A stretch of DNA of 64,000 bases, from NCBI RefSeq assembly GCF_943181405.1, contig NZ_CALPBY010000001.1, positions 248,001-312,000 on the forward strand, read 5' to 3'. The DNA comes from Cellulosimicrobium sp. Marseille-Q4280. GTDB taxonomy: Bacteria > Actinomycetota > Actinomycetes > Actinomycetales > Cellulomonadaceae. Position numbers and translations under genes: made by a program. Shown here piece after piece: positions 1 to 64,000 of the stretch; position 1 is the first letter of the stretch; every line of letters begins with the position of its first letter. The notes under the pieces are model-generated. The model was given only the letters and a program-made list of their open reading frames with translations. It ran no database searches and was not told where the DNA came from.

Positions 1-363
1 ATTCCTGACGAGCTGGCAGAGGCCTCGGCGATCGACGGCGCGTCCTACTGGACGACGCAGCGGTACATCACGCTGCCGCTCCTGGGTCCGACGCTGCGCA
101 TCTGGGCGTTCCTGTCGATCATCGGCTCGCTCCAGCTCTTCGACCTCGTCTACATCATCTGGGGCCAGTACGTGGCCTCGACGGCGGGCACCTCGACCAT
201 GGCGACCTACATGGTCGCGAACGGGCGCAACGCGGGGAACTACGGGTACGGCAGCGCGGTCGCGGTCGTGCTGTTCCTCATCTCGCTCGCGGTGGCGCTC
301 GTCTACCAGCGGTTCGTCCTGCGTCGTGACACCGAGGGCGCGATCACGGAAGGGAAGAAGTGA
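1..363 (+). CDS. Sugar ABC transporter permease (MalF-like), 3' part
   Basis: The frame is open from base 1 to a TGA at 361-363, so the start lies outside the window. The first residues carry the EAA loop of ABC permeases (ELAEASAIDGASYW, then LPLLGP), which docks on the ATPase in the cytoplasm. Two hydrophobic stretches follow (around IWAFLSIIGSLQLF and AVAVVLFLISLAVAL). This is the membrane subunit of a CUT1 importer, probably for an oligosaccharide. The next permease overlaps its stop codon and a GH3 glycosidase follows, so uptake and breakdown of one sugar are likely coupled. The substrate cannot be read from the sequence. Confidence 0.9.
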   Translation: MPDELAEASAIDGASYWTTQRYITLPLLGPTLRIWAFLSIIGSLQLFDLVYIIWGQYVASTAGTSTMATYMVANGRNAGNYGYGSAVAVVLFLISLAVALVYQRFVLRRDTEGAITEGKK

Positions 364-1256
364 TGGCCACCGTCACCGCCGCACCCACCCCGCCCCGCGC
401 GCCGGGAACCGCGGCGCCCCGGGCTCCGAAGGGCTCCGGCATCGGCAGGGGCGGTCCGCTCACGTACGTCGTCGCGTACCTGCTCGTCGGGATCTGCCTG
501 GCACCCATCGCGTACATCGTGGTGGGCGGCTTCCGGACGAACGCCCAGATCACGGCGGACCCGTCCGGCCTGCCCAGCCCGTGGCAGCTCGAGAACTACC
601 TCGACGTCCTGTCGAGCTCGATCTTCTGGCAGCAGCTCGGCAACTCGGTCGTCGCAGGCCTGCTCACGACGCTCGGCGTCGTGGTCCTCGGGCTCATGGC
701 GAGCTACGTGCTCGCGCGGTACGCGTTCTTCGGCCGCGCCGCGATGTACTCGCTGTTCGCCGCGGGCCTCATGTTCCCCATGACGGTCGCGATCACGCCG
801 CTGTACATCATGATCCGGAGCCTGGGCCTCATGAACAGCGTCGGCGGGCTGGTCCTGCCGCAGATCGCGTTCGCGCTCCCGACGACCGTGATCATCCTCG
901 TGCCGTTCCTGCGCGCCATCCCGCGCGAGCTCGAGGAGGCCGCGTCGATCGACGGCGCGAGCCGGCTCGGGTTCTTCTTCCGGATGGTCGTGCCGCTGTC
1001 GGTGCCGGGCGTCGTGACCGTCGGCATCCTCGCGTTCGTCGCGAGCTGGAACAGCTACATGCTGCCCCTCTTCATCCTCAACGACGAGACGTCGTACACG
1101 CTGCCCCTCGGCGTGCAGGCGTTCGCGTCCCAGTACTCCGTGGACACGGCCCGCGTGCTCGCCTTCACGTCCCTGTCGATGATCCCCGCGCTCGTCTTCT
1201 TCTCGTTGTTCGAGCGACGCATCGTCGGCGGCCTCACGGGCGCCGTGAAGGGCTGA
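363..1256 (+). CDS. Sugar ABC transporter permease (MalG-like)
   Basis: About 297 residues and six hydrophobic segments, starting with TYVVAYLLVGICLAPIAYIV. The EAA motif (RELEEAASIDGASRL) lies near residue 185. It is the second membrane subunit of the CUT1 importer whose first subunit ends at 363. The ATG at 363 overlaps the upstream TGA, typical of translational coupling; a GTG three bases earlier is also possible. The N-terminus is Pro/Ala-rich and cytoplasmic. The GH3 gene begins 53 bases downstream in the same direction. No ATPase gene is present, as is usual for CUT1 systems that share one MsiK-type ATPase. Confidence 0.93.
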   Translation: MATVTAAPTPPRAPGTAAPRAPKGSGIGRGGPLTYVVAYLLVGICLAPIAYIVVGGFRTNAQITADPSGLPSPWQLENYLDVLSSSIFWQQLGNSVVAGLLTTLGVVVLGLMASYVLARYAFFGRAAMYSLFAAGLMFPMTVAITPLYIMIRSLGLMNSVGGLVLPQIAFALPTTVIILVPFLRAIPRELEEAASIDGASRLGFFFRMVVPLSVPGVVTVGILAFVASWNSYMLPLFILNDETSYTLPLGVQAFASQYSVDTARVLAFTSLSMIPALVFFSLFERRIVGGLTGAVKG

Positions 1257-1309
1257 GGCCCGCCCCATCTCGCGCACGTCCGCGCGCACCATCGAAGGAG
1301 AACGGTCTC

Positions 1310-3874
1310 GTGACCGACGTCGTCCCCGCCGCACCGACGGCACCAGCACCGCCCGCAGCCCTCGCCGCAGCCGCACGGACAGGTCCGCCCGCAGCGCCCG
1401 CGGAGCCCGCGGCGCCACCGGTCTCGGAGCGAGTCCGCGCGCTGCACGCCCGCATGACGCTCGAGGAGAAGCTCGCGCAGCTCGTCGGCTACTGGATCGA
1501 CCAGAACGGCACGGTCGCCCCGATGCAGTCGGAGATGACCGCGGGCCAGAAGGACTCGGGTCGTCTGGCCGAGATCACGCGGGACGGCGTCGGCCACTAC
1601 ACGCGGGTCTACGGCACGCGCCCGGTCGAGCCCACGGAGCGCGCGGCATGGCTGTGGGCCGAGCAGCGCCGGCTGGTGCGCGAGACCCGTCTCGGCATTC
1701 CGGCGCTCGTGCACGAGGAGGCCCTGCTGGGGCTCGCCGCGTGGAAGGCCGCGACGTACCCGACGCCGCTCGCGTGGGGCGCGTCGTTCGACCCGGCGCT
1801 CGTCGAGGAGATGGCGTCGCAGGCCGGTGGGTCGATGCGTCGGCTCGGCGTGCACCAGGCGCTCGCGCCCGTGCTCGACGTCGTGCGCGACCCGCGCTGG
1901 GGGCGTGTCGACGAGTGCATCGGCGAGGACCCCTATGTCGTGGGCACGGTGGGCACCGCCTACGTCCGCGGCCTGCAGGGCGCGGGCGTGCACGCGACGC
2001 TCAAGCACTTCGCGGGCTACTCGGGGTCGCACGCGGGGCGCAACCACGCGCCGGTGAGCGCGGGTCCCCGCGAGGTCGCCGACGTGTTCCTCCCGCCGTT
2101 CGAGATGGCGGTGCGCGACGGCGGCGCGCGCTCGGTCATGAACTCGTACACCGAGGTCGACGGCGTCCCCGTCGCGGCGAACCCCGAGCTCCTCACGGAC
2201 GTGCTGCGCGGCCGGTGGGGGTTCGACGGCGTCGTGGTCGCCGACTACTTCGCCGTCGCGTTCCTCGAGGTCATGCACCGCGTCGCGGCGGACCGCGGCG
2301 AGGCGGCGGGGCTCGCCCTCGCGGCGGGCATCGACGTCGAGCTGCCGTCGGGCGACGCCTATCTCGAGCCGCTCGCGGAGCGCGTGCGCGCGGGGCTCGT
2401 GGACGAGGCGCTCGTCGACCGCTCGGTGCTGCGCGTGCTCGCGCAGAAGGAGGAGCTCGGCCTGCTCGACCCCGACGCGTTCGCGGGCGAGCCGCCGACG
2501 AGCATCGACCTCGACCCGCCGGAGCACCGCGCGACCGCCCGGCGGCTCGCGCAGGAGTCGCTCGTGCTCCTCGCGAACGACGGCGTGCTGCCGCTCGGCG
2601 GTGGCGCCACGTCGCCGGGCCGGGCGTCGGGCGCGACGTCCGGCACGGTCCCGGCGCGGGTCGCGGTGGTCGGGCCGAACGCCGACCGCGCCGAGGCGCT
2701 CATGGGCTGCTACTCGTTCGTCAACCACGTGCTCGCGCACCACCCCGGCACGCCGCAGGGCATCGAGCTGCCCACGGTGCTCGACGCGCTGCGCGACGCG
2801 CTGCCCGGCACGGACGTCGTGCACGCGCCGGGCTGCTCGGTCGACGGCGACGACACGTCGGGCTTCGCCGCGGCGGTCGACGCCGTGCGGGACGCGGACG
2901 TCGCGGTCGTCGTCGTCGGCGACGACGCGGGACTGTTCGGCCGCGGGACGGTCGGGGAGGGCAACGACGTCGAGACGCTCGAGCTCCCAGGCGTGCAGCG
3001 CGCGCTCGTCACCGAGCTCGTCGCGACGGGGACGCCCGTCGTGCTCGTGCTGCTCACGGGCCGCCCGTACGCGATCGGCTGGGCGCTCGACGACGCGGCG
3101 CCGGGCACTGCAGCACGGGGAGGCGCGGGCGACGCCCCGAGGCGACCGGCCGCCGTCGTGCAGGGGTTCTTCCCCGGCGAGGAGGGCGGCCGCGCGGTCG
3201 CGGACGTGCTCACCGGTGCCGTGAACCCCTCGGGGCGCCTGCCCGTCTCGCTCCCGCGCGCCGCGGGCGCGCAGCCGTACACCTATCTGCACCCCGTGCT
3301 CGGCGGGCCGTCCGACGTCACGTCGACCGACCCGACGCCCGTGCGCCCGTTCGGGTTCGGGCTCTCGTACACGACCTTCGCGTACTCGGACCTGCTCGTC
3401 GACGGGTCGACGCGTACCGACGGCGCGTTCGACGCCGCCGTGACCGTGACGAACACGGGAGACGTCGCCGGGACGGACGTCGTCCAGCTCTACGGGCGCG
3501 ACGTGATCGGGTCCGTCCCGCGGCCGGTCGTGCAGCTCCTCGGCTATGCGCGCGTCGACCTCGCGCCCGGCGAGTCGCGGCGTGTGCTGTTCCGCGTCCC
3601 GACGGCGCGGCTCGCGTTCTCCGACCGCCGCCTGGTGCGCGTGGTCGAGCCGGGCGACGTCGAGGTGTGGGTCGCCGCGCACGCGGGCGTCGCACCCGCC
3701 GCGCCGCTCGGCGACATGACGGGCGGCGCGATCGTCGCGCAGGGAGCGACCGCACGCCGAGCGGTCGCGGGCGAGGCCACACCGCGCGCCGTCGTGACGT
3801 TCACGGGTGCCGTGCACGAGGTGACGGCCGCCGACGCACGGATCGTCGACGTCGAGGTCGGCGCCGCGCCCTGA
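1310..3874 (+). CDS. Glycoside hydrolase family 3 (beta-glucosidase/beta-xylosidase type)
   Basis: 854 residues. Start chosen at the GTG at 1310, preceded by GAAGGAG at 1294-1300; the frame is open further upstream but overlaps the permease. After an Ala/Pro-rich N-terminus come the GH3 N-domain (RDPRWGRVDECIGEDP; KHFAGYSGSHAGRNH), the likely nucleophile Asp312 in VVVADYF, the C-domain (near 410-640, with a long Ala/Gly-rich insertion) and a C-terminal Fn3-like domain (FGFGLSYTTF onward). No signal peptide is seen, so it probably acts in the cytoplasm on oligosaccharides brought in by the linked importer. GH3 specificity (glucose, xylose, arabinose) cannot be settled by motif alone. Confidence 0.93.
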   Translation: MTDVVPAAPTAPAPPAALAAAARTGPPAAPAEPAAPPVSERVRALHARMTLEEKLAQLVGYWIDQNGTVAPMQSEMTAGQKDSGRLAEITRDGVGHYTRVYGTRPVEPTERAAWLWAEQRRLVRETRLGIPALVHEEALLGLAAWKAATYPTPLAWGASFDPALVEEMASQAGGSMRRLGVHQALAPVLDVVRDPRWGRVDECIGEDPYVVGTVGTAYVRGLQGAGVHATLKHFAGYSGSHAGRNHAPVSAGPREVADVFLPPFEMAVRDGGARSVMNSYTEVDGVPVAANPELLTDVLRGRWGFDGVVVADYFAVAFLEVMHRVAADRGEAAGLALAAGIDVELPSGDAYLEPLAERVRAGLVDEALVDRSVLRVLAQKEELGLLDPDAFAGEPPTSIDLDPPEHRATARRLAQESLVLLANDGVLPLGGGATSPGRASGATSGTVPARVAVVGPNADRAEALMGCYSFVNHVLAHHPGTPQGIELPTVLDALRDALPGTDVVHAPGCSVDGDDTSGFAAAVDAVRDADVAVVVVGDDAGLFGRGTVGEGNDVETLELPGVQRALVTELVATGTPVVLVLLTGRPYAIGWALDDAAPGTAARGGAGDAPRRPAAVVQGFFPGEEGGRAVADVLTGAVNPSGRLPVSLPRAAGAQPYTYLHPVLGGPSDVTSTDPTPVRPFGFGLSYTTFAYSDLLVDGSTRTDGAFDAAVTVTNTGDVAGTDVVQLYGRDVIGSVPRPVVQLLGYARVDLAPGESRRVLFRVPTARLAFSDRRLVRVVEPGDVEVWVAAHAGVAPAAPLGDMTGGAIVAQGATARRAVAGEATPRAVVTFTGAVHEVTAADARIVDVEVGAAP

Positions 3875-3891
3875 TCCGCGGCCCCCAGTCG

Positions 3892-3953
3892 GCCGAGACG
3901 TGAGCTTCCGCCCCTGATCCGCCCCGTTCGAGGGCGGAAGCTCACGTCTCGGC
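3892..3953. terminator. Long hairpin after the GH3 gene
   Basis: Perfect 22-bp inverted repeat (arms 3892-3913 and 3932-3953) around an 18-base loop, directly after the GH3 stop and ahead of aspA. There is no T tract. The position fits a factor-independent stop of the sugar operon or a 3' end stabiliser. Confidence 0.75.
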
Positions 3954-3988
3954 GCGTGCCGTGCGCCCGGTGGCGTTACCGTCGGGGC

Positions 3989-5542
3989 ATGTCGTCGAGT
4001 GCCCGGACGCGGATCGAGGAGGACCTGCTCGGCCGGACCGAGGTGCCGGAAGACGCCTACTACGGCATCCACACGGTCCGCGCGACGAGGAACTTCCGCA
4101 TCTCGGGCACGACGATCGGCGACGTGCCCGAGATGGTCCGCGGGATGGTCATGGTGAAGAAGGCGGCGGCGCTCGCGAACCGCGAGCTGCGCACGATCCA
4201 GCGCGACATCGCGGACGCGATCGTCGCGGCGTGCGACGCGATCCTCGTCGACGGGCGGTGCCTCGACCAGTTCCCGGTGGACGTCTTCCAGGGCGGGGCC
4301 GGGACCAGCGTCAACATGAACACGAACGAGGTCGTCGCGAACCTCGCGCTCGAGCTCGCCGGGTTCGACAAGGGGCGCTATGACGTCATCAACCCGAACG
4401 ACCACGTCAACCGTTCGCAGTCCACGAACGACGCGTACCCGACGGGGTTCCGGCTCGCGGTGCACGTGCTCGTCGGTCGGCTGCAGGGAGAGGTCCGGCT
4501 CCTGGAGCGCGCGTTCGACGAGAAGGCGTCGGAGTTCGCCGACGTGCTGAAGATGGGCCGCACGCAGCTCCAGGACGCGGTGCCGATGAGCCTCGGGCAG
4601 GAGTTCGCCGGGTTCTCCGTCAACGTCGGCGAGGAGGTCAAGCGGCTGTCCGCCGCGGCCGACCTGCTGCTCGAGGTCAACCTCGGCGCGACGGCGATCG
4701 GCACGGGCCTCAACACGCCGCCCGGGTACCCGAAGGTCGCGACGCGCCGCCTCGCCGAGGTGAGCGGTCTCGCGACCGTCCCGGCGGAGAACCTCGTCGA
4801 GGCGACCTACGACAACGGCGCCTACCTCGCCGTGCACTCCGCGCTCAAGCGGCTCGCGGCCAAGCTCTCGAAGATCTGCAACGACCTGCGGCTGCTGTCG
4901 TCGGGTCCGCGCGCGGGCCTCGGCGAGATCAACCTGCCCGAGCTGCAGGCCGGGTCGTCCATCATGCCCGCCAAGGTGAACCCGGTGATCCCCGAGGTCG
5001 TCAACCAGGTGTGCTTCAAGGTCATGGGCAACGACGTGACCATCACGCACGCGGCCGAGGCCGGGCAGCTGCAGCTCAACGTCATGGAGCCCGTGCTCGC
5101 GCAGGCGATGTTCGAGTCGCTGCGGCTCCTGACGAACGCGTGCGAGGCGCTGCGGACCACGTGCGTCACGGGCATCACGGCCAACGTCGAGGTGTGCCGA
5201 CGGCACGTGCTCGACTCGATCGGCATCGTCACGTACCTCAACGAGATCATCGGGCACCGCAACGGCGACATCGTCGGGGCGGAGGCGGCGCGGACGGGCG
5301 CGTCGGTGCGCGACGTCGTCGTGGCACGCGGCCTGCTCACCGCGGCGCAGGTCGACGCCGTCCTCACGACGGAGAACTTCCTGCGCCCGCGGTACACGGG
5401 CCGGTACTTCGAGGCCGACGAGCGCGGACTCCCGGCAGCGGGCGAGGAGGGCGAGTCGTCGCGCGTGGTCGAGTCCGACGACGCGGGTGGCGCACCGAGC
5501 GACCCGGAGCCGGAGGAGGCCGAGGGGGTCTCCCGCGGATAG
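3989..5542 (+). CDS. aspA: Aspartate ammonia-lyase
   Basis: Converts L-aspartate to fumarate and ammonia. 517 residues from the ATG at 3989. The N-terminus ([23 protein letters not shown]) and the fumarase/aspartase signature [11 protein letters not shown] (near residue 322) are intact, as are [12 protein letters not shown] and the lyase helices. The last 40 or so residues (acidic, Gly/Ser-rich) extend beyond the usual aspartase end of about 470. Aspartase is preferred over fumarase because of the RNFRISG N-terminal segment. It stands alone between the hairpin at 3892 and a convergent regulator gene. Confidence 0.93.
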
Positions 5543-5589
5543 CGTCGGTCCTGGTCCGCGAGCCCGTCGACGAAGAGACCTGGAAGGTG

Positions 5590-6558
5590 TCACCCGCCGA
5601 CGAGCGCCTCGCCGAGGGGCGTGCGGACGTGCATGACGCGGTTGCCCTCGCGGCGAGCGTCGACGAGCCGCGACGCGCGGAGCACGGCGAGGTGGTGGGA
5701 GGTCGTCGAGATCGCGAGCGCTCCCGCTCCGGCGACCTCGCTCGTGGACATCGGCTCGTGCAGCGCGAGGAGGACGCGTGCACGTCCCTCGCCGAGCAGC
5801 GCGGCGAGGGACGCGGAGAGGTCCGCACCCGCCGTCGTCCAGGTCTCCGAGACACCGAGGGCGGGGTAGAAGAGCGTCGGCTGGGCGGGCCTCTCGGTCA
5901 GTGCGGCGCACCCTCGCGACATCACCGAGGGCACGAGGACCAGGCCGCTGCCCGCGCAGTCGAGCACCTCCTCGTGCTTCGCGAGGCGGACGCGGACCGC
6001 GTCGGAGCCCCACGTCACCGCCTCGTTGAGCGACGCGACCATCGCGCCGAGGCCGTGCGTCGTGACCCGCCGGGAGCGGATCCCGATGTCGGCGCGCAGC
6101 AGCCGCTCGACCTGCGGCCAGAACGGCGCGAGGGCGGCGTCCCAGAGCTCCTCCCAGGCGTCCGCGACGGCGGCCCTCGTCCCGGCGGGATCCTCGGCCA
6201 TGGCCTGCAGGGCGCGCTGCTCGTCGTCCGAGGTGCGGAGCACGCGCTTGCCGAGGTCGACGCGCATCGGCCCGACGTCGGCGCGCCGGAGGCGGTCGAG
6301 CTCGTCACCGGGGCTCAGGTCCCAGTCAGGGGTCGACGTGAGGAAGTCGGGCATGTAGCCCTCGTCGCCCACGACGAGCCGCAGCAGCTCGAAGGCTGCG
6401 CGAGGCGCCTGCCGACGCGTGCTCCGCAACCATCCCCACTGGAGCGGGTGGTGCTGCGGGCGGGCGAGCACGCGGACCGCGTGCGCGAGCTCGTGCCCGG
6501 GGGACAGGCCGAACCGGATCGCGGACAGGTCGTCCGGTGCGAGCCGGAACTCGACCAT
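5590..6558 (-). CDS. ArsR-type helix-turn-helix regulator with DUF5937-like N-domain
   Basis: 322 residues from the ATG at 6558; upstream codons are open but do not resemble the family start (MVEFRLAPDDLSAIRF). The N-terminal 230 residues match the actinobacterial DUF5937 layout (LSPGHELAHAVRVL, HPLQWGWLRS). The C-terminal 70 residues are an ArsR winged helix (GEGRARVLLALHEPMSTSEVA; ISTTSHHLAVLRASRLV). No metal-binding Cys cluster is seen, so the signal is unknown. It is convergent with aspA and divergent from the cupin gene at 6641. Confidence 0.85.
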   Translation of the reverse strand: MVEFRLAPDDLSAIRFGLSPGHELAHAVRVLARPQHHPLQWGWLRSTRRQAPRAAFELLRLVVGDEGYMPDFLTSTPDWDLSPGDELDRLRRADVGPMRVDLGKRVLRTSDDEQRALQAMAEDPAGTRAAVADAWEELWDAALAPFWPQVERLLRADIGIRSRRVTTHGLGAMVASLNEAVTWGSDAVRVRLAKHEEVLDCAGSGLVLVPSVMSRGCAALTERPAQPTLFYPALGVSETWTTAGADLSASLAALLGEGRARVLLALHEPMSTSEVAGAGALAISTTSHHLAVLRASRLVDARREGNRVMHVRTPLGEALVGG

Positions 6559-6640
6559 CTTTCGATGCACGTCGAAACAGTAGCGGAGGTGTTCGCCGGC
6601 CCGGCACGGTGAGCGCACACCCGAGCAGAGGAGGCCACCC

Positions 6641-6976
6641 ATGGCAGCCGTCATCCCCGCCGAGGACATCCGCGTCACCGGCTCGCGCACCCTGCGCTTC
6701 GAAGGTGCCGACCACGGCTCCGGCATCTCGTTCTTCCTCGTGACCAACGAGCCAGGTCAGGGCCCGGGCCTCCACCGGCACCCGTACTCGGAGACGTGGA
6801 CCGTGCTCGACGGAGAGGCGACCATCACGGTCGGCGGCGATCAGGTCGTCGCGCGAGCGGGGGACACCGCCGTCGTCGGGCCGCACGTCTGGCACGGCTT
6901 CACCAACACCGGCAGCGGCACGCTGCGCGTCATGTGCGTCCACGCGTCCGCCACGATGATCCAGGAGAACCGCTGA
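6641..6976 (+). CDS. Small cupin-domain protein
   Basis: 111 residues, one conserved beta-barrel cupin. Motif 1 is GLHRHPYSETWTVLDGEATITVGG, with the metal-binding His pair and Glu; motif 2 is PHVWHGFTNTG. Such single-domain cupins can be enzymes or ligand sensors, and no substrate can be assigned. An AGAGGAGG ribosome site lies just before the ATG. The DUF4287 gene overlaps its stop codon, and the ArsR-type gene is divergent 82 bases away and may regulate it. Confidence 0.88.
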   Translation: MAAVIPAEDIRVTGSRTLRFEGADHGSGISFFLVTNEPGQGPGLHRHPYSETWTVLDGEATITVGGDQVVARAGDTAVVGPHVWHGFTNTGSGTLRVMCVHASATMIQENR

Positions 6977-7269
6977 TGTCCTTCCAGGCCTACCTCGACG
7001 CCGTCGAGACGAAGACCGGTCTCACCCCGCGCGAGCTCGTCGAGCGCGCGCACGAGCAGGGCTTCGGCCCCGGCACCAAGGCGACGCCGATCGTGGAGTG
7101 GCTCGCCGCCGAGCACGGGCTCGGACGCGGGCACGCCATGGCGATGGTCCACGTCATCACCAAGGGCGACCGGATCAGCACGAAGCACGTGGGTACGGAC
7201 GGCACGCACCGCGACGAGAGCGACCGGCTCTGGCTCGACGGCAAGGCCACCAGGCCCGCGGACTGGTGA
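6976..7269 (+). CDS. DUF4287 domain protein
   Basis: 97 residues; the ATG at 6976 overlaps the TGA of the cupin gene. The sequence MSFQAYLDAVETKTGLTP, then EHGLGRGHAMAMVHVI, is the DUF4287 signature, a small all-helical domain. Function unknown. Its overlap with the cupin gene makes a two-gene operon. Confidence 0.85.
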   Translation: MSFQAYLDAVETKTGLTPRELVERAHEQGFGPGTKATPIVEWLAAEHGLGRGHAMAMVHVITKGDRISTKHVGTDGTHRDESDRLWLDGKATRPADW

Positions 7270-7320
7270 GCGGGTCGGCGCGCGGTCAGGTGCTCGGTCC
7301 GTCGCGCGGACGGTCGCGGG

Positions 7321-7746
7321 TCATCGGGAGCGCAGGAGCGTGATGAGCTCGTCGGCCCACTCGAGCTTGCGGGCCAGGTCCGCGCGTCGCTCCTCGGCGG
7401 CGTGCACGTAGGCCGCGAGCCGGTCGCGCAGGTCGTCGTCGGTCCCCGACCCGGGCAGGGCGGCCGACGGCGCGTCCCCGTCGCGCGCGGCGAGCCGGTC
7501 CGCGACGTCGAGCAGGTCGGCCATCTCCTCGAGCGAGAACCCGAGCGGCTTCATCCGGCGCACGAGGAGCAGGCGCTCGACGTCGGCCTCCGTGTAGAGC
7601 CGGAACCCGCCGTCGGAACGGCCCGAGGGGCGCACGAGGCCGACCTCGTCGTAGTGACGCAGCGTCCGCAACGACAGACCGGTGCGGTCGGCGACGACGC
7701 CGATGTGCATGGTCGGCTGCGCGGCGGTGGGGCGGGGCTCGCTCAT
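7321..7746 (-). CDS. MerR-family transcriptional regulator
   Basis: 141 residues. MerR winged helix at residues 13-80 (IGVVADRTGLSLRTLRHYDE, GFRLYTEADVERLLLVRRMK), followed by a coiled-coil dimer helix (YVHAAEERRADLARKLEWAD). No Cys residues for metal binding. Divergent from the SulP gene, with a palindrome of MerR-operator shape in between (7781-7800), so it probably controls SulP and itself. Confidence 0.9.
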   Translation of the reverse strand: MSEPRPTAAQPTMHIGVVADRTGLSLRTLRHYDEVGLVRPSGRSDGGFRLYTEADVERLLLVRRMKPLGFSLEEMADLLDVADRLAARDGDAPSAALPGSGTDDDLRDRLAAYVHAAEERRADLARKLEWADELITLLRSR

Positions 7747-7780
7747 GGGGACAGTCTCCCGGATCGTGGACCGCGCAACC

Positions 7781-7800
7781 CTACCCTCACGTAAGGGTAG
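7781..7800. promoter_or_regulatory. Putative MerR operator
   Basis: A 20-bp near-perfect palindrome with CTACCCT and AGGGTAG half-sites; only one symmetric base pair is mismatched. It lies between the divergent merR and sulP genes. A possible -10 (TAGAGT, 7798-7803) touches its right edge, but no good -35 is visible, as is common at MerR-activated promoters with long spacers. Confidence 0.6.
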
Positions 7801-7810
7801 AGTTCTGCCC

Positions 7811-9364
7811 GTGCCGTCCGATGCTCACCCTGCCCTGCCCGGTCCCGCCCCCGCGCCCCGGCCCGTGACCGGCGCGCCCGAGGCCGACGAGTCCTACTCC
7901 GTCCTCGCTGCCCTGAAGTCCCCGCGCCGGCTCAAGACCGAGGTCCTCGCCGGTCTCGTCGTCGCCCTGGCGCTCATCCCCGAGGCGATCGCGTTCTCGA
8001 TCATCGCGGGCGTCGACCCGCGTCTCGGGCTGTTCGCCTCGTTCACGATGGCGGTCTCGATCGCGTTCCTCGGCGGGCGCCCCGCGATGATCTCGGCCGC
8101 GACGGGAGCGGTCGCGCTCGTCGTCGCCCCGGTCGCCCGTGACCACGGTGTGGACTACCTCATCGCCACGGTGATCCTCGCCGGCGTGATCCAGGTCGCC
8201 CTCGGCCTGCTCGGGATCGCCAAGATCATGCGCTTCATCCCGCGCTCGGTCATGGTCGGGTTCGTCAACGCGCTGGCGATCCTCATCTTCCTGTCGCAGC
8301 TCCCGCACCTGCAGGACGTGCCGTGGATGGTCTACCCGCTCGTGGCCGTCGGCATCGCGATCATGGTCCTCATGCCGCGCTGGACGAAGGTCGTCCCGGC
8401 GCCGCTCGTCGCGATCGTGCTGCTCACCGCCGCGACGGTGACCGCGGCGATCAACGTCCCCACCGTGGGTGATGAGGGCGAGCTGCCGGGCTCGCTGCCG
8501 TCGCTGCTCTTCCCCGACGTGCCGCTGAACCTCGAGACGCTGCAGATCATCGCCCCCTTCGCGCTCGCCATGGCCCTGGTCGGGATCCTCGAGTCCCTGC
8601 TCACCGCGAAGCTCGTCGACGACGTCACCGACACCCACTCCAACAAGACCCGCGAGGCCTGGGGCCAGGGCGCCGCGAACGTCATCACCGGGTTCTTCGG
8701 CGGCATGGGCGGGTGCGCCATGATCGGCCAGACCATGATCAACGTGAAGGCCTCCGGCGCGCGCACCCGCATCTCCACGTTCCTCGCCGGCGTCTTCCTG
8801 CTCATCCTCGTCGTCGGTCTCGGCGACGTCGTCGCGATCATCCCCATGGCGGCCCTCGTCGCCGTCATGGTCATGGTCGCGATCGGCACCTTCGACTGGC
8901 ACTCCGTGCGGCCCGCCACCCTGAAGCGCATGCCCAGGTCGGAGACCGCCGTCATGCTCGCCACCGTCGTCGTCACCGTGTGGACCCACAACCTCGCCTA
9001 CGGCGTGATCGTCGGCGTCCTCGTCGCCATGGTGCTCTTCGCGCGCCGCGTCGCGCACTTCACGACCGTCACCCGCCTGGACGGTTCCGACGCGGACGAC
9101 CAGCGCGTCTACGCCGTCGAGGGCGAGCTCTTCTTCGCCTCGTCCAACGGCCTCGTCTACCAGTTCGACTACGCCGGCGACCCGAAGGACATCGTCATCG
9201 ACATGACGAAGGCCCACGTGTGGGACGCCTCCACCGTCGCGACGCTCGACGCCATCCGGACGAAGTACGAGGCCAAGGGCAAGACCGTCACCATCGTCGG
9301 CGCGAACCCCGACACCACCGAGCGCCTCGACCGGCTCGCGGGACGGCTCGGGGCGGGGCACTAG
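7811..9364 (+). CDS. SulP-family inorganic anion transporter with STAS domain
   Basis: 517 residues from the GTG at 7811. The frame is open further upstream, but that would cross the operator and the merR gene. Ten or more hydrophobic helices (from LAGLVVALALIPEAIAFSII) carry the SulP core, including ISAATGAVALVVAP. A cytoplasmic STAS domain occupies roughly residues 430-515 (VYAVEGELFFASSNGL; IDMTKAHVWDASTVATLD). SulP proteins carry sulfate, bicarbonate or other anions; the substrate is not determinable here. The start lies about where transcription from a -10 at 7798 would begin, so the mRNA may be leaderless. Confidence 0.93.
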   Translation: MPSDAHPALPGPAPAPRPVTGAPEADESYSVLAALKSPRRLKTEVLAGLVVALALIPEAIAFSIIAGVDPRLGLFASFTMAVSIAFLGGRPAMISAATGAVALVVAPVARDHGVDYLIATVILAGVIQVALGLLGIAKIMRFIPRSVMVGFVNALAILIFLSQLPHLQDVPWMVYPLVAVGIAIMVLMPRWTKVVPAPLVAIVLLTAATVTAAINVPTVGDEGELPGSLPSLLFPDVPLNLETLQIIAPFALAMALVGILESLLTAKLVDDVTDTHSNKTREAWGQGAANVITGFFGGMGGCAMIGQTMINVKASGARTRISTFLAGVFLLILVVGLGDVVAIIPMAALVAVMVMVAIGTFDWHSVRPATLKRMPRSETAVMLATVVVTVWTHNLAYGVIVGVLVAMVLFARRVAHFTTVTRLDGSDADDQRVYAVEGELFFASSNGLVYQFDYAGDPKDIVIDMTKAHVWDASTVATLDAIRTKYEAKGKTVTIVGANPDTTERLDRLAGRLGAGH

Positions 9365-9393
9365 GGCACGACCTCCGGCGGTCCGTAAGTCTC

Positions 9394-9422
9394 TTGCCAG
9401 ATGTGCAAGTCATCCATAGGCT
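9394..9422 (+). promoter_or_regulatory. Sigma-70-like promoter, probably leaderless
   Basis: TTGCCA (9394-9399), 17-base spacer, TAGGCT (9417-9422). The predicted start of transcription is about 9429-9430, the ATG of the next gene, and no ribosome site precedes that ATG. Confidence 0.6.
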
Positions 9423-9429
9423 TGCCGAC

Positions 9430-9930
9430 ATGGAAAATGACTCTCGGGGCGACCGCTCCGGCCGCGCCGCGCCCGGACCCACTCCGTCCGAGGCGCGCGA
9501 AGCGCTGGCCGGGCTCGAGGCCGACGACGCGCGGCTCGCCGAGCGGCTGGTCACGCCAGGGTGGTACCACCCGGTGCTCGGCGCGATCGTGGCCCTGATC
9601 GTCTGCACGCAGGCGTTGCCCTCCCCGGCGTCGGTCGCCTTCCTGCCCGTCGCGCTGTTCGCGCTGCCGGCGCTCGTCCTCGTCTACCGCCGGCGCTACG
9701 GTCTCTGGGTCGGCCAGCCGGCGGGACCGCGGTCGAAGCGCCTCCTCGGGACCATGGTGGTGCTGTTCCTGCTCTGCTTCGGCGCCGCGCTGGTCATCAA
9801 GTTCACCACGGTCGCGTATGCGTGGGTGCTGCTCCCTGCGGGCGTCGGGTTCGTCGCGTCCGTGGTGCTCGGCCGCCGCTACGACGACGCCCTTCGCCAG
9901 GAGCTGGGGGGGACGGTGGGCGAGGCGTGA
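9430..9930 (+). CDS. Small membrane protein, unknown function
   Basis: 166 residues. A hydrophilic, acidic N-terminal 40 residues precede about four membrane segments (VLGAIVALIVCTQALP, VAFLPVALFALPALVLVY, LLGTMVVLFLLCFGAALVI, YAWVLLPAGVGFVASVVL). No enzymatic motif. The downstream winged-helix gene starts inside its stop codon (GTGA overlap). This is the common actinobacterial arrangement of a four-helix membrane protein with a small repressor. Confidence 0.8.
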   Translation: MENDSRGDRSGRAAPGPTPSEAREALAGLEADDARLAERLVTPGWYHPVLGAIVALIVCTQALPSPASVAFLPVALFALPALVLVYRRRYGLWVGQPAGPRSKRLLGTMVVLFLLCFGAALVIKFTTVAYAWVLLPAGVGFVASVVLGRRYDDALRQELGGTVGEA

Positions 9931-10235
9931 GCGCCGGCACCGCGCCCGCCTTCAACGAGGTGATCCACTCGCCCGTGCGCCTCCGCATCTGCGGGGTGCT
10001 CCGGCGGGGCGCCGAGCTCGAGTTCGCGCTGCTGCGCGACACGCTCGGCCTGACCGACGCGAACCTCTCGAAGAACCTCCGCGTGCTCGCCGACGCGGGT
10101 TTCGTCACCGTGCGCAAGGAGAGCTCGCCCGCACGCACCGACGCGCGCCGCCTCACCTGGGTGACGCTCACCCCGGACGGGCGCCGCGCCGTCGAGGCCC
10201 ATCTCGCCGCCCTCGCCCAGATCGCCGAAGGCTGA
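9927..10235 (+). CDS. Winged-helix transcriptional regulator (HTH_34/MarR-like)
   Basis: 102 residues from the GTG at 9927, overlapping the stop of the membrane protein. Winged helix: IHSPVRLRICGVLRRG, LGLTDANLSKNLRVLADAGF, then a wing and LTPDGRRAVEAHLAAL. Single-domain proteins of this family usually repress the membrane-protein gene they are coupled to. No ligand pocket can be identified. Convergent with the permease gene at 10255. Confidence 0.87.
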   Translation: MSAGTAPAFNEVIHSPVRLRICGVLRRGAELEFALLRDTLGLTDANLSKNLRVLADAGFVTVRKESSPARTDARRLTWVTLTPDGRRAVEAHLAALAQIAEG

Positions 10236-10254
10236 CCGCGCCACGGCGTCGCGG

Positions 10255-11526
10255 TCAGGCCGCGCGTCGCCCTCGCCGCTGCAGGCGCCACCACCGCAGG
10301 GCGACGCCGACGGCGAGCACGCCGGCTCCCGCGGCGACGGCGGGCAGGGGCAGCGTGAGGACGAGCGCGACGCAGCCGACGGCGCCCAGCACCTGGGCGG
10401 CCCGCGGATAGAGGCGGTGACCGCCGGTCTGCCGCAGCGCCGACAGGTTGGCGACGAGGTAGTACACGAGCACGCCGAAGGACGAGAAGCCGATAGCCCC
10501 CCGCAGGTCCGTCGTGAGGACGAGGACCACGACCACGACGCCCACCACCAGCTCGGCGTGGTGCGGCACCGCGAACCGGGGGTGCACCGCGCCGAGCCAG
10601 CGCGGCAGGTCGCCGGCCCGCGCCATCGCGAGCGTGGTGCGGCTCACGCCCGCCAGCAGGGCGAGGAGCGCGCCGACGCTCGCGGCGACCGCGCCCACGG
10701 CGACGACGGCGGGCGCCCAGCCCCACCCGCCGGCCGCCGCGGCGTCGGACACGGGTGCGGCTGACCGCGCGAGCGCGTCCGGCCCCAGCACCGCGAGGAG
10801 CGTCGCCGCGACGACGCCGTAGAGCACGACGACCACGCCCAGGGCGAGGAGTATCGCGCGCGGGATCGTCCGCCGCGGGTCGCGCACCTCCTCGCCGAGC
10901 GTCGCGACGCGGGCGTAGCCGGCGAACGCGAAGAACAGCAGCCCGGCGGACTGCAGCACGCCGTACCAGCCGCCGTGCGCGCCGTCGGCGTCCAGGACCG
11001 CGGACCACCGGGCCTGACCGCCCGTAGCCCCCGCCGCCACGGCCACGGCGAGCGCGACGAGCGTCACCGCGACGAGCACGCGGGCCGCCTGGGCCGTGCG
11101 CGTCACCCCGCGGTAGCCGACGGCCGTGAGCACCACGACCACGGCGACCGCGACGGGACGCTCCCACCCGGGCGGGGCCGTGTACGCGGCGACGACGAGC
11201 GCCATGGCCGCGCAGCTCGCCGTCTTCCCGACGACGAACCCCCACCCCGCGACGTAGCCCCACCACGCGCCGAGGTGCTCGCGCCCGTACACGTACGTGC
11301 CGCCCGACGTCGGGTGCTGGGCCGCGAGCTGCGCGGACGAGGTCGCGTTGGCGAGCGCCACGAGCGCGGCGAGCGCGAGACCGACGAGCAGACCGGTGCC
11401 CGCGGCCGCCGCAGCGGGCGCGAACGCCGAGAAGACGCCCGCCCCGATCATCGACCCGAGGCCGATCGTCACGGCATCGGCGGTGCCGAGGCGACGGGCG
11501 AGGCGCGGTCCGTCGGAGTCCTGCAT
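10255..11526 (-). CDS. APC-superfamily amino-acid permease
   Basis: 423 residues from the ATG at 11526. The first helix carries the substrate-binding glycine motif GLGSMIGAGVFSAF typical of APC transporters. About twelve hydrophobic helices follow, with FAFAGYARVATLGEEVRDP in the helix 6 region. Specificity is unknown; small neutral amino acids or polyamines are possible. It is divergent from the small acidic ORF at 11652. Confidence 0.9.
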   Translation of the reverse strand: MQDSDGPRLARRLGTADAVTIGLGSMIGAGVFSAFAPAAAAAGTGLLVGLALAALVALANATSSAQLAAQHPTSGGTYVYGREHLGAWWGYVAGWGFVVGKTASCAAMALVVAAYTAPPGWERPVAVAVVVVLTAVGYRGVTRTAQAARVLVAVTLVALAVAVAAGATGGQARWSAVLDADGAHGGWYGVLQSAGLLFFAFAGYARVATLGEEVRDPRRTIPRAILLALGVVVVLYGVVAATLLAVLGPDALARSAAPVSDAAAAGGWGWAPAVVAVGAVAASVGALLALLAGVSRTTLAMARAGDLPRWLGAVHPRFAVPHHAELVVGVVVVVLVLTTDLRGAIGFSSFGVLVYYLVANLSALRQTGGHRLYPRAAQVLGAVGCVALVLTLPLPAVAAGAGVLAVGVALRWWRLQRRGRRAA

Positions 11527-11573
11527 GGGCACAGGGTGGCAGACGCGGGTGGCGCGCCGGTGAACGCCTCGAG

Positions 11574-11601
11574 TTGTGGGTCGGTCGGAGCCACCTACCG
11601 T
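11574..11601 (+). promoter_or_regulatory. Putative promoter of the 11652-13103 pair
   Basis: TTGTGG (11574-11579), 16-base spacer, TACCGT (11596-11601). It lies in the gap between the divergent permease gene and the small acidic ORF, about 50 bases ahead of the latter's ATG. Confidence 0.45.
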
Positions 11602-11651
11602 CGGAGAAGGGAGTCGGCGTGCGCCGACCACTTCGACGGAGGGGACCTGTC

Positions 11652-11921
11652 ATGAGCCAGACGGAACCGGGCGGCCGCGGCACGGGCGAGGAGCAGGACC
11701 GGCGTGACGACGACCCGCAGGGGGAGCCCGACCTCGGCACCGGCGAGCCGGACATCGGCACGGCGGGCGCCTTCCCCGCGCTCGCGAACGACGCTCTTCC
11801 GAAGGACCCCGACGTCCCGACGGACGTCGACCCTGGTGACCCGCGCCGTCCTGCGGACGGTGGCGAGCTCGACGACGAGGGCGGCTCGCGATCCGACGGC
11901 CCGTCCGGCACCGACGACTGA
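11652..11921 (+). CDS. Small acidic, probably disordered protein
   Basis: 89 residues, dominated by Asp, Glu, Gly and Pro (EEQDRRDDDPQGEPDLG), with one short hydrophobic stretch (AGAFPALANDALP). No domain recognised. An ACGGAGGGGAC ribosome site precedes the ATG and the YihY gene starts 12 bases after the stop, so the two are likely one operon. Similar small acidic ORFs occur widely in this group, with no known role. Confidence 0.7.
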   Translation: MSQTEPGGRGTGEEQDRRDDDPQGEPDLGTGEPDIGTAGAFPALANDALPKDPDVPTDVDPGDPRRPADGGELDDEGGSRSDGPSGTDD

Positions 11922-11933
11922 AGGGGGCGCGAC

Positions 11934-13103
11934 ATGACCGACAGCGATCGCGCGGGCCAGAAGACGGACGTCCCCGCACCGGACGACCGCCGCAAGCCCG
12001 ACGACCCGACCGACCTGCACGCGCCGTCGTGGAAGTACTCCCTGAAGAGCACGGTGAGCCAGTTCTCCCGTGACCAGTGCCTCGACCTGGCCGCGGGGCT
12101 GACCTACTACGCGGTCCTGGCCGCGGCGCCCGCGCTGCTGGCGCTCGTCTCGCTCCTCGGCCTCCTGGGCGACGCCGAGAGCATGGTCAACCGGGTGATG
12201 GGCTTCCTCGAGGGGCTCGTCCCGGAGGAGACCCTCACGACCATCGAGCCGCTCGTCGAGAACGCCGCCGGGGGCGGCGGGCGTGCCGGCCTCGCACTGG
12301 TCATCGGTGTCGCGCTCGCGCTGTGGTCGGCGTCGGGATACGTCGGCGCGTTCGGCCGGGCGATGAACCGCATCTACGAGATCGACGAGGGCCGACCGAT
12401 CTGGAAGCTGCGACCCGTGATGCTGCTCGTCACGGTGGTCACCGTGGTCCTCGCGGCGCTCGTCGTCGCGGCGCTCGTCCTCACCGGACCGATCGCGCGC
12501 TCCGTCGGGGACGCGATCGGCCTCGGGTCGACCGCGGTCACGGTGTGGAACGTCCTCAAGTGGCCCGTCGTCATCGCGCTGGTCGTGGTGCTGCTCGCGA
12601 TCCTGTTCCACGCGACGCCGAACGTGCGGCAGCCGAAGTTCCGCTGGATCAGCGTCGGCGCGGTCGTGGCGCTGCTCGTGTGGGCGATCGCGTCGGCGGC
12701 CTTCGGCTTCTACGTCGCGAACTTCGGGAGCTACGGCGCGACGTACGGCTCGCTCGCGGGCATCATCGTGTTCCTCCTCTGGCTGTGGATCACGAACCTC
12801 GCCCTGCTCTTCGGAGCGGAGCTCGACGCCGAGCTCGAGCGGAGCCGCGAGCTGCAGGCCGGGATCGCCGCGGAGGAGAGCATCCAGCTGCCGCCGAAGG
12901 ACACCAAGGCCAGCGACAAGCGCGAGGCGAAGCGGCAGGAGGCCATCGAGCAGGGCCGCGGGATCCGTGAGTCCGCTGCCGCGAACGGTGCGGGCGGTGA
13001 CGGTGCGGACGGTGACCGTGCGGACGGCGGCCGGGGGAGCGCTCGGCGCGAAGGTCGCGAGCGCGACGAGCGCGACCGTCGCTCCGAGACGACCGGGTCC
13101 TGA
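11934..13103 (+). CDS. YihY/BrkB-family inner membrane protein
   Basis: 389 residues. A hydrophilic N-terminus precedes the family signature DLAAGLTYYAVLAAAPALLAL and about six membrane helices. Further family marks are WSASGYVGAFGRAMNRIYE, YHATPNVR-like FHATPNVRQPKFRW and YGATYGSLAGIIVFLLWLW. The last 90 residues are charged, with Gly-Ala-Asp repeats. The family was once called ribonuclease BN but is a membrane protein of unknown transport role. It ends at the large palindrome at 13109. Confidence 0.92.
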   Translation: MTDSDRAGQKTDVPAPDDRRKPDDPTDLHAPSWKYSLKSTVSQFSRDQCLDLAAGLTYYAVLAAAPALLALVSLLGLLGDAESMVNRVMGFLEGLVPEETLTTIEPLVENAAGGGGRAGLALVIGVALALWSASGYVGAFGRAMNRIYEIDEGRPIWKLRPVMLLVTVVTVVLAALVVAALVLTGPIARSVGDAIGLGSTAVTVWNVLKWPVVIALVVVLLAILFHATPNVRQPKFRWISVGAVVALLVWAIASAAFGFYVANFGSYGATYGSLAGIIVFLLWLWITNLALLFGAELDAELERSRELQAGIAAEESIQLPPKDTKASDKREAKRQEAIEQGRGIRESAAANGAGGDGADGDRADGGRGSARREGRERDERDRRSETTGS

Positions 13104-13108
13104 CGCGC

Positions 13109-13164
13109 CGAACCCCGGGTTGCGATCCCTTCACGTGCGTGAAGGGATCGCAACCCGGGGTTCG
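13109..13164. terminator. Bidirectional long-hairpin terminator
   Basis: Perfect 27-bp arms (13109-13135 and 13138-13164) with only two bases between them, placed exactly between the convergent yihY and alkyl-sulfatase genes. It has no T tract. It can fold in transcripts from either strand and would also extrude as a cruciform. Confidence 0.8.
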
Positions 13165-13189
13165 CCGTCTTCGCGGGACGGTCAGGGCG

Positions 13190-15082
13190 TCAGGGCGTGA
13201 CGATGGCGAAGTCCGGGTCGCCCGGGTCGAGGACGGCGCCGAGGCGCGACAGGACCGATGCGTCGCCGCTCACGTCGATGCCCGCGCCGGCGAGGGTCTC
13301 CGCGGTGAGACCTCCCAGCGCGAGCGCCGGCAGGGCCCCGCGCGTCGTCGTGAGGGTCGCGTCGGCCTCGCCCTGCTGTGCTGCCGCGGAGTACGTGAGG
13401 ACCCCGTGGGCGAGGCGGAGCCGGTAGCGGTCCCCCGAGTCGGTGAGCACGACGTCCACCGACAGGTTCTCGTCCCAGGCGCGCGGACCGTCCACCTGGA
13501 CGGCGAGGGCGTCGAAGAGCATCTCCGGGGAGAGCTGGGCCACCATGTCGGGTGAGCTCGTCGCGGTCGGGGTGCCGAACGCGCCGTCACGCAGCTCGGT
13601 CGCCCCCGAGAGGAAGAAGTTGCGCCACGTCCCGTTCTCCGCGCCGTAACCGAGCTGCTCGTACGTGTCGGCGAGCAGGTCGCGCGCTGCACCGTGGTCC
13701 GGCTGTGCGAACACCGCGTGGTTGAGGAGCTCGGCGGCCCAGCGGAGGTCGCCCGCCTCGAACGCGGAGCGGGCCTTCTCCACGACGGCGTCCACCCCGC
13801 CGGCCAGCTCGACGTACCGCGTGGCGCGCTCGACCGGCGTGTGCTCCCACAGGTGGGCGGGGTTGCCGTCGAACCAGCCGAGGTAGCGCTGGTAGATCGC
13901 CTTGATGTTGTGGCTGACCGAGCCGTAGTAGCCCCGGGTGCTCCACGCGTTCTCGAGCGCCGGGGGAAGGGTGAGCTGCTCGGCGATCTCGGTGCCGACG
14001 AAGCCCTTGTTGAGCAAGCGGACGGTCTGGTCGTGGAGGTAGCCGTAGAGGTCACGCTGGATCGAGAGGAACTCGACGACGCGGTCCGCACCCCATGTCG
14101 GCCAGTGGTGCGAGGCGAACACGACCTCTGCCTCTCCGCCGAAGAGGTCGACGGCCTCGGTGAGGTAGTTCGACCACGCGTGCGGGTCACGGACCACCGC
14201 GCCGCGCAGCGTCAGCAGGTTGTGCAGGTTGTGCGTCGCGTTCTCCGCCGCGCACAGCGCCTTGCGGTCCGGGAAGTAGAAGTGCATCTCCGACGGCGCC
14301 TCGGTGCCGGGTGCCATCTGGAACACGATGCGCACCCCGTCGACGACCTCCTCCTGGCCGGTCGTCGTGATCTCGTGCGTCGGCGGGATGAGCGTCACCG
14401 TCCCGGTCGACGTGGTCTGCCCGAGACCCGCGCCCACCTGGCCCTGCGGTCCGCGGGCGAGCACCGCTCCGTACATGTACCCCGCTCGGCGCGACATGGC
14501 CGTGCCGGCATAGACGTTCTCCGACACCGCGTGCTCCACGAAGCCGGCGGGGGCGATCACGGGGACGCGACCGGCGTCGACGTCCTCCTGGGTCGTCACT
14601 CCCTTGACGCCGCCGAAGTGGTCGACGTGGGAGTGCGTGTAGATGACGCCGGTGACGGGACGGTCGCCGCGGTGCTCGCGGTAGAGACCGAGCGCGGCGG
14701 CGGCCGTCTCGGTGGAGATCAGCGGGTCGATGACGATCACCCCGCTCGAGCCCTCGACGAACGTGATGTTCGACAGGTCGAGGCCGCGGACCTGGTAGAT
14801 GCCCTCGACGACCTCGTACAGGCCCTGCTGGGCGACGAGCTGCGACTGCCGCCACAGGCTCGGGTTCACCGTGTCCGGGGCGTCCCCCTCGAGGAAGCCA
14901 TAGGAGTCGTTGTCCCAGACGACGCGGCCGTCTGCGTGGGTGACGACGCCGGGCTCGAGCCGGCCGAGGAACCCGCGCGCGGCGTCGTCGAAGTCCTGGG
15001 TGTCGGAGAAGGGCAGGCTCTCGAGCAGCGCGCGCTGCTGCTGCTTGACGGTCTCGGTCGCTGGCTTGGGTGCGGTAGGCAT
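13190..15082 (-). CDS. Alkyl/aryl-sulfatase, metallo-beta-lactamase type (SdsA/YjcS-like)
   Basis: 630 residues. The N-terminal beta-lactamase fold holds the zinc motif THSHVDH (residues 149-155) and downstream AENATHNLHN and ASHHWPTWG. A helical dimerisation domain follows (KAIYQRYLGWFDGNPAHLW), then a C-terminal SCP2-like domain. This is the architecture of SDS-hydrolysing class III sulfatases, which cleave primary alkyl sulfates to alcohol and sulfate. No signal peptide is seen, so it is probably cytoplasmic. Class III enzymes use zinc and do not need formylglycine, so the neighbouring FGE is not its activator. Confidence 0.92.
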   Translation of the reverse strand: MPTAPKPATETVKQQQRALLESLPFSDTQDFDDAARGFLGRLEPGVVTHADGRVVWDNDSYGFLEGDAPDTVNPSLWRQSQLVAQQGLYEVVEGIYQVRGLDLSNITFVEGSSGVIVIDPLISTETAAAALGLYREHRGDRPVTGVIYTHSHVDHFGGVKGVTTQEDVDAGRVPVIAPAGFVEHAVSENVYAGTAMSRRAGYMYGAVLARGPQGQVGAGLGQTTSTGTVTLIPPTHEITTTGQEEVVDGVRIVFQMAPGTEAPSEMHFYFPDRKALCAAENATHNLHNLLTLRGAVVRDPHAWSNYLTEAVDLFGGEAEVVFASHHWPTWGADRVVEFLSIQRDLYGYLHDQTVRLLNKGFVGTEIAEQLTLPPALENAWSTRGYYGSVSHNIKAIYQRYLGWFDGNPAHLWEHTPVERATRYVELAGGVDAVVEKARSAFEAGDLRWAAELLNHAVFAQPDHGAARDLLADTYEQLGYGAENGTWRNFFLSGATELRDGAFGTPTATSSPDMVAQLSPEMLFDALAVQVDGPRAWDENLSVDVVLTDSGDRYRLRLAHGVLTYSAAAQQGEADATLTTTRGALPALALGGLTAETLAGAGIDVSGDASVLSRLGAVLDPGDPDFAIVTP

Positions 15083-15210
15083 GGCGCCAGAGTTGCAGCG
15101 GTCGCCATGGAGCGCATCCGGAAGAACGACGCGTTCCGGGGCCTCGCCCGAGGTTCAGCGCCTCGCGCTCGGCCCGAGCGCCTCGGGAGCACGCCCGGTG
15201 CCGGGGAGCG

Positions 15211-16167
15211 TCAAGGGCGCGACGACCGCGTCGTCCTCGCACCGTCGCCGAGGGGCAGATCGGTGGCGCAGCGGAAGCCGAGGTGGGAGGTCGAGCTGTC
15301 GTCGCTCTGCGGCGACCGCGCCGCGGGCCGGTACCGCAGGCAGTACTCCGGGGCGCACAGGTGCGAGCCGCCCTTGGTCACACGCAGGACCTGCGGGGAC
15401 GTCGTCGGCGCGAGGAGGTCCGTCCGCGCACCCCGGGGGACGGGCGTGGCGTCGGCGGGGTGGTGCCGCGGGGCGTACACGTCCGACGTGCGCTCCCACA
15501 CGTTGCCGATCATGTCGAGGAGCCCGTACCCGTTCGCGGTGTACGCGCCGACGGGCGACGTGCCTCCCCAGCCCTCGTTGCGGAAGGGGAAGGCGCCGAC
15601 CCACGTGTTGGCCATCCGTCGCCCTCCCGGCAGGGCGTCCGCGCCCCAGGCGTACTCCGCGCCGTCGAGACCTCCGCGCGCGGCGCGCTCCCACTCGGCC
15701 TCGGTCGGCAGACGCCGGCCGGCCCACGTGGCGTACGCCGCGGCGTCGGCGTAGGCCACGTGCACGACGGGGTGGTCGGCCCGGTCGCCGACGTCCGAGC
15801 CCGGTCCCTCCGGGTGCCGCCACGACGCACCCGGCTGCCAGCGCCACCACTGCCGCCAGTCCTGCAGGTCCACAGGTCCCGCAGTGGGGGTGAAGACCAC
15901 CGACCCCGGGACGAGCGACGCGGGATCTGCTCCGGGGAAGTCGGCGGGGTCGGGGGCACGCTCGGCGACCGTCGTCCAGCCCGTCGCGTCGACGAACTCG
16001 GCGAACTGGGCGGTCGTGACGGGGTGGCGCTCGAGCGCGAACGCGACCACCTGCCGCGGGTGCGCCGGTCGTTCCTCCGGATAGTGGTCGTCGGAGCCCA
16101 TGCGAGACGTCCCGCCGGAGATCGTCACGAGCTCGGTGAGGGTCACCGGCTCAGCATAGGAAGCCAT
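15211..16167 (-). CDS. Formylglycine-generating enzyme (sulfatase modifying factor)
   Basis: 318 residues from the ATG at 16167. FGE-sulfatase fold: ISGGTSRMGSDDHYPEERPAH at the N-terminus, RLPTEAEWERAARGG in the middle, GNVWERTSDVY, and C-terminal GGSHLCAPEYCLRYRPAARS. Cys271 and Cys276 correspond to the copper-binding, catalytic Cys pair of true FGEs, which oxidise a Cys of type I sulfatases to formylglycine. That separates it from the non-catalytic homologues of this fold. No type I sulfatase is in the window, so its client lies elsewhere. It is transcribed in the same direction as the genes on both sides. Confidence 0.9.
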   Translation of the reverse strand: MASYAEPVTLTELVTISGGTSRMGSDDHYPEERPAHPRQVVAFALERHPVTTAQFAEFVDATGWTTVAERAPDPADFPGADPASLVPGSVVFTPTAGPVDLQDWRQWWRWQPGASWRHPEGPGSDVGDRADHPVVHVAYADAAAYATWAGRRLPTEAEWERAARGGLDGAEYAWGADALPGGRRMANTWVGAFPFRNEGWGGTSPVGAYTANGYGLLDMIGNVWERTSDVYAPRHHPADATPVPRGARTDLLAPTTSPQVLRVTKGGSHLCAPEYCLRYRPAARSPQSDDSSTSHLGFRCATDLPLGDGARTTRSSRP

Positions 16168-16217
16168 GGATCGGTCGGGCACCCGCGGCGCCACGTCCGG
16201 CGTCCCGCGGTGGGCGG

Positions 16218-16664
16218 CTACGGCCGGGTCGACTCGCCGCGATAGCTGCCGAAGGACCACAGGTTGCCCTCCGGGTCGGCGCACGCGAAGGTCCGGCCGC
16301 CGTAGTCCGGACTGCCGAGCGGCTGGATGATCCGCGCCCCCGCGGCGACCGCCCGGTCGTGGACCTCGTCCACCCGGTCGGTCACCACGTAGGCCCCGCC
16401 GGTACCGGGCTGCTGCGTCCACGGGGTGCCGGGCCGGTCGCTGCCGAGCATGACCCCGCCGCCCTCGGGCCACGTCAGCTCGGCGTGCTGGACGACGTCC
16501 CCGTCGGCGTGCACCGCGGTGGCGGCGAAGCCGAGGACCGTCGTGAGGAACTCGATCAGGGCGTGCGCGTCCCGGGCGCGGAGCGTCGGCCAGACGCTCG
16601 GGGCCGGAGCGGCGGGCGCTGTGCTCGTGTCCGTGCTGTTCTGCCTGCTCGTCTCTGTACTCAT
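16218..16664 (-). CDS. VOC-family (glyoxalase-like) protein
   Basis: 148 residues. A Ser/Thr/Ala-rich N-terminal 20 residues precede one vicinal-oxygen-chelate module with paired beta-alpha-beta units (LRARDAHALIEFLTTVLGF; DRVDEVHDRAVAAGARIIQP; RTFACADPEGNLWSFGSY). It resembles the PhnB/glyoxalase-like proteins; the reaction is unknown. Its ATG overlaps the TGA of the upstream AraC gene, so the two are co-translated. Confidence 0.87.
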   Translation of the reverse strand: MSTETSRQNSTDTSTAPAAPAPSVWPTLRARDAHALIEFLTTVLGFAATAVHADGDVVQHAELTWPEGGGVMLGSDRPGTPWTQQPGTGGAYVVTDRVDEVHDRAVAAGARIIQPLGSPDYGGRTFACADPEGNLWSFGSYRGESTRP

Positions 16665-17599
16665 GGCACCACCGTGCCGCGCGGGTCGCCGGCAGGGATT
16701 GAAGGTTTCGGCGGAGTCCGCTCGGTGGCGTGATCCCCTGTGTATCCCTCGGCAGCGAGCGTGCCGTGCTCCTCGGCCAGCCAGCGTGCCGGGCTGGTCC
16801 CGACGAGCGAGCCGAAGTCGCGCGTCAGGTGGGCCTGGTCGGCGTATCCGCACCAGGCGGCGACGTCGGCGAGGTCGACGTCCGTGCCACGAGCGACCCG
16901 TCCGCCGATCAGCTCCTTCGCCCGCTGGAGCCGGAGCAGGCGGTTGAACCGCTTCGGGCCCACCCCGAGCTCCGCGGTGAAGACGGCGTGCAGCTGGCGC
17001 GGGCTGAGCAGCACGTGGTCGGCGAGGGACGAGATCCGCCCGGTGCCTCGGCGCCGCACGAGCCAGCGCCACGCCTCCGCGACCTCGGCCCGGACGGGCG
17101 GCCGGTCGGCGGCCCGCTCCACCTGGTCCTGGAGGAAGCCTCGCACCAGGGCGAAGCGGCCGGTCCAGCCGGGGCTCTCGATCAGCATGTCGCGGAGCCG
17201 ACCGAGCCCCGGACCAGCCACGTCGCTGCCCTCGAACGTCCGCTGGCACAGCTCCGCGGCGGGCACCCCGAAGACCGCCCGCGCGGCCGTCGGGTGCACG
17301 GCGATCTGGATCCCGGACTGCCTCGGCGGCTGCCAGACGTACGCCGGCTGCGTGTGCAGCCCGGCCGCGACGACGTCGACGCGCGTGGCCGACGGCCCGG
17401 ACGCCTCCTCGACGGACCAGCCGGTGACCACGGGCTCGTCGAGGGTGAGGACGAGGGTCAGGTGGGGCGACGGCAGCCCGCGGTGGATCGCTCTGTCGTG
17501 CCCCCGGGCGTCGTACCCGACGACCGCGCCGGCGACCCCGGGCATCAGTCCGTCCGCGCGCCGGAATCCCCACTCGGGAACGTCGGCAGCGCGAGCCAT
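16661..17599 (-). CDS. AraC-family transcriptional regulator
   Basis: 312 residues from the ATG at 17599 (a GTG at 17614 is possible). The N-terminal 190 residues form an effector domain of unclear ligand. The C-terminal AraC/XylS DNA-binding domain has two helix-turn-helix units (ISSLADHVLLSPRQLHAVF; DVAAWCGYADQAHLTRDF) and the usual FGSLVGTSPARWL. It leads the AraC-VOC gene pair, with FGE and alkyl-sulfatase genes following in the same direction, and may regulate them. Confidence 0.9.
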   Translation of the reverse strand: MARAADVPEWGFRRADGLMPGVAGAVVGYDARGHDRAIHRGLPSPHLTLVLTLDEPVVTGWSVEEASGPSATRVDVVAAGLHTQPAYVWQPPRQSGIQIAVHPTAARAVFGVPAAELCQRTFEGSDVAGPGLGRLRDMLIESPGWTGRFALVRGFLQDQVERAADRPPVRAEVAEAWRWLVRRRGTGRISSLADHVLLSPRQLHAVFTAELGVGPKRFNRLLRLQRAKELIGGRVARGTDVDLADVAAWCGYADQAHLTRDFGSLVGTSPARWLAEEHGTLAAEGYTGDHATERTPPKPSIPAGDPRGTVVP

Positions 17600-17671
17600 G
17601 CTCCATCGTGGCACGGTGCACCCGATCGGGCCCTCACGGTCGTCCGGCGACCGGCGACCGGCGACCGGCGG

Positions 17672-18307
17672 TCAGGCGTCGGAGGTCGTCCCGAACCCGG
17701 TCGGCCGGACGACCCGGGCCGGTACGCCCGCGACGACCGTGTCGGCAGGCACGTCCTTCGTCACGACCGCGCCGGCGCCGACGATCGCTCCGTCACCGAT
17801 CGTCACCCCGGGCACGATCGTCACGGCCGCACCGAGCCAGACCTTGCGGCCGATCACCACGGGCGCGGGGACCATGTCGGCACGCCGGGCCGGGTCGACC
17901 GCGTGGTTCAGGGTGACCACGGTCGTGCCGTGCCCGACGAGCGTCCCGTCCCCGACGGTGATGCCGCCGGCGTCCTGGAAGCGGCAGCCCATGTTGACGA
18001 AGACGTCGCGCCCGAGGGCGAGGTTCTTCCCGAACTCGCAGTGGAACGGCGGGAACACCGTCACCGACTCGTCGACCGTCCGGCCGGTCAGCCGGGACAG
18101 CAAGGCCCGCACCTCCTGCGGCGTGCGGTACCCGGCGTTCAGCTCGGCGGTGATCCGCAGCGCCTCCTGCGCGGTCTCGTGGAGGAACGCGTGCTGGGCG
18201 GAGCCGCCCTCGATGACGGCTCCGCCACGGACGTGGTCGAGGAAGTCCTGCAGCTGCATCGATCGATCCTGTCGTCCGGGGCCCGGCGTGAGGGCGATGT
18301 CGTTCAT
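17672..18307 (-). CDS. Sugar O-acetyltransferase (maltose/galactoside acetyltransferase type)
   Basis: 211 residues from the ATG at 18307; an inner ATG at 18259 (MQLQDFL) is the alternative. Left-handed beta-helix hexapeptide repeats run over residues 85-205 ([48 protein letters not shown]). The likely catalytic His is in TLNHAVD. It transfers acetyl from acetyl-CoA to a sugar or other hydroxyl. It sits 7 bases downstream of the XRE regulator gene, with the junction formed by an 11-bp tandem repeat. Confidence 0.9.
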
Positions 18308-18354
18308 CGGTCGCTCATCGGTCGCTCATCGGTCGCTCGTCGGTCGCTCGTCGG
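18304..18354. repeat. 11-bp tandem repeat at a gene junction
   Basis: Four full units of 11 bp (TCATCGGTCGC, twice as TCGTCGGTCGC) plus a partial fifth. On the minus strand each TCAT unit offers both an ATG and a TGA. The XRE stop codon (18315) and the acetyltransferase start (18307) therefore lie in neighbouring units. Confidence 0.8.
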
Positions 18355-19232
18355 GGTGGCGTCGGCGCGTCGTCGCGGACGGGTTCGGCCGCCCAGGACG
18401 CGAGCACGCGCAGGCGTTCCGCCGACGGCGAGCCAGGCTCCGCCGTGTAGACGAGCAGCACCTGGCCCGGCTCCGCGGTGATGGCGAGCTCCTCGTACGC
18501 CAGCGTGAGGTCGCCGACCACCGGGTGGTGGAACCGCTTGGTCCCGGCGCCGTGCGTGCGGACGTCGTGAGCGCCCCAGAGCCGACGGAACGTCTCGCTG
18601 CGCGTCGAGAGCTCGCCGACGAGGTCCTGCAGGCCCTTGTCGTGCGGGTCCCGGCCGGCCTCGGCACGCATGATCGCGACACACATCTCGGCGAAGAGGT
18701 CCCAGTCGGGGTAGAAGTCGCGTGCCGCGGGGTCCAGGAACTGGAACCGGGCGAGGTTCGGGATGCGGCCGCCGTCGCCGATCACGGGGGAGTAGAAGGC
18801 CCGGCCGAGCGCGTTGGTCGCGATGAGGTCCTGGCGCTGGTCCCGGACGAACGCGACGCCGTCGGTGATCGCGGACAGCGCCCACTGCAGGCTCGGCCGG
18901 GGTGGCGCCGACCGGGTCGCGCGCCGGCGCGCACGCCCCGACGACGGGATGCCGTCGGCGGCGCGCGCGAGGTCGAACAGGTGCGCGCGCTCGGTGTCGT
19001 CGAGCTGCAGCGCCCGCGCCACGGCGTCCAGCACGGAGGCCGAGGCGCCGCCGACCGCGCCGCGCTCGAGCTTGGCGTAGTACTCCACGCTCACCCCGGC
19101 GAGCGTCGCGACCTCGCTGCGCCGTAGACCCGGGACGCGCCGGTTGGCGCCGCCGACGACGCCCGCCGCCTCGGGGGAGACCTTCGCGCGCCGCGACACG
19201 AGGAACTCGCGGACGTCCGCCCTGTTGTCCAT
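18315..19232 (-). CDS. XRE-family regulator with MmyB-like ligand-binding domain
   Basis: 305 residues from the ATG at 19232. The N-terminal helix-turn-helix is at about residues 15-75 ([37 protein letters not shown]). The MmyB-like PAS domain follows ([53 protein letters not shown]). In this family the C-domain binds a small hydrophobic ligand and the protein usually represses a divergent oxidoreductase gene. Here that is the alcohol dehydrogenase at 19376, with a large palindrome in between. The last residues ([10 protein letters not shown]) are encoded by the 11-bp repeat. Confidence 0.92.
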
Positions 19233-19265
19233 GGTTCGAGGGTAGGCCGGGACCCGTGCACCCGA

Positions 19266-19318
19266 GGGAGTCCCTGGCGTGGGGTGCACCCCTGGTACAC
19301 CCCACGCCAGGGACTCCC
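19266..19318. promoter_or_regulatory. Large palindrome between divergent XRE and dehydrogenase genes
   Basis: Perfect 21-bp arms (19266-19286 and 19298-19318) around 11 bases. The core includes the self-complementary GGGGTGCACCCC, and GTGCACCC recurs just upstream (19256). The position between two divergent starts suits an operator for the XRE regulator rather than a terminator. Confidence 0.6.
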
Positions 19319-19375
19319 GGCCGCGCCCGGCGGCTGGTTCGCTGGCACGGTAGACCTCGAGAGAAAGGCACCACC

Positions 19376-20395
19376 ATGCGTGCAGTCGTCATGTACGCCC
19401 CGGGCGACGTCCGGGTCGACGAGACCGAGCGGCCGACCGTCGTCGAGCCGACCGACGCGATCATCAGGGTCGCCGCGACGTGCATCTGCGGGTCCGACCT
19501 GTGGCCGTACCGCGGCGCGGACGACGTCGACCACCAGCCGATGGGCCACGAGTACGTCGGCGTGGTCGAGGAGACCGGCTCCGCGGTGCAGGAGGTGAAG
19601 GTCGGCGACTTCGTCGTCGGGACGTTCTTCTCCTCCGACAACACGTGCGAGATCTGCCGGGCCGGCTACCAGACCCACTGCGTGCACCGCGGCCCCGGGG
19701 CGGTCCCCGGCGCCCAGGCCGAGTACGCGCGGATCCCGCACGCGGACGGCACGCTCGTCGCCACGCCCGGCATGCCCGACGACGACCTGCTCCCCTCCCT
19801 GCTCGCCGCGTCCGACGTGCTCGGCACCGGGTGGTTCGCCGCCGTCGCGGCCGAGGCCGGTCCCGGCAAGACCGTCGCGGTCGTCGGTGACGGTGCGGTG
19901 GGTCTGCTCGGCGTCCTGGCCGCCAAGCAGCTCGGCGCCGAGCGGATCATCGCGATGTCCCGGCACGCCGACCGGCAGGCGCTCGCCCGGGAGTTCGGCG
20001 CCACCGACATCGTCACGGAGCGCGGCGACGCGGGCGTCGCGCGGGTCAAGGAGCTCACCGGCGGGCTCGGTGCGCACAGCACCATCGAGGCCGTCGGCAC
20101 GCAGGAGTCGATGATGCAGGCCATCCGGTCCACCCGGGCCGGCGGGCATGTCGGCTACGTCGGCGTCTCCCACGACGTCTCGCTCCCCGGCCAGGAGCTG
20201 TTCTTCTCCGGCGTCCACCTGCACGGCGGTCCGGCGCCCGTGCGGCGCTTCCTGCCCGAGCTGATCCGGCTCGTCTGGGACCGGACGATCGACCCGGGCA
20301 AGGTCTTCGACCTCACCCTGCCGCTCGAGCAGGCGGCAGAGGGCTACCGGGCCATGGACGAGCGCCGCGCCACGAAGGTGCTCCTGACCCTCTGA
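19376..20395 (+). CDS. Zinc-dependent alcohol dehydrogenase (MDR family)
   Basis: 339 residues. Catalytic zinc ligands: Cys in CICGSDLW, the His-Glu pair in GHEYVG, and a structural-type Cys cluster (CEICRAGYQTHC). Rossmann motif VVGDGAVGLLGVLAAKQLGA. It oxidises an alcohol or reduces an aldehyde with NAD(P). Members of this subgroup next to MmyB-type regulators respond to reactive aldehydes, but the substrate here is unknown. A GAGAGAAAGG site precedes the ATG and the cupin gene follows by 41 bases, probably in one operon. Confidence 0.93.
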   Translation: MRAVVMYAPGDVRVDETERPTVVEPTDAIIRVAATCICGSDLWPYRGADDVDHQPMGHEYVGVVEETGSAVQEVKVGDFVVGTFFSSDNTCEICRAGYQTHCVHRGPGAVPGAQAEYARIPHADGTLVATPGMPDDDLLPSLLAASDVLGTGWFAAVAAEAGPGKTVAVVGDGAVGLLGVLAAKQLGAERIIAMSRHADRQALAREFGATDIVTERGDAGVARVKELTGGLGAHSTIEAVGTQESMMQAIRSTRAGGHVGYVGVSHDVSLPGQELFFSGVHLHGGPAPVRRFLPELIRLVWDRTIDPGKVFDLTLPLEQAAEGYRAMDERRATKVLLTL

Positions 20396-20436
20396 CCGGC
20401 CCGTCGAAGCACACAGCGAGAGGAAGGACCACCACC

Positions 20437-20835
20437 ATGAAGCTGACGAGGAGCGGCGGCACGACCGCCCCGGGACCCGACGACTGGTTCACCGGCACCG
20501 TCTACATCGACGGGATCCGCAATCCTGACGACCAGTCCTCCGTGGGCTGCGCCCACGTGCGGTTCGCCCCGGGGGCCCGCACGGCCTGGCACCGCCACCC
20601 TCTGGGGCAGACGCTGTACGTGACCGACGGCATCGGGTACGTCGCGACCCGCGGCGGCGAGGTCCAGGAGATCCGGCCGGGCGACGTCGTCTACGTCGAG
20701 CCCGGCGAGGAGCACTGGCACGGCGCGACGTCGGACCGGTTCATGGCCCACGTCGCGCTCCAGGAGGCCGACGACCAGGGACAGGTCGTCACGTGGCTCG
20801 AGCACGTGACCGACGAGGAGTACGGACGCGGCTGA
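20437..20835 (+). CDS. Cupin-domain protein (carboxymuconolactone-associated type)
   Basis: 132 residues. N-terminal [13 protein letters not shown] and motif 1 [20 protein letters not shown], then GEEHWHGA, with metal-binding His residues. This matches the QdoI/cupin group often encoded with MDR dehydrogenases under XRE control. Reaction unknown. Confidence 0.9.
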
Positions 20836-20977
20836 CCGGGCGAGCCGCTGGTGACCGCACGCCCGACCTGAGCCGGGTGACCGGGGCGTGCCGCGATCTC
20901 CAGATGCCCCGCTCCCCCCGCGGGAGCATCCTGGAGAAGGCGGTACGCCGACGTCCGCCACGGACAGGGGGCACCAC

Positions 20978-21925
20978 ATGTGCACGGGCATCAGGTTCTC
21001 GGACGGTCACGACAACCTCTATCTCGCACGGAACCTCGACTGGACGAGCGGCTACGGCCAGCAGGTGGTGGTCACGCCCACGGGGTACGCGCCCCGGTCG
21101 CCGTTCGGCGCGGTCCCCGGTATCCGCCACGCGACCATCGGCATGGGCATCGTGGAGGACGGCACACCGCTCTACTTCGACTGCGGCAACGACGCGGGGC
21201 TCGCCGTCGCCGGGCTCAACTTCCCCGGGTACGCGGACTACGCGCCGGGACCCGTCGAGGGCGCGACCAACGTCGCCGCGTTCGAGGTCCCGCTCTGGGT
21301 GTGCTCGCAGTTCGCGAGCGTCGACGAGGTGGAGGCGGCGCTCGCGGACGTGGTGATCGTGGACCGACCGATCAACGACAAGTACCCCAGCTCGCTGCTC
21401 CACTGGATCGTGGGCGACGCGACGCGCTCGATCGTGGTGGAGCACACGAGCGACGGCATGCACGTCTTCGACGACGACGTCGACGTCCTGGCGAACCAGC
21501 CCGGGTTCGCCTGGCACCACGAGAACCTGCGCAACTACCTCAACACCTCGCCCGAGTTCCCCGAGGAGGTCGAGCTCGGCAGGGCACACCTCGCGCCGTT
21601 CGGCTCGGGATCGCACATGCGCGGGATCCCGGGCGACTACTACTCGCCGTCGAGGTTCGTCCGCGCGGCGTACGTCAACGACCACTACCCGACGAAGGCG
21701 AGCGAGGAGGAGAACGTCAGCCGCGCGTTCCACACGCTCCAGCAGGTCGCGATGGTCGACGGCTGCGCCGCGATGGGCTCGGGCGAGTTCGAGACCACCA
21801 TCTACACGGGGCTCTTCTCGTCGAGGACGACGACGTACTACTGGAACACCTACGACGACCCGACGATCCGCAGCGTCGCGCTGGCGGACCGCTCGCCCGA
21901 CGGGACGGAGCTCGTCGTCGCCTAG
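20978..21925 (+). CDS. Choloylglycine hydrolase/penicillin V acylase family (Ntn-hydrolase)
   Basis: 315 residues beginning MCTGI, so Cys2 is the predicted N-terminal nucleophile exposed on loss of Met1. Other family marks are LARNLDW (Arg-Asp pair), GLNFPGYADY, and EHTSDGMHVFDDDVDVLANQPGF with the conserved Asn. Without a signal peptide it should be cytoplasmic. Homologues hydrolyse bile-salt amides, penicillin V or acyl-homoserine lactones; the substrate cannot be read here. An HNH-like ORF starts 9 bases after the stop. Confidence 0.92.
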   Translation: MCTGIRFSDGHDNLYLARNLDWTSGYGQQVVVTPTGYAPRSPFGAVPGIRHATIGMGIVEDGTPLYFDCGNDAGLAVAGLNFPGYADYAPGPVEGATNVAAFEVPLWVCSQFASVDEVEAALADVVIVDRPINDKYPSSLLHWIVGDATRSIVVEHTSDGMHVFDDDVDVLANQPGFAWHHENLRNYLNTSPEFPEEVELGRAHLAPFGSGSHMRGIPGDYYSPSRFVRAAYVNDHYPTKASEEENVSRAFHTLQQVAMVDGCAAMGSGEFETTIYTGLFSSRTTTYYWNTYDDPTIRSVALADRSPDGTELVVA

Positions 21926-21934
21926 GGTGCGCGT

Positions 21935-22384
21935 ATGAGCAACCTCAGCACGGTCGGCGACCGGGACTCGTGGCGCTGCTGGCTGTGCGACGAGCCGGTG
22001 GACCCTGGCGCCTCGGTGAACTCCGACCTCGGGCCCAGCGTGGACCTCGGCGCCACGACGTCGAAGAAGGCGAAGAAGCCCGCGGCGGGCACCGAGCGGC
22101 TCGCGCACCGCGCCTGCAACACGCGCAAGGGAGCGGTCGCGCCGGTCGTGCCGTGGTCTCCCGACCTCTTCGTCGTCGACCCCGCGCCCATCGTGGCGAC
22201 CGTGGAGCGCCTCGGGCGCAAGGGAGGGCGCGAGGTCGTGGCCCGCTGCTCGAGCCGCGCGGACGCCGACCAGGCCGCGGCCTGGCTCGTGGACCGGTTG
22301 TCACGCCTGGCCCCCGGCCTGGCCGTCACGACGCAGGTCGAGCCGGGCGGCGGGCAGTTCCTCCTGGTGCTGCGCGCCGCCTGA
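21935..22384 (+). CDS. HNH-like zinc protein, unknown function
   Basis: 149 residues. Cys15-x2-Cys18 (CWLCDEPVDP) and His58-x2-Cys61 (AHRACNTRKG) form a zinc site as in the treble-clef HNH group, with the Cys-Asn pairing of HNH enzymes. The usual catalytic His-His or Asp-His is not clear. The C-terminal half is alpha/beta and lacks a motif. It may be an HNH remnant or a structural zinc protein. Confidence 0.65.
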   Translation: MSNLSTVGDRDSWRCWLCDEPVDPGASVNSDLGPSVDLGATTSKKAKKPAAGTERLAHRACNTRKGAVAPVVPWSPDLFVVDPAPIVATVERLGRKGGREVVARCSSRADADQAAAWLVDRLSRLAPGLAVTTQVEPGGGQFLLVLRAA

Positions 22385-22447
22385 GGCACGGCGGGTGGTG
22401 CGGCACCGGGGGATCCCGCGCCGTGGAGGGCGCGGGTATGCGCTGCC

Positions 22448-22488
22448 GTGCTACTCGATGGCACGCCGTAGCACGTGCGCGCTAGGAT
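22448..22488 (+). promoter_or_regulatory. Operator and -10 of the toxin-antitoxin pair
   Basis: Inverted repeat GTGCTAC (22448-22454) and GTAGCAC (22468-22474) around 13 bases, followed by a -10 hexamer TAGGAT (22483-22488). Transcription would begin at about the antitoxin ATG (22495), so the message may be leaderless. Autorepression by the antitoxin-toxin complex is the expected use. Confidence 0.5.
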
Positions 22489-22494
22489 CTTGCC

Positions 22495-22764
22495 ATGTCG
22501 CTCCGGCCCGAGGTCAGCCAGCGAGACCTGCGCATGCGCTCGAAGGAGATCATGGACGCCGTCGAGCACGGTCAGGGCTTCACGGTGACCCGGGACGGCC
22601 GCGGGATCGGAGAGCTCGTCCCGCTCCGACGGAGCCGTCGGTTCGTCCCCCGGGCGGAGTTCGCGGCGCTCTCCCGCACGGCTCCGGCGATGGACCTCGA
22701 CGCGTTCCGTGTCGACCAGGAGGCGCTGGCGGGGACGGACCTGGACGACCCGTATGCCCGCTGA
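22495..22764 (+). CDS. Antitoxin, Phd/YefM-like
   Basis: 89 residues. The N-terminal DNA-binding part (SQRDLRMRSKEIMDAVEHGQGFTVTRDGRGIGELVPL) is the Phd/YefM fold. The C-terminal tail (MDLDAFRVDQEALAGTDLDDPY) would wrap the toxin. It overlaps the PIN toxin gene by 11 bases, the normal coupling for such pairs. Confidence 0.9.
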   Translation: MSLRPEVSQRDLRMRSKEIMDAVEHGQGFTVTRDGRGIGELVPLRRSRRFVPRAEFAALSRTAPAMDLDAFRVDQEALAGTDLDDPYAR

Positions 22765-23203
22765 GGTGCGGCGCGGGCTGCTCCATACGGACATCCTGGT
22801 CCTCCGGCGGTCGATCGACGCGAGCGTTCTGCCCGAGGAGGTCGCGATCAGCGCTGTGACGCTCGCCGAGCTCGCGGCCGGGGTCCATCTGGTGGGCGGG
22901 GACGACACCGCCGCACGGGACGAGCGGGCGCGGCGCACCGACGTCCTGCAGCGGGCGGAGCACGAGTTCGACCCGATACCGTTCGACGCCGAGGCCGCCC
23001 GCGCCTTCGGCAGGATCTGCGCAGCCGTTCGCGGTGCGGGCAGGACACCGCGGCGCCGCGTGGCCGATCTGATGATCGCTGCTGTCGCGGCGGTCAACGA
23101 TCTCCCGCTCTACACGACGAACCCTGACGACTTCGCGGGCCTCGAGGGTCTGCTCGAGGTCGTCGAGGTCGCTCGTCCGGTCATCGGCGACCGGGAGAGC
23201 TGA
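22754..23203 (+). CDS. PIN-domain toxin (VapC-like)
   Basis: 149 residues from the ATG at 22754. PIN acidic residues: Asp13 in LLHTDILVLR, Glu in VTLAELAAGVH, and Asp in RVADLMIAAVAAVNDLPLYTTNPDDF. Such proteins are Mg-dependent ribonucleases that cut tRNA or rRNA. The first motif reads HTD rather than the common DTS/DTN, but the essential Asp is kept. Neutralised by the overlapping upstream antitoxin. Confidence 0.9.
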   Translation: MPAEVRRGLLHTDILVLRRSIDASVLPEEVAISAVTLAELAAGVHLVGGDDTAARDERARRTDVLQRAEHEFDPIPFDAEAARAFGRICAAVRGAGRTPRRRVADLMIAAVAAVNDLPLYTTNPDDFAGLEGLLEVVEVARPVIGDRES

Positions 23204-23304
23204 TCACCGCCGCGTCCCTCGACTCGCGACCAGCGACCCGTCTGCGGTTCTGGTCAGGGACACTGGGGTGACAGCAATCTTCGCCGAGACAAGGAGTTCA
23301 CAAG

Positions 23305-24234
23305 GTGCCCCAGGGAACTGTCCGATGGTTCGACGCCGACCGAGGGTTCGGCTTCATCGACCTCGGGAACGAGGCCGAGGACCTGTTCGTGCACGCGTCC
23401 GAGATCGTCGGTGACGACGGACCGAAGCTGCTGCGCGAGGGGCAGGTCGTCGAGTTCGAGGTGGGCGAGGGTGACCGCGGCCCGCAGGCGCGCCGCGTCC
23501 GTGTCACGGGCGATCGGGCCGCCGACGCGCCCGCGGGCGTGCTCGGCACCGTCACCTGGTACGAGCCGGCCAAGGGGTACGGCTTCGTCACGCCCGACGA
23601 CGGTCGCGCCGAGGTCTTCGTGCACAGCTCGGCCATCGTCGGGGGAGGTGTGATCTCGGAGGGGCAGCGGGTCGCGTTCCTCGTCGTCGAGGGGGAGAAG
23701 GGGCCGCAGGCGGACCACCTGCTGCCGCTGGCGGCGGAGGTCGCACGGCCGACGTCGGACGGCGCGGACGGCACGGTGTCCTGGTACGACGACACCAAGG
23801 GTTTCGGGTTCGTCCTTCCCGACGGGGGCGGCGACGACGTCTTCGTGCACGTCAGTGCGCTCGGCCCGGGGTTGACCGAGCTCGCCGAGGGTGCGCGCGT
23901 GACGTACGACGTCGTCGCCGGCGACAAGGGGCCGAACGCCCGCAACGTGGAGCTCGTGCGCGGCTCCGGAGGTGCGCGCGCGGCCACGGATCGCGGTCGG
24001 TCGAGCCGTCCCTCGGGTTCCGGCGCGCCTGTGCGCGGAGGCGAGGGCACCGTCGCGCGCTACGACGCAGACCGCGGTTTCGGCTTCATCACGCCCGACG
24101 CCGGGGGTGCGGACCTGTTCGTGCACGTGTCGGTCGTGCGGGGCGCCGAGGTCCTGGAGGAGGGCGACCGCGTCCGCTTCAAGATTCGTCAGAGCGACCG
24201 GGGGCCGCAGGCCGACGGCGTCGAGCTGATCTGA
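23305..24234 (+). CDS. Protein with four tandem cold-shock domains
   Basis: 309 residues from the GTG at 23305, with AAGGAG at 23291. Four CspA-like OB folds at about residues 1-68, 78-146, 150-215 and 243-309. Each has an RNP1-type motif ([28 protein letters not shown]) and an RNP2-type motif (LFVH or VFVH). A Gly/Ser/Arg linker separates domains 3 and 4. Bacterial Csps are normally one domain of about 67 residues that binds single-stranded RNA or DNA. Four in one chain suggests a high-avidity RNA chaperone. It is followed by the AlaRS-like gene. Confidence 0.93.
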
Positions 24235-24329
24235 GCGAGCCGGCCCTCCGACTTCGCGTCGTGAGGAGCGTGGCCGACCGCAGGGATTTGCCCTGGAGGT
24301 CCGCCCGCGCGGTCCCTAGGGTCGACGAG

Positions 24330-25718
24330 ATGGACGCCCAGGAGATCCGCTCGGCCTACCTCGAGTTCTTCGTCGCGCGAGGGCACGCCGTAATCGAGCG
24401 AGCGCCCCTGGTGCTGCGCGAGGACCCGACGACGTTGTTCACCGGTGCGGGGATGCAGCCGTTGATGCCCTACCTGCTGGGCGTGCGGGAGCACGGTGCC
24501 GGGCCGCTCCTGGTCGACTCGCAGCCGTGCGTGCGGGCGCAGGACATCGACGAGGTCGGGGACCGACGGCACACGACCTTCTTCGAGATGCTGGGGAACT
24601 GGAGCCTGGGAACCGCCGACGTGGAGCAGCAGGTCCGGTGGTTCGCCGAGTTCCTCACGACGGTCGGTGTCGACCTCGGGCGCTTGTACGTGACGTGCTT
24701 CCGCGGGTCGCCCGAGCACGGGATCCCGCGTGACGACGCGGCGGCTCGGGCCTGGGTCACGGTCTTCACCGAGCACGGCGTCGCGGCACCGCTCGTGGAC
24801 GTGGGCTCCCGTGCGGACGGCGACCGTGAGGGGATGCGCGGCGGTCGGGTCTTCCTCTACGACTCCGAGGAGAACTGGTGGAGCCGCGGCGGCGGCCTGG
24901 AGGGCACGCCGGTGGGCGACCCCTGCGGACCGGACTCGGAGGTGTTCTACGACCTCGGGCCCGAGCACCACGACCCGTCGGTCGGCGAGCCCCACCCCGC
25001 GAGCGAGGGCGGACGGTTCGTCGAGATCGGCAACCAGGTGTTCATGCGCTACCGCCGCACCAGCGAGGGCTTCGTCGCGCTCGACGAGCCGAGCATCGAC
25101 TTCGGGGGCGGGCTCGAGCGCATCGCCGCGGCCGCCGCGGGGACCCCCGACGTGTTCGACGTGAGCCTCCTGCGACCCCTCGTCGACCGTCTCGAGGAGC
25201 TCAGCGGTCGCACGTACGCGGAGGACCCGCGTCCGTTCCGCGTGATCGCGGACCACGTCCGTGCCGCGACGTTCCTCGCCGCCGACGGGGTGCGCCCGAG
25301 CAACAAGACCCACGGGTACGTCCTGCGGCGGCTCGTCCGTCGGGCCGTGGTGCACGCTCTCCACCTCGGCCTGGAGGAGAGGTTCGCCGACGACCTCGTC
25401 GCCGTCGTGGCCGAGACGTACGGCGAGAGCTACGCGAGCCTGGTCGAGCAGCGCGAGGAGCTGAGCGCGGTCCTCCACGACGAGGAGGCACGCTTCCGTC
25501 GCACCGTGCACCGGGGGCTACGAGAGCTCGAGAAGCTCCAGGGCGCAACCGTCACCGGCGAGGACCTGTTCGTGCTCGCGGACACGTGGGGCTTCCCCGT
25601 GGAGCTGTCGGTCGACGAGGTCCGCCGCCGCGGCATGGCTCTCGCCACGGACTGGCGAGAGGTCTACGCGCTGCACCGTGAGCGCCAGCGCACGCGGTCG
25701 CGCGCAGCGGCCCGCTAG
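24330..25718 (+). CDS. Free-standing alanyl-tRNA synthetase catalytic-domain paralogue
   Basis: 462 residues from the ATG at 24330; true AlaRS is about 880. The class II core is intact: EIRSAYLEFFVARGHAV at the N-terminus, motif 2 region TTFFEMLGNWSLG, GDPCGPDSEVFYDLG, and motif 3 FGGGLERIAAA. The tRNA-recognition helices follow (RVIADHVRAATFLAADGV; GYVLRRLVRRAV). The chain ends after the helical domain, so the editing and C-Ala domains are absent. It may charge tRNA-Ala without proofreading or make alanyl-adenylate for another acceptor. It should not be annotated as the housekeeping AlaRS. Confidence 0.88.
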   Translation: MDAQEIRSAYLEFFVARGHAVIERAPLVLREDPTTLFTGAGMQPLMPYLLGVREHGAGPLLVDSQPCVRAQDIDEVGDRRHTTFFEMLGNWSLGTADVEQQVRWFAEFLTTVGVDLGRLYVTCFRGSPEHGIPRDDAAARAWVTVFTEHGVAAPLVDVGSRADGDREGMRGGRVFLYDSEENWWSRGGGLEGTPVGDPCGPDSEVFYDLGPEHHDPSVGEPHPASEGGRFVEIGNQVFMRYRRTSEGFVALDEPSIDFGGGLERIAAAAAGTPDVFDVSLLRPLVDRLEELSGRTYAEDPRPFRVIADHVRAATFLAADGVRPSNKTHGYVLRRLVRRAVVHALHLGLEERFADDLVAVVAETYGESYASLVEQREELSAVLHDEEARFRRTVHRGLRELEKLQGATVTGEDLFVLADTWGFPVELSVDEVRRRGMALATDWREVYALHRERQRTRSRAAAR

Positions 25719-25830
25719 GGGAACCCGGCCCCGTCGGACGCGCGCGGGTGCGGACGTCGCCGTGCCCGGCCCTCGCGTCCCGTCGACGGGGCGAGCCGGC
25801 GCCGCCGGGAATGAACGGCTCGCGACCAAG

Positions 25831-25914
25831 GTTGAGCCAGGTGGACTCAAGTACGGCCGGGTGGACTTGCGAGACCCGCCACCAGGTGCCTACCTTGAGT
25901 GAAGCAGACTCAAC
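25831..25914 (+). promoter_or_regulatory. dnaK promoter with two HAIR operators
   Basis: HspR boxes follow the consensus CTTGAGT-N7-ACTCAAG: GTTGAGC-N7-ACTCAAG at 25831-25851 and CTTGAGT-N7-ACTCAAC at 25894-25914. Between and overlapping them is a sigma-70-like promoter: TTGCGA (25867-25872), 18-base spacer, TACCTT (25891-25896). The second box covers the -10, so HspR bound there would block RNA polymerase. Confidence 0.9.
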
Positions 25915-25992
25915 CCGGTTCGCCCGGGGCGACCGTGCGCCGTCGTGCGCCACGGGGACCGGTGCGACCACAGCACAACGGAGGCAGCACAC

Positions 25993-27876
25993 ATGGCACG
26001 AGCAGTCGGGATCGACCTCGGAACAACCAACTCGGTCGTCGCCGTCCTGGAGGGCGGCGAGCCCACGGTCATCGCGAACGCCGAGGGTTCGCGCACCACG
26101 CCGTCGGTCGTCGCGTTCTCCAAGACCGGCGAGGTCCTCGTCGGCGAGGTCGCCAAGCGTCAGGCCGTCACGAACGTCGACCGCACCATCAGCTCGGTGA
26201 AGCGCCACATGGGCACCGACTGGGACGTCGAGATCGACGACAAGAAGTACACCGCGCAGGAGATCTCCGCGCGCATCCTCGGCAAGCTCAAGCGCGACGC
26301 CGAGGAGTACCTGGGCGAGCCCGTCACGGACGCGGTCGTCACGGTCCCCGCGTACTTCAACGACGCCGAGCGCCAGGCGACCAAGGACGCCGGCCAGATC
26401 GCGGGCCTCAACGTGACCCGCATCGTCAACGAGCCCACCGCGGCCGCGCTCGCGTACGGCCTGGAGAAGGGCAAGGAGGACGAGCTCATCCTCGTCTTCG
26501 ACCTGGGCGGCGGTACGTTCGACGTCTCGCTCCTCGAGGTCGGCAAGGACGAGGACGACTTCTCCACGATCCAGGTCCGCGCGACGTCGGGCGACAACCG
26601 CCTCGGCGGCGACGACTGGGACCAGCGCATCGTCGAGCACCTCATCAAGCAGGTGAAGAACAGCTCGGGCGTCGACCTGTCCAAGGACAAGATCGCCCTG
26701 CAGCGCCTGCGCGAGGCCGCCGAGCAGGCGAAGAAGGAGCTCTCGTCCGCGACGAGCACCAACGTCTCGATGCAGTACCTCTCGATGAGCGAGAACGGCC
26801 CCATCCACCTGGACGAGAAGCTCACGCGTGCGCAGTTCCAGCAGATGACGCAGGACCTGCTCGACCGGACGAAGGCCCCGTTCCACAAGGTCATCTCCGA
26901 CGCGGGCGTCTCGGTCTCCGACATCGACCACGTCGTGCTCGTGGGTGGCTCCACCCGCATGCCCGCCGTGACCGACGTCGTCAAGGAGCTCACGGGCGGC
27001 AAGGAGCCCAACAAGGGTGTCAACCCGGACGAGGTCGTGGCCGTCGGTGCCGCGCTGCAGGCCGGTGTCATCTCGGGCGACCGCAAGGACGTCCTGCTCA
27101 TCGACGTGACCCCGCTGTCCCTCGGCATCGAGACCAAGGGCGGCGTGATGACCAAGCTCATCGAGCGCAACACGGCCATCCCGACGAAGCGCAGCGAGAT
27201 CTTCTCGACGGCCGAGGACAACCAGCCGTCGGTGCTCATCCAGGTTTTCCAGGGCGAGCGCGAGTTCGCGCGCGACAACAAGCCGCTCGGCACGTTCGAG
27301 CTCACCGGCATCGCGCCGGCCCCGCGCGGCGTGCCGCAGATCGAGGTCACGTTCGACATCGACGCGAACGGCATCGTCCACGTCGGCGCCAAGGACCGCG
27401 GCACCGGCAAGGAGCAGAAGATGACGATCACGGGCGGCTCGGCGCTGCCCAAGGACGACATCGACCGCATGGTCAAGGAGGCCGAGGAGCACGCGGCCGA
27501 GGACAAGAAGCGTCGCGAGGAGGCGGAGACCCGCAACCAGGCCGAGGCGTTCGTGTACTCGACCGAGAAGCTCGTCTCCGAGAACAAGGAGAAGCTCCCG
27601 GCCGACGTCGTCACCGAGGTCGAGGCCGACATCGCGTCGGTGAAGTCCGCGCTCGAGGGTGAGGACGCCGCCGCCGTGAAGACGGCGCACGAGAAGCTCG
27701 TCGCGTCCTCGCAGAAGATCGGCCAGGCGCTCTACGCGTCGGCCGAGCAGGAGCAGGCGGCCGGCAACCCGGGCGCTGCGACCGACGACGCGACCGCCGC
27801 GGCGGGCGCGGGCTCGGCGCCTGACGAGGACGTCGTCGACGCCGAGATCGTGGACGACGAGGACGACAAGAAGTGA
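25993..27876 (+). CDS. dnaK: Chaperone DnaK (Hsp70)
   Basis: 627 residues from the ATG at 25993. The ATPase domain begins [20 protein letters not shown] and has [29 protein letters not shown] and [13 protein letters not shown]. The linker is [15 protein letters not shown] beta-sandwich substrate domain and helical lid follow. The C-terminus ends in the acidic EEVD-like tail [12 protein letters not shown]. It refolds proteins with GrpE and DnaJ encoded next to it. The expected repressor HspR is the last gene of the operon and needs DnaK as co-repressor in actinobacteria. Confidence 0.98.
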
Positions 27877-28556
27877 CGTCGGACGACGCACGGGGCCCCG
27901 AGGAGCAGGCCGGCGAGACCGGTCAGGGTCCCGAGGACAAGCCCTTCCAGTTCACCGACAAGCGCAAGGTCGACCCGGAGACCGCCCGGCCGCGCGAGAG
28001 CGCGGCCGGGGCCGGCCCGGCGGCCGGTCCCGCGTCCGACGCGTCGGCCGGTGCCGGCGACGAGACGGGGACCGACCCGCTCGAAGGGCTCGACTTCGAG
28101 CCCTCGGGCGAGGCCGAGGTCGACGCCGCCGTCCTGGCCGCGAAGGCCGAGGCGGCGCAGCACCTCGAGTCGCTCCAGCGCGAGCGCGCGAGCTTCACGA
28201 ACTACCGCAACCGGGCGCTGCGCGACCAGGAGGCCGCGCGCGCCAAGGGCGTGGAGGACGTGCTGACCGCGCTCCTGCCCGTGCTCGACGACGTGGACCG
28301 CGCCCGCCAGCACGGCGAGCTCACGGGCCCGTTCGCCGCGATCGCGGACAAGCTCGACGCGAGCCTCGAGCGGTTCGGCGTCCAGCGCTACGGGACGGTC
28401 GGCGAGGAGTTCGACCCGACGGTCCACGAGGCGCTCATGCACCAGACCGAGCCCGGGGCCACGGCCACCACGGTCAACCTCGTGATCGAGCCCGGCTACC
28501 GCATCGGCGAGCGCGTCGTGCGTGCCGCACGCGTCTCCGTCGTCGGCCCGGAGTAG
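27873..28556 (+). CDS. grpE: Nucleotide exchange factor GrpE
   Basis: 227 residues; the GTG at 27873 overlaps the dnaK stop. A disordered, acidic N-terminal 85 residues precede the GrpE coiled coil ([24 protein letters not shown]), the helical bundle ([16 protein letters not shown]) and the beta domain ([19 protein letters not shown]). It releases ADP from DnaK. Confidence 0.96.
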
Positions 28557-28565
28557 CACCACCCT

Positions 28566-28622
28566 CGTGCCCGACGGCGCGGCGCACCTTCCGCGCGAAG
28601 GTGCGCCCCGCCGTCGGGCACG
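28566..28622. repeat. Long hairpin inside the dnaK operon
   Basis: 26-bp arms (28566-28591 and 28597-28622) with one mismatch and a 5-base loop, in the 150-base gap between grpE and dnaJ. No T tract. It could act as a partial terminator or RNA-processing site that lowers dnaJ-hspR relative to dnaK-grpE. Confidence 0.7.
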
Positions 28623-28706
28623 GGACGATCACGACCGGAAGCACCCGCAGCACCGCACGAAGGACAGACCCACGAGCACACGAGACACGACCCGGAGGGA
28701 GGCGCC

Positions 28707-29723
28707 GTGACCGGCCAGGACTGGATGGAGAAGGACTTCTACGCCGTGCTCGGCGTCCCCAAGGACGCCGACGACGCCGCGCTCAAGAAGGCGTACCGCA
28801 AGCTCGCCCGCCAGTACCACCCCGACCAGAACCCGGGTGACGACGCGGCGGAGGCGAAGTTCAAGGAGATCGGCGAGGCCTACGCCGTCCTGTCCGACCC
28901 GAAGGAGCGCGAGCAGTACGACGCGATCCGGGCGATGGCGGGCGGCGGCGCCCGGTTCTCCGCGGGTCCGGGCGGCGCCGGCGGCGCCGGCGGCGCCGGC
29001 GGCGCCGGCTTCGAGGACGTGTTCGGCGGGATGTTCGGCGGCGCCCCGGGCGGAGGGCGCGTGCGCTACTCGACCGGTGGCCAGGGCGGCGCCGGGTTCG
29101 AGGACATCCTCGGGTCGATGTTCGGCGGTGGGGCCGGGGGCCAGCGGTTCGCAGGCCAGGGCTTCGGCGGGCCGCAGGCCGGGGCCGACGTCGCCGCCGC
29201 GACGACGCTGCCCTTCCGGCAGGCGGTCGAGGGCTCGACCGTCACGTTCACCGTCGACGGTCGCCAGGTGACGACGCGCATCCCGCCCGGTGTGCGGGAC
29301 GGCCAGAAGATCCGCCTGCGCGGCAAGGGGCGCCCGGGCAGCGCCGGGGGACCGGCCGGTGACCTCGTCGTCACCGTGCGCGTCACGCCGCACCCCGTGT
29401 TCGCGCTCGACGGGACCAACGTGCGCGTGAGCGTCCCCGTGACGTTCGCGGAGGCCGCGCTCGGCGCGACGATCTCCGTGCCGACCCTCGACGGGTCCAC
29501 GGTCAAGGTCAAGGTGCCCGCGGGCACGCCGTCGGGCCGGACCCTGCGCGTCAAGGGTCGCGGGGTGCAGACCGCCAAGGGCACGGGAGACCTGCTCGTG
29601 ACGGTCCAGGTGGCCGTCCCGCAGAAGCTGTCGAAGGCTGCGCGCGAGGCTGTCGAGGCGTTCGCCGCGGAGACCGACGGGTACGACGTGCGCGCGGACC
29701 TCGCGCGCCAGGCGGCGGAGTGA
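28707..29723 (+). CDS. DnaJ-type co-chaperone without zinc finger
   Basis: 338 residues from the GTG at 28707, after a strong GGAGGGAGG site. J-domain at residues 9-75 ([15 protein letters not shown] with the HPD tripeptide), then a Gly/Ala/Phe-rich region with GGA repeats, then the two beta-barrel client domains ([43 protein letters not shown]). The CxxCxGxG zinc-finger repeats of classical DnaJ are absent, so it is a type II (CbpA-like) protein. It stimulates DnaK ATPase. Confidence 0.93.
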
Positions 29724-30202
29724 CGGGGATGGCGTCGCGCGAGGGGCAGGGCGTCCCCGAGGACGCGCCCGTCCTGGTCATCTCCCAGGCGGCGGCGCTC
29801 GCGGGCATGCACCCGCAGACGCTGCGCCAGTACGACCGCCTCGGCCTCGTCGTGCCGCGCCGCGCCGCCGGGCGCGGACGCCGCTACTCGCTGCGCGACG
29901 TCGCGAAGCTGCGCGAGGTGCAGCGCCTCAGCCACGACGAGGGCATCAACCTCGCGGGGATCCAGCGGATCCTCGCCCTGGAGTCGCAGGTCGAGCGCCT
30001 CGAGCGCCGGCTCGAGGCGCTCTCGGCGCGGGTCGAGCCGGGCGGGCGGGTGTTCGCCGCGGCGGCGAGCGGCGACGTCGTCGTGGTGCCGCGCGGCCGC
30101 AGCGTGCGCCGTGGCGTCGACGACGCGCTGCGCGAGACGTTTGCCGAGCACGCCGAGGCGCGTGCGCTCGTCATCTGGCGCCCGGCGGGTCCCGCGGACT
30201 GA
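29720..30202 (+). CDS. hspR: Heat-shock repressor HspR (MerR family)
   Basis: 160 residues; the GTG at 29720 overlaps the dnaJ stop, with an ATG at 29729 as alternative. MerR helix-turn-helix: [27 protein letters not shown] and [19 protein letters not shown]; a dimer coiled coil follows. HspR binds HAIR boxes, two of which precede dnaK. The C-terminal 50 residues ([18 protein letters not shown]) are beyond the core domain. Confidence 0.95.
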
Positions 30203-30223
30203 GCTCCGCCGCGCCCGGCCGCG

Positions 30224-30297
30224 ACAATTCCGCAAGAATGACGTGCGCTAAAGACCATTCTTCGAGGAATTGTTAGTGAGGCCTTGCTTGCTATACA
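30224..30297 (+). promoter_or_regulatory. A+T-rich hairpin overlapping a promoter
   Basis: Two stacked inverted repeats, ACAATTCC/GGAATTGT and AAGAATG/CATTCTT, span 30224-30273. The right arm overlaps the -35 of a promoter TTGTTA (30270-30275), 16-base spacer, TATACA (30292-30297), pointing to the DUF1540 gene. The hairpin may end the hspR transcript, be an operator, or both. It is the most A+T-rich spot in this part of the window. Confidence 0.6.
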
Positions 30298-30368
30298 CCC
30301 GCGAATTCCGGGAATACCGTGGAGAGCGGAAGCCCGGCCCGCCGGGTCCTCGGAGCGAGGAGACAACG

Positions 30369-30677
30369 ATGAGCAGCCTCATGGAGATGCCCCAGGTCGT
30401 CGAGTGTTCCATCGACGGGTGCGGGTACAACCACGACCACGGGTGCCACGCGGGCGCCGTGACCATCGCCGGCCATGTCGGCGACGCGGAGTGCGCGACC
30501 TTCATCCCGCTCGGCACCAAGGGCGGGCTCGAGAAGGTCCTCGCCCACGTCGGCGCGTGCCAGCGGACCGAGTGCGTCCACAACGAGTCGCTCGAGTGCT
30601 CCGCGCCGTCGATCCGCGTCGGTGCGGGCCCGTCGAGCGAGATCAGCGCGGACTGCCTGACCTTCACCCCGCGCTGA
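30369..30677 (+). CDS. DUF1540 Cys-rich small protein
   Basis: 102 residues, two DUF1540 motifs: VECSIDGCGYNHDHGCHAGAVTI with a later Cys, and ACQRTECVHNESLECSAPSI with ADCLTF. The spaced Cys and His residues suggest metal binding, probably zinc. Function unknown. A clear AGCGAGGAGA site precedes the ATG. Confidence 0.9.
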   Translation: MSSLMEMPQVVECSIDGCGYNHDHGCHAGAVTIAGHVGDAECATFIPLGTKGGLEKVLAHVGACQRTECVHNESLECSAPSIRVGAGPSSEISADCLTFTPR

Positions 30678-30739
30678 CGCGCGGGCCTCTTCGCCGGCGG
30701 TCGGGTCACCCACCGGACCGCAGGGACGCCCCACCCCCG

Positions 30740-30780
30740 GACGCCCCGGACCGAGCGCTCGCCGGCCCGGCCGGGGCGTC
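30740..30780. terminator. Hairpin between convergent genes
   Basis: GACGCCCCGG (30740-30749) and its complement (30771-30780) around a G+C-rich, partly self-pairing 21-base loop, between the DUF1540 gene and the convergent GGDEF-like gene. Confidence 0.5.
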
Positions 30781-30801
30781 GTCGCGCCCGGCCGTCGCGC
30801 C

Positions 30802-31599
30802 TCAGCGTTGCAGCGTGTCGAGCAGCGCGACGGCGGCCGCGTGGGTCCCCGGCAGCGGCTCGGTCCACAGGCGCGGCGGGCGGCGCAGGATCGCGGAGAC
30901 GCCGAGCGAGAGCCCGGTGCGCTCGATGCGACGGCGCAGCTCTGCCCGGACCGCCTCGCCGTCGACCAGGCGCTCACCGAGGACGACGAACAACCCGTTG
31001 CCGAGCGACGCCATGGGGTGCCCGTCCCCGAAGGTCTGCGTGAGCGCACGACCCATCGCCGCCGACCGGGCGAAGCGTTGCCACCCCGTCAGGTCGTCGA
31101 CGGCAACGTCCACCACGAGCAGCCCGTGGGTGTCGCCGACGGGGACGCCCGAGCGTTGCGCCGCGCCGTACGTCTCCCGGAGCCGGTGCGTCAGGTACTG
31201 CGGCGTCGCGAGACCGGACTCCGGGTCGAGGACCTCCGGCGAGACCGGGGTCGCGGCGTAGCCCTCCGCCCACCCGACCGCGACGGCGCGCAGGAGCTCG
31301 AGGTCGGGCTCGCGGTCGTGCGAGCGGTACAGGCACGCCACGTCGTCGATCGCCTCGCCGATGCCGACGCCGGCCTCGCCGCGGGCCTGCCCCAGCCGCT
31401 CCGCGGCAGGGGAGACGTCGTTCCGCTCGACCACGGCCTCGGTCAGCGCGTCGACGGCGGGGTGGTACCAGTCGCCGGGGCGCAGCCAGACGGTCTCGAC
31501 GCTCCTCTCGCGCCAGGCCTCGCGCAACAGCTCCGGGGCAGGCGCGGCGTACCCCTGGATGTGTTCCATGTACATGAGACGCTCGGGAGGCTCCCTCAT
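30802..31599 (-). CDS. Degenerate GGDEF-like protein
   Basis: 265 residues from the ATG at 31599 (inner ATGs at 31575 and 31569 are possible). The N-terminal 130 residues are helical. The rest has the start of a GGDEF domain (LDPESGLATPQYLTHRLRETY, HGLLVVDVAVDD). The GGDEF signature itself reads SLGNGLFVVLGERL, so the metal- and GTP-binding acids are missing and catalysis is unlikely. It is divergent from the ECF sigma fusion gene with a shared 204-base upstream region, which suggests a regulatory partner. Confidence 0.65.
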   Translation of the reverse strand: MREPPERLMYMEHIQGYAAPAPELLREAWRERSVETVWLRPGDWYHPAVDALTEAVVERNDVSPAAERLGQARGEAGVGIGEAIDDVACLYRSHDREPDLELLRAVAVGWAEGYAATPVSPEVLDPESGLATPQYLTHRLRETYGAAQRSGVPVGDTHGLLVVDVAVDDLTGWQRFARSAAMGRALTQTFGDGHPMASLGNGLFVVLGERLVDGEAVRAELRRRIERTGLSLGVSAILRRPPRLWTEPLPGTHAAAVALLDTLQR

Positions 31600-31803
31600 G
31601 ACGCGGTTTCGACGAGAATCTTCGGTGAGGTGCTGCAGCGGGTGAAACAGACTCCGGGTAGCGGGTAAAGACGGGACGAAGCGGGACGGTTCACCCCCCT
31701 GCGGGGTGGATCTGCTGGACCCCCTCCCTGGAACCTGGACAGGCGTCTACCATGAGCACCGTCGTACGTCTTGCTGCAGCAGGACGAAGTCCAGGGCGGT
31801 GGC

Positions 31804-34800
31804 ATGACTGAGGCGCGAACACAGGTGTGGGGCGAGGCGTTGAGCGACGCCGAGCTCATCACCGCCGTGCGCGGTGGCGACCCGAGCGCCTACGGTGCCC
31901 TGTACGAGAGGCACGCTGCCGCGGCGCACTCGGTGGCACGGCAGTACGTCCGCTCGACGGTGGACGCCGACGACGTCGTCTCCGACGCGTTCGCCCGCAC
32001 GCTCTCGGTCCTGCAGAACGGCGGCGGACCGGACGTCACGTTCCGCGCCTACCTCTTCACCGTCGTCCGCCGGCTGTCCTACGACCTCGTCAACGGTGCC
32101 CGGCGCACCCAGCCCACGGACGACGAGCGGACCTTCGAGTCCGCGTTCGGGCCGATGGCCTCGACGGAGGACCCCACGCTCGAGGGCTTCGAGCGATCGA
32201 TCGTCGCGAAGGCCTATGCCGAGCTCCCCGAGCGGTGGCGCGCCGTCCTCTGGTACACGGAGGTCGAGAACCTCCCGCCCGCAGAGATCGCACCGATCCT
32301 CGGGCTCACCGCGAACGGTGTCTCCGCCCTGTCCTACCGGGCGCGCGAGGGCTTGCGCCAGGCCTACCTCCAGCAGCACCTGACGTCCGTGCCCGCCGAG
32401 GAGTGCCAGGGCGTCAACCCCCTGCTGGGCTCCTACGTGCGCGGCGGGCTCGCGAAGCGCGAGACGGCGCGCGTCGAGAGCCACCTCGACGGCTGCGGCG
32501 AGTGCCGCGGGCTCGTGCTCGAGCTCGGCGACGTCTCGCACGGCATGCGGGCGGTCATCGCGCCCCTGGTCCTCGGGATCGGCGCGCTGGGACTCGTCGG
32601 GACGGCGCTGCCGGTGTCCGGCGGGGCCGCGGTCGCTGGCGGTGCGGCCGCGGCCCTCGCCGGCGCCGGGGCGGGTCAGGGCGCCTCCGGCGGCGCGGCC
32701 GGTTCCGGAGGCACGGCGTCCGGCGGGACCGCGGGTTCCGGTGGTGCAGCGGGAACCGGTGGTGCAGCGGGAGCCGGTGGAGCCGCGACCGGCGGCGCCG
32801 GCGCGGTCGGCGGTGGCGGTGCGGCCGCTGGTACCGGGGCCGCGGGGAGCGTCGTGGTGGGCGGTGGCGCAGCCGGCACCGGGGTCGCTGCGGCGGGTGC
32901 GTCGGCAGCGGGAGCCACCGTGGCGGCCGGCGGCGCGGGCGCAGCCGCAGCAGCCGGCGGCCTCGCCGCGCTGGTCGCGTCCGCACCCCTCGCGGCCGCG
33001 GCCGTCGGCGTCGGAGTCCTCGCCGTAGCGGGGCTCGGTGTCGCGGGTGCCCTCGGCGTCTTCACTCCCGACGACACCCCGACCCCCGAGCCCACGGCCG
33101 CGACGAGCCCGTCGCCCAGCGCCTCGCCGGAGCCCTCCGGCTCCGCGACGACCGAACCGTCCACGGCACCCACGGACCCGTCGACGGACCCCACGTCGCC
33201 GACGAACATCCCCACCACGGACCCGACGACCCCGGAGGCGCAGCCGGGCGAGGACGCCGCGCCGGTCACCGACGTCCCGGCTGCGTCGCCGGTCGACCCG
33301 GGCACGACCCCGGTCGAGCCTGCTCCGTCGCCCGTCGTGCCCGCGCCGGCCCCGGTGGAACCCACGCCGGCCCCCACCGATCCGCCGCCCCCTCCGCCCG
33401 CGCCGCCCGCGCTCGAGCTCTCGCTCGGGACGGTCACGCTCGCCGCGCGCCAGCCCGCCGACCTCACGGTCATCGCGTCCAACACCGGCGGCCGGGACGC
33501 GGAGGAGGTGCTCGTCGAGCTGACCCTGCCGGACGGGGTCGCGACGGGCAGCTCGTCGCTCGTCACGGGCGGCGCGTCCGTGGCGCCCGCGATCCGGGCC
33601 GCGGCGCTGCCGTGCGGGAGCGCGGCGCCCCAGGCGGACGGGACGAGCCTGGTGACCTGCTCCGTCGGCGTGCTGTCGCCCGGTGCGAGCCAGGAGCTCG
33701 TGGTCCAGGTGACGGCGCAGTCCGGTGGCGAGTACTTCTTCCACGGTGTCGCACGGGCGAAGGGCGTGGAGCCCGTCCGCAAGGCGTTCAAGCCGACGTC
33801 CGTCGGTTACTACGGCGCCGAGGTGCGGGTCGCCGCCTTGTACACCGAGGGCCGTGCGTTCGCGCTGACGAACCCCGGGACCGTGGACATGGCTCTCGAG
33901 GTGCGCAACGCGGGCGACAAGGTCGCGCGCCAGCCCTCGGTCGAGTTCGCGCTCCCGGACGGTGTCGTCCTCGTGACCGAGGACGACGGCGCGCAGCGTG
34001 CCGACGGGTGGACGTGCCGAGCCGACGACCGCTCGGTGGTCTCGTGCTCCACCGAGGCCGAGCTGGCGCCCAAGCAGCGGACGAGCTTCGCCGTCGACCT
34101 GCTCGCGGACGCCGAGGACGTCGACGGTGCGCGGCACACGGTGACCGTCAGCGGCGACGCGGCGGAGGCGCACGACGGCGCGACGACCGTCGTGCTGGAC
34201 GTCGCCGAGGCCTGGGCCGGCGCCGAGGACGGGCTGACCGACCCGGTCGTGCCCCGGTGCGGCGTGCCGGAGGACCGGGAGCGCGCGTCGATCCACGCCG
34301 AGTACACCAACACGACGGCCTACGACGACCTCACGGTCACCGCCGAGGCGGCGGGATCGGGCGCGTCGTCGGTCCTGGCACGTGGTGAGACCGGCGAGCT
34401 GCGCGTGGACGACGGCGTGCGGTTCCCCGCCGGGTCCGCCGCCCTGGTGCTCTCGACGACGATCGCGGACGAGACGTTCGAGCACCGTCTCGACGCCGGG
34501 TCCTTCGCCGCGCTGGACTGCTGGGACCCGACGTGGCTCACCGCAGCGGACGTCGGCGTCACGGCGGAGAACGTGGACGGCACCGTCCGGTACACGGCCG
34601 ACGTCGTCAACGACACCGACGTCGCGATGGACGTGCGCCTGCTCGCCCCGACGGGCGGCACGTGGGACGACGTCGCGGACTCGGACGCCGCCAAGCTCTC
34701 TGCCGAGGGCGGCGCCGGCGCCATGGTCCTGGAGACCGGCCTGCGCGAGACCCCGCGGGGGAACGCGGTCCTGCGCCAGTACCGCTTCCACACGGACGCC

Positions 34801-37065
34801 GACGGCGACTCGAAGGGGTACCAGAGCCTTCTGCCGATCCTCCTCGACGAGCAGCGGATCGCGCCGGCCGTCGCCGAGCCGACCGTCGGGCAGTGCGTGT
34901 TCGACCCGGCGACGGACACGTCGTCGGCGCCCGTCGCGCTGCGCTACGACAACTCCGCGTCGACGCTGCCCGTCGTGTTCTCGGTCGACGGGCACGCCGG
35001 CGTCGCGCGGACCGTCCCTGCGGGGACCTCTCTCGACGTCGACCTGCCGCGCGCCGGTGCGGCCCCGGTCTCATACACGGTGCGGACCGACGGTGCGCGG
35101 CCCGTCGCCCGTGGAGTCCCGGCCGTGGACTGCTTCGTGTGGTCGGTCGGAGGTTCGGCGGCGTCGCGGTGGTCGGCGGAGACCGGTTCGGTGGTCGTCG
35201 ACGGCACGTTCCGCAACGGGCACGCGGTGGCGCCGCTGAGCGTCGTGATGGACGCGGGGGAGCTGGGCACCACGGAGGCCGTGGAGGTCGCGCCGGGTGC
35301 GGAGGCGTCGTTCTCGGTCGACACGGGTTCGCGGGACGTCGCGGCCGGTGAGGTGACGTTCCGGGTGGCGCGGCTCGACGGGTCCGAGACGTCCCGCGAG
35401 GTGTCGGCGGCGTTCGCGGCGGTGCGGTACGCGCCGTCGGCGGCGGCCGCGCCGGGCGTGGGCGAGTGCGTGTTCGACCCGGCGACGGACTCGTCGTCCG
35501 CGCCGGTGTCGCTGCGGTTCGACAACTCGGCGTCCACGGTGCCGGCGGTGTTCTCGGTCGAGGGTCGCGACGACGTCACGGTCTCCGTGCGGGGTGGTGC
35601 GGTGCGCGACGTCCAGGTGCCGGGCGGTGTCGGCAGCGACGCGACGACCCTCGTGGTGCTCGCCGACGGCGCGCCGCTCGCGACGCACGACGTCGCCGGC
35701 GTCGACTGCTTCGCCTGGTCCGTCGACGGCGCGGTGTCGTCCGGCTGGGTCGTCGATGCCGGGACCGGGTCGGCCGTGCTCACGGGCACCTTCCGCAACG
35801 ACCACCGGGCGGCGACCCTGCGGGTCGTCCTGGACGCGGGTGCACTGGGCAGCACCGAGCCCGTCGAGGTCGCGCCCGGCACGACCGCGACCCTCACGAT
35901 CGGGACGCGCCTGCGCGACCTGCCCGCCGGGTCGGCGACGTTCCGCGCGGAGCGGACGGACGCGACCGGAGGGACGCACGACCTCACCAGGTCCTACGAC
36001 GCGTTCACGTACGTGCCGAGTTGGGCGACGACGGCGACCGTCGAGACCCGGTGGCAGGACGGATCCGTGAAGATCGTCGGCACGCTGACGAACGACTCGC
36101 CCGAGACGATCGACGGGCGCATGCTCGGCGGCTCGTTCGGAGACTCGGCGCCCGTGCAGAAGATCGCGCCCGGGCAGAGCGCCACGTTCACGGTCGACAC
36201 GAAGTCGCTCGACGTGAAGCCCGGCGCGGTGTCGTTCCGCCAGTACCGCTGGGTGCAGGACAAGGGCTTCCAGGACACGGGCCTCACGGCGCGGTACGGC
36301 CGCGCGGCGTACGAGCCGGACTGGTCCGCGACGGCGACCGTGAACGCCCGGTGCACGGGTGACACCGTCTGGCTCACGGCGAGCCTGCACAACGACTCCG
36401 CGGAGACCGTGCGCGTCGTCGCCACGACGCCGTGGGGCGCGCACGACCTCGGGGACGTCGCACCCGGCCAGGCGGCGAGCGCGGACGTCGACTCGGGCGC
36501 GCTGTCCGTCAAGCCCGGCAAGGTGACCTTCGACCTCTCCCGCACTCACCTCGGCAGCACGTTCACGCAGGCGCTCACGGTGCACGTCGACGCCGTCGAC
36601 TGCGCCGTCGTGGAGCCGACGGTGGAGCTGGTCCTCGGTGACGCGTACTACGACGAGAGCCGCGCGCACTCCTACCGTGCGGTGTCGGCGCTGCTCGACA
36701 ACTCGGGCTCGAACGTGCCGGTGACCTTCCGGGTCACGGGCCAGGGCAAGGGGTCCTGGGACCTCGCGGCGCGCGAGGTCCGCACCGTGGAGCTCGGCGA
36801 GGCGCCGTGGTCCGGTGCGTCGTACGTCGTCCACACGGACGCCGGGACGCAGAAGCTGACCGTCGACCCGTTCAGCGTGGCACCGCAGTGCGCCACCGAG
36901 TGGCAGCGTGACGTGTGGTACCCCCACTCGGCCACGGTGTCCTACGGGGGACTCACGTACGAAGCACGCAACGGCAGCATCGGCATCAGGCCCGACCGGG
37001 ACCTGCTCCGCCTGTTCTGGGAGCGCGGGACGCCCTGCGGCGAGGGCGGGCCCGGCAAGGGCTGA
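31804..37065 (+). CDS. ECF sigma factor fused to zinc anti-sigma domain and large C-terminal region with a carbohydrate-binding module
   Basis: 1753 residues from the ATG at 31804. Sigma region 2 at about 27-95 and region 4 at about 130-190 (LPERWRAVLWYTEVENLPPAEIA). A zinc anti-sigma motif follows (Cys201, His227-x3-Cys231-x2-Cys234). Hydrophobic segments lie near 249-270 and 393-420, separated by about 110 Gly/Ala residues. A Pro/Thr/Ser linker (421-535) leads to a series of beta-sandwich-like modules with paired Cys residues. The C-terminus (CATEWQRDVWYP to GTPC) resembles CBM5/12. Single-chain sigma/anti-sigma proteins with sugar-binding ends are known in actinobacteria; they should couple polysaccharide sensing to transcription. 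Two membrane spans would place the C-terminus inside, so topology is uncertain. The paired Cys argue for outside. Confidence 0.88.
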   Translation: MTEARTQVWGEALSDAELITAVRGGDPSAYGALYERHAAAAHSVARQYVRSTVDADDVVSDAFARTLSVLQNGGGPDVTFRAYLFTVVRRLSYDLVNGARRTQPTDDERTFESAFGPMASTEDPTLEGFERSIVAKAYAELPERWRAVLWYTEVENLPPAEIAPILGLTANGVSALSYRAREGLRQAYLQQHLTSVPAEECQGVNPLLGSYVRGGLAKRETARVESHLDGCGECRGLVLELGDVSHGMRAVIAPLVLGIGALGLVGTALPVSGGAAVAGGAAAALAGAGAGQGASGGAAGSGGTASGGTAGSGGAAGTGGAAGAGGAATGGAGAVGGGGAAAGTGAAGSVVVGGGAAGTGVAAAGASAAGATVAAGGAGAAAAAGGLAALVASAPLAAAAVGVGVLAVAGLGVAGALGVFTPDDTPTPEPTAATSPSPSASPEPSGSATTEPSTAPTDPSTDPTSPTNIPTTDPTTPEAQPGEDAAPVTDVPAASPVDPGTTPVEPAPSPVVPAPAPVEPTPAPTDPPPPPPAPPALELSLGTVTLAARQPADLTVIASNTGGRDAEEVLVELTLPDGVATGSSSLVTGGASVAPAIRAAALPCGSAAPQADGTSLVTCSVGVLSPGASQELVVQVTAQSGGEYFFHGVARAKGVEPVRKAFKPTSVGYYGAEVRVAALYTEGRAFALTNPGTVDMALEVRNAGDKVARQPSVEFALPDGVVLVTEDDGAQRADGWTCRADDRSVVSCSTEAELAPKQRTSFAVDLLADAEDVDGARHTVTVSGDAAEAHDGATTVVLDVAEAWAGAEDGLTDPVVPRCGVPEDRERASIHAEYTNTTAYDDLTVTAEAAGSGASSVLARGETGELRVDDGVRFPAGSAALVLSTTIADETFEHRLDAGSFAALDCWDPTWLTAADVGVTAENVDGTVRYTADVVNDTDVAMDVRLLAPTGGTWDDVADSDAAKLSAEGGAGAMVLETGLRETPRGNAVLRQYRFHTDADGDSKGYQSLLPILLDEQRIAPAVAEPTVGQCVFDPATDTSSAPVALRYDNSASTLPVVFSVDGHAGVARTVPAGTSLDVDLPRAGAAPVSYTVRTDGARPVARGVPAVDCFVWSVGGSAASRWSAETGSVVVDGTFRNGHAVAPLSVVMDAGELGTTEAVEVAPGAEASFSVDTGSRDVAAGEVTFRVARLDGSETSREVSAAFAAVRYAPSAAAAPGVGECVFDPATDSSSAPVSLRFDNSASTVPAVFSVEGRDDVTVSVRGGAVRDVQVPGGVGSDATTLVVLADGAPLATHDVAGVDCFAWSVDGAVSSGWVVDAGTGSAVLTGTFRNDHRAATLRVVLDAGALGSTEPVEVAPGTTATLTIGTRLRDLPAGSATFRAERTDATGGTHDLTRSYDAFTYVPSWATTATVETRWQDGSVKIVGTLTNDSPETIDGRMLGGSFGDSAPVQKIAPGQSATFTVDTKSLDVKPGAVSFRQYRWVQDKGFQDTGLTARYGRAAYEPDWSATATVNARCTGDTVWLTASLHNDSAETVRVVATTPWGAHDLGDVAPGQAASADVDSGALSVKPGKVTFDLSRTHLGSTFTQALTVHVDAVDCAVVEPTVELVLGDAYYDESRAHSYRAVSALLDNSGSNVPVTFRVTGQGKGSWDLAAREVRTVELGEAPWSGASYVVHTDAGTQKLTVDPFSVAPQCATEWQRDVWYPHSATVSYGGLTYEARNGSIGIRPDRDLLRLFWERGTPCGEGGPGKG
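34891..36000 (+). repeat. Internal duplication in the ECF fusion gene
   Basis: A module of about 191 codons is present twice in a row. The first copy starts at QCVFDPATDTSSAP (Cys1031, base 34894), the second at ECVFDPATDSSSAP (Cys1222, base 35467). Both run on to VDCFVWSV or VDCFAWSV. The DNA is still closely alike in long stretches, so the duplication is young or kept alike by conversion. Confidence 0.8.
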
Positions 37066-37128
37066 CCCACCGTCGAGCGGTGGCCGGGCGATCCGGCGAC
37101 CGTGACGGGAGGACCGGTTCAGGAGGCG

Positions 37129-37845
37129 TCACGCAAGAACGCCTGCGAGGGCCTCCTCGATCGGGCGGTCGCCTCCCACCAGGTCGATCACCAGGCCTGC
37201 GGTGCGCGGCTCGTGGAGCACCTCCGCGATGACGAGCGCGACGTCGTCGCGCGTGACCTCCTCGCGACCGCCACCCGCCTTGCGTCGCTTGCCTCGTGGG
37301 CGGCCCCCGTCGTCCTCGACCGGCGCGAGCGCGACGAGCCCCACGCCGGGCTCGTCGGTGAGGCGACCCGGTCGCACGACGGTCCACCGCAGGCCGTCGC
37401 GCGCGCGGAGGTCGTCCTCCGCGGCGGCCTTGGCCCGGAGGTAGGCCCAGAAGGTGTCGTCGACCCCGTCGGGGCGCTCGTCGGCCCGCGCCGCCTCCGT
37501 GCCGCGCGACGAGACCAGGACGTAGCGCTCGACCCCTGCGCGCTCGGCGGCGTCGGCGAGCAGAGCGGCCCCGGCGCGGTCGACGGTGTCCTTGCGCTCG
37601 GCGCCGCTCCCGGGCCCCGCGCCGGCGGCGAACACGACGGCGTCCGCGCCCTCCAGCTCGAACGAGACGGCGACGGCGTCGTCCTCCTCGAGGTCGACGA
37701 GAGCCACGTGCGCGCCGATCTCCGTGAGGTCCGTGATCTGCGAGGCGGAGCGGACGAACGCGACCACGTCGTCGCCGCGCTCCACCAGGGTCCGGGCCAG
37801 GCGACGGCCGACCTGGCCGTGACCTCCCGCGATGACTGTGCGCAT
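37129..37845 (-). CDS. NAD(P)-binding epimerase-like protein (atypical SDR)
   Basis: 238 residues. N-terminal Rossmann motif VIAGGHGQVGRRLARTLVERG (GxxGxxG type), then VVFAAGAGPGSG, RYVLVSSRG and AYLRAKAAAEDDLR, with Tyr and Lys spaced as in SDRs, and WTVVRPGRLTDEPG. This is the NmrA/YwnB-like group, often acting on quinones or as redox sensors. It is convergent with the ECF fusion gene. Confidence 0.9.
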   Translation of the reverse strand: MRTVIAGGHGQVGRRLARTLVERGDDVVAFVRSASQITDLTEIGAHVALVDLEEDDAVAVSFELEGADAVVFAAGAGPGSGAERKDTVDRAGAALLADAAERAGVERYVLVSSRGTEAARADERPDGVDDTFWAYLRAKAAAEDDLRARDGLRWTVVRPGRLTDEPGVGLVALAPVEDDGGRPRGKRRKAGGGREEVTRDDVALVIAEVLHEPRTAGLVIDLVGGDRPIEEALAGVLA

Positions 37846-37979
37846 GGGCCGAACGTATCGCCGCTGGGGCGCGTGTGCGCGTCGGCAGGATCTCGTGACG
37901 CGCGGGCGGGAGAGCGCTGCCGGGCCTGCGGGAGCTCACGTACCCCCACGTCGTCCCGCGGCCCGGCAGCTCGGGGTCC

Positions 37980-38666
37980 TCAGGCGGCGTCCCCCGCGCT
38001 GCCGAGGACGACGGGGGTCTGCGGGTCGAACCGGTAGCCCAGGCCGCGCACGGTCGTGATGACGTGCTCCAGGCCGAGCTTCTCCCGCAGACGACGGACG
38101 TGGACGTCGATGGTGCGGCTGCCCGCCGCGACGGCGTGGTCGCCCCAGACGGTGTCGAGCAGCTCCGCGCGCGTGACGACGCGGTGGGACGAGCGCGCGA
38201 GGTAGGAGAGCAGCTCGAGCTCGCGGTGCGTGAGGCGTGTGCGTCGTCCCTCGACGGTCACCGACCGGTCCACGGGGTCGATGACCACGCGCGGCACGGG
38301 CGACAGGGTCGCGAGCCGCTCGCGGAACGCCGCGATGTCCTGGACCGGCGAGCGCTGCCCGGCGTCGAGGGCGCGGCTGGGCTCGGCGAGGGCGAGGGCG
38401 GTGTACGTCTCGGCGCTGGGCAGCCAGTCGCGGGCGAGCTCCCCGAGGGCCTCCGCGAGCTCGACGAGCTCGGCGGCCGGCGTCTCGCCCGGTGCGGCGT
38501 CGACGCCGACGTACAGCACGAAGCCGGGGTTGCGACGGGGAGGGGTCGGGCTGATGACCCCGGGCTGTGCTGCCGGTGCCGTGCGGGGCGGGGCGCCGTG
38601 CGGCGTCGGGACGGCGGCCGCGCGAGGGTGGCGGTGCGTGGGGCGGGGTGCGGTGAGCGTGGTCAT
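37980..38666 (-). CDS. OmpR-type winged-helix regulator without receiver
   Basis: 228 residues. The C-terminal 100 residues are a Trans_reg_C winged helix (LTHRELELLSYLARSSHRVVTRAELLDTVWG; TIDVHVRRLREKLG; ITTVRGLGYRFDP). The N-terminal 110 residues are Pro/Ala-rich with a short predicted fold (GFVLYVGVDAAPG), and no receiver domain or phosphorylation Asp is present. It is probably regulated by level or by a ligand. An inverted repeat upstream (38731) may be its own operator. Confidence 0.88.
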   Translation of the reverse strand: MTTLTAPRPTHRHPRAAAVPTPHGAPPRTAPAAQPGVISPTPPRRNPGFVLYVGVDAAPGETPAAELVELAEALGELARDWLPSAETYTALALAEPSRALDAGQRSPVQDIAAFRERLATLSPVPRVVIDPVDRSVTVEGRRTRLTHRELELLSYLARSSHRVVTRAELLDTVWGDHAVAAGSRTIDVHVRRLREKLGLEHVITTVRGLGYRFDPQTPVVLGSAGDAA

Positions 38667-38730
38667 GGTGGCTCCGGGTGCGTCGGGCCGACGGCGGCAC
38701 CGGGGATCCGGCGGGTCGGCGGGTCAGGGT

Positions 38731-38757
38731 CTGAACGAGACGGGAAGGTGCGTTCAG
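38731..38757. promoter_or_regulatory. Inverted repeat upstream of the winged-helix gene
   Basis: CTGAACG (38731-38737) and CGTTCAG (38751-38757) around 13 bases, 65 bases upstream of the start codon at 38666. A candidate autoregulatory site. Confidence 0.35.
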
Positions 38758-38945
38758 GCCTGACAACAGACGCACATGACCGCTCCCGGGAGCACGCCGG
38801 ACGGCGTGCTGACGGGACGGGTCGAGGTGCTCACGAAATGCAGCATGGCAGGGCGCGGGCAGCACCGCCAAGAGCAAGCGCGGAAAGTCTCACGATCCGG
38901 GACGATATCGTCTCGCCGTGCGGGCCTCGGCGGGGTGCGGAGGGG

Positions 38946-39581
38946 TCAGACGACGCCGTACAGGCGGTCGCCCGCGTCCCCGAGGCCGGGCACGATGTAC
39001 GCCTTGTCGTTGAGGCGCTCGTCGACGGAGGCCACGACCACGTGCACGTCCACGCGGTCGCCGACGGCGGCCTGCAGCACCTGGAGGCCCTCGGGAGCGG
39101 CGAGCAGGCACACGGCCGTGACGTCACGCGCCCCGCGCGCGAAGACGTAGTCGATCGCGGCGACGAGGGTGCCGCCCGTCGCGAGCATCGGGTCGAGCAG
39201 GAACACCTGACGACCCGTGAGGTCCTCGGGGAGGCGGTTCGCGTACGTGACCGCCTCGAGGGTCTGCTCGTCGCGCTGCATGCCGAGGAAGCCGACCTCA
39301 GCGGTCGGCAGGAGCCGCGTCATGCCCTCCAGCATCCCGAGCCCCGCGCGCAGGATCGGGACGACGAGCGGACGCGGCTCCGCGAGCCGCACGCCCACCG
39401 TCGTCGTGACCGGCGTCTCGATCTCGTGCGGCTCGACCCGCACCTCGCGCGTCGCCTCGTACGCGAGGAGCGTGACGAGCTCGTCGACGAGGAGCCGGAA
39501 CGTCGGCGACGCCGTGTCCTTGTTCCGCAGGACGGTGAGCTTGTGGGCCACCAGAGGGTGGTCGGCGACGTGCAGGCGCAT
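38946..39581 (-). CDS. upp: Uracil phosphoribosyltransferase
   Basis: 211 residues from the ATG at 39581. [21 protein letters not shown] is the family start; [14 protein letters not shown], the PRPP loop [12 protein letters not shown] and the uracil-binding end [15 protein letters not shown] are all intact. It salvages uracil to UMP with PRPP. Divergent from tadA, a common pairing in actinobacteria. Confidence 0.97.
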
Positions 39582-39729
39582 GGCCTCCACGGTACTGGAC
39601 TGCCGGCGCGGGTCGTCAGCGTCACGTCGGTCTAGCCTGGTGGACGGCTGACACGTCCGGGACGGCTCCGGCCTGCCAGCCCCCTGCCGCTCCCTGGGGC
39701 GGCGTTCCGCCGACAGCTCCGGAGGTCCC

Positions 39730-40281
39730 GTGCCCGACGACGACCCCCACGTCGACGACGCGTCCCGCCCTGGCCTCGCCCTCCCGTGGTCCGAGGGGTC
39801 GTTCCCGCCGGCCACCCTCTCCGCCCGCCGCCAGGTGTGGGACGCGCTCATGGGGCTCGCGCTGCACGAGGCGACCCACGCCCTCGCGAGCGACGACGTG
39901 CCCGTGGGGGCGCTCGTCGTCGGGCCGGACGGGCGCCTGCTGGGAGCGGGCCGCAACCGCCGCGAGGAGACCGGCGACCCGACGGCGCACGCCGAGGTCC
40001 TCGCGCTGCGGCAGGCCGCCGCGACGCTCGGGACGTGGCGGCTCGAGGGGTGCACGCTCGTCGTGACTCTCGAGCCGTGCGTCATGTGCGCCGGGGCGCT
40101 GGTCCTGGCGCGGGTCGGGCGGCTCGTGCTCGGCGCGTGGGACCCGAAGGCCGGCGCGACGGGCTCGGTGTGGGACCTCGTGCGGGACCAGTCCGCGAAC
40201 CACGAGGTCGAGGTCGTACCGGGCGTGCGGGCGGACGAGTGCGGACAGCTCCTGCGGGACTTCTTCGGCACGCAGCGCTGA
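39730..40281 (+). CDS. tadA: tRNA-specific adenosine deaminase
   Basis: 183 residues from the GTG at 39730. Zinc ligands and proton shuttle: His87-Ala-Glu89 in TAHAEVLAL and Cys117-x2-Cys120 in [10 protein letters not shown]. It converts A34 to inosine in tRNA-Arg(ACG). An N-terminal extension of about 35 residues precedes the core. The next 240 bases hold a large cruciform-like structure. Confidence 0.94.
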
Positions 40282-40304
40282 GCGCGGGTCTCCCGTGGTT
40301 CGGG

Positions 40305-40415
40305 GTGCGCCCGGGAGGGACGACGGCGCCGGGTCTACCATCCGCGGGCCTCGTTCCTCGGCCCGCTCCCGCCAGACCCGCCACGACCCGGCGCCGTCGT
40401 CCCTCCCGGCCGCAC
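40305..40415. repeat. Structured repeat, copy 1
   Basis: Outer stem of 25 perfect base pairs (40311-40335 with 40385-40409), extended by five more pairs after one mismatch. The 49-base loop carries an inner stem (CGGGCC with GGCCCG). Unpaired segments ACCATCCGCG, TCGTTCCTCG and CCCGCCAGACCCGCCA are shared with copy 2 at 41776. It lies between the convergent tadA and sirtuin genes. Confidence 0.75.
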
Positions 40416-40520
40416 CGCTGTCTTCTCGCCGCAGCGCGTGGGCCTTCTCGCCTCAGCGCGTGAGCGTCTTCGTGGCGGCGGGTCGGCGTGAGGTCGGGGC
40501 GTCCGTCCGGCGGGACGGCG

Positions 40521-41519
40521 TCAGGTCAGGGCGTCCGCCAGAGCGGTGAGGGTCTCGGAGACGCCGGCCTCGACCTTGAGCGTCGCGAGGGGGTCGCCGC
40601 GGGTGGTGCCGCGGTTCACGATGACGACCGGCTTGCCGTCCTTCGCCGCGTGCCGCACGAACCGGAGGCCGCTCATCACCGTGAGCGACGACCCCGCGAC
40701 GAGCAGCGCGTCGCCCGCGTCGACGAGCGCGTACGCGCGCTCCACGCGCTCGCGCGGCACGTTCTCGCCGAAGTAGACGATCTCCGGCTTGAGGACGCCG
40801 CCGCAGAACTCGCACGGCGCGGGCCGGAAGTGCGACGTTCGCTCGATCACGGCGTCGGCGTCCGGCGCGATCTCGACGTCGCCCACGTCGCCGATCGACT
40901 CGAGGAAGCCCGGGTTGAGCGCCGAGAGACGCTCCGCGAGGTGCTCGCGCGAGACCACGCGCCCGCACTGCAGGCAGATCACGCGGTCGTAGCGGCCGTG
41001 CAGGTCGATGACGTTGCGGCTGCCCGCGTCCTCGTGCAGCAGGTCGACGTTCTGCGTGATGAGACCGACGAGCACGCCCGCCTCCTCGAGGCGCACGAGC
41101 GCGCGGTGCCCCGCGTTGGGGTGCGTGCGGTGCACGTGCTGCCAGCCGACGTGGTTACGGGCCCAGTAGTGCCGGCGGAACGCCTCGTCCTGCACGAACT
41201 GCTGGTACGTCATGGGATTGCGGGGCGGCGAGTCGGGACCGCGGTAGTCGGGGATGCCCGAGTCGGTCGACACGCCCGCGCCGGTCAGCGCCGTGACGCG
41301 CAGGCCCCGCAGCAGCTCCGCCGCGTCCGTGACGGTCCCCGTGCGCGGTGCCGGGCCCGGGCCCGACGGCGGCGGCTGGCTCGGCCGCCACGTGAGCCTC
41401 GACGAGACCGTCGGGACGGGTGACGGCGGCGACGGCGGCACGTCGGCGGCGGAGGTCGCGACGTGCGCGGGGGAGGTGGTGGGGGCTGTCTGTGTCGGGT
41501 CAGGAGTCGGGTCGGGCAC
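40521..41519 (-). CDS. NAD-dependent protein deacylase (sirtuin)
   Basis: 332 residues if started at the GTG at 41519; the frame stays open to an ATG at 41798. The SIR2 core begins near residue 80: VTALTGAGVSTDSGIPDYRGPDS, TQNVDLLHEDAG, catalytic His in IDLHGRYDRV, zinc Cys pairs CLQC and CEFC, and VNRGTTRGD. It removes acyl groups from lysine using NAD. The first 75 residues are Pro/Thr-rich. With the longer start they would include seven heptads of the TAVLPRA type encoded by the 21-bp array; I consider that unlikely. Confidence 0.92.
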   Translation of the reverse strand: MPDPTPDPTQTAPTTSPAHVATSAADVPPSPPSPVPTVSSRLTWRPSQPPPSGPGPAPRTGTVTDAAELLRGLRVTALTGAGVSTDSGIPDYRGPDSPPRNPMTYQQFVQDEAFRRHYWARNHVGWQHVHRTHPNAGHRALVRLEEAGVLVGLITQNVDLLHEDAGSRNVIDLHGRYDRVICLQCGRVVSREHLAERLSALNPGFLESIGDVGDVEIAPDADAVIERTSHFRPAPCEFCGGVLKPEIVYFGENVPRERVERAYALVDAGDALLVAGSSLTVMSGLRFVRHAAKDGKPVVIVNRGTTRGDPLATLKVEAGVSETLTALADALT

Positions 41520-41591
41520 GCTTCCACGGTACGACGGTCCTGCGGGACCGGGTGTTCGGCACCGTGCGTCGAGGCTGGCGGCGCCGCCGTC

Positions 41592-41738
41592 GCGAGGTAG
41601 TAACGCGGTCGTGCGAGGTAGTACCGCGGTCGCGCGGGGTAGTACCGCGGTTGCGCGGGGTAGTACCGCGGTTGCGCGGGGTAGTACCGCGGTTGCGCGA
41701 GGTAGTACCGCGGTCAGGCGGGGTAGTACCGCGGTCGT
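41592..41738. repeat. Tandem array of seven 21-bp units
   Basis: Seven consecutive 21-bp units without spacers. The shared core is GGTAGTACCGCGGT, which contains the palindromes GGTA-G-TACC and ACCGCGGT. The three central units are identical; the outer ones differ at two to four positions. The array lies just upstream of the sirtuin gene. Confidence 0.9.
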
Positions 41739-41775
41739 TGTGCCCGACGGCGTGTGGTCGCCTGGCGTGTCGGGG

Positions 41776-41857
41776 GGTGGGAGCGCCGCGTCGACCATCC
41801 GCGCCGTTCGTCCCTCGCGACGGACCCGCCAGACCCGCCACGACGCGGCGCCCCACC
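41776..41857. repeat. Structured repeat, copy 2
   Basis: Outer stem of 17 pairs with one bulged A (41776-41793 with 41841-41857) and a 47-base loop with an inner CCGT/ACGG stem. The unpaired segments are nearly the same as in copy 1 (40305-40415), while the stem sequences differ and remain paired. It lies between the 21-bp array and the inverted 20-bp array. Confidence 0.7.
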
Positions 41858-41900
41858 TACTCCTCCTGGTATCGCTTCACCCTGGTCTGTGGTCACGTTG

Positions 41901-41980
41901 ACCCCGGTACTACCTCGTGTGACCGGGTACTACCTCGCGTGACCGGGTACTACCTCGCGTGACTGCGGTACTACTTCGCG
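41901..41980. repeat. Four 20-bp units in inverted orientation
   Basis: Four 20-bp units with core GGTACTACCTCGCG, the reverse complement of the GCGAGGTAGTACC part of the 21-bp units at 41592. The two arrays can therefore pair with each other. The rest of 41520-41986 has no supported gene. Confidence 0.85.
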
Positions 41981-41986
41981 GGGTCG

Positions 41987-44005
41987 TCAGGAGGTGGTGG
42001 TCGCGTCGTCGTCGGTGTCCGGTGTCGTGTCGTCGCGGCGGCCGCCTCCCATCCCTCCGCCCATGCCGCCGCCCGACCACTCGCCGGCGGTCACGGGGGT
42101 CGAGGCGCTGCCGGTGGTGACGGTGTAGGACTCGCCGGTCGTCACGTCGGCCGAGGAGAAGACGACGTTCGAGGTGTCCTTCGTGACCGTGTACGTGACG
42201 AGATCGGAGCCGTCGGGGGCCGAGATCGTCACCGTGTCGCCGGCGCTCGCGGTGACGTCCGTCGCGAGCCAGCCCTGTGCGGAGTCGGTGGACGGGGCGA
42301 CCGCCATGCCCGAGCTGCCGGCGGCGAGGAGCGTGCCGCCGGAGACGGCGAACGTGCCACCGACGTCGAGCGCACCGTTGCCATCGTTCGTCGGGCCGTT
42401 GACGACCGTGTCGCCGCCGGAGATCGTCAGCGTGCCGTTCGAGTCGAGCCCGTCACCGCCCGCGTCGACCGCGAGGGTGCCGCCGGAGATCGTCAGCGTC
42501 GAGCCGTCGTCCTGCTCCATCCCGCCGGCCCCGCCACCCTGAGGCATGCGGCCACCCGTGCCGCCGCCCTGCGGCATCTCGCCGTCGGTCGGCGGTTCGG
42601 GCATCTGGCCGTCGGCCGGCATCTCGGGCGGGGTGCCGCCGTCCGCCGGTGCGCCCTCGGGCGGGGTGGGCGTCGCGCTGTCGGTGCCCGGGGGCACCTG
42701 GTCCTGTGTGCCCGACGCCGTGGCGTCGCCCCGGTCGGTCGTCGTGCCCTCGGTCGTCGTGGTCGACCCGACGGTCGCGTTGAGGCCGTCGTCGCTCGCG
42801 GTGACGTCGACCGTCCCGCCGCTGACCGTGATGTCGGCGCCCTCGACGCCCTCGACCGACGTGAGGACGGTGAGGTCGCCGCCCGCGAGGGTGACGTCGC
42901 CGTCGGCGTGCACGCCGTCGTCGCCGCTCGACAGCTCGACCGTCCCGCCGGACACCGACACGGCGCCGTCCGAGTGCACGCCGTCGTCCGCGGCGTCGAC
43001 CGTCACGTCCGCGTCGTCGCCGACGACCACGCCGACATCTCCCTTCAGGCCCTTGGCGGACGCGTCCTCCGCGACGGCCTCGCCTGCGCCCCCGGCGGTG
43101 GTCACGTCGACCGTCCCACCGGAGACGACGACGTCCGTGACGGACTGGACCCCGTCGTCGCCGGACGCGATCCGGATCGTCCCGCCGCGCACGTCGACGA
43201 AGCCGAGCGTCTCGTCGGCGTCCTCCGTGGACTTCAGCCCGTCGGCCGCGGCGGTCACGTCGAGCGTCCCTCCCGTGACGACGAGGTAGTCCTTGCCGCG
43301 CACGCCGTCGTCGCCCGCGTCGACCGTGAGGTCGCCGCCCGCGATGACGAGGCCGTCCTTCGAGACGATGCCGTCGTTCGCCGCGGACGTCACGCTCAGC
43401 GCGCCGGAGCCACCGATCACGAGGTCGCTCGTCGAGAACAGCGCGCCGTCCGGCTCGGAGTCCGCGTCCTGGCCGGAGTAGGTCGCGGCGTCCGTGAGGC
43501 GGTTCGTCGAGCCGTCGGCGAGGACCACGGCGACCTTCTCCGCGTCCTGGACGTCCAGCGCGGCGTTGGCCGTGGCGCTGACGTCGGCGCCGTCGAGCAC
43601 GACCTGGACGAGCCCGTCGTCGGCGGTGTCCACGACGAACTGGCCGTCGAGCGTCCCGCTCAGCACGTACGTGCCGGGCGCGGTGATCGTCACGGTCGAG
43701 CCGTCGACGCTCACGCCCTCGCTCGACCCGCCCTCGACCGACGCGGTGTCGCCGTCGAGCACCACGGTGACGGCAGAGCTCGCGTCGTACGCGAGGTCGG
43801 TGTCGTCCGCGGTCACCTCGGTGTTGTCGGCGCGGGCCTCGTCCGGGGTCAGCCCGGCGACGGCCGTCGAGGCGACGGTCGTGGTGGTCGTGGATCCTGC
43901 CGTGGTGGACCCGGTGCTCGCCGAGCCGCCCGGCACGGAGCAGCCGGCGAGGACCGCGGCGGCCGCGGCGGCGGTGAGGTAGGTCAGAGGGCGGCGGATA
44001 CGCAT
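41987..44005 (-). CDS. Lipoprotein with Cthe_2159-type beta-helix (carbohydrate-binding)
   Basis: 672 residues from the ATG at 44005, which overlaps the stop of the VTC gene. The lipobox is LAGC after a hydrophobic signal (LTYLTAAAAAAVLAGC). A Ser/Thr-rich linker leads to a long run of parallel beta-helix coils with SGGTVDVT and DDGVHADGDV style repeats. This is the DUF4353/Cthe_2159 family, whose type member binds acidic and cellulosic polysaccharides. A Pro/Gly/Met-rich segment (PPEMPADGQMPEPP) interrupts the coils, and the C-terminus ends GGGMGGGMGGGRR. Probably exposed on the outer face of the membrane. Confidence 0.88.
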   Translation of the reverse strand: MRIRRPLTYLTAAAAAAVLAGCSVPGGSASTGSTTAGSTTTTTVASTAVAGLTPDEARADNTEVTADDTDLAYDASSAVTVVLDGDTASVEGGSSEGVSVDGSTVTITAPGTYVLSGTLDGQFVVDTADDGLVQVVLDGADVSATANAALDVQDAEKVAVVLADGSTNRLTDAATYSGQDADSEPDGALFSTSDLVIGGSGALSVTSAANDGIVSKDGLVIAGGDLTVDAGDDGVRGKDYLVVTGGTLDVTAAADGLKSTEDADETLGFVDVRGGTIRIASGDDGVQSVTDVVVSGGTVDVTTAGGAGEAVAEDASAKGLKGDVGVVVGDDADVTVDAADDGVHSDGAVSVSGGTVELSSGDDGVHADGDVTLAGGDLTVLTSVEGVEGADITVSGGTVDVTASDDGLNATVGSTTTTEGTTTDRGDATASGTQDQVPPGTDSATPTPPEGAPADGGTPPEMPADGQMPEPPTDGEMPQGGGTGGRMPQGGGAGGMEQDDGSTLTISGGTLAVDAGGDGLDSNGTLTISGGDTVVNGPTNDGNGALDVGGTFAVSGGTLLAAGSSGMAVAPSTDSAQGWLATDVTASAGDTVTISAPDGSDLVTYTVTKDTSNVVFSSADVTTGESYTVTTGSASTPVTAGEWSGGGMGGGMGGGRRDDTTPDTDDDATTTS

Positions 44006-44952
44006 CAGAGGCTCCTGTCGTCGTGCCCGCGCGTGCGGGTGGGGGTCGTGGGGTCGTGGTCGGCCGGCGCGAGGGCCGCGCACGAGACCGTGGAAGAGGG
44101 CTCGGTGAGGTGGCGGCGGATGACGCGACGCCACGGGCCGTCGGGGAGGTCCGGCCGCAGGAGCGCCATCCCCGTGCCGTACTTGGAGATCCGCTCGGGC
44201 CGGTGGCCGTGCCGCCACAGCAGCCGGTCGAGGCCCGACGGCGTGGAGCCGCCCTTCGTCTCGACGATCACCAGGTGCGGCACCGCCCGCGTGGCGGGTG
44301 CGCCGTCGGGCAGGGTGGCGAGCTCCCACGCGAGCCCGGTGTCGACCGTGGCGCGCGCGCCGCCGTCGGGCCCGGGGAGGTGCAGGGTGGTGCGGCGGTA
44401 GCGGGAGACGAGGCCGGGCGCGAGGCGCAGGTGCGACGCGGACGGCACGCCCTCGTGGGCGAGGGTCTTGGCGACGAAGGCGTCTCCCTCGCCCAGCGTC
44501 GCCGGATCCTCGGGGTGCGGCTCGCGCTGCTTGAGCGTCACGCCGCGCGCGGCGCGCGTCTTGACCTCGAGGAAGCTCTGCCCGGAGTCGAGGTAGGTCC
44601 GGGTGCGGACCTTGAAGCGGCGCCGGCGGCGCGTCGCGGTGAGGTGGAACGACACGAGGTCCGGGGTGTCGAAGTAGACCGACTCGTAGCCGAACTGGCG
44701 CTCGCCGTCGATCTGCAGGACCCGGGCGTCGCCCGTGGTGACGAGACCGCCCAGGACGGCGACGGCGTCGTCCACGGTGAGGACGTACTTCCGGTCGACC
44801 CGGGCGAGGAGCGCCGCGGACGTCACGAGCTCGTCGAGGCCGACGGCGTCGAGCGGGTGGAGGGCGTCGCGGACTCGCCTGTGCGCGGTCGGGGCCCCGG
44901 GGACCGCGCGCGCGGTGGTCGAGGACCCGGTGGTCACGGTCGCGGCGGTCAC
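44005..44952 (-). CDS. VTC-domain protein (polyphosphate polymerase-like)
   Basis: 315 residues from the GTG at 44952. VTC tunnel motifs: LLARVDRKYVLT, YESVYFDTPDLVSFH, RRRRFKVRTRTYLDSG, SFLEVKTRAARG and LVIVETKGG, with basic and acidic residues alternating as in the yeast Vtc4 polymerase core. A bacterial member would be cytoplasmic or membrane-associated and may make polyphosphate or bind nucleotides. The gene overlaps both neighbours (DUF4956 upstream, lipoprotein downstream), so the three are one translation unit. Confidence 0.88.
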   Translation of the reverse strand: MTAATVTTGSSTTARAVPGAPTAHRRVRDALHPLDAVGLDELVTSAALLARVDRKYVLTVDDAVAVLGGLVTTGDARVLQIDGERQFGYESVYFDTPDLVSFHLTATRRRRRFKVRTRTYLDSGQSFLEVKTRAARGVTLKQREPHPEDPATLGEGDAFVAKTLAHEGVPSASHLRLAPGLVSRYRRTTLHLPGPDGGARATVDTGLAWELATLPDGAPATRAVPHLVIVETKGGSTPSGLDRLLWRHGHRPERISKYGTGMALLRPDLPDGPWRRVIRRHLTEPSSTVSCAALAPADHDPTTPTRTRGHDDRSL

Positions 44953-45602
44953 GCCGGCACCTCCACGCGCTCGCCGGGCGGGAGCGGCGTGGGCGGTGCG
45001 GTCGTGGCGACCTCGGGGACCGCCAGGTCCGCGTGGTGGCCGGTCGGGCGACGTGCGTCGCGGCGGGCGTCGTAGCGGACGTCGACCCACGTGGTGTCGT
45101 TGACGAGGTCGACGCGCTGGACGCTCGCGCCGCGCACCCGTGCACCGAGCAGGTCCTCGACGTGGGCGACGAGGGCGTCCTCGTCGAGGAACGCGCGGTC
45201 CAGGACCATGCTCTGGGAGCGGGACCGGCGCAGGACGCGGGGGTGGTCGACGACGGCGATGACCGCCAGGACGAGGGCCGTGCCCGCGACGGAGAGCCAG
45301 CCGGTGGTGGCGCCGAGCCCGCCGAGCAGGCCGATCGCGAGCGCGGCGAAGTAGTAGGCGACCTCGGTCTGCGACAGCTCGGTGGAGCGCAGCCGGATGA
45401 TCGACAGGACGCCGAAGAGCCCGAGGCCGAGCCCGGCGCCGACGGTGCTGGTGGCGAGCGTCGCGGCGACGGCCAGGACCCCGACGTTCACCCCGAGGTA
45501 CGCGACGACGAGGTCGCGGCGCCGGTGGCGCGGGTGGTAGAGGCCGAAGGCGAGGACCGTCACGGCGACGAGGTCGACGACGTAGAGGAGTGGCTGGGAC
45601 AC
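44949..45602 (-). CDS. DUF4956 membrane protein
   Basis: 217 residues from the GTG at 45602, with GGAG seven bases ahead; the longer frame to 45776 lacks a good start. Four membrane helices (LLYVVDLVAVTVLAFGLY; YLGVNVGVLAVAATLA; GLFGVLSIIRLRSTELSQ; YYFAALAIGLLGGLGAT). The conserved FGVLSIIRLRSTEL marks DUF4956, which is encoded with VTC-domain proteins in many bacteria. The C-terminal 90 residues are a cytoplasmic ferredoxin-like domain. Confidence 0.9.
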   Translation of the reverse strand: MSQPLLYVVDLVAVTVLAFGLYHPRHRRRDLVVAYLGVNVGVLAVAATLATSTVGAGLGLGLFGVLSIIRLRSTELSQTEVAYYFAALAIGLLGGLGATTGWLSVAGTALVLAVIAVVDHPRVLRRSRSQSMVLDRAFLDEDALVAHVEDLLGARVRGASVQRVDLVNDTTWVDVRYDARRDARRPTGHHADLAVPEVATTAPPTPLPPGERVEVPA

Positions 45603-45804
45603 GAGGCGGCTCCGGGGCCGGGGCGCTGAGCGCGGTGGTTGCTGACCCGTCCATTCCGCCGCTCGCCGCTGTGAGCCTGCTGTGCGAGGCACAGGACGCG
45701 TGTATGAGTCCTGTTCGCTCGCCGCGTCGCCGGGGTTCACCGGAGCGTGGCGCCGGTCGGCTGTGACCCGCGCCATGCGTCGGGCGCCCGGAGCGCCCAG
45801 GAAG

Positions 45805-45823
45805 TGATGTTAGCCTCACCTAA
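45805..45823 (+). promoter_or_regulatory. Iron box (IdeR/DmdR type)
   Basis: The 19-base site containing TTAGCCTCACCTAA matches 16 of 19 positions of the actinobacterial iron-box consensus. It lies 30 bases before the siderophore-interacting protein gene. Iron-loaded IdeR/DmdR1 would repress both downstream genes. Confidence 0.85.
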
Positions 45824-45852
45824 GCATCGACGGCCATGGACGAGAGGCAGGC

Positions 45853-46692
45853 ATGTCGACCACCCCCACGCAGGCTCCTCGGCGAGCGCGCCCGCAGACC
45901 GTCCTCGACGTCCTCGAGACGACGTGGATCGCGCCGCACATGGTGCGCGTCGTCGCCGGCGGGCCCGGGTTCGCCGCGTTCCAGGGCAACGAGTACACGG
46001 ACAAGTACGTCAAGGTGCTGTTCGCGAAGCCCGAGCTCGGCCTCGAGCCGCCGTACGACGTCGCGGCGCTGCGCGAGACGCTCGCCCCCGAGGACCTTCC
46101 TGTCACCCGCACGTACACCGTCCGCTGGGTCGACGACGCCGCGCAGCGCCTCGCGATCGACTTCGTCGTCCACGGCGACGAGGGCATCGCGGGGCCGTGG
46201 GCAGCGAGCGCTCGGCCGGGGGACCGGATCGTCCTCTCCGGCCCCGGTGGGCTCTACGCCCCGGACCCGGACGTCGACTGGCACCTCCTGGTCGGCGACG
46301 ACTCGGCAGTCCCCGCGATCTCGGCGGCGCTCGAGGCGATGCCGCGCGACGCCGTCGGGCAGGCCTGGATCGAGGTCGCGACCGAGGCGGACGTCCAGGC
46401 GATCGACGCGCCGTCGGGCGTCGAGGTCACCTGGCTCCACCGCGGCGACGCACCCGCCGGGACGACGACGCTCCTGCCCGACGCCGTGCGCGCGGCGCCG
46501 TGGCGCGACGGCCGCGTGCAGATCTTCGCGCACGGCGAGCGCGAGGCGATGAAGGCGCTCCGCCGCGTCTTCGCCCAGCGCGGCGTGCCGCGCGCGGACC
46601 TGTCCCTGTCCGGCTACTGGGCGTACGGACGCGCCGAGGACCGGTTCCAGGCCGAGAAGCGCGAGCCCATCGGTCAGATCTTCGAGGACTGA
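45853..46692 (+). CDS. Siderophore-interacting protein (ferric-siderophore reductase)
   Basis: 279 residues. N-terminal FAD-binding barrel with RTYTVRWVD (flavin motif), DFVVHGDEGIAGPWA and GDRIVLSGPGG. The C-terminal NAD(P)H-binding part ends LSGYWAYGRAEDRFQAEKRE, typical of the ViuB/SIP family. It reduces imported ferric siderophore in the cytoplasm to release iron. An iron box precedes it and the substrate-binding protein gene follows after 8 bases. Confidence 0.93.
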   Translation: MSTTPTQAPRRARPQTVLDVLETTWIAPHMVRVVAGGPGFAAFQGNEYTDKYVKVLFAKPELGLEPPYDVAALRETLAPEDLPVTRTYTVRWVDDAAQRLAIDFVVHGDEGIAGPWAASARPGDRIVLSGPGGLYAPDPDVDWHLLVGDDSAVPAISAALEAMPRDAVGQAWIEVATEADVQAIDAPSGVEVTWLHRGDAPAGTTTLLPDAVRAAPWRDGRVQIFAHGEREAMKALRRVFAQRGVPRADLSLSGYWAYGRAEDRFQAEKREPIGQIFED

Positions 46693-46700
46693 GAGAGACC

Positions 46701-47741
46701 ATGAACGCACTGACCCGCCGCGGCGCCGCCGCGCCCCGCCGCGCCGCCCTCGCGGGCGTCTCGGCCCTCGCCCTGCTGGCCCTCGCGGCCTGCTCCGCCG
46801 ACTCCGGTGACGACACCGGGGACGGCGACGCCGCGCCGTCGGGCACGGAGAGCGCCGCGGGCGAGCAGTTCCCCGTGACGATCGAGACGGCGTTCGGCGA
46901 GGTCGAGATCCCCGAGGAGCCGACGCGCGTCGTCGCGCTCGGCTGGGGAGACGCCGAGACGGCGCTCGCGCTGGGCGTCGAGCCCGTCGGAGCGAGCGAC
47001 TGGCTCGCGTTCGGCGGCGACGGCGTCGGCCCGTGGCTCGCCGACGCCTACACCGAGTCGCCGGAGATCATCGGCACGCTCGAGCCCTCCTACGAGCAGA
47101 TCGCCCTGCTGGACCCCGACGTCATCCTCGACGTGAAGTCGTCGGGCGACCCCGAACGGTACGAGCGCCTCGCGGAGATCGCGCCGACCGTCGGCGTCCC
47201 CGAGGGCGGCGAGGCGTACCTCGCGCCCATGGAGGACCAGGTCTCGATGATCGCCACGGCGCTCGGTCGTGCCGACGCGGGGGAGGACCTGCTCGCCGAG
47301 GTCGACGACGCGTTCGCCGGCGCGCGCGAGGAGAACCCCGACTTCGAGGGGAAGACTGCGGTCATCGGGTCCTACTGGGCCGAGGGCTTCGGGGCGTACG
47401 TGTCGTCGTCGAGCCGCGGGGAGTTCATGCAGAGCCTCGGGTTCGTCACCAAGCCCGAGATCGACGAGGCCGCCGGCGAGGAGTTCTCCGCCAACCTCGG
47501 CACCGAGAATGTCGCCCTGCTCGACGCCGACCTCACCGTGATCCAGCCCATCGGCTTCGAGGCGGCCGACGTCGAGGCGCAGCCCGCGTTCCAGACCGTG
47601 CCGTCCGTCGCCGACGGCCGCTACGTGGTGTTCGACGACAAGGACCTGTCCAACGCGTTCTCGCTCGGCACGCCGACCGCCGTCGTGTACGCGATCGACA
47701 ACGTCGTGCCGCTGTTCGCCGAGGCGCTCGGGGGCAGCTGA
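46701..47741 (+). CDS. Iron-siderophore ABC transporter substrate-binding lipoprotein
   Basis: 346 residues from the ATG at 46701. Lipobox LAAC after a hydrophobic signal (LAGVSALALLALAAC), an acidic linker, then the two-lobe FecB/FepB fold (RVVALGWGDAETALALGVEPVG; YEQIALLDPDVILDVKSSG; NVALLDADLTVIQPIGFEA). It captures ferric siderophore at the cell surface. The permease and ATPase genes are not in the window. A hairpin overlaps its stop codon. Confidence 0.94.
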   Translation: MNALTRRGAAAPRRAALAGVSALALLALAACSADSGDDTGDGDAAPSGTESAAGEQFPVTIETAFGEVEIPEEPTRVVALGWGDAETALALGVEPVGASDWLAFGGDGVGPWLADAYTESPEIIGTLEPSYEQIALLDPDVILDVKSSGDPERYERLAEIAPTVGVPEGGEAYLAPMEDQVSMIATALGRADAGEDLLAEVDDAFAGAREENPDFEGKTAVIGSYWAEGFGAYVSSSSRGEFMQSLGFVTKPEIDEAAGEEFSANLGTENVALLDADLTVIQPIGFEAADVEAQPAFQTVPSVADGRYVVFDDKDLSNAFSLGTPTAVVYAIDNVVPLFAEALGGS

Positions 47742-47773
47742 CCGGTCGGCTGCCGGTCGGCTGCCCGGTCAGC
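47737..47773 (+). terminator. Hairpin at the end of the iron operon
   Basis: GCTGACCGG (47737-47745) and its complement (47765-47773). The left arm includes the stop codon of the substrate-binding protein gene. Confidence 0.45.
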
Positions 47774-47839
47774 CGGGAGGCCGATTCGGTGTCCGGGGCC
47801 CGGACCAGGTATCCTTCCTGGGCCGGTGCACCCGGCGAA

Positions 47840-47926
47840 GGTAGCGTGTCCGAGCGGCCTAAGGAGCACGCCTCGAAAGCGTGTGTGGGTGAAAGTCCAC
47901 CGTGAGTTCGAATCTCACCGCTACCG
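47840..47926 (+). tRNA. tRNA-Ser(CGA)
   Basis: 87 bases. Acceptor arms GGTAGCG and CGCTACC pair fully. The anticodon loop is CTCGAAA with anticodon CGA (reads UCG). It has the long variable arm of class II tRNAs and the T-loop GTTCGAATC. CCA is encoded at 47927-47929. The 3' end is the integration site of the island that follows. Confidence 0.95.
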
Positions 47927-47940
47927 CCACCCGAAGGGCC
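47914..47940 (+). repeat. attL
   Basis: 27 bases running from the T-stem of tRNA-Ser across the CCA end, identical to 55992-56018. Similarity between the two ends continues imperfectly for about 65 bases beyond. Confidence 0.85.
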
Positions 47941-48076
47941 CCACCCGCGAGATTCTGCGGATATGGGGCCCTTCGTCGTACCCGGCCCTCCGCCTTCACT
48001 CCGTTTTGGCCTGTCGAGTGCACCATGAGTGATCCCTCGGGGCGGAGACTGCGGCCAGAGGCGAGCGGTCCTTGAC

Positions 48077-48376
48077 TCAGTCGCCGTTAAACACCAGGTA
48101 GCGATGGGGTCGTTCGGCGACCAGCTCGACCATCTCCTTGAGTTCGTGCAACCCGCGCTCGAGACCAGGCGACGTTCGGGCGATCTGCTCGAGCTCGTCA
48201 GCGACCAGGCGCAGCTGATGGCGGTTGAAGACCGTGTCGTCGTACTCGTCGACGTTCCCGAGGAATGGGAGCCCCTGCCCCGTCGCCACTCGGAGGATGC
48301 CCCCGAGGTCGAGGTTGCCAAGACTGAGCACGGAGCCGCGGTAGTCGCGCACGAGCGCTGTCGTTCCCACGCCCAC
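48077..48376 (-). CDS. Small hypothetical protein next to the integrase
   Basis: About 99 residues from the GTG at 48376. That start is chosen so the gene does not overlap the integrase stop at 48399; the frame is open to 48439. Contents: LSLGNLDLGGILRVATGQGLP, a helix RHQLRLVADELEQIARTSPGL, and a helical end KEMVELVAERPHRYLVFNGD. No family recognised. It is the gene nearest attL. Confidence 0.6.
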   Translation of the reverse strand: MGVGTTALVRDYRGSVLSLGNLDLGGILRVATGQGLPFLGNVDEYDDTVFNRHQLRLVADELEQIARTSPGLERGLHELKEMVELVAERPHRYLVFNGD

Positions 48377-48398
48377 AAGTGTGCCAACGAGGCGTCGT

Positions 48399-49607
48399 TC
48401 ATGGCAGATCACGGTCCACGGCGACCGCCTGGGTGACAAGCTGGTCGATCACTGTCCGCAGGTCCGGGGCGACGTGGGTGCGCTTCACGTAGTGCCTGAC
48501 GGTCGTGCCCTTGTCGGAGTGGCCGAGCAGCACCGTGGCGTTCCCGATCGTCGTCGAGTTCGCGGCCTGGGTCGCGACGGTGTGTCGGAAGTCGTGCGGA
48601 GTCACCCTGGTGCCTATGGCCAGCTGGGCGTCGCGGAGCTGGTCACGAATTCGGCTGGGGGAGCGGGGCGTGCCCCGCGTGGACGGGAACACCAGCTCGT
48701 CGGGCCCGCCGTCGAGGCCGACGTCCAGTGCCTCGGTGATCGACGCGACGACGAAGGCCGGCAACGTGATCGTCCGGCGGGACGAGTCCGACTTCGGCTT
48801 GCCCTGCCGCACGAGCCGACCCTCGGCCCGGACGACCGTCCCGGTCACCGTGAGCGTCGGGACCTCCGCGCCGAGGTCGACGTCCGCCTCACGCAGCGCC
48901 AGGCACTCGGCGATCCGCAGCCCGGTGCCGAGCATCGTGTCGACGATCTGCGGCAGGAGCGTGACATTGCGACGGCCACGGGGCAGCGCAGGTCGGTTCT
49001 CCCATTCGCGGACGGCCTTGCGCAGCAGCGTGATGTCCTCGAGCCCGAGCGTGCGGACTTCGGCTCGTCGCGGCTTGCGTACGGTCACCGCGTCGCGGAC
49101 CGGGTTGAACGGTGCCGCGCCGTAGCGGACGCACATCAGCATGACCTGGGACATGACGTTGCGTGCCTGCCGCGCGGTGTCGTACTTCTGCGCCGTGCTC
49201 AGCGCCATGAGCACGCGGTTCACCGCGACGGGTGTGATCTCCCGAACGCGCAGCGCTCCGAACGCGGGTCGCAGGTCCCGTTCGAGGACACCTCGGTACG
49301 TCTCCAGCGACTGCGTCGTTATCTGTCCCTCAACGCGCTTCTCGGCGACCCAGTGGTCGAAGACGATGCCCATGCGCGTCGCAGGGGTGACCTTCGCCGT
49401 CCCGGTGACCGCGGCCTCCGTACTGGCACGGTGCAGCCTGTCCTCGAGCGCGCGCTGAGCGGCCGCTCCGGATCGGCCTCGAGCTTCGACGGTCCGGAGG
49501 TTCCCGGCGAGGTCGCGAAACCTCGCCCGTGCGCGCCACGTACCGGGGGAGATCTCCGTCCGTGTGATCCGGCCCCAGCGGCCAGGCTCGATCGGCGTGC
49601 GTGCCAT
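48399..49607 (-). CDS. int: Tyrosine recombinase (integrase)
   Basis: 402 residues. An N-terminal AP2-like arm-binding part is followed by a SAM-like core-binding domain (IVFDHWVAEKRVEGQITTQSLETY) and the catalytic domain: Arg231 in GTGLRIAECL, Lys near 270, His338-x2-Arg341 in HDFRHTVATQ, His363 in LLGHSDKG and Tyr373 in RHYV. All active-site residues are present. It catalyses recombination at the tRNA-Ser 3' end 470 bases away. The excisionase gene ends 4 bases upstream of its start. Confidence 0.95.
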   Translation of the reverse strand: MARTPIEPGRWGRITRTEISPGTWRARARFRDLAGNLRTVEARGRSGAAAQRALEDRLHRASTEAAVTGTAKVTPATRMGIVFDHWVAEKRVEGQITTQSLETYRGVLERDLRPAFGALRVREITPVAVNRVLMALSTAQKYDTARQARNVMSQVMLMCVRYGAAPFNPVRDAVTVRKPRRAEVRTLGLEDITLLRKAVREWENRPALPRGRRNVTLLPQIVDTMLGTGLRIAECLALREADVDLGAEVPTLTVTGTVVRAEGRLVRQGKPKSDSSRRTITLPAFVVASITEALDVGLDGGPDELVFPSTRGTPRSPSRIRDQLRDAQLAIGTRVTPHDFRHTVATQAANSTTIGNATVLLGHSDKGTTVRHYVKRTHVAPDLRTVIDQLVTQAVAVDRDLP

Positions 49608-49610
49608 GCC

Positions 49611-49838
49611 TCAGCCCGCCGTGCCGGAGTCGGTCACGCGGTCGAGCCACTGCTCGACGTCGGTCGGCCGGTACCGGAGCCGCGCCCCGACCCGCACGAC
49701 CTTGGGGCCGCCGCCCCGGCTGGACCACGCGTACACGCAGTGCAGCGTCACGCCGAGGTGCTCGGCCAGCTCCTCGGGCGTCATGAGGCGTCGGCGGGTC
49801 GTCGCGCCCTCGATCTGGCTCACGCTGGTGGTGCTCAT
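49611..49838 (-). CDS. Excisionase-like helix-turn-helix protein
   Basis: 75 residues with a MerR-like winged helix: LMTPEELAEHLGVTLHCVYAWSS and RVGARLRYRPTDVEQWLDRV. It matches the Xis proteins of AICEs, which bias the integrase toward excision. The stop is 4 bases before the integrase start on the same strand, so both come from one message. Confidence 0.9.
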   Translation of the reverse strand: MSTTSVSQIEGATTRRRLMTPEELAEHLGVTLHCVYAWSSRGGGPKVVRVGARLRYRPTDVEQWLDRVTDSGTAG

Positions 49839-50048
49839 GGTGGTTCCCCCTACGTCGTCGTGATGATGGGTGATCTGTTCTCGTGCCGTCGTAGCGGCGC
49901 GGTTCCGTAAAGGCCTGTTGGCGGCCAGATTCGGCGGTCTACGCTCTCCTCGAACCCGCCCAAGGCGGCCTACCCGGTAACAGCGCGTCCAGCCCGCAGT
50001 GTGGAGAGGGTGGCAGCCCGTTCAAGCCGGGCCGGGTCCGGGAGACCC

Positions 50049-50813
50049 TCACGCTGCGGGCGTGATCGGGACTCCGCCCTGTTGAGGGATGCGCAGCCCC
50101 AGTCGTTGGCCGGCTCCCTTCTGTGCCTTCCACTGCGCGTACTCGCGGGCGCGTGCTGCGGCCGCGTCGGCCAGTGCCTTGTCGCCTGGGTTGGTCCACC
50201 CGGAGCCCACGTAGGTCCAGGAGCCGACGACGAGGGTCGTCTCGTCGTCCTCTGCGAGGAGCCGCGTCTCGAGGTCGGCGACGTCCATCGGCGTCCCGTC
50301 GCGCTCGGCGTCGGCCTGAGCCGCTGAAACCGGACCCGAGCACGGCGCAGGCGGCCGAGCGGGATCGAGTAGCGCCGGGACTTGCTCGAGAAGTGGCCGC
50401 GAAAGCCCAGCATGTGCGCCCACTTCGCGAGCAACCGGTAGGGGCTCTCGACGCCACTGCCCGCAGACGCAGCCCTCGTCGTCCTCCGGGTCTGGCCCGG
50501 CGAGGCCGCGACACGCGGTACGGGCGCGCTCGGCGAGCCACCGGCACGTGCGGACCATGCGCTGGTGGTGCGGGCGCGGCATCGCGAGATCGGTCCCCGT
50601 GCCTTTGGTCGAGTACTTCGCGAGGTAGCCGGCCACCTGCTCGGGCCAAAGGTCGTCGGAGCCGTCGTCGTTCTCCGGTACGCCAGTGCGCACGCACCGC
50701 AGGTCGAGCTGCGTACCGAAGCGCAGCACGCGCGGGATGTTAGCGGCAGATACTGGATCGCGGAGGCGGTACCTGCCGCAGCGAACCATGCCATCACGAT
50801 GCGGTCGAGTCAC
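50049..50813 (-). pseudogene. Remnant of a RepSA-type replication initiator
   Basis: Parts of the conserved C-terminal half survive in two frames. Frame 1 has VLRFGTQLDLRCV, WPEQVAGYLAKYSTKGTG and HHQRMVRTCRWLAERA. A second frame then gives SPYRLLAKWAHMLGFRGHFS and KSRRYSIPLG. Frame 1 returns with DDETTLVVGSWTYVGSGWTNPGD. At least two frameshifts and the loss of the N-terminal half mean it cannot encode a working initiator. Its place after int-xis is the AICE order. Confidence 0.8.
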
Positions 50814-51176
50814 GACGCAACGTCCCGGCTCGTCCTAGCGACGGACGGTGTCTATAAACCGATGCAGCACCTCAAAATCGACTCCTGGTCGGAGGTCGCC
50901 GCCAAAGATCGCATCGAACGCGCTTCCTTGCTAAGTGGCCTAAGTCATTGGGAGGCCAATAACGATCCGGGCGGACGAGAACTACCTCGCGCCAAGTGCC
51001 ATGACGATAAAGCCGTCGCCGTCATCCGTCGTCCATAGATCGCTGAAGCGGTGCGACCAGCAATAATTACGACCAATGCACATGGGTAGAAGGCGGGGAC
51101 AAGGCCACAACTTTCGTGGCCGCTCGCCCGTAAAGGGTCGAAATAGAGTGCAAGTGTACGCCGAAACGGGAAGTGA
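50814..51176. other. Gene-free junction of element core and cargo
   Basis: 363 bases of falling G+C with no supported gene, promoter or repeat. It marks where the lower-G+C cargo joins the decayed replication gene. It would contain the 3' untranslated end of the PIN-like gene (stop at 51177). Confidence 0.5.
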
Positions 51177-53162
51177 TCAATTTCGCTGAGCGGCGCCGTT
51201 GACGGATGCAGACTCTGAGGCTGTGCGCTCGTACCAGGCAAGGACGCGGCGGTGCACCGCCGACTGCACGTACCGAAAAACTGATGGCAGACCAATGCCG
51301 AAGAACATGGATGCGAGTGAAACCAGGGAGTATGCCACGACGCACGCTGCGGCGATGAACCCCAGAATTCCACCAAGCGCACTAGTTGACATGAACGGAA
51401 TGGCAAAGACGGCCCCGGTCGTCGCAATAAGTCCAACAAAACTGAGCACCGTGGCGGCGATTACTCGCGATACCTTTCCGGCTACCGCCTGCAACCCAAG
51501 TGCGTGAGCCTCGAGGCGACGAGAGAGTTCTGTACTGTTGGCTTCTGACGCAGTTTGAATTGCAACGATCCGCTGATTGGCAGCTGCCGTGGCCTCGTGA
51601 GCGGTGCGCGCATCCTCGAGTGCTTCCTCTTGGATCGCTCGCCTGGCGCGCTCGAGGACTCTGCGCGCGCTTCCCTCGGTAAAAGCCTCAGGATCTGAGT
51701 GTGTCTCAAGCATTATCAGCGAACGTACTTGTAGGGACTGCCGAAGTAGAACGTAGTCGACCTCCGAAACTCTCTGAGTGACGCGGAGATCCTCGATCTT
51801 CTCCAGATACAATCGCCATACGTGATCCTCGGCGCGCATTATCGAATAGCTGTCAGTGACCAGGTTGCGCACGGGCAAATCCGGCGCCTTGATTTCCTGA
51901 GAGACCCACAGGTGCGTCGTTAGGGCAAAGTCGGGCATGCAGAGTGGAATCGACCCGCGGTCGATCTCGTCGAGTTTCTCAAAGGCCCTACCCGCCCTAA
52001 CAAGAGCCATGTTGTGGGTTACGAAGATTGCGCTCGTCCGGTGGAGCGTCGTGGCGGATCGACCGCGTCGTAGGCGGTAGATTGCCGTGATCGAGCCCAG
52101 GTCTTTCTGGCGTGCGCTGGAACTGCTGTAGTTCACATGTTCCTGAAGCGTCCGTTCGAGAAGGTCTTCATCCAGAGTAAGCGCCGCTACGTGAGCTGGT
52201 TTAACTCGCACTTCGACGCCTATCGCGTCAAGCCGATCCTCCAAGCTGTCTGATAGCGCGATGACGTCGGTGACCTCCCAGCCCGCTGAGACCATGTATT
52301 CTGACGTCTCACCATAGTATCTCGCGGTTCCCCGCCTTACAATCTCCGTACAAGCGGCAAGTATCCCGCGGATCTCCCTGATCGTATGTTCGAAACAGGC
52401 GATCTTTGCCCCGCGGCCTGCTGCGAGGCGCGCGAGGTCCGAGGCGAGGTCCTCGAAGGCTGGGCCGCTGGCCCCGACGAGACGCAGAATGACTGTCGTG
52501 TCGAGATATATGGTCAAGCCGTCGAGTCTTGCGTCAAATTCTGCCGGGTCAGGGAAGTAGAGCGCGGAAGCAATGATGGCTCCCTTTGCGACGTGGGAAA
52601 GATACTCAAAAGCCTGAGCATCTCTTTCCTGCGCCTCGACTACAAAGGAGGCCACCACGAAATCGAGCGGTTCTGAACCATCCTCGATGGGAGGAAGCGA
52701 GGTGTTGTTGACCATTGCCGCAAGGAGGGGGGAGGTGTGGCGCTGGATGAAAGACCATAGCGCGTTGCCAAACTCCTCAGGCGAGACCTTGTGTTCGAAG
52801 ACACGTTCGGCATGGGACGCGCCCTGGTAAATGAGGGCCTCGTACTCCCGGCTAGTTGCTGCCCGAACGCCGCTCAAGTCAAACCTCGCAAGGCGCTCTC
52901 GATCGATGTGCAGGACGCCATGCTGGCGCCTCAAGAGTTCGTTGCGGGCGGCACGACGGCTTATGGTCTGCAGCGCGGCGCCGGGCATGGTGAGGGCGAA
53001 CTCGTCCTCGATCTCTCGTTGTAGCTCGGGTATCGCAACCACGTCGGTGCGTGAGTGGTAGAGCCGGTCAAGCACCATCGGTTCGAACCGGGAGAGGACG
53101 TCGCGTCCGAGGCGATTGGCATCAACAGTCAAGATTGCCATGGAGACTGCGGCGTCGGTCAC
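51177..53162 (-). CDS. Large PIN-like protein with C-terminal membrane anchor
   Basis: 661 residues from the GTG at 53162 (AGGTAGG six bases ahead; an ATG at 53141 is the alternative). An N-terminal part of about 205 residues is helical. A PIN-like nuclease fold follows (residues 217-400): Asp221 in LTIYLDTTVILRLV, Glu in HTIREIRGIL, Asp in QKDLGSITAIY and AIFVTHNMAL. Then come helical and coiled-coil stretches (ARRAIQEEALEDARTAHEAT) and two membrane helices (IAATVLSFVGLIATTGAVFA; GFIAAACVVAYSLVSLASMF). Codon use is visibly less G+C-rich than the host. It is downstream of, and probably co-transcribed with, the SEC-C gene. Role unknown; a membrane-tethered RNase in phage or plasmid defence is my inference. 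Confidence 0.7.
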   Translation of the reverse strand: MTDAAVSMAILTVDANRLGRDVLSRFEPMVLDRLYHSRTDVVAIPELQREIEDEFALTMPGAALQTISRRAARNELLRRQHGVLHIDRERLARFDLSGVRAATSREYEALIYQGASHAERVFEHKVSPEEFGNALWSFIQRHTSPLLAAMVNNTSLPPIEDGSEPLDFVVASFVVEAQERDAQAFEYLSHVAKGAIIASALYFPDPAEFDARLDGLTIYLDTTVILRLVGASGPAFEDLASDLARLAAGRGAKIACFEHTIREIRGILAACTEIVRRGTARYYGETSEYMVSAGWEVTDVIALSDSLEDRLDAIGVEVRVKPAHVAALTLDEDLLERTLQEHVNYSSSSARQKDLGSITAIYRLRRGRSATTLHRTSAIFVTHNMALVRAGRAFEKLDEIDRGSIPLCMPDFALTTHLWVSQEIKAPDLPVRNLVTDSYSIMRAEDHVWRLYLEKIEDLRVTQRVSEVDYVLLRQSLQVRSLIMLETHSDPEAFTEGSARRVLERARRAIQEEALEDARTAHEATAAANQRIVAIQTASEANSTELSRRLEAHALGLQAVAGKVSRVIAATVLSFVGLIATTGAVFAIPFMSTSALGGILGFIAAACVVAYSLVSLASMFFGIGLPSVFRYVQSAVHRRVLAWYERTASESASVNGAAQRN

Positions 53163-53262
53163 CGTATACCTACCTGGCTCAGGCCAAGCGCCTTGTGCGC
53201 CCGGCTAGTCGGATGAGGACGACTCAAGAATGAATATGCGATGACGTGCGCGCGAGGTGAAT

Positions 53263-54711
53263 TCAACGGATGCGAATGGATTCGCAGCAGAACTTGTGCT
53301 TTAGGCCGCTTCCGCAATCGCACGGTCGGTAGTTCCCCTCGACATACCCGCGAACTTCAGGATCTTCACGGCCGGCAGAGAACCAATCTGAGATCGAAGC
53401 GCCCTCAGAAACGCTTACGCTCATGGATGGTTCCGGAGGGATTCCCCACCGGTCACCCATCTGACTCGTGGAAGTCTGCACCCCCGATACCTCTTCGCTA
53501 AATTGCTGCTGGTGCTTGACGAGAGCTGTCCAGATCGGCAGGGAGCTCTTGTCCGTTTTGCGCCCTTCCACATAGGAAGACACCACAGGCACACCCGCGC
53601 CGGCCGCGGTTGCGAGCCCAGGCGTACCAGCCAAGAGATCCACCGTAAAACCTGCCAGAATTCCAAACGAAGAGTTCTTGAGCTTTACTCCAAACTCTCT
53701 CAGAAATCCTGAAGAAGCTGCAGACTCAGCTCTCTCGATGCTAGGGGTGAGAATCTCACGGTCCTGGTCGCGCGCAAAAAGGTCCAGGGCGTCCGCGTCC
53801 CCGACTGGAGCATTCTGGTAAGCGAAGTGGAGATCTCTCCGAAAAGCCCCGAAGGCGTCATCGTCATGTACGCGTGCAATGAGATCCGGTGATAGGCGAG
53901 TAAAGATTGGCATCTTGGACGCCAGCAGCGCTGAGGAGACCTGACCGGAGGGGGACGGGGCGCTGTCCAAACCTTCGGAGGCCAGCCACATTTCGTGTCT
54001 GAATGGGGCGGTATATGTGGCACCCATAGTGGTTGAGATTGCATACTCGCGCGCAAAATAGCGGATAGCGTGACCCTGGGCCCGTAGTAGTTGCTCATTC
54101 CGTTCCCCCCCAACGAAAGCGAATAAGCCTCTAACGTTGTCTTCGGTCGCAAGATCGCTGGGGCTGAATCTGCGAGCGTATGCGTCCATGTCGCCACTAA
54201 GCGCCGTGCTCAACATTTCCCTGAGTTGATCGATCCTATTACGTTCCCGCTTGACGAGTAGCTCGCCTGGTGCGAGCACCACAATGCCGCGATCAATCAG
54301 CGGCTTCAAATATTCGAGTCTTGCTAGGGCGTTCTCCATGAATGCGCGGGTGGCTCGTACGTTCGGCACTCCGTCAGGCCCAAGGAATCCTGGACGCGCG
54401 GACATCATGTGCTCGTTCGTGTACTGTTCGGGTGCGAACCAATCGTAAACCGGATCTCGTACAACAATCTGATCGGTGTAAAGCAGGCTTGTCAACAGTA
54501 GGTCGCCGTGTACTGACCCAAGGTTGGCCGATGGCCATCCGCCTAGGTACGATCTGTGACCCTTCGGTGGTTCGGTATTGATTTGCTCGATGTAGAGTTT
54601 CTGAACCTCTTCTCCAAGCTCGTACAGGGCTGACCCAGGCACGCTCCAGAAACTGCGCGAGTTCCGCAGCGTGAAAAAGTCCGAGATGAGTTCGACGACA
54701 TTCGTTGTCAC
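53263..54711 (-). CDS. SEC-C motif protein of unknown function
   Basis: 482 residues. The first 440 have no recognised domain and are mostly helical (ISDFFTLRNSRSFWSVPG; RSYLGGWPSANLGSVHGDLLLTSLLY at the start). One hydrophobic Gly/Ala stretch (FGILAGFTVDLLAGTPGLATAAGAG) lies near 365. The last 20 residues are a SEC-C zinc motif, Cys464-x-Cys466 and Cys475-Cys476 (RPCDCGSGLKHKFCC), as found at the end of SecA and of many accessory proteins. Low G+C for this genome. First gene of the cargo pair; its stop is about 100 bases before the PIN-like start. Confidence 0.75.
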   Translation of the reverse strand: MTTNVVELISDFFTLRNSRSFWSVPGSALYELGEEVQKLYIEQINTEPPKGHRSYLGGWPSANLGSVHGDLLLTSLLYTDQIVVRDPVYDWFAPEQYTNEHMMSARPGFLGPDGVPNVRATRAFMENALARLEYLKPLIDRGIVVLAPGELLVKRERNRIDQLREMLSTALSGDMDAYARRFSPSDLATEDNVRGLFAFVGGERNEQLLRAQGHAIRYFAREYAISTTMGATYTAPFRHEMWLASEGLDSAPSPSGQVSSALLASKMPIFTRLSPDLIARVHDDDAFGAFRRDLHFAYQNAPVGDADALDLFARDQDREILTPSIERAESAASSGFLREFGVKLKNSSFGILAGFTVDLLAGTPGLATAAGAGVPVVSSYVEGRKTDKSSLPIWTALVKHQQQFSEEVSGVQTSTSQMGDRWGIPPEPSMSVSVSEGASISDWFSAGREDPEVRGYVEGNYRPCDCGSGLKHKFCCESIRIR

Positions 54712-55039
54712 GAGGTGCTCCGTCTATTGCCCAGCCGCTGGTGCGTGGGGGACAGCATAACGATTGCCGCCCCGCGATGAGATCATCCCGCCGGGTGATT
54801 TCCGCGCTCTGGACCATGTACTGGCCCAGGCGCGCGGTGAGAACTTTCCGTACTGGCTCAAGGCGCGGCTTCGCCGCGCATCCGCCGTCCGGCGGGGCCC
54901 CGCGCTCCGCTCGCAAGCTCGCTGGCGCGCACCCCGCCGGATCGCCAGACGTCACGAAGAAGGCGGCTCCGGAGCTGGTCCGGAACCGCCTCACGCCTTG
55001 CACTTCACCCTGCGCGACCTCGCCCGTCGCGACTCGTCT
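54712..55039. other. Gene-free stretch upstream of the cargo pair
   Basis: 328 bases between the SEC-C start and a small ORF. The first part should hold the cargo promoter, but no convincing -35/-10 pair is visible. G+C climbs back to host level from about 54,850. Confidence 0.4.
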
Positions 55040-55414
55040 TCACGCCATGCTCGACCACCACGCCTCATCCCGCGGGGCAGTCTCCAGCTCCTCTCTACGA
55101 GTCCGGACGTGCTCGATGAACCGGTCTGGGAGTCGGACGCCGTGGTCCACCACATAGTGCCGCAGGCCTTCGGGCCAGACGAACGTCCCGTCCGTGAACT
55201 CGAGATTGCCGTTTCGCTGTCCGCAGATTCGGCACGTAGACCAACCCATGTATGCGCTGGCGACGTGACCACGGGCGAGATAGTCGGCGGCCATGTCGCG
55301 ATCCTCTACGTCCCACTCGGTGTCGACGAAACGGACCGGATTCGGCCAACCCGGTCGCGTGTGCGGCCCGTCCCAGTAGCCCATGACCGTCAAGGTCGCG
55401 TTGTGCACCTGCAT
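55040..55414 (-). CDS. Conserved hypothetical protein with CxxC
   Basis: About 124 residues (start at 55414 or the adjacent ATG). Features: RFVDTEWDVEDRDMAADYLARG, then TCRICGQRNGNLEFTDGTF (Cys-x2-Cys) and LRHYVVDHGVRLPDRFIEHV. The layout looks like a small zinc protein seen in actinobacterial elements; I cannot name the family. It lies inside the island, near the right end. Confidence 0.65.
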   Translation of the reverse strand: MQVHNATLTVMGYWDGPHTRPGWPNPVRFVDTEWDVEDRDMAADYLARGHVASAYMGWSTCRICGQRNGNLEFTDGTFVWPEGLRHYVVDHGVRLPDRFIEHVRTRREELETAPRDEAWWSSMA

Positions 55415-55417
55415 CAC

Positions 55418-55991
55418 CTCTCCATCCGGCCCCGTACCGACAGCCGAGCATCCGGCCGACTCCAGCCCGTGTCAAGGGCGCCTGCGGCGTCGCTGCGCGA
55501 TGGCCTGCGCCACCCGTGACCCGGACCTCCGCCGACCTCTTGTGCTCCGCTATCGGTTCGGCGCCTCCGAGTGTCCCCGCCTGGCGTACGGTCACCGCGT
55601 GGACGAACTTCCGATTGGCCTGCGACTTCTTTCTGCGGCGGCGACTAAGGAACAACTCATCAACGCTGTCTGGGACCTCCGTGACTCGGCCTACGACGCC
55701 CCCGACACATGGACCGCGTTCAGTCAGAGGTGTTCTTCCAGTGCCTTGGCGAAGAGCTCGAACGTGGATCGGCCGACGGGGGCAGCGCTGTGCCGGCCGA
55801 TTCTCTGGCCCGGGCTGTCGGTAGGGCGCGCGGGTAGTCGAACGCCGGTGAGGCCGCCACTTACCCTCCTCTTTGATGTCCAAGCGCCTCCCGAAGGGTC
55901 TGGCGCGCTGCATACCGCGACGAGCCATTTGGCCAGGTCAGGAGCGAGATCGTCCGGTACGAACAACCTCGTCCTAGGTCTGCGACCGAAG
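55418..55991. other. Degraded right end of the island
   Basis: 574 bases without an intact gene. One rightward fragment from a GTG at 55599 looks coding (VDELPIGLRLLSAAATKEQL, then INAVWDLRDSAYDAPDTWTA) but loses that character within 60 codons. A leftward frame at 55724-56008 runs over attR and is not convincing. Best read as decayed element genes. Confidence 0.5.
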
Positions 55992-56018
55992 CTCACCGCT
56001 ACCGCCACCCGAAGGGCC
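55992..56018 (+). repeat. attR
   Basis: 27-bp copy of the tRNA-Ser 3' end, identical to 47914-47940. It marks the right border of the island. The similarity past the repeat (about 65 bases, imperfect) ends before the next chromosomal gene. Confidence 0.85.
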
Positions 56019-56152
56019 TCACCCGCAGAATCTTGCGGCTGTGGCGCCCTTCGTCGTACCCCGGCCCTCCGTCTTCACTCCGTTGTGCTCCGTGGACTGC
56101 GCGAGCGGGCGACGTCGGGCGCCCCAGCGCAGCCGCTGCGACCATGATGTGC

Positions 56153-56353
56153 ATGGCCGTCCACGACCTCGGACCCCGCTGGAGATTTCTGCCAGTCACG
56201 CTGGGTACCTCGTTGGGCGTTCTGGGACTGGTCCTCGGCAACACGATCTGGAATGCTCCCACTCTCTGGGGGCCCTGCTTGATCGGTGGGTACCTCCTTG
56301 GCGGGGGCGTGTTCGCCATTCGGTACTTTCGCCAGCGCGGCGACGACGGCTGA
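56153..56353 (+). CDS. Small two-helix membrane protein
   Basis: 66 residues from the ATG at 56153. Two membrane helices (FLPVTLGTSLGVLGLVLG and LWGPCLIGGYLLGGGVFAI) with a short charged end (RYFRQRGDDG). It resembles small SPW/DUF-type membrane proteins of actinobacteria; no function known. Confidence 0.65.
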   Translation: MAVHDLGPRWRFLPVTLGTSLGVLGLVLGNTIWNAPTLWGPCLIGGYLLGGGVFAIRYFRQRGDDG

Positions 56354-56381
56354 ACCCCATGCAGATGCTCCGAGACGCGCG

Positions 56382-56972
56382 TTAGGCGCGGTGCCGCGCG
56401 ATCGCCGTGGCGCCGAGAACCCGGCACGGCAGCGGTGCGGGCCCGCCGTCGTCTCCCACCGCGCGGCGGGTGCGGGCGGCGAGCGCGCCGTCGTAGAGCG
56501 CGAGGAGCTCGGCAGCGAGAGCGCCCGGGTCGTCGGCGCCCGCGGCCTCGGCGAGCGCGCGCAGCCGGTCGTCGAGCAGCTGCGTGTCGGCGGCGAGCCA
56601 CCGGTATGCCGGGTGCTCCGGGTCGGTGACCTCGACGGCAGCGGCGAGGAACGCGCAGCCCCGCGCGCCCGCACCGCTCTGAAACGTCTCGAGCGCGTCG
56701 AAGACCGAGAGTGCCCGCGCGTCGGGGTCGTCGCCGCAGCGGTCGAGGGCGTCGTCCCACGTGGCGCGCCAGCGCTCGTGACGACGCTGCAGGTACGCCG
56801 CGACGAGGTGGTCCTTGCCGGCGAAGTGCGCGTACAGGGTCGCCGGCGCGACCTCGGCTCTCCGCAGGATCGCGTCCACGCCTGTCGCGGCGATCCCGTG
56901 CTGGAAGAAGAGCTCCTCCGCGGCGTCGAGCAGTCGCTCCCGCGCCGGCCGCCGTGCGCCCGCTTTGACCAT
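56382..56972 (-). CDS. TetR/AcrR-family regulator
   Basis: 196 residues. N-terminal TetR helix-turn-helix (RERLLDAAEELFFQHGIAATGVDAI; VAPATLYAHFAGKDHLVAAYL), then a helical ligand domain (LETFQSGAGARGCAFLAAAVEVTDPEHP). Divergent from an MFS transporter with only 21 bases between the start codons, so it most likely represses that efflux gene. Confidence 0.93.
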   Translation of the reverse strand: MVKAGARRPARERLLDAAEELFFQHGIAATGVDAILRRAEVAPATLYAHFAGKDHLVAAYLQRRHERWRATWDDALDRCGDDPDARALSVFDALETFQSGAGARGCAFLAAAVEVTDPEHPAYRWLAADTQLLDDRLRALAEAAGADDPGALAAELLALYDGALAARTRRAVGDDGGPAPLPCRVLGATAIARHRA

Positions 56973-56981
56973 GCGGGTAGT

Positions 56982-57012
56982 GTAACGATCACTATGGTGA
57001 AACGATCGTTAC
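56982..57012. promoter_or_regulatory. TetR operator overlapping the MFS start
   Basis: GTAACGATC (56982-56990) and GATCGTTAC (57004-57012) around 13 bases. The right half-site lies inside the first codons of the MFS gene and the left one in the 21-base gap between the divergent starts. Confidence 0.7.
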
Positions 57013-58280
57013 GCCCCACGAGCACCACGCCCGTCGGGCTCGTCGCCTCGGGCGCCGGGTTCATCGCGGTGACCTACGGGATGGTCCGTTACGGATACGG
57101 TCTGCAGCTCCCGCAGCTGACCGCGGAGCTCGGGCTCTCGCCCACCGCCGCCGGGGCGATCGCCTCCGGCAGCTTCGCCGCCTACTGCGCGGCCGCGCTG
57201 TGGGCCCAGCGGTCGATGGCCCGGCGGTCCCCGAGGGTGGCCCTGTGGTTCGCCGCCGCGCTCGCGGCGTCCGGCGCCCTCCTGGTCGGCGCGTCCTGGT
57301 CGACGGCGAGCCTCGCGGTCGGCGTGCTCGTCGCGGGAAGCGCGGCCGGCGCCGCCTCGCCGGCCCTGGTCGCGGCGGTCGGCTCGACGGTTCGAGGCCC
57401 GTCGGCGGATCGCGCCCAGGCGGTGGTCAACGCCGGGACCGGTGTCGGCGTCGCGCTGGTCGGCGCGGCGACGCTCGCGGCGCCCTCGGTGTGGCGGCCG
57501 GTCTGGTTCTGCGCCGCGGCCGGCGCGCTGCTCACGGCGGTGGTCGTCGACCGGCGCGCCCGGTGGCCGCTGGGCCCGGAGGGCGCGGGCGACGGCGCGC
57601 GAGACCCCGACGCCGGCACCGACGCAGCCAGGACGATGCTGCGACCTCTCGTCGCCGCGTTCGTCGCCGGGACGGGCAGTGCCGCGGTGTGGACGTTCGG
57701 GCGCTCCCTCGTCACGGACATCGGCGGGCTGCCCGAGCGCACGACGGCCGCCCTGTGGTGCCTGCTCGGAGCGGCCGCGGTCCTCGGCGCGCTAAGCGGT
57801 GACGCGGTCCGTGCGCTCGGACTGCGTCGGGCGTGGGTCGTGACCGCGGCGGCGGCGGCGGTCGGCACCGCCGCTCTCGCCCTCGCGCCGGGGAGCGTCC
57901 TCGTCGCGGCCGTCGCGGGGGCGTTGTTCGGCGGCGCCTACACCGCGCTCAGCGGCGTCCTCATCGCCTGGGCCGGGATCCTCCGGCCGCTGGCCGCGGG
58001 GCGGACCACCGCGACCCTGTTCGTCGCCCTGACCGCCGGGCAGGCCGTCGGCGCCCTGGCGGCCGGAGGTCTCGCCGGGCTGGCCGGCGCACAGTCGGCG
58101 TTCTGGGCTGGAGCGGCGCTCCTGCTCGTCGCGGCCTCGATCCGTCCCGCCATGCCGCCATGCCGCCATGCCGCCATGCCGGCGTCCCGGCGTCCCGGCG
58201 TCCCGCCGTGCCGGCGGCGCCGGTCGAGCGCACACCGCACAAGGGCTCTGAGGGGCGGACCGCTGGGGAGTGACCGCTGA
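56994..58280 (+). CDS. MFS transporter (YbfB/sugar efflux type)
   Basis: 428 residues from the ATG at 56994. Twelve hydrophobic helices (VGLVASGAGFIAVTYGMVRYGYG; SGSFAAYCAAALWAQRSMARRSPR in the MFS loop 2-3). It is likely a drug or metabolite exporter under the divergent TetR. After the last helix (LLLVAASIRPA) the frame runs through an 8-bp microsatellite and about 40 Arg/Pro-rich residues unlike the family, so the natural end may be nearer 58,150. Confidence 0.88.
   Translation: MVKRSLRPTSTTPVGLVASGAGFIAVTYGMVRYGYGLQLPQLTAELGLSPTAAGAIASGSFAAYCAAALWAQRSMARRSPRVALWFAAALAASGALLVGASWSTASLAVGVLVAGSAAGAASPALVAAVGSTVRGPSADRAQAVVNAGTGVGVALVGAATLAAPSVWRPVWFCAAAGALLTAVVVDRRARWPLGPEGAGDGARDPDAGTDAARTMLRPLVAAFVAGTGSAAVWTFGRSLVTDIGGLPERTTAALWCLLGAAAVLGALSGDAVRALGLRRAWVVTAAAAAVGTAALALAPGSVLVAAVAGALFGGAYTALSGVLIAWAGILRPLAAGRTTATLFVALTAGQAVGALAAGGLAGLAGAQSAFWAGAALLLVAASIRPAMPPCRHAAMPASRRPGVPPCRRRRSSAHRTRALRGGPLGSDR
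58149..58204. repeat. 8-bp microsatellite
   Basis: Four units of GCCATGCC followed by three of GGCGTCCC. An 8-bp unit shifts the reading frame with each copy gained or lost, so the C-terminus of the MFS protein can vary. Confidence 0.85.
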
Positions 58281-58453
58281 GCCCGAGCGCGTGGAGCTCC
58301 CATCGGGCGAGACCGCGACACGCGAACGTCATCAACCCGTGACGAGATGGTTTCGTTCGGACTCTGGCCGAATCGGGTGTCGGCCGATAGTGTGCAGGAG
58401 ACCGAACAAACCCCGGAGCCCCAGTCCGGCGCACGAAGAGCAACGAGGCCTTC

Positions 58454-60196
58454 ATGTCGTATCGCTCATCCCCAGCACCCAGACCCTCGAGGCGTGATCC
58501 CGTGAACACTGCACCCAGCCGGTCCCGATCCCGTACGGCGGGGGTGGCGCTCGCCGCCGCCACCGCCCTCGCCGCGGGGGCGCTCGCCGCGCCCGCGGCC
58601 GCAGCACCCCTGCCCACCGCGAAGCCCGCCGCGTCGGTCGACGGCCCGGCCGACATCAACGGCTACCGCAGCGTCGGCTACGTCATGTCCGACTCGCGCG
58701 TCACCCGCGACTTCCAGGTGGCCGACCTCGTCCGCACGGGCGCGATCGAGGACCTCACCCACATCAACTACGCCTTCGGCAACGTCACGTCCGACCTCGT
58801 GTGCGACATCGCCGACGTCCCGGGCGAGGGCGACCCGCTCAACGACTTCGTCGCGGAGGTCGCCGCCGCGGACTCGGTGGACGGCAAGGCCGACAAGCCC
58901 GGCCAGGCGCTCGCGGGCAACTTCAACCAGCTCCGCAAGCTCAAGGCGGTGAGCCCCGAGACCAAGATCCTCATCTCCCTGGGCGGCTGGACCTGGTCCG
59001 ACAACTTCTCGGAGGCGGCCTCGACGCCCGAGGGCCGCACCGCGCTCGTCGACTCGTGCCTCGACCTCTACATCGACGGCGACCTGCCGGAGATCGACGG
59101 CAAGGGCGGCGCGGGCGCCGCGGCCGGCATCTTCGACGGCATCGACATCGACTGGGAGTGGCCCGTCACCGGCGGGGAGACGGCCAACGCCCGCCCCGAG
59201 GACAAGGAGAACTTCCTGCTCCTCATGGAGGAGTTCCGGGCCGAGCTCGACGCGCGCGGCGCGCAGGACGGCGAGGACTACCTCCTCACCGCGTTCGCCC
59301 CGGCGGGCGGCTGGAACGCGGGTCAGGGCGGCTGGCTCGACCCGCGCCTGTTCGCCGTCGTGGACTTCCTGAACGTCCAGGGCTACGACTTCCACGGCGG
59401 CTGGGTGCCGAACCAGACCGGTCACCAGGGCAACCTGCACCCCGACGGCACCCAGAACTGGGGCCTCGGGCTCGACGGCGCGCTGGCCATGTACGTCAAC
59501 GCCGGGGCGGACCCGTCGCAGGTCAACGCGGGCCTCGCGGCGTACGGCCACGGCTGGTACGGCGTCGAGGACGGCACGCAGGGCTGGCAGCCGGCCGCGG
59601 GGTACGTGGGCACGAAGACGTACGCGGAGCTGCGGTCGTTCGGCGAGGCCTTCTTCGACCCCGAGATCGGCGCCAGCTGGCGCTACGACGGCGACCAGTG
59701 GTGGAGCTTCGACGACCCGACGTCGGTCACCGCCAAGGCCGAGTTCGTCGCGACCCAGGGCTACGGCGGCGCGATGTGGTGGGACCTGTCCGGCGACTAC
59801 CGCAACGAGCTCGGCGACGCGCTCGGCTCGACGCTGCGCGCGGCGACGCCAGGCCCGGGCGTCGCGGACGAGTGCGCCGTGCCCTGGTACGGCACGGGCG
59901 TCTACACCGGCGGCGAGGTCGTCTCGCACGAGGGCTCGGAGTACACGGCCCAGTGGTGGACCCGCAACCAGGAGCCGGGTTCGAGCTCGGCCTGGAAGAA
60001 GGTCGGCCCGTGCGGCACGGCGCCCGCGGTCGAGGTGGCGGACTGCTCGGCGGAGTGGTCGCGCGAGACCGTCTACACCGGGGGCCAGAAGGTCTCCCGC
60101 GCCGGCGTGACCTACGTGGCCCAGTGGTGGACGAAGGGCGAGCTGCCCGGCTCCGTCACGTGGGGCGCGTGGGACCCGGTCGGTCTGTGCGCGTGA
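58454..60196 (+). CDS. GH18 chitinase with two C-terminal chitin-binding modules
   Basis: 580 residues from the ATG at 58454 (a GTG at 58502 is also possible). A signal peptide (AGVALAAATALAAGALAAPAAA) marks export. The GH18 barrel runs from SVGYVMSDSRVTRDFQVADL to GGAMWWDLSGDY. The catalytic motif is FDGIDIDWEWP (Asp228, Asp231, Asp233, acid Glu235), with QGYDFHGGW downstream. Two CBM5/12-like modules end the protein (CAVPWYGTG to VGPC and CSAEWSRET to VGLC), each with Trp-Trp pairs. It cuts chitin internally or processively outside the cell. A strong terminator follows. Confidence 0.95.
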   Translation: MSYRSSPAPRPSRRDPVNTAPSRSRSRTAGVALAAATALAAGALAAPAAAAPLPTAKPAASVDGPADINGYRSVGYVMSDSRVTRDFQVADLVRTGAIEDLTHINYAFGNVTSDLVCDIADVPGEGDPLNDFVAEVAAADSVDGKADKPGQALAGNFNQLRKLKAVSPETKILISLGGWTWSDNFSEAASTPEGRTALVDSCLDLYIDGDLPEIDGKGGAGAAAGIFDGIDIDWEWPVTGGETANARPEDKENFLLLMEEFRAELDARGAQDGEDYLLTAFAPAGGWNAGQGGWLDPRLFAVVDFLNVQGYDFHGGWVPNQTGHQGNLHPDGTQNWGLGLDGALAMYVNAGADPSQVNAGLAAYGHGWYGVEDGTQGWQPAAGYVGTKTYAELRSFGEAFFDPEIGASWRYDGDQWWSFDDPTSVTAKAEFVATQGYGGAMWWDLSGDYRNELGDALGSTLRAATPGPGVADECAVPWYGTGVYTGGEVVSHEGSEYTAQWWTRNQEPGSSSAWKKVGPCGTAPAVEVADCSAEWSRETVYTGGQKVSRAGVTYVAQWWTKGELPGSVTWGAWDPVGLCA

Positions 60197-60237
60197 GCTG
60201 ATGACGGCCGGGTGGCCACGCGCGACCCGGCCGGACG

Positions 60238-60278
60238 ACGACGGCGGGCCCGGTCAGGACGACCGGGCCCGCCGTCGT
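60238..60278. terminator. Bidirectional hairpin terminator
   Basis: Perfect 18-bp G+C-rich stem (60238-60255 with 60261-60278) and a 5-base loop between the convergent chitinase and PAP2 genes. Confidence 0.85.
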
Positions 60279-60290
60279 GCTCCGGGCCGC

Positions 60291-60983
60291 TCAGCCCGCG
60301 CGCGCGTCGCGGCGCAGGTAGTTCCAGGCCAGGGCGCAGCAGACGATGCCGTTGACCAGCCCGACGACGACGTCCGCCGGCCCGTGCGCGCCGCGGTACA
60401 GGCGCGAGAACCCGATCGCCAGCGGGACGAGGCAGCACAGCACGGTCACGACGACGCGGAGCACGGGGTGCGTGATCCGCTGCGAGAGCAGGGCCAGGGT
60501 CAGGTAGAACGCGGCCGACGCGCCGGTGTGCCCGGACGGAAAGCTCGACGTCGGGGGTGCCTCGTCGAGGCGCGAGACGTCGGGCCGCTCCCGGCCCACG
60601 ACGATCGAGGACGTGAGGAAGATCAGTGCCTGCAGCGCGACGGCGAGGGCGGGCACGATCGCGAACCACCACTGCCGCGTCCGCCACCACACGAGCAGCA
60701 CCGCGAGCAGCGTCCCGCCGATGATGAACTCCGTGGTCCCGATCAGCGAGAGCACGTCGGTGACGGCGTCCCACGTGGGGGTGCGGCGCTCCTCGAGCCA
60801 CCGGTTGACCGCCACCTCGCCCGGGAGGTCGCCGAGCGGACCGGTGACGAGGAAGCCTGTCGCGACGATGAGGACCCAGAGCAGGGCGCCGGGCAGGAAC
60901 GCGCGGAGCCCGACGTCGCGCAGCACCTCCTTCGCCGTGGGCCGGGTCGTGTCGGTCTCGTAACGGTGCACGAAGGAGTGCAT
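60291..60983 (-). CDS. PAP2-family membrane phosphatase
   Basis: 230 residues from the ATG at 60983. Phosphatase signatures: VVGRERPDVSRL, PSGHTGASAAFY and SRLYRGAHGPADVVVG, within six membrane helices. It dephosphorylates a lipid phosphate, such as phosphatidate or undecaprenyl diphosphate, at the membrane. The ATG overlaps the stop of a second PAP2 gene upstream. Confidence 0.92.
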   Translation of the reverse strand: MHSFVHRYETDTTRPTAKEVLRDVGLRAFLPGALLWVLIVATGFLVTGPLGDLPGEVAVNRWLEERRTPTWDAVTDVLSLIGTTEFIIGGTLLAVLLVWWRTRQWWFAIVPALAVALQALIFLTSSIVVGRERPDVSRLDEAPPTSSFPSGHTGASAAFYLTLALLSQRITHPVLRVVVTVLCCLVPLAIGFSRLYRGAHGPADVVVGLVNGIVCCALAWNYLRRDARAG

Positions 60984-61681
60984 CAGTCCTCGTTCCTGGG
61001 AGCGGCACCGGGGGTGCCGGGGGGACGGGTGGTCGTCCATCCGTGGTATCCGACGGCGGACGCGCCGGCGACGGCGCCGCCGAGCAGGAGCCCGGCGACC
61101 ACGTCGGACGGGTAGTGCGCGCCGAGGAGCACGCGGTCGGCGGCGGTGACGAGCCCGAGCGTCGTCGCGCCGACGACCGCCGCCGCGCGGCCGCGGCGGC
61201 CGAGCAGCGGCCAGACGAGGACGGTGAGCGCGACGCCGACGGCCGCGGCGTTCATCGCGTGACCGGAGGGGAAGCTGCTGCCGGGGACCGTCGTGACGAC
61301 CTCGTCCACGACGGGCCGGGCGCGGTCGACGACCTCCTTCGCGCCGAGCCCGAGGGCCCACGCGCCCCAGATGGTGCCCGCGGCCCACGCGGCACGCGAC
61401 GCGAGCCCGTGCCGGCGCCACGCCCAGACGCACACGCCCATCGCGCCGATGTTGAGCCACCGCGCCGCGAGCACCTCCTGGCCCACGAGCAGCCCGCGCT
61501 CGAGCACGGGCCGCTGAGCGGTGAAGCGGGTCGCCGCGGCGACGGCGGCCCGGTCGGCGTCGACCACGAGGCCCGACTCTGCCCGCACGAGCCAGGCCAG
61601 CGCGAGGACCGGGACGGAGGCCACGACGCCGTACACCGCGGCGCGCGAGAGCGCGCGTCGTCGCAGCTTGTCGGCGGGCAC
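60983..61681 (-). CDS. PAP2-family membrane phosphatase
   Basis: 232 residues from the GTG at 61681. Signatures KEVVDRARPVVD, PSGHAMNAAAVG and DRVLLGAHYPSDVVAG, with six helices. It is a different subfamily from its downstream neighbour (low identity outside the motifs), so the pair is not a recent duplication. Confidence 0.9.
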   Translation of the reverse strand: MPADKLRRRALSRAAVYGVVASVPVLALAWLVRAESGLVVDADRAAVAAATRFTAQRPVLERGLLVGQEVLAARWLNIGAMGVCVWAWRRHGLASRAAWAAGTIWGAWALGLGAKEVVDRARPVVDEVVTTVPGSSFPSGHAMNAAAVGVALTVLVWPLLGRRGRAAAVVGATTLGLVTAADRVLLGAHYPSDVVAGLLLGGAVAGASAVGYHGWTTTRPPGTPGAAPRNED

Positions 61682-61729
61682 CCCCGGACACTAGCGGGAG
61701 AGAACCGCTCTCGCGCGAGGTCTGCCGGT

Positions 61730-62119
61730 TCAGGCGGGGAGCGCGGCCACCGCCTCGATCTCGACGAGCGCGCCCGGCCGGCCGATCCCGACGCGCAGCA
61801 CGGTCACCGCGGCCGGGTGGGGTCCCCACACCTCGCCCACGACGGCGAAGCCCTCCATGAGGTCGGCCTCGGGAGCCAGGTAGATCGCGAGCCGGGCGAC
61901 GTGCTCGGGGCCCGCGCCCGCGGCGTCGAGCACGGCGAGGACGTTGCGCAGGGCCTGGGCGGTCTGCGGGGCGATCCCGCCCTCGACGAGCTCGCCGTCG
62001 GGACCGGTCCCGTTCTGCCCGCCGACGTAGAGCGTGCGGCCGCTCTCGACGATCGTGCCCTGCGAGAACGCCGGGTTCGCGTGCAGCCCCGGCGGGTTGA
62101 CGTGCGTGACGGTGCTCAT
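61730..62119 (-). CDS. RidA-family protein
   Basis: 129 residues from the ATG at 62119. YjgF/RidA fold with FSQGTIVESGRTLYVGGQNG, ALRNVLAVLDAAGAG and RPGALVEIEAVAALP. The usual catalytic Arg near residue 105 of RidA appears in VLRVGIGRPG. It may deaminate reactive imines or enamines, or act in a catabolic pathway. Confidence 0.9.
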   Translation of the reverse strand: MSTVTHVNPPGLHANPAFSQGTIVESGRTLYVGGQNGTGPDGELVEGGIAPQTAQALRNVLAVLDAAGAGPEHVARLAIYLAPEADLMEGFAVVGEVWGPHPAAVTVLRVGIGRPGALVEIEAVAALPA

Positions 62120-62191
62120 CCTGGTCCTCCTGGGTGGTCGATCTGCGGACGGTCTGTCCTCACCGACGGTACGAGCCACCCCCGACACCGT

Positions 62192-62249
62192 TGAGTGCTG
62201 GGCATTTTGTCGTCCATAGGCCTCGTGAACGACAGATACCCAGCACTCA
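62192..62249. promoter_or_regulatory. Nested inverted repeat between ridA-like and Nudix genes
   Basis: Outer arms TGAGTGCTGGG (62192-62202) and CCCAGCACTCA (62239-62249), inner arms TGTCGT and ACGACA, in the gap of two divergent genes. Candidate operator or RNA leader. Confidence 0.5.
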
Positions 62250-62287
62250 GCGGGCCAGGTCGGTCACGGCTGTGTAGGAATGGACAG

Positions 62288-62779
62288 GTGAAGCAGTCAG
62301 CAGGGCTCGTGCTCCACCGCGAACGGGGCGGCGTCGTGGAGGTGCTGCTCGGGCACATGGGCGGCCCGTTGTGGGCGCGCAAGGACGCCGGGGCGTGGAC
62401 GATCCCCAAGGGGGAGATCGACCCGGGCGAGGACCCGCACGCCGCGGCGCTGCGCGAGTTCGCCGAAGAGCTCGGCGTGCCGGCACCACCGAGCGACGAG
62501 CCCGACCTCGACCTCGGGACGGTGCGGCAGCGCGCGGGCAAGCTCGTCACGGCATGGGCGCGCGAGGGCGACCTCGACGTGTCGGCGGTCGTGAGCAACG
62601 CCTTCGCGATCGAGTGGCCGCCGCGGTCGGGCCGCATGCAGGAGTTCCCCGAGCTCGACCGCGCCGGCTGGTTCCCGCTCGCGACGGCACGGGGCCTCGT
62701 GGTCACCGGGCAGGTCGAGCTGCTGGACCGGCTCGACGCGGCGCTCGCGACGCGGGAGAGATCGTCCGAACCGCAGTGA
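62288..62779 (+). CDS. Nudix hydrolase
   Basis: 163 residues from the GTG at 62288. Full Nudix box at residues 42-64 (GEIDPGEDPHAAAL, then REFAEELGV). N-terminal SAGLVLHRERGGVVEVLLGH and a WTIPKG entry are typical of the NTP- or ADP-sugar-cleaving group of about 160 residues. It hydrolyses a nucleoside diphosphate linked to X; X is unknown. A hairpin terminator follows at 62794. Confidence 0.92.
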   Translation: MKQSAGLVLHRERGGVVEVLLGHMGGPLWARKDAGAWTIPKGEIDPGEDPHAAALREFAEELGVPAPPSDEPDLDLGTVRQRAGKLVTAWAREGDLDVSAVVSNAFAIEWPPRSGRMQEFPELDRAGWFPLATARGLVVTGQVELLDRLDAALATRERSSEPQ

Positions 62780-62793
62780 ACCCGGGCAGTGCG

Positions 62794-62824
62794 AGGCCCC
62801 GGGACCCGACGGGTCCCGGGGCCT
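62794..62824 (+). terminator. Hairpin terminator of the Nudix gene
   Basis: 14-bp perfect stem (62794-62807 with 62811-62824), three-base loop, 15 bases after the stop codon; no T tract. Confidence 0.8.
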
Positions 62825-62878
62825 GCTCGTGCGGTCCGGTCCTCCGGAGAGAACCGGTCGGCCCGGGAAGGGCTCCGG

Positions 62879-63019
62879 TCAGCCCAGGAGGTACGGGGCG
62901 GCGACGAAGCCGGCCAGGAGGCCGACGGCGACGACCGCGACGGCGGACAGGTGCGATCGGCGTGCCCGTGCGGTCGCGCGGCGCGCGGTGTGGCCCAGGG
63001 CTTCGGTCATGGCGGTCAT
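62879..63019 (-). CDS. Small one-helix membrane protein
   Basis: 46 residues from the ATG at 63019 (GAGAGGA ahead; an ATG at 63010 is also possible). A basic N-terminus (RRATARARRSHLS) is followed by a single membrane helix (AVAVVAVGLLAGFVAAPYLLG) that ends the protein. Unknown function; the codon pattern and ribosome site support a real gene. Confidence 0.55.
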   Translation of the reverse strand: MTAMTEALGHTARRATARARRSHLSAVAVVAVGLLAGFVAAPYLLG

Positions 63020-63138
63020 GACGGTCCTCTCGTCGTGGACGGTGTTCCAGGAGGAGAGACCGCGACCGGCGCGATCCATGACGCGGTTTCGGCAACCAGC
63101 TGACGCGATCCACGTCACACCTGACCGTCGAAACGCGT

Positions 63139-63170
63139 CGACCCTGGTTCATCATGATGAACCAGGGTCG
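63139..63170. terminator. Perfect 32-bp palindrome after the thiolase gene
   Basis: Two 16-base halves without loop, centred at 63154/63155 on ATCATGAT, 30 bases past the thiolase stop. Probably its terminator. Confidence 0.7.
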
Positions 63171-63200
63171 TTCAGCACGCGCGCGCAACCGCGCCAGGGC

Positions 63201-64000
63201 TCAACCGGCGCGCAGGATCAGAGCGTCGCCCTGGCCGCCTCCGCCGCAGAGCGCGGCCGCACCGGTCCCGCCGCCCCGTCGCCGCAGCGCGAGCGCGAGG
63301 TGCAGCGCGAGACGCGCGCCCGACGCGCCGACCGGGTGGCCGAGCGCGATCGCGCCGCCGTCGGTGTTGACGACGTCCTCGTCGATCCCGAGGTCGGCGA
63401 CCGACTGGAGCGCAACGGCCGCGAACGCCTCGTTGATCTCGACGAGGTCGAGGTCCGACGCCGCGAGACCCTCGCGCTTCAGCGCCGCCTCGATCGCGCG
63501 CGACGGCTGGGAGTGCAGCGAGCTGTCGGGCCCCGCGACCTGGCCGGCCGCGCCGATCTCCGCGAGCCAGTCCAGCCCGTTGCGCTTCGCGAAGGCGCGG
63601 CTCGCGACCACGACGGCTGCCGCGCCGTCGGACAGCGGCGAGCTCGACCCCGCGGTGATGGTGCCGTCCTCGACGAACGCCGGGCGCAGCCGCTCGAGCG
63701 CCTCGAGGGTCGTGTCCGCCCGTACGCCCTCGTCGTGGGCGACGACGACCGGCTCGCCCCGGCGCTGCGGCACGGTGACGGGGGCGATCTCCTCCGCGAG
63801 GTGACCGGCGTCGCGGGCGGCGGCCGCCCGCTGGTGCGAGCGCAGCGCGTAGGCGTCCTGCTCGGGGCGGCCGATGCCGCGCGTCGCGCAGCCGCGGTCG
63901 GTGAGCTCGCCCATCACCTCGCCGCTGAACGGGTCGTTCAGCCCGTCGTGCGTGAGCGAGTCGGCCATCGTCACGTCGCCGAACGCGAAGCCCGCGCGCG
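63201..64000 (-). CDS. Acetyl-CoA acetyltransferase (thiolase), 3' part
   Basis: The frame is open through base 64000, so the N-terminus lies outside. Visible thiolase marks: VTMADSLTHDGLNDPFSG, SSSPLSDGAAAVVVAS, VEINEAFAAVALQ (Asn-Glu-Ala-Phe), GGAIALGHPVGASGAR (catalytic His) and ALCGGGGQGDALIL (catalytic Cys of the C-terminal half). The N-terminal nucleophile Cys is off the window. It condenses two acetyl-CoA to acetoacetyl-CoA or works in reverse. The LTHDGLND segment fits the biosynthetic PhaA/AtoB type. Confidence 0.95.
   Translation of the reverse strand, partial: RAGFAFGDVTMADSLTHDGLNDPFSGEVMGELTDRGCATRGIGRPEQDAYALRSHQRAAAARDAGHLAEEIAPVTVPQRRGEPVVVAHDEGVRADTTLEALERLRPAFVEDGTITAGSSSPLSDGAAAVVVASRAFAKRNGLDWLAEIGAAGQVAGPDSSLHSQPSRAIEAALKREGLAASDLDLVEINEAFAAVALQSVADLGIDEDVVNTDGGAIALGHPVGASGARLALHLALALRRRGGGTGAAALCGGGGQGDALILRAG

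Follow-up and report, generated by a model that had tools for sequence, protein, structure and literature searches.

VapC toxins are paired with VapB, and abortive-infection effectors that are tethered to the membrane usually act by damaging it. DS-3, a DefensePredictor system, is described as a single PIN-ribonuclease protein with no cognate antitoxin, whose phage defence needs its catalytic residues, and DS-5 as two proteins, one PIN and one DUF5830/AcrIF4-like, that are both required (PMC13092281). Here we analyze a gene block of Cellulosimicrobium sp. Marseille-Q4280 in which a PIN protein and a protein with a SEC-C type tail are encoded side by side, within a window that comprises the whole 64,000-nucleotide stretch of DNA under study. 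A sequence-only reading of this window had put the two genes forward as a possible new defence pair. Our results lead us to consider it probable that the PIN gene constitutes a single-gene defence cassette encoding a membrane-anchored PIN ribonuclease, with the SEC-C gene as separate or accessory cargo.

The gene block and its mobile element

Both genes of the block (Table 1) start with GTG, and their G+C content (0.590 for the PIN gene and 0.563 for the SEC-C gene) contrasts with the 0.722 of the whole window. They are carried by an element of roughly 8.1 kb, bounded by a tRNA-Ser(CGA) gene on one side and by an imperfect copy of that gene's 3′ end on the other, with the two copies of the att-like repeat showing 85% (repeat family D3) and 83% (D6) identity. 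Together with the integrase and the RepSA fragment, these features uphold the earlier description of two large, lower-G+C genes, on the same strand and about 100 bases apart, as cargo in a tRNA-bound integrative element.

The element shares with AICEs of the pSAM2 type an integrase at a tRNA and a match to RepSA, but its RepSA is partial (the best stretch covers positions 267–351 of the 438 in PF20199) and the FtsK-like translocase that completes the AICE set was not seen; inspection by eye of the ORFs listed from one att repeat to the other gave no unexplained one of FtsK size. Because of these two differences, we read the element from its gene content as an AICE relic. A sister element (L044), which keeps an FtsK-like gene, shares two backbone blocks (50122-50740 and 54837-55581) at about 92% identity, and the cargo between them differs. 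The 125-aa gene in the right-hand backbone matches PF25535 at 1e-5 (26.2 bits, below the cut-off of 27), and similar ORFs are present in sister loci L044 and L046. Of 12 sister-genome stretches retrieved, 11 also contained this tRNA-Ser(CGA), and other defence-type cargo was found at this tRNA in four sister species, the Pfam and PADLOC scans of sister cargo covering four of the 11 sister genomes fetched (16 were found), picked after their ORFs had been viewed.

Table 1. Features of the two-gene block and its element (positions within the window)
Feature	Position	Strand	Basis or remark
tRNA-Ser(CGA), integration site	47840..47929	+	ARAGORN
att-like direct repeat, tRNA side (tRNA 3′ end, then hairpin)	47909..48021	+	Repeat families D3, D6
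Tyrosine recombinase (integrase), 402 aa	48399..49607	-	PF00589, 4.6e-19
RepSA (pSAM2 replication initiator) fragment, element backbone	50049..50813	-	PF20199, 2.6e-19
Variable cargo slot between two backbone blocks	50741..54836	.	Blocks common to sister element L044
Membrane-anchored PIN protein, 661 aa	51177..53162	-	Domain and helix predictions
Two C-terminal membrane helices, residues 567-585 and 599-617	51312..51464	-	Kyte-Doolittle scan
Long helical stalk, coiled-coil-like, N-terminal to the membrane helices, residues ~496-563	51474..51677	-	Structure model only
PIN domain, residues ~216-412	51927..52517	-	
PIN acidic residue D354	52101-52103	-	
PIN acidic residue E263	52374-52376	-	
PIN acidic residue D221	52500-52502	-	
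N-terminal winged-helix-like domain, residues ~24-94	52881..53093	-	In predicted structure
Gap between PIN and SEC-C genes, 100 bases	53163..53262	-	No terminator-like site found in gap
SEC-C-tailed protein of unknown fold, 482 aa; neighbour of PIN gene	53263..54711	-	
SEC-C type zinc motif, C464 C466 C475 C476	53284..53322	-	Sequence; conserved in relative L065
125-aa backbone gene, right end of element	55040..55417	-	Weak DUF7919 match
att-like direct repeat, far end	55987..56100	+	Partner of 47909-48021 copy

Architecture, distribution and context of the PIN family

The predicted fold of the window protein matches VapC/PIN domains, with a winged helix N-terminal to the PIN domain. The underlying model has a mean pLDDT of 58.6, and values mostly below 50 over the latter half of the PIN region (residues ~321-448), and Foldseek returned no match to it at E ≤ 0.001, leaving the PIN fold not named with confidence by that search; in the same model, a single long helix (residues 496-587) runs up to and into the membrane part. 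D221, E263 and D354 are invariant in the 17 aligned family sequences (16 of them distinct), in which the window protein is 18-29% identical to the other members; N384 is replaced by serine in two of the 17 and T382 in one. The pair of C-terminal membrane helices is predicted for all of these sequences but L080, which has one (16 of 17). The window protein has the three acidic residues and the predicted fold that characterize the PIN domain superfamily, which confirms the PIN assignment, and the PIN-like fold, conserved acidic residues and paired membrane helices picked out by the sequence-only reading are all retained. The alignment leaves out a Listeria plasmid fragment (L018), an Enterococcus gene lacking its 3′ end (L006, a near-copy of L005), two loci equivalent to genes already included (L019 and L020, corresponding to L007 and L003) and four unfetched E. 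faecium plasmid matches; the identical proteins of L017 and L021 each keep their own row.

This family is rare and uncharacterized, and neither Pfam nor PADLOC (seven members) nor NCBIfam (window protein) has a dedicated model for it; the SEC-C protein likewise has no family of its own in any of the three. The curated PIN model PF13470 matched two of seven members (best 3.3e-4), and the window protein itself matched none of the PIN models in Pfam. PADLOC yielded only three matches over seven members, each to one member (best 0.0031), and neither window protein matched PADLOC-DB 2.0.0 (2023) at E ≤ 1. For the four rows of alignment A4, PHROGs gave single-member matches only, the best being phrog_25194 (0.0016), of unknown function.

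Relatives were found in Actinomycetota, Bacillota, Bacteroidota and Pseudomonadota, with a patchy distribution (4/394 in the class sample and 3/200 in the family sample, counting the window's own), on plasmids, in prophages and in one integrative element; the Kluyvera and Salinibius copies lie on contigs of 268 and 255 kb, respectively, which are probably chromosomal. Two fragment matches to A1 in the phylum sample (49 and ~70 residues) were left out as members. A pattern scan with the window PIN protein recovered no relative in viral or genome contigs, alignments A2, A3 and A6 recovered none in viral contigs, and neither the window protein nor its Sporosarcina relative had a match in phage records.

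The E. coli relative (WP_204691543.1) is found in a P2-like prophage, at the fun(Z) locus and in the same orientation as Fun(Z) in P2, but Fun(Z) bears no sequence relation to the PIN family and was ruled out as a homologue (BLASTP E 3.4; hhalign probability 0.2%). Other relatives lie inside a type I restriction operon or in the neighbourhood of a type II methyltransferase, of GmrSD or of CBASS-like genes. Among the 15 other loci that are distinct, roughly half have no clear adjacent defence system (Kluyvera, Pantoea, Klebsiella, Arthrobacter, Enterococcus, a second P2-like prophage, L080 and L081), with neighbours assessed by eye for Kluyvera, L081 and the IMG/VR contig, from annotation for Klebsiella and Enterococcus, and through scans of one protein in L080 and two in Arthrobacter. 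The figure of four of seven for defence neighbours is a raw count, taken without a background rate, and hence no test; nor can plasmid and prophage matches alone show enrichment, because the source collections consist of mobile elements and E. coli. Relatives at defence positions strengthen the defence role formerly suggested for the pair, a role that we infer for the PIN protein alone.

The SEC-C protein and alternative explanations

The SEC-C tail proposed for the neighbouring protein stands as a motif: a C-x-C-x8-C-C arrangement is intact at the C terminus of both the window protein (CDCGSGLKHKFCC) and its one relative (CDCGSGLKFKFCC). It found no counterpart among profile models, as Pfam, SEC-C model included, returned no family at E ≤ 1 for the window protein or at E ≤ 0.05 for the relative, and NCBIfam gave only sub-cutoff matches to the tail (best 0.091). 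The single-sequence structure model was unusable (mean pLDDT 36.3). Matches were obtained in 4/396 of the phylum sample, including the window's own; the other three are short C-terminal tails in frames of 889-1050 aa and were taken as SecA. Six weak matches in the class sample (E 0.0011-0.0096, 31-94 residues), where the query began after the first 42 residues, were not accepted as relatives. The window protein had no plasmid match even at E ≤ 1 and its relative none at E ≤ 0.1, and a pattern scan with the former recovered no relative in viral contigs.

In whole-record searches, the body of this protein was missing from all ten further PIN-positive records, including one with no more than a PIN fragment, and it was likewise absent from the vicinity of the PIN gene in 20 fetched loci, two of which are second views of the same gene. 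Its lone relative (46-49% identical) belongs to an 81%-complete genome with no PIN relative. SEC-C is hence present in one of 11 PIN-positive records and PIN in one of two SEC-C-positive genomes, the window genome in both cases. Because homologues are found apart from each other, which the sequence-only reading had itself named as the outcome that would count against it, a paired system is not supported. An obligate two-gene defence system, in which SEC-C senses or restrains, PIN acts as the membrane effector and both are needed, could draw on the shared strand and the short gap with no terminator-like site in it, on the single low-G+C block that the two genes form across the cargo slot and on the upstream location of the SEC-C gene, a possible one for a sensor or antitoxin; set against the separate homologues, it is the least probable of the three alternatives weighed here. 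The two genes may still be facultatively linked in this one element.

A toxin-antitoxin or addiction module that retains the mobile element, with any effect on phage being secondary, would agree with the VapC-type fold and with the residence of the family on plasmids, prophages and an integrative element. We nonetheless hold it unlikely, given the size of the proteins (632-697 aa across the 17 rows, versus ~130 aa for the VapC matches), the winged-helix and membrane parts that the PIN protein itself contains, the small genes beside it, which differ between the loci looked at (HEPN-like, 138 aa, in Pantoea; 137 aa, with no Pfam family, in Hymenobacter) and the probably chromosomal copies of Kluyvera and Salinibius. 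The chance is slimmer for a non-defence role, in which mobile elements would use the membrane-bound protein for RNA processing or for regulation, for instance of copy number or expression via its winged helix. Such a role fits the presence of that domain and the roughly half of loci with no clear adjacent defence gene, but not the strict conservation of the three acidic residues, the scattered presence of the family, or its sites inside a type I restriction-modification operon and at P2 fun(Z), which are typical of defence cargo.

Proposed mechanism and comparison with described systems

If the PIN gene acts as a defence cassette by itself, its product would join a winged-helix part, a ribonuclease-type PIN domain, a helical stalk and a two-helix membrane hairpin that would place the enzyme at the cytoplasmic side of the cell membrane. 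The nuclease would most likely be kept inactive until phage infection or the entry of foreign DNA is sensed, the likely sensor being the winged-helix/linker part or the membrane anchor. Once active, the protein would cut RNA (tRNA, rRNA or phage mRNA) and stop the infection, probably at a cost to the cell, while the SEC-C protein would be a second, independent cargo gene in the slot, at most accessory in this lineage. More tentatively, and with slightly less than even confidence, we propose that the PIN protein could typify an unnamed family of single-protein, membrane-anchored RNase immunity, sparsely distributed across four or more phyla and borne by plasmids, prophages and integrative elements, in which a winged-helix sensor is joined to a membrane-docked PIN effector with no antitoxin, and to which SEC-C would have been added here as an optional regulator.

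The family is directly testable in K-12, because its E. coli member lies at the P2 fun(Z) locus. A tethered RNase, if such it is, raises the question of why it should be tethered, be it for detecting the genome as it enters, for later release or for being kept away from the ribosome. The case also shows that two unrelated cargo genes sharing a slot can look like a two-gene system.

VapBC modules combine a small single-domain toxin with an adjacent small antitoxin, whereas here a multi-domain protein of 661 aa, with a predicted membrane anchor and no small conserved neighbour seen, adjoins an unconserved neighbour of 482 aa. DS-5 likewise sets a PIN nuclease beside a second protein of unrelated fold, but that partner is not described as SEC-C (PMC13092281), and the second gene of the window is not conserved with the PIN gene. 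The PIN domain of DS-3, compared by description, is split between the N and C terminus (PMC13092281), whereas that of the window protein is central, between the winged helix and the two membrane helices; what the two would have in common is a single protein with a PIN ribonuclease domain and no cognate antitoxin.

Two genes on a tRNA-bound element

In the 4.86-Mb genome, of which the window takes up positions 248001-312000 of contig 1, the PIN gene and the SEC-C gene gave one match each. As the sequence-only reading had noted, they are lower-G+C open reading frames on a shared strand; they are separated by 100 bases, in which no terminator-like site was detected by a scan whose coverage left out other promoter types.

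Features of the window and of compared loci
Feature	Location	Strand	Remarks
PIN gene	51177-53162	-	ORF, 661 aa; G+C 0.590 (window 0.722)
SEC-C gene	53263-54711	-	ORF, 482 aa; G+C 0.563 (window 0.722)
tRNA-Ser(CGA)	47840-47929
tRNA-Ser(CGA) region of the window	47840-56100
Backbone blocks	50122-50740; 54837-55581		flanks of the cargo slot
Sister cargo	L046:2631-5500		AAA ATPase and 361-aa protein
SEC-C relative of G748	L065:10188-11636
Salinibius halmophilus operon	L023:4226-13931
Pantoea plasmid gene	L007:8004-8420		138 aa
PIN gene, E. faecium plasmid	L006:6001-7815
PIN gene, Listeria plasmid	L018:4995-5756

The tRNA-bound integrative element proposed at the outset was borne out. After tRNA-Ser(CGA) come a tyrosine recombinase, a fragment of RepSA (the pSAM2 replication initiator), the PIN and SEC-C genes and a backbone gene of 125 aa. 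They are followed by a repeat that copies the 3' end of the tRNA together with its adjoining hairpin, 83-85% identical to the first copy and 8,078 bases away.

Some part of the query region was matched in 17 of 17 genomes of the genus (self included). Of the 16 sisters, 11 supplied 12 stretches for comparison. All carry tRNA-Ser(CGA) except the second contig of G539. Both backbone blocks are about 92% identical in the sister G535, and the cargo between them differs. Cargo proteins were scanned against Pfam and PADLOC in four of the 11 fetched sisters, picked after viewing their ORFs. G535 carries GmrSD_N (PADLOC NsnA 1.2e-54, PD-T4-2_A 2.5e-27) and then a HEPN-like gene under the Pfam cut-off; G545 (right block outside the alignment) a D12 methyltransferase plus a protein whose PLD match falls under the cut-off; G541 an AAA ATPase (STAND-like matches under cut-off) and the PADLOC candidate PDC-M34B (4.4e-6); and G539 DndB (7.3e-50). 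In G535, G541, G539 and the window, 65 to 250 bases separate the end of the cargo from the conserved right block. We read the slot as repeatedly taking up defence-type genes, and tRNA-Ser(CGA), in the window and in the sister stretches L044, L045, L046 and L051, appears to be a hotspot for small integrative elements, with differing defence-type cargo in four sister species of the genus. In L046 an AAA ATPase has an N-terminal IF2_N domain and adjoins a protein of 361 aa that weakly matches a PADLOC candidate; the two possibly form a separate defence pair.

Co-occurrence of PIN and SEC-C

The sequence-only reading had also cast the two genes as a possible defence pair. A two-row profile found SEC-C in one of the 11 PIN-positive records searched whole, that of the window genome; of the ten others, seven are plasmid records and one is a 15.7-kb virus contig, and one of the ten carries just a PIN fragment, the hosts of the plasmid and virus records and the two E. 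coli genomes lying outside the search. The class sample yielded SEC-C in the window genome and G748, plus six weak short matches elsewhere, and three further PIN-positive genomes (G558, G666 and G795) bear handles of that sample. Local tblastn of 20 fetched PIN loci recovered no SEC-C body near the PIN gene; apart from the bare SEC-C motif, matched in Salinibius at E about 0.07, the hits were at chance level. No PIN relative was found in the 81% complete genome G748, nor in its 20-kb stretch. The two therefore form no conserved unit, and their reading as a pair is not supported.

SEC-C motifs bind zinc. Pfam, PADLOC and NCBIfam gave no family for the window SEC-C protein, no relatives were found on plasmids, and among 149 genomes of the order sample only the window genome itself carries it. 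The class sample of 394 holds one true relative besides self, in G748 (E 7.6e-131, 49% over 427 residues), the sole carrier among 22 genomes of its order. The predicted structure was too poor for use. Conserved blocks run through the whole length of both proteins, zinc motif included, and therefore mark a real protein family. The G748 relative is a low-G+C gene among ordinary-looking neighbours, between reductoisomerase-like and acetyltransferase-like genes (named from sequence, by eye), a hint that this SEC-C family is mobile independently of other genes.

Surroundings and putative role of the PIN protein

PIN relatives were found on plasmids and in prophages, a distribution biased by the collections searched. 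In E. coli FDAARGOS_1337 the relative lies divergently in a P2-like prophage, between tail sheath and tail-fibre assembly genes, where P2 carries fun(Z). PMC9519451 describes a second defence-enriched P2 locus, fun included, and PMC9122126 a P2 hotspot at another site, between gpA and gpQ. Fun was rejected as a homologue of the PIN protein after direct comparison. Another P2-like prophage, in E. coli MEI7BO1-21, holds its relative with an ogr-like gene on one side and, beyond a small gene, gene D on the other; by eye, the IMG/VR contig resembles this arrangement.

R-M or GmrSD neighbours occur at four of the seven whole-genome-search loci (L022, L023, L079-L083), a raw count and not a test, and integrases beside one (by eye). 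In an unusual type I R-M operon of Salinibius halmophilus the PIN gene separates hsdS from hsdR; genes for a YgjP-like metallopeptidase and for a trypsin-like protein that ends in a SEC-C tail come next. In L082 a 299-aa gene (weak REase_II match, 0.0036) separates the relative from an Eco57I-type methyltransferase; L083 has GmrSD_N, Vsr, C5-methyltransferase and HNH genes nearby, and L079 a GmrSD gene 4 kb away. By annotation, a methyltransferase-helicase-ATPase cluster lies about 200 bases from the Hymenobacter relative, and nucleotidyltransferase-ThiF-Mov34-SAVED genes downstream of that of Sporosarcina, with a recombinase gene between. Directly behind the Pantoea plasmid PIN gene is a gene with a HEPN (RiboL-PSP) match under cut-off and a hydrophobic tail. 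No neighbouring defence system was recognised in Kluyvera and L081 (by eye), Klebsiella and Enterococcus (by annotation), L080 (one protein scanned) or Arthrobacter (two).

On some plasmids the PIN gene decays: on one plasmid of E. faecium it is truncated at the 3' end and an IS256-family element adjoins, and on a Listeria plasmid no more than about its last third is left, behind an IS6 transposase gene.

PIN domains cut RNA, and winged helices bind nucleic acid. The window protein is rather probably a single-protein, membrane-anchored PIN ribonuclease, which would stop infection. The proposed defence role is strengthened, though unproven, for the PIN protein alone. Among the papers listed by term searches none was recognised as a description of this protein, and none gave six of its accessions in its main text, supplements and most subscription papers being outside the scope. 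The nearest precedent of the window protein is DS-3 (PMC13092281), a one-protein PIN system without antitoxin that requires its catalytic residues. Its PIN is described there as split between both protein ends, a mismatch with the architecture of the window protein.
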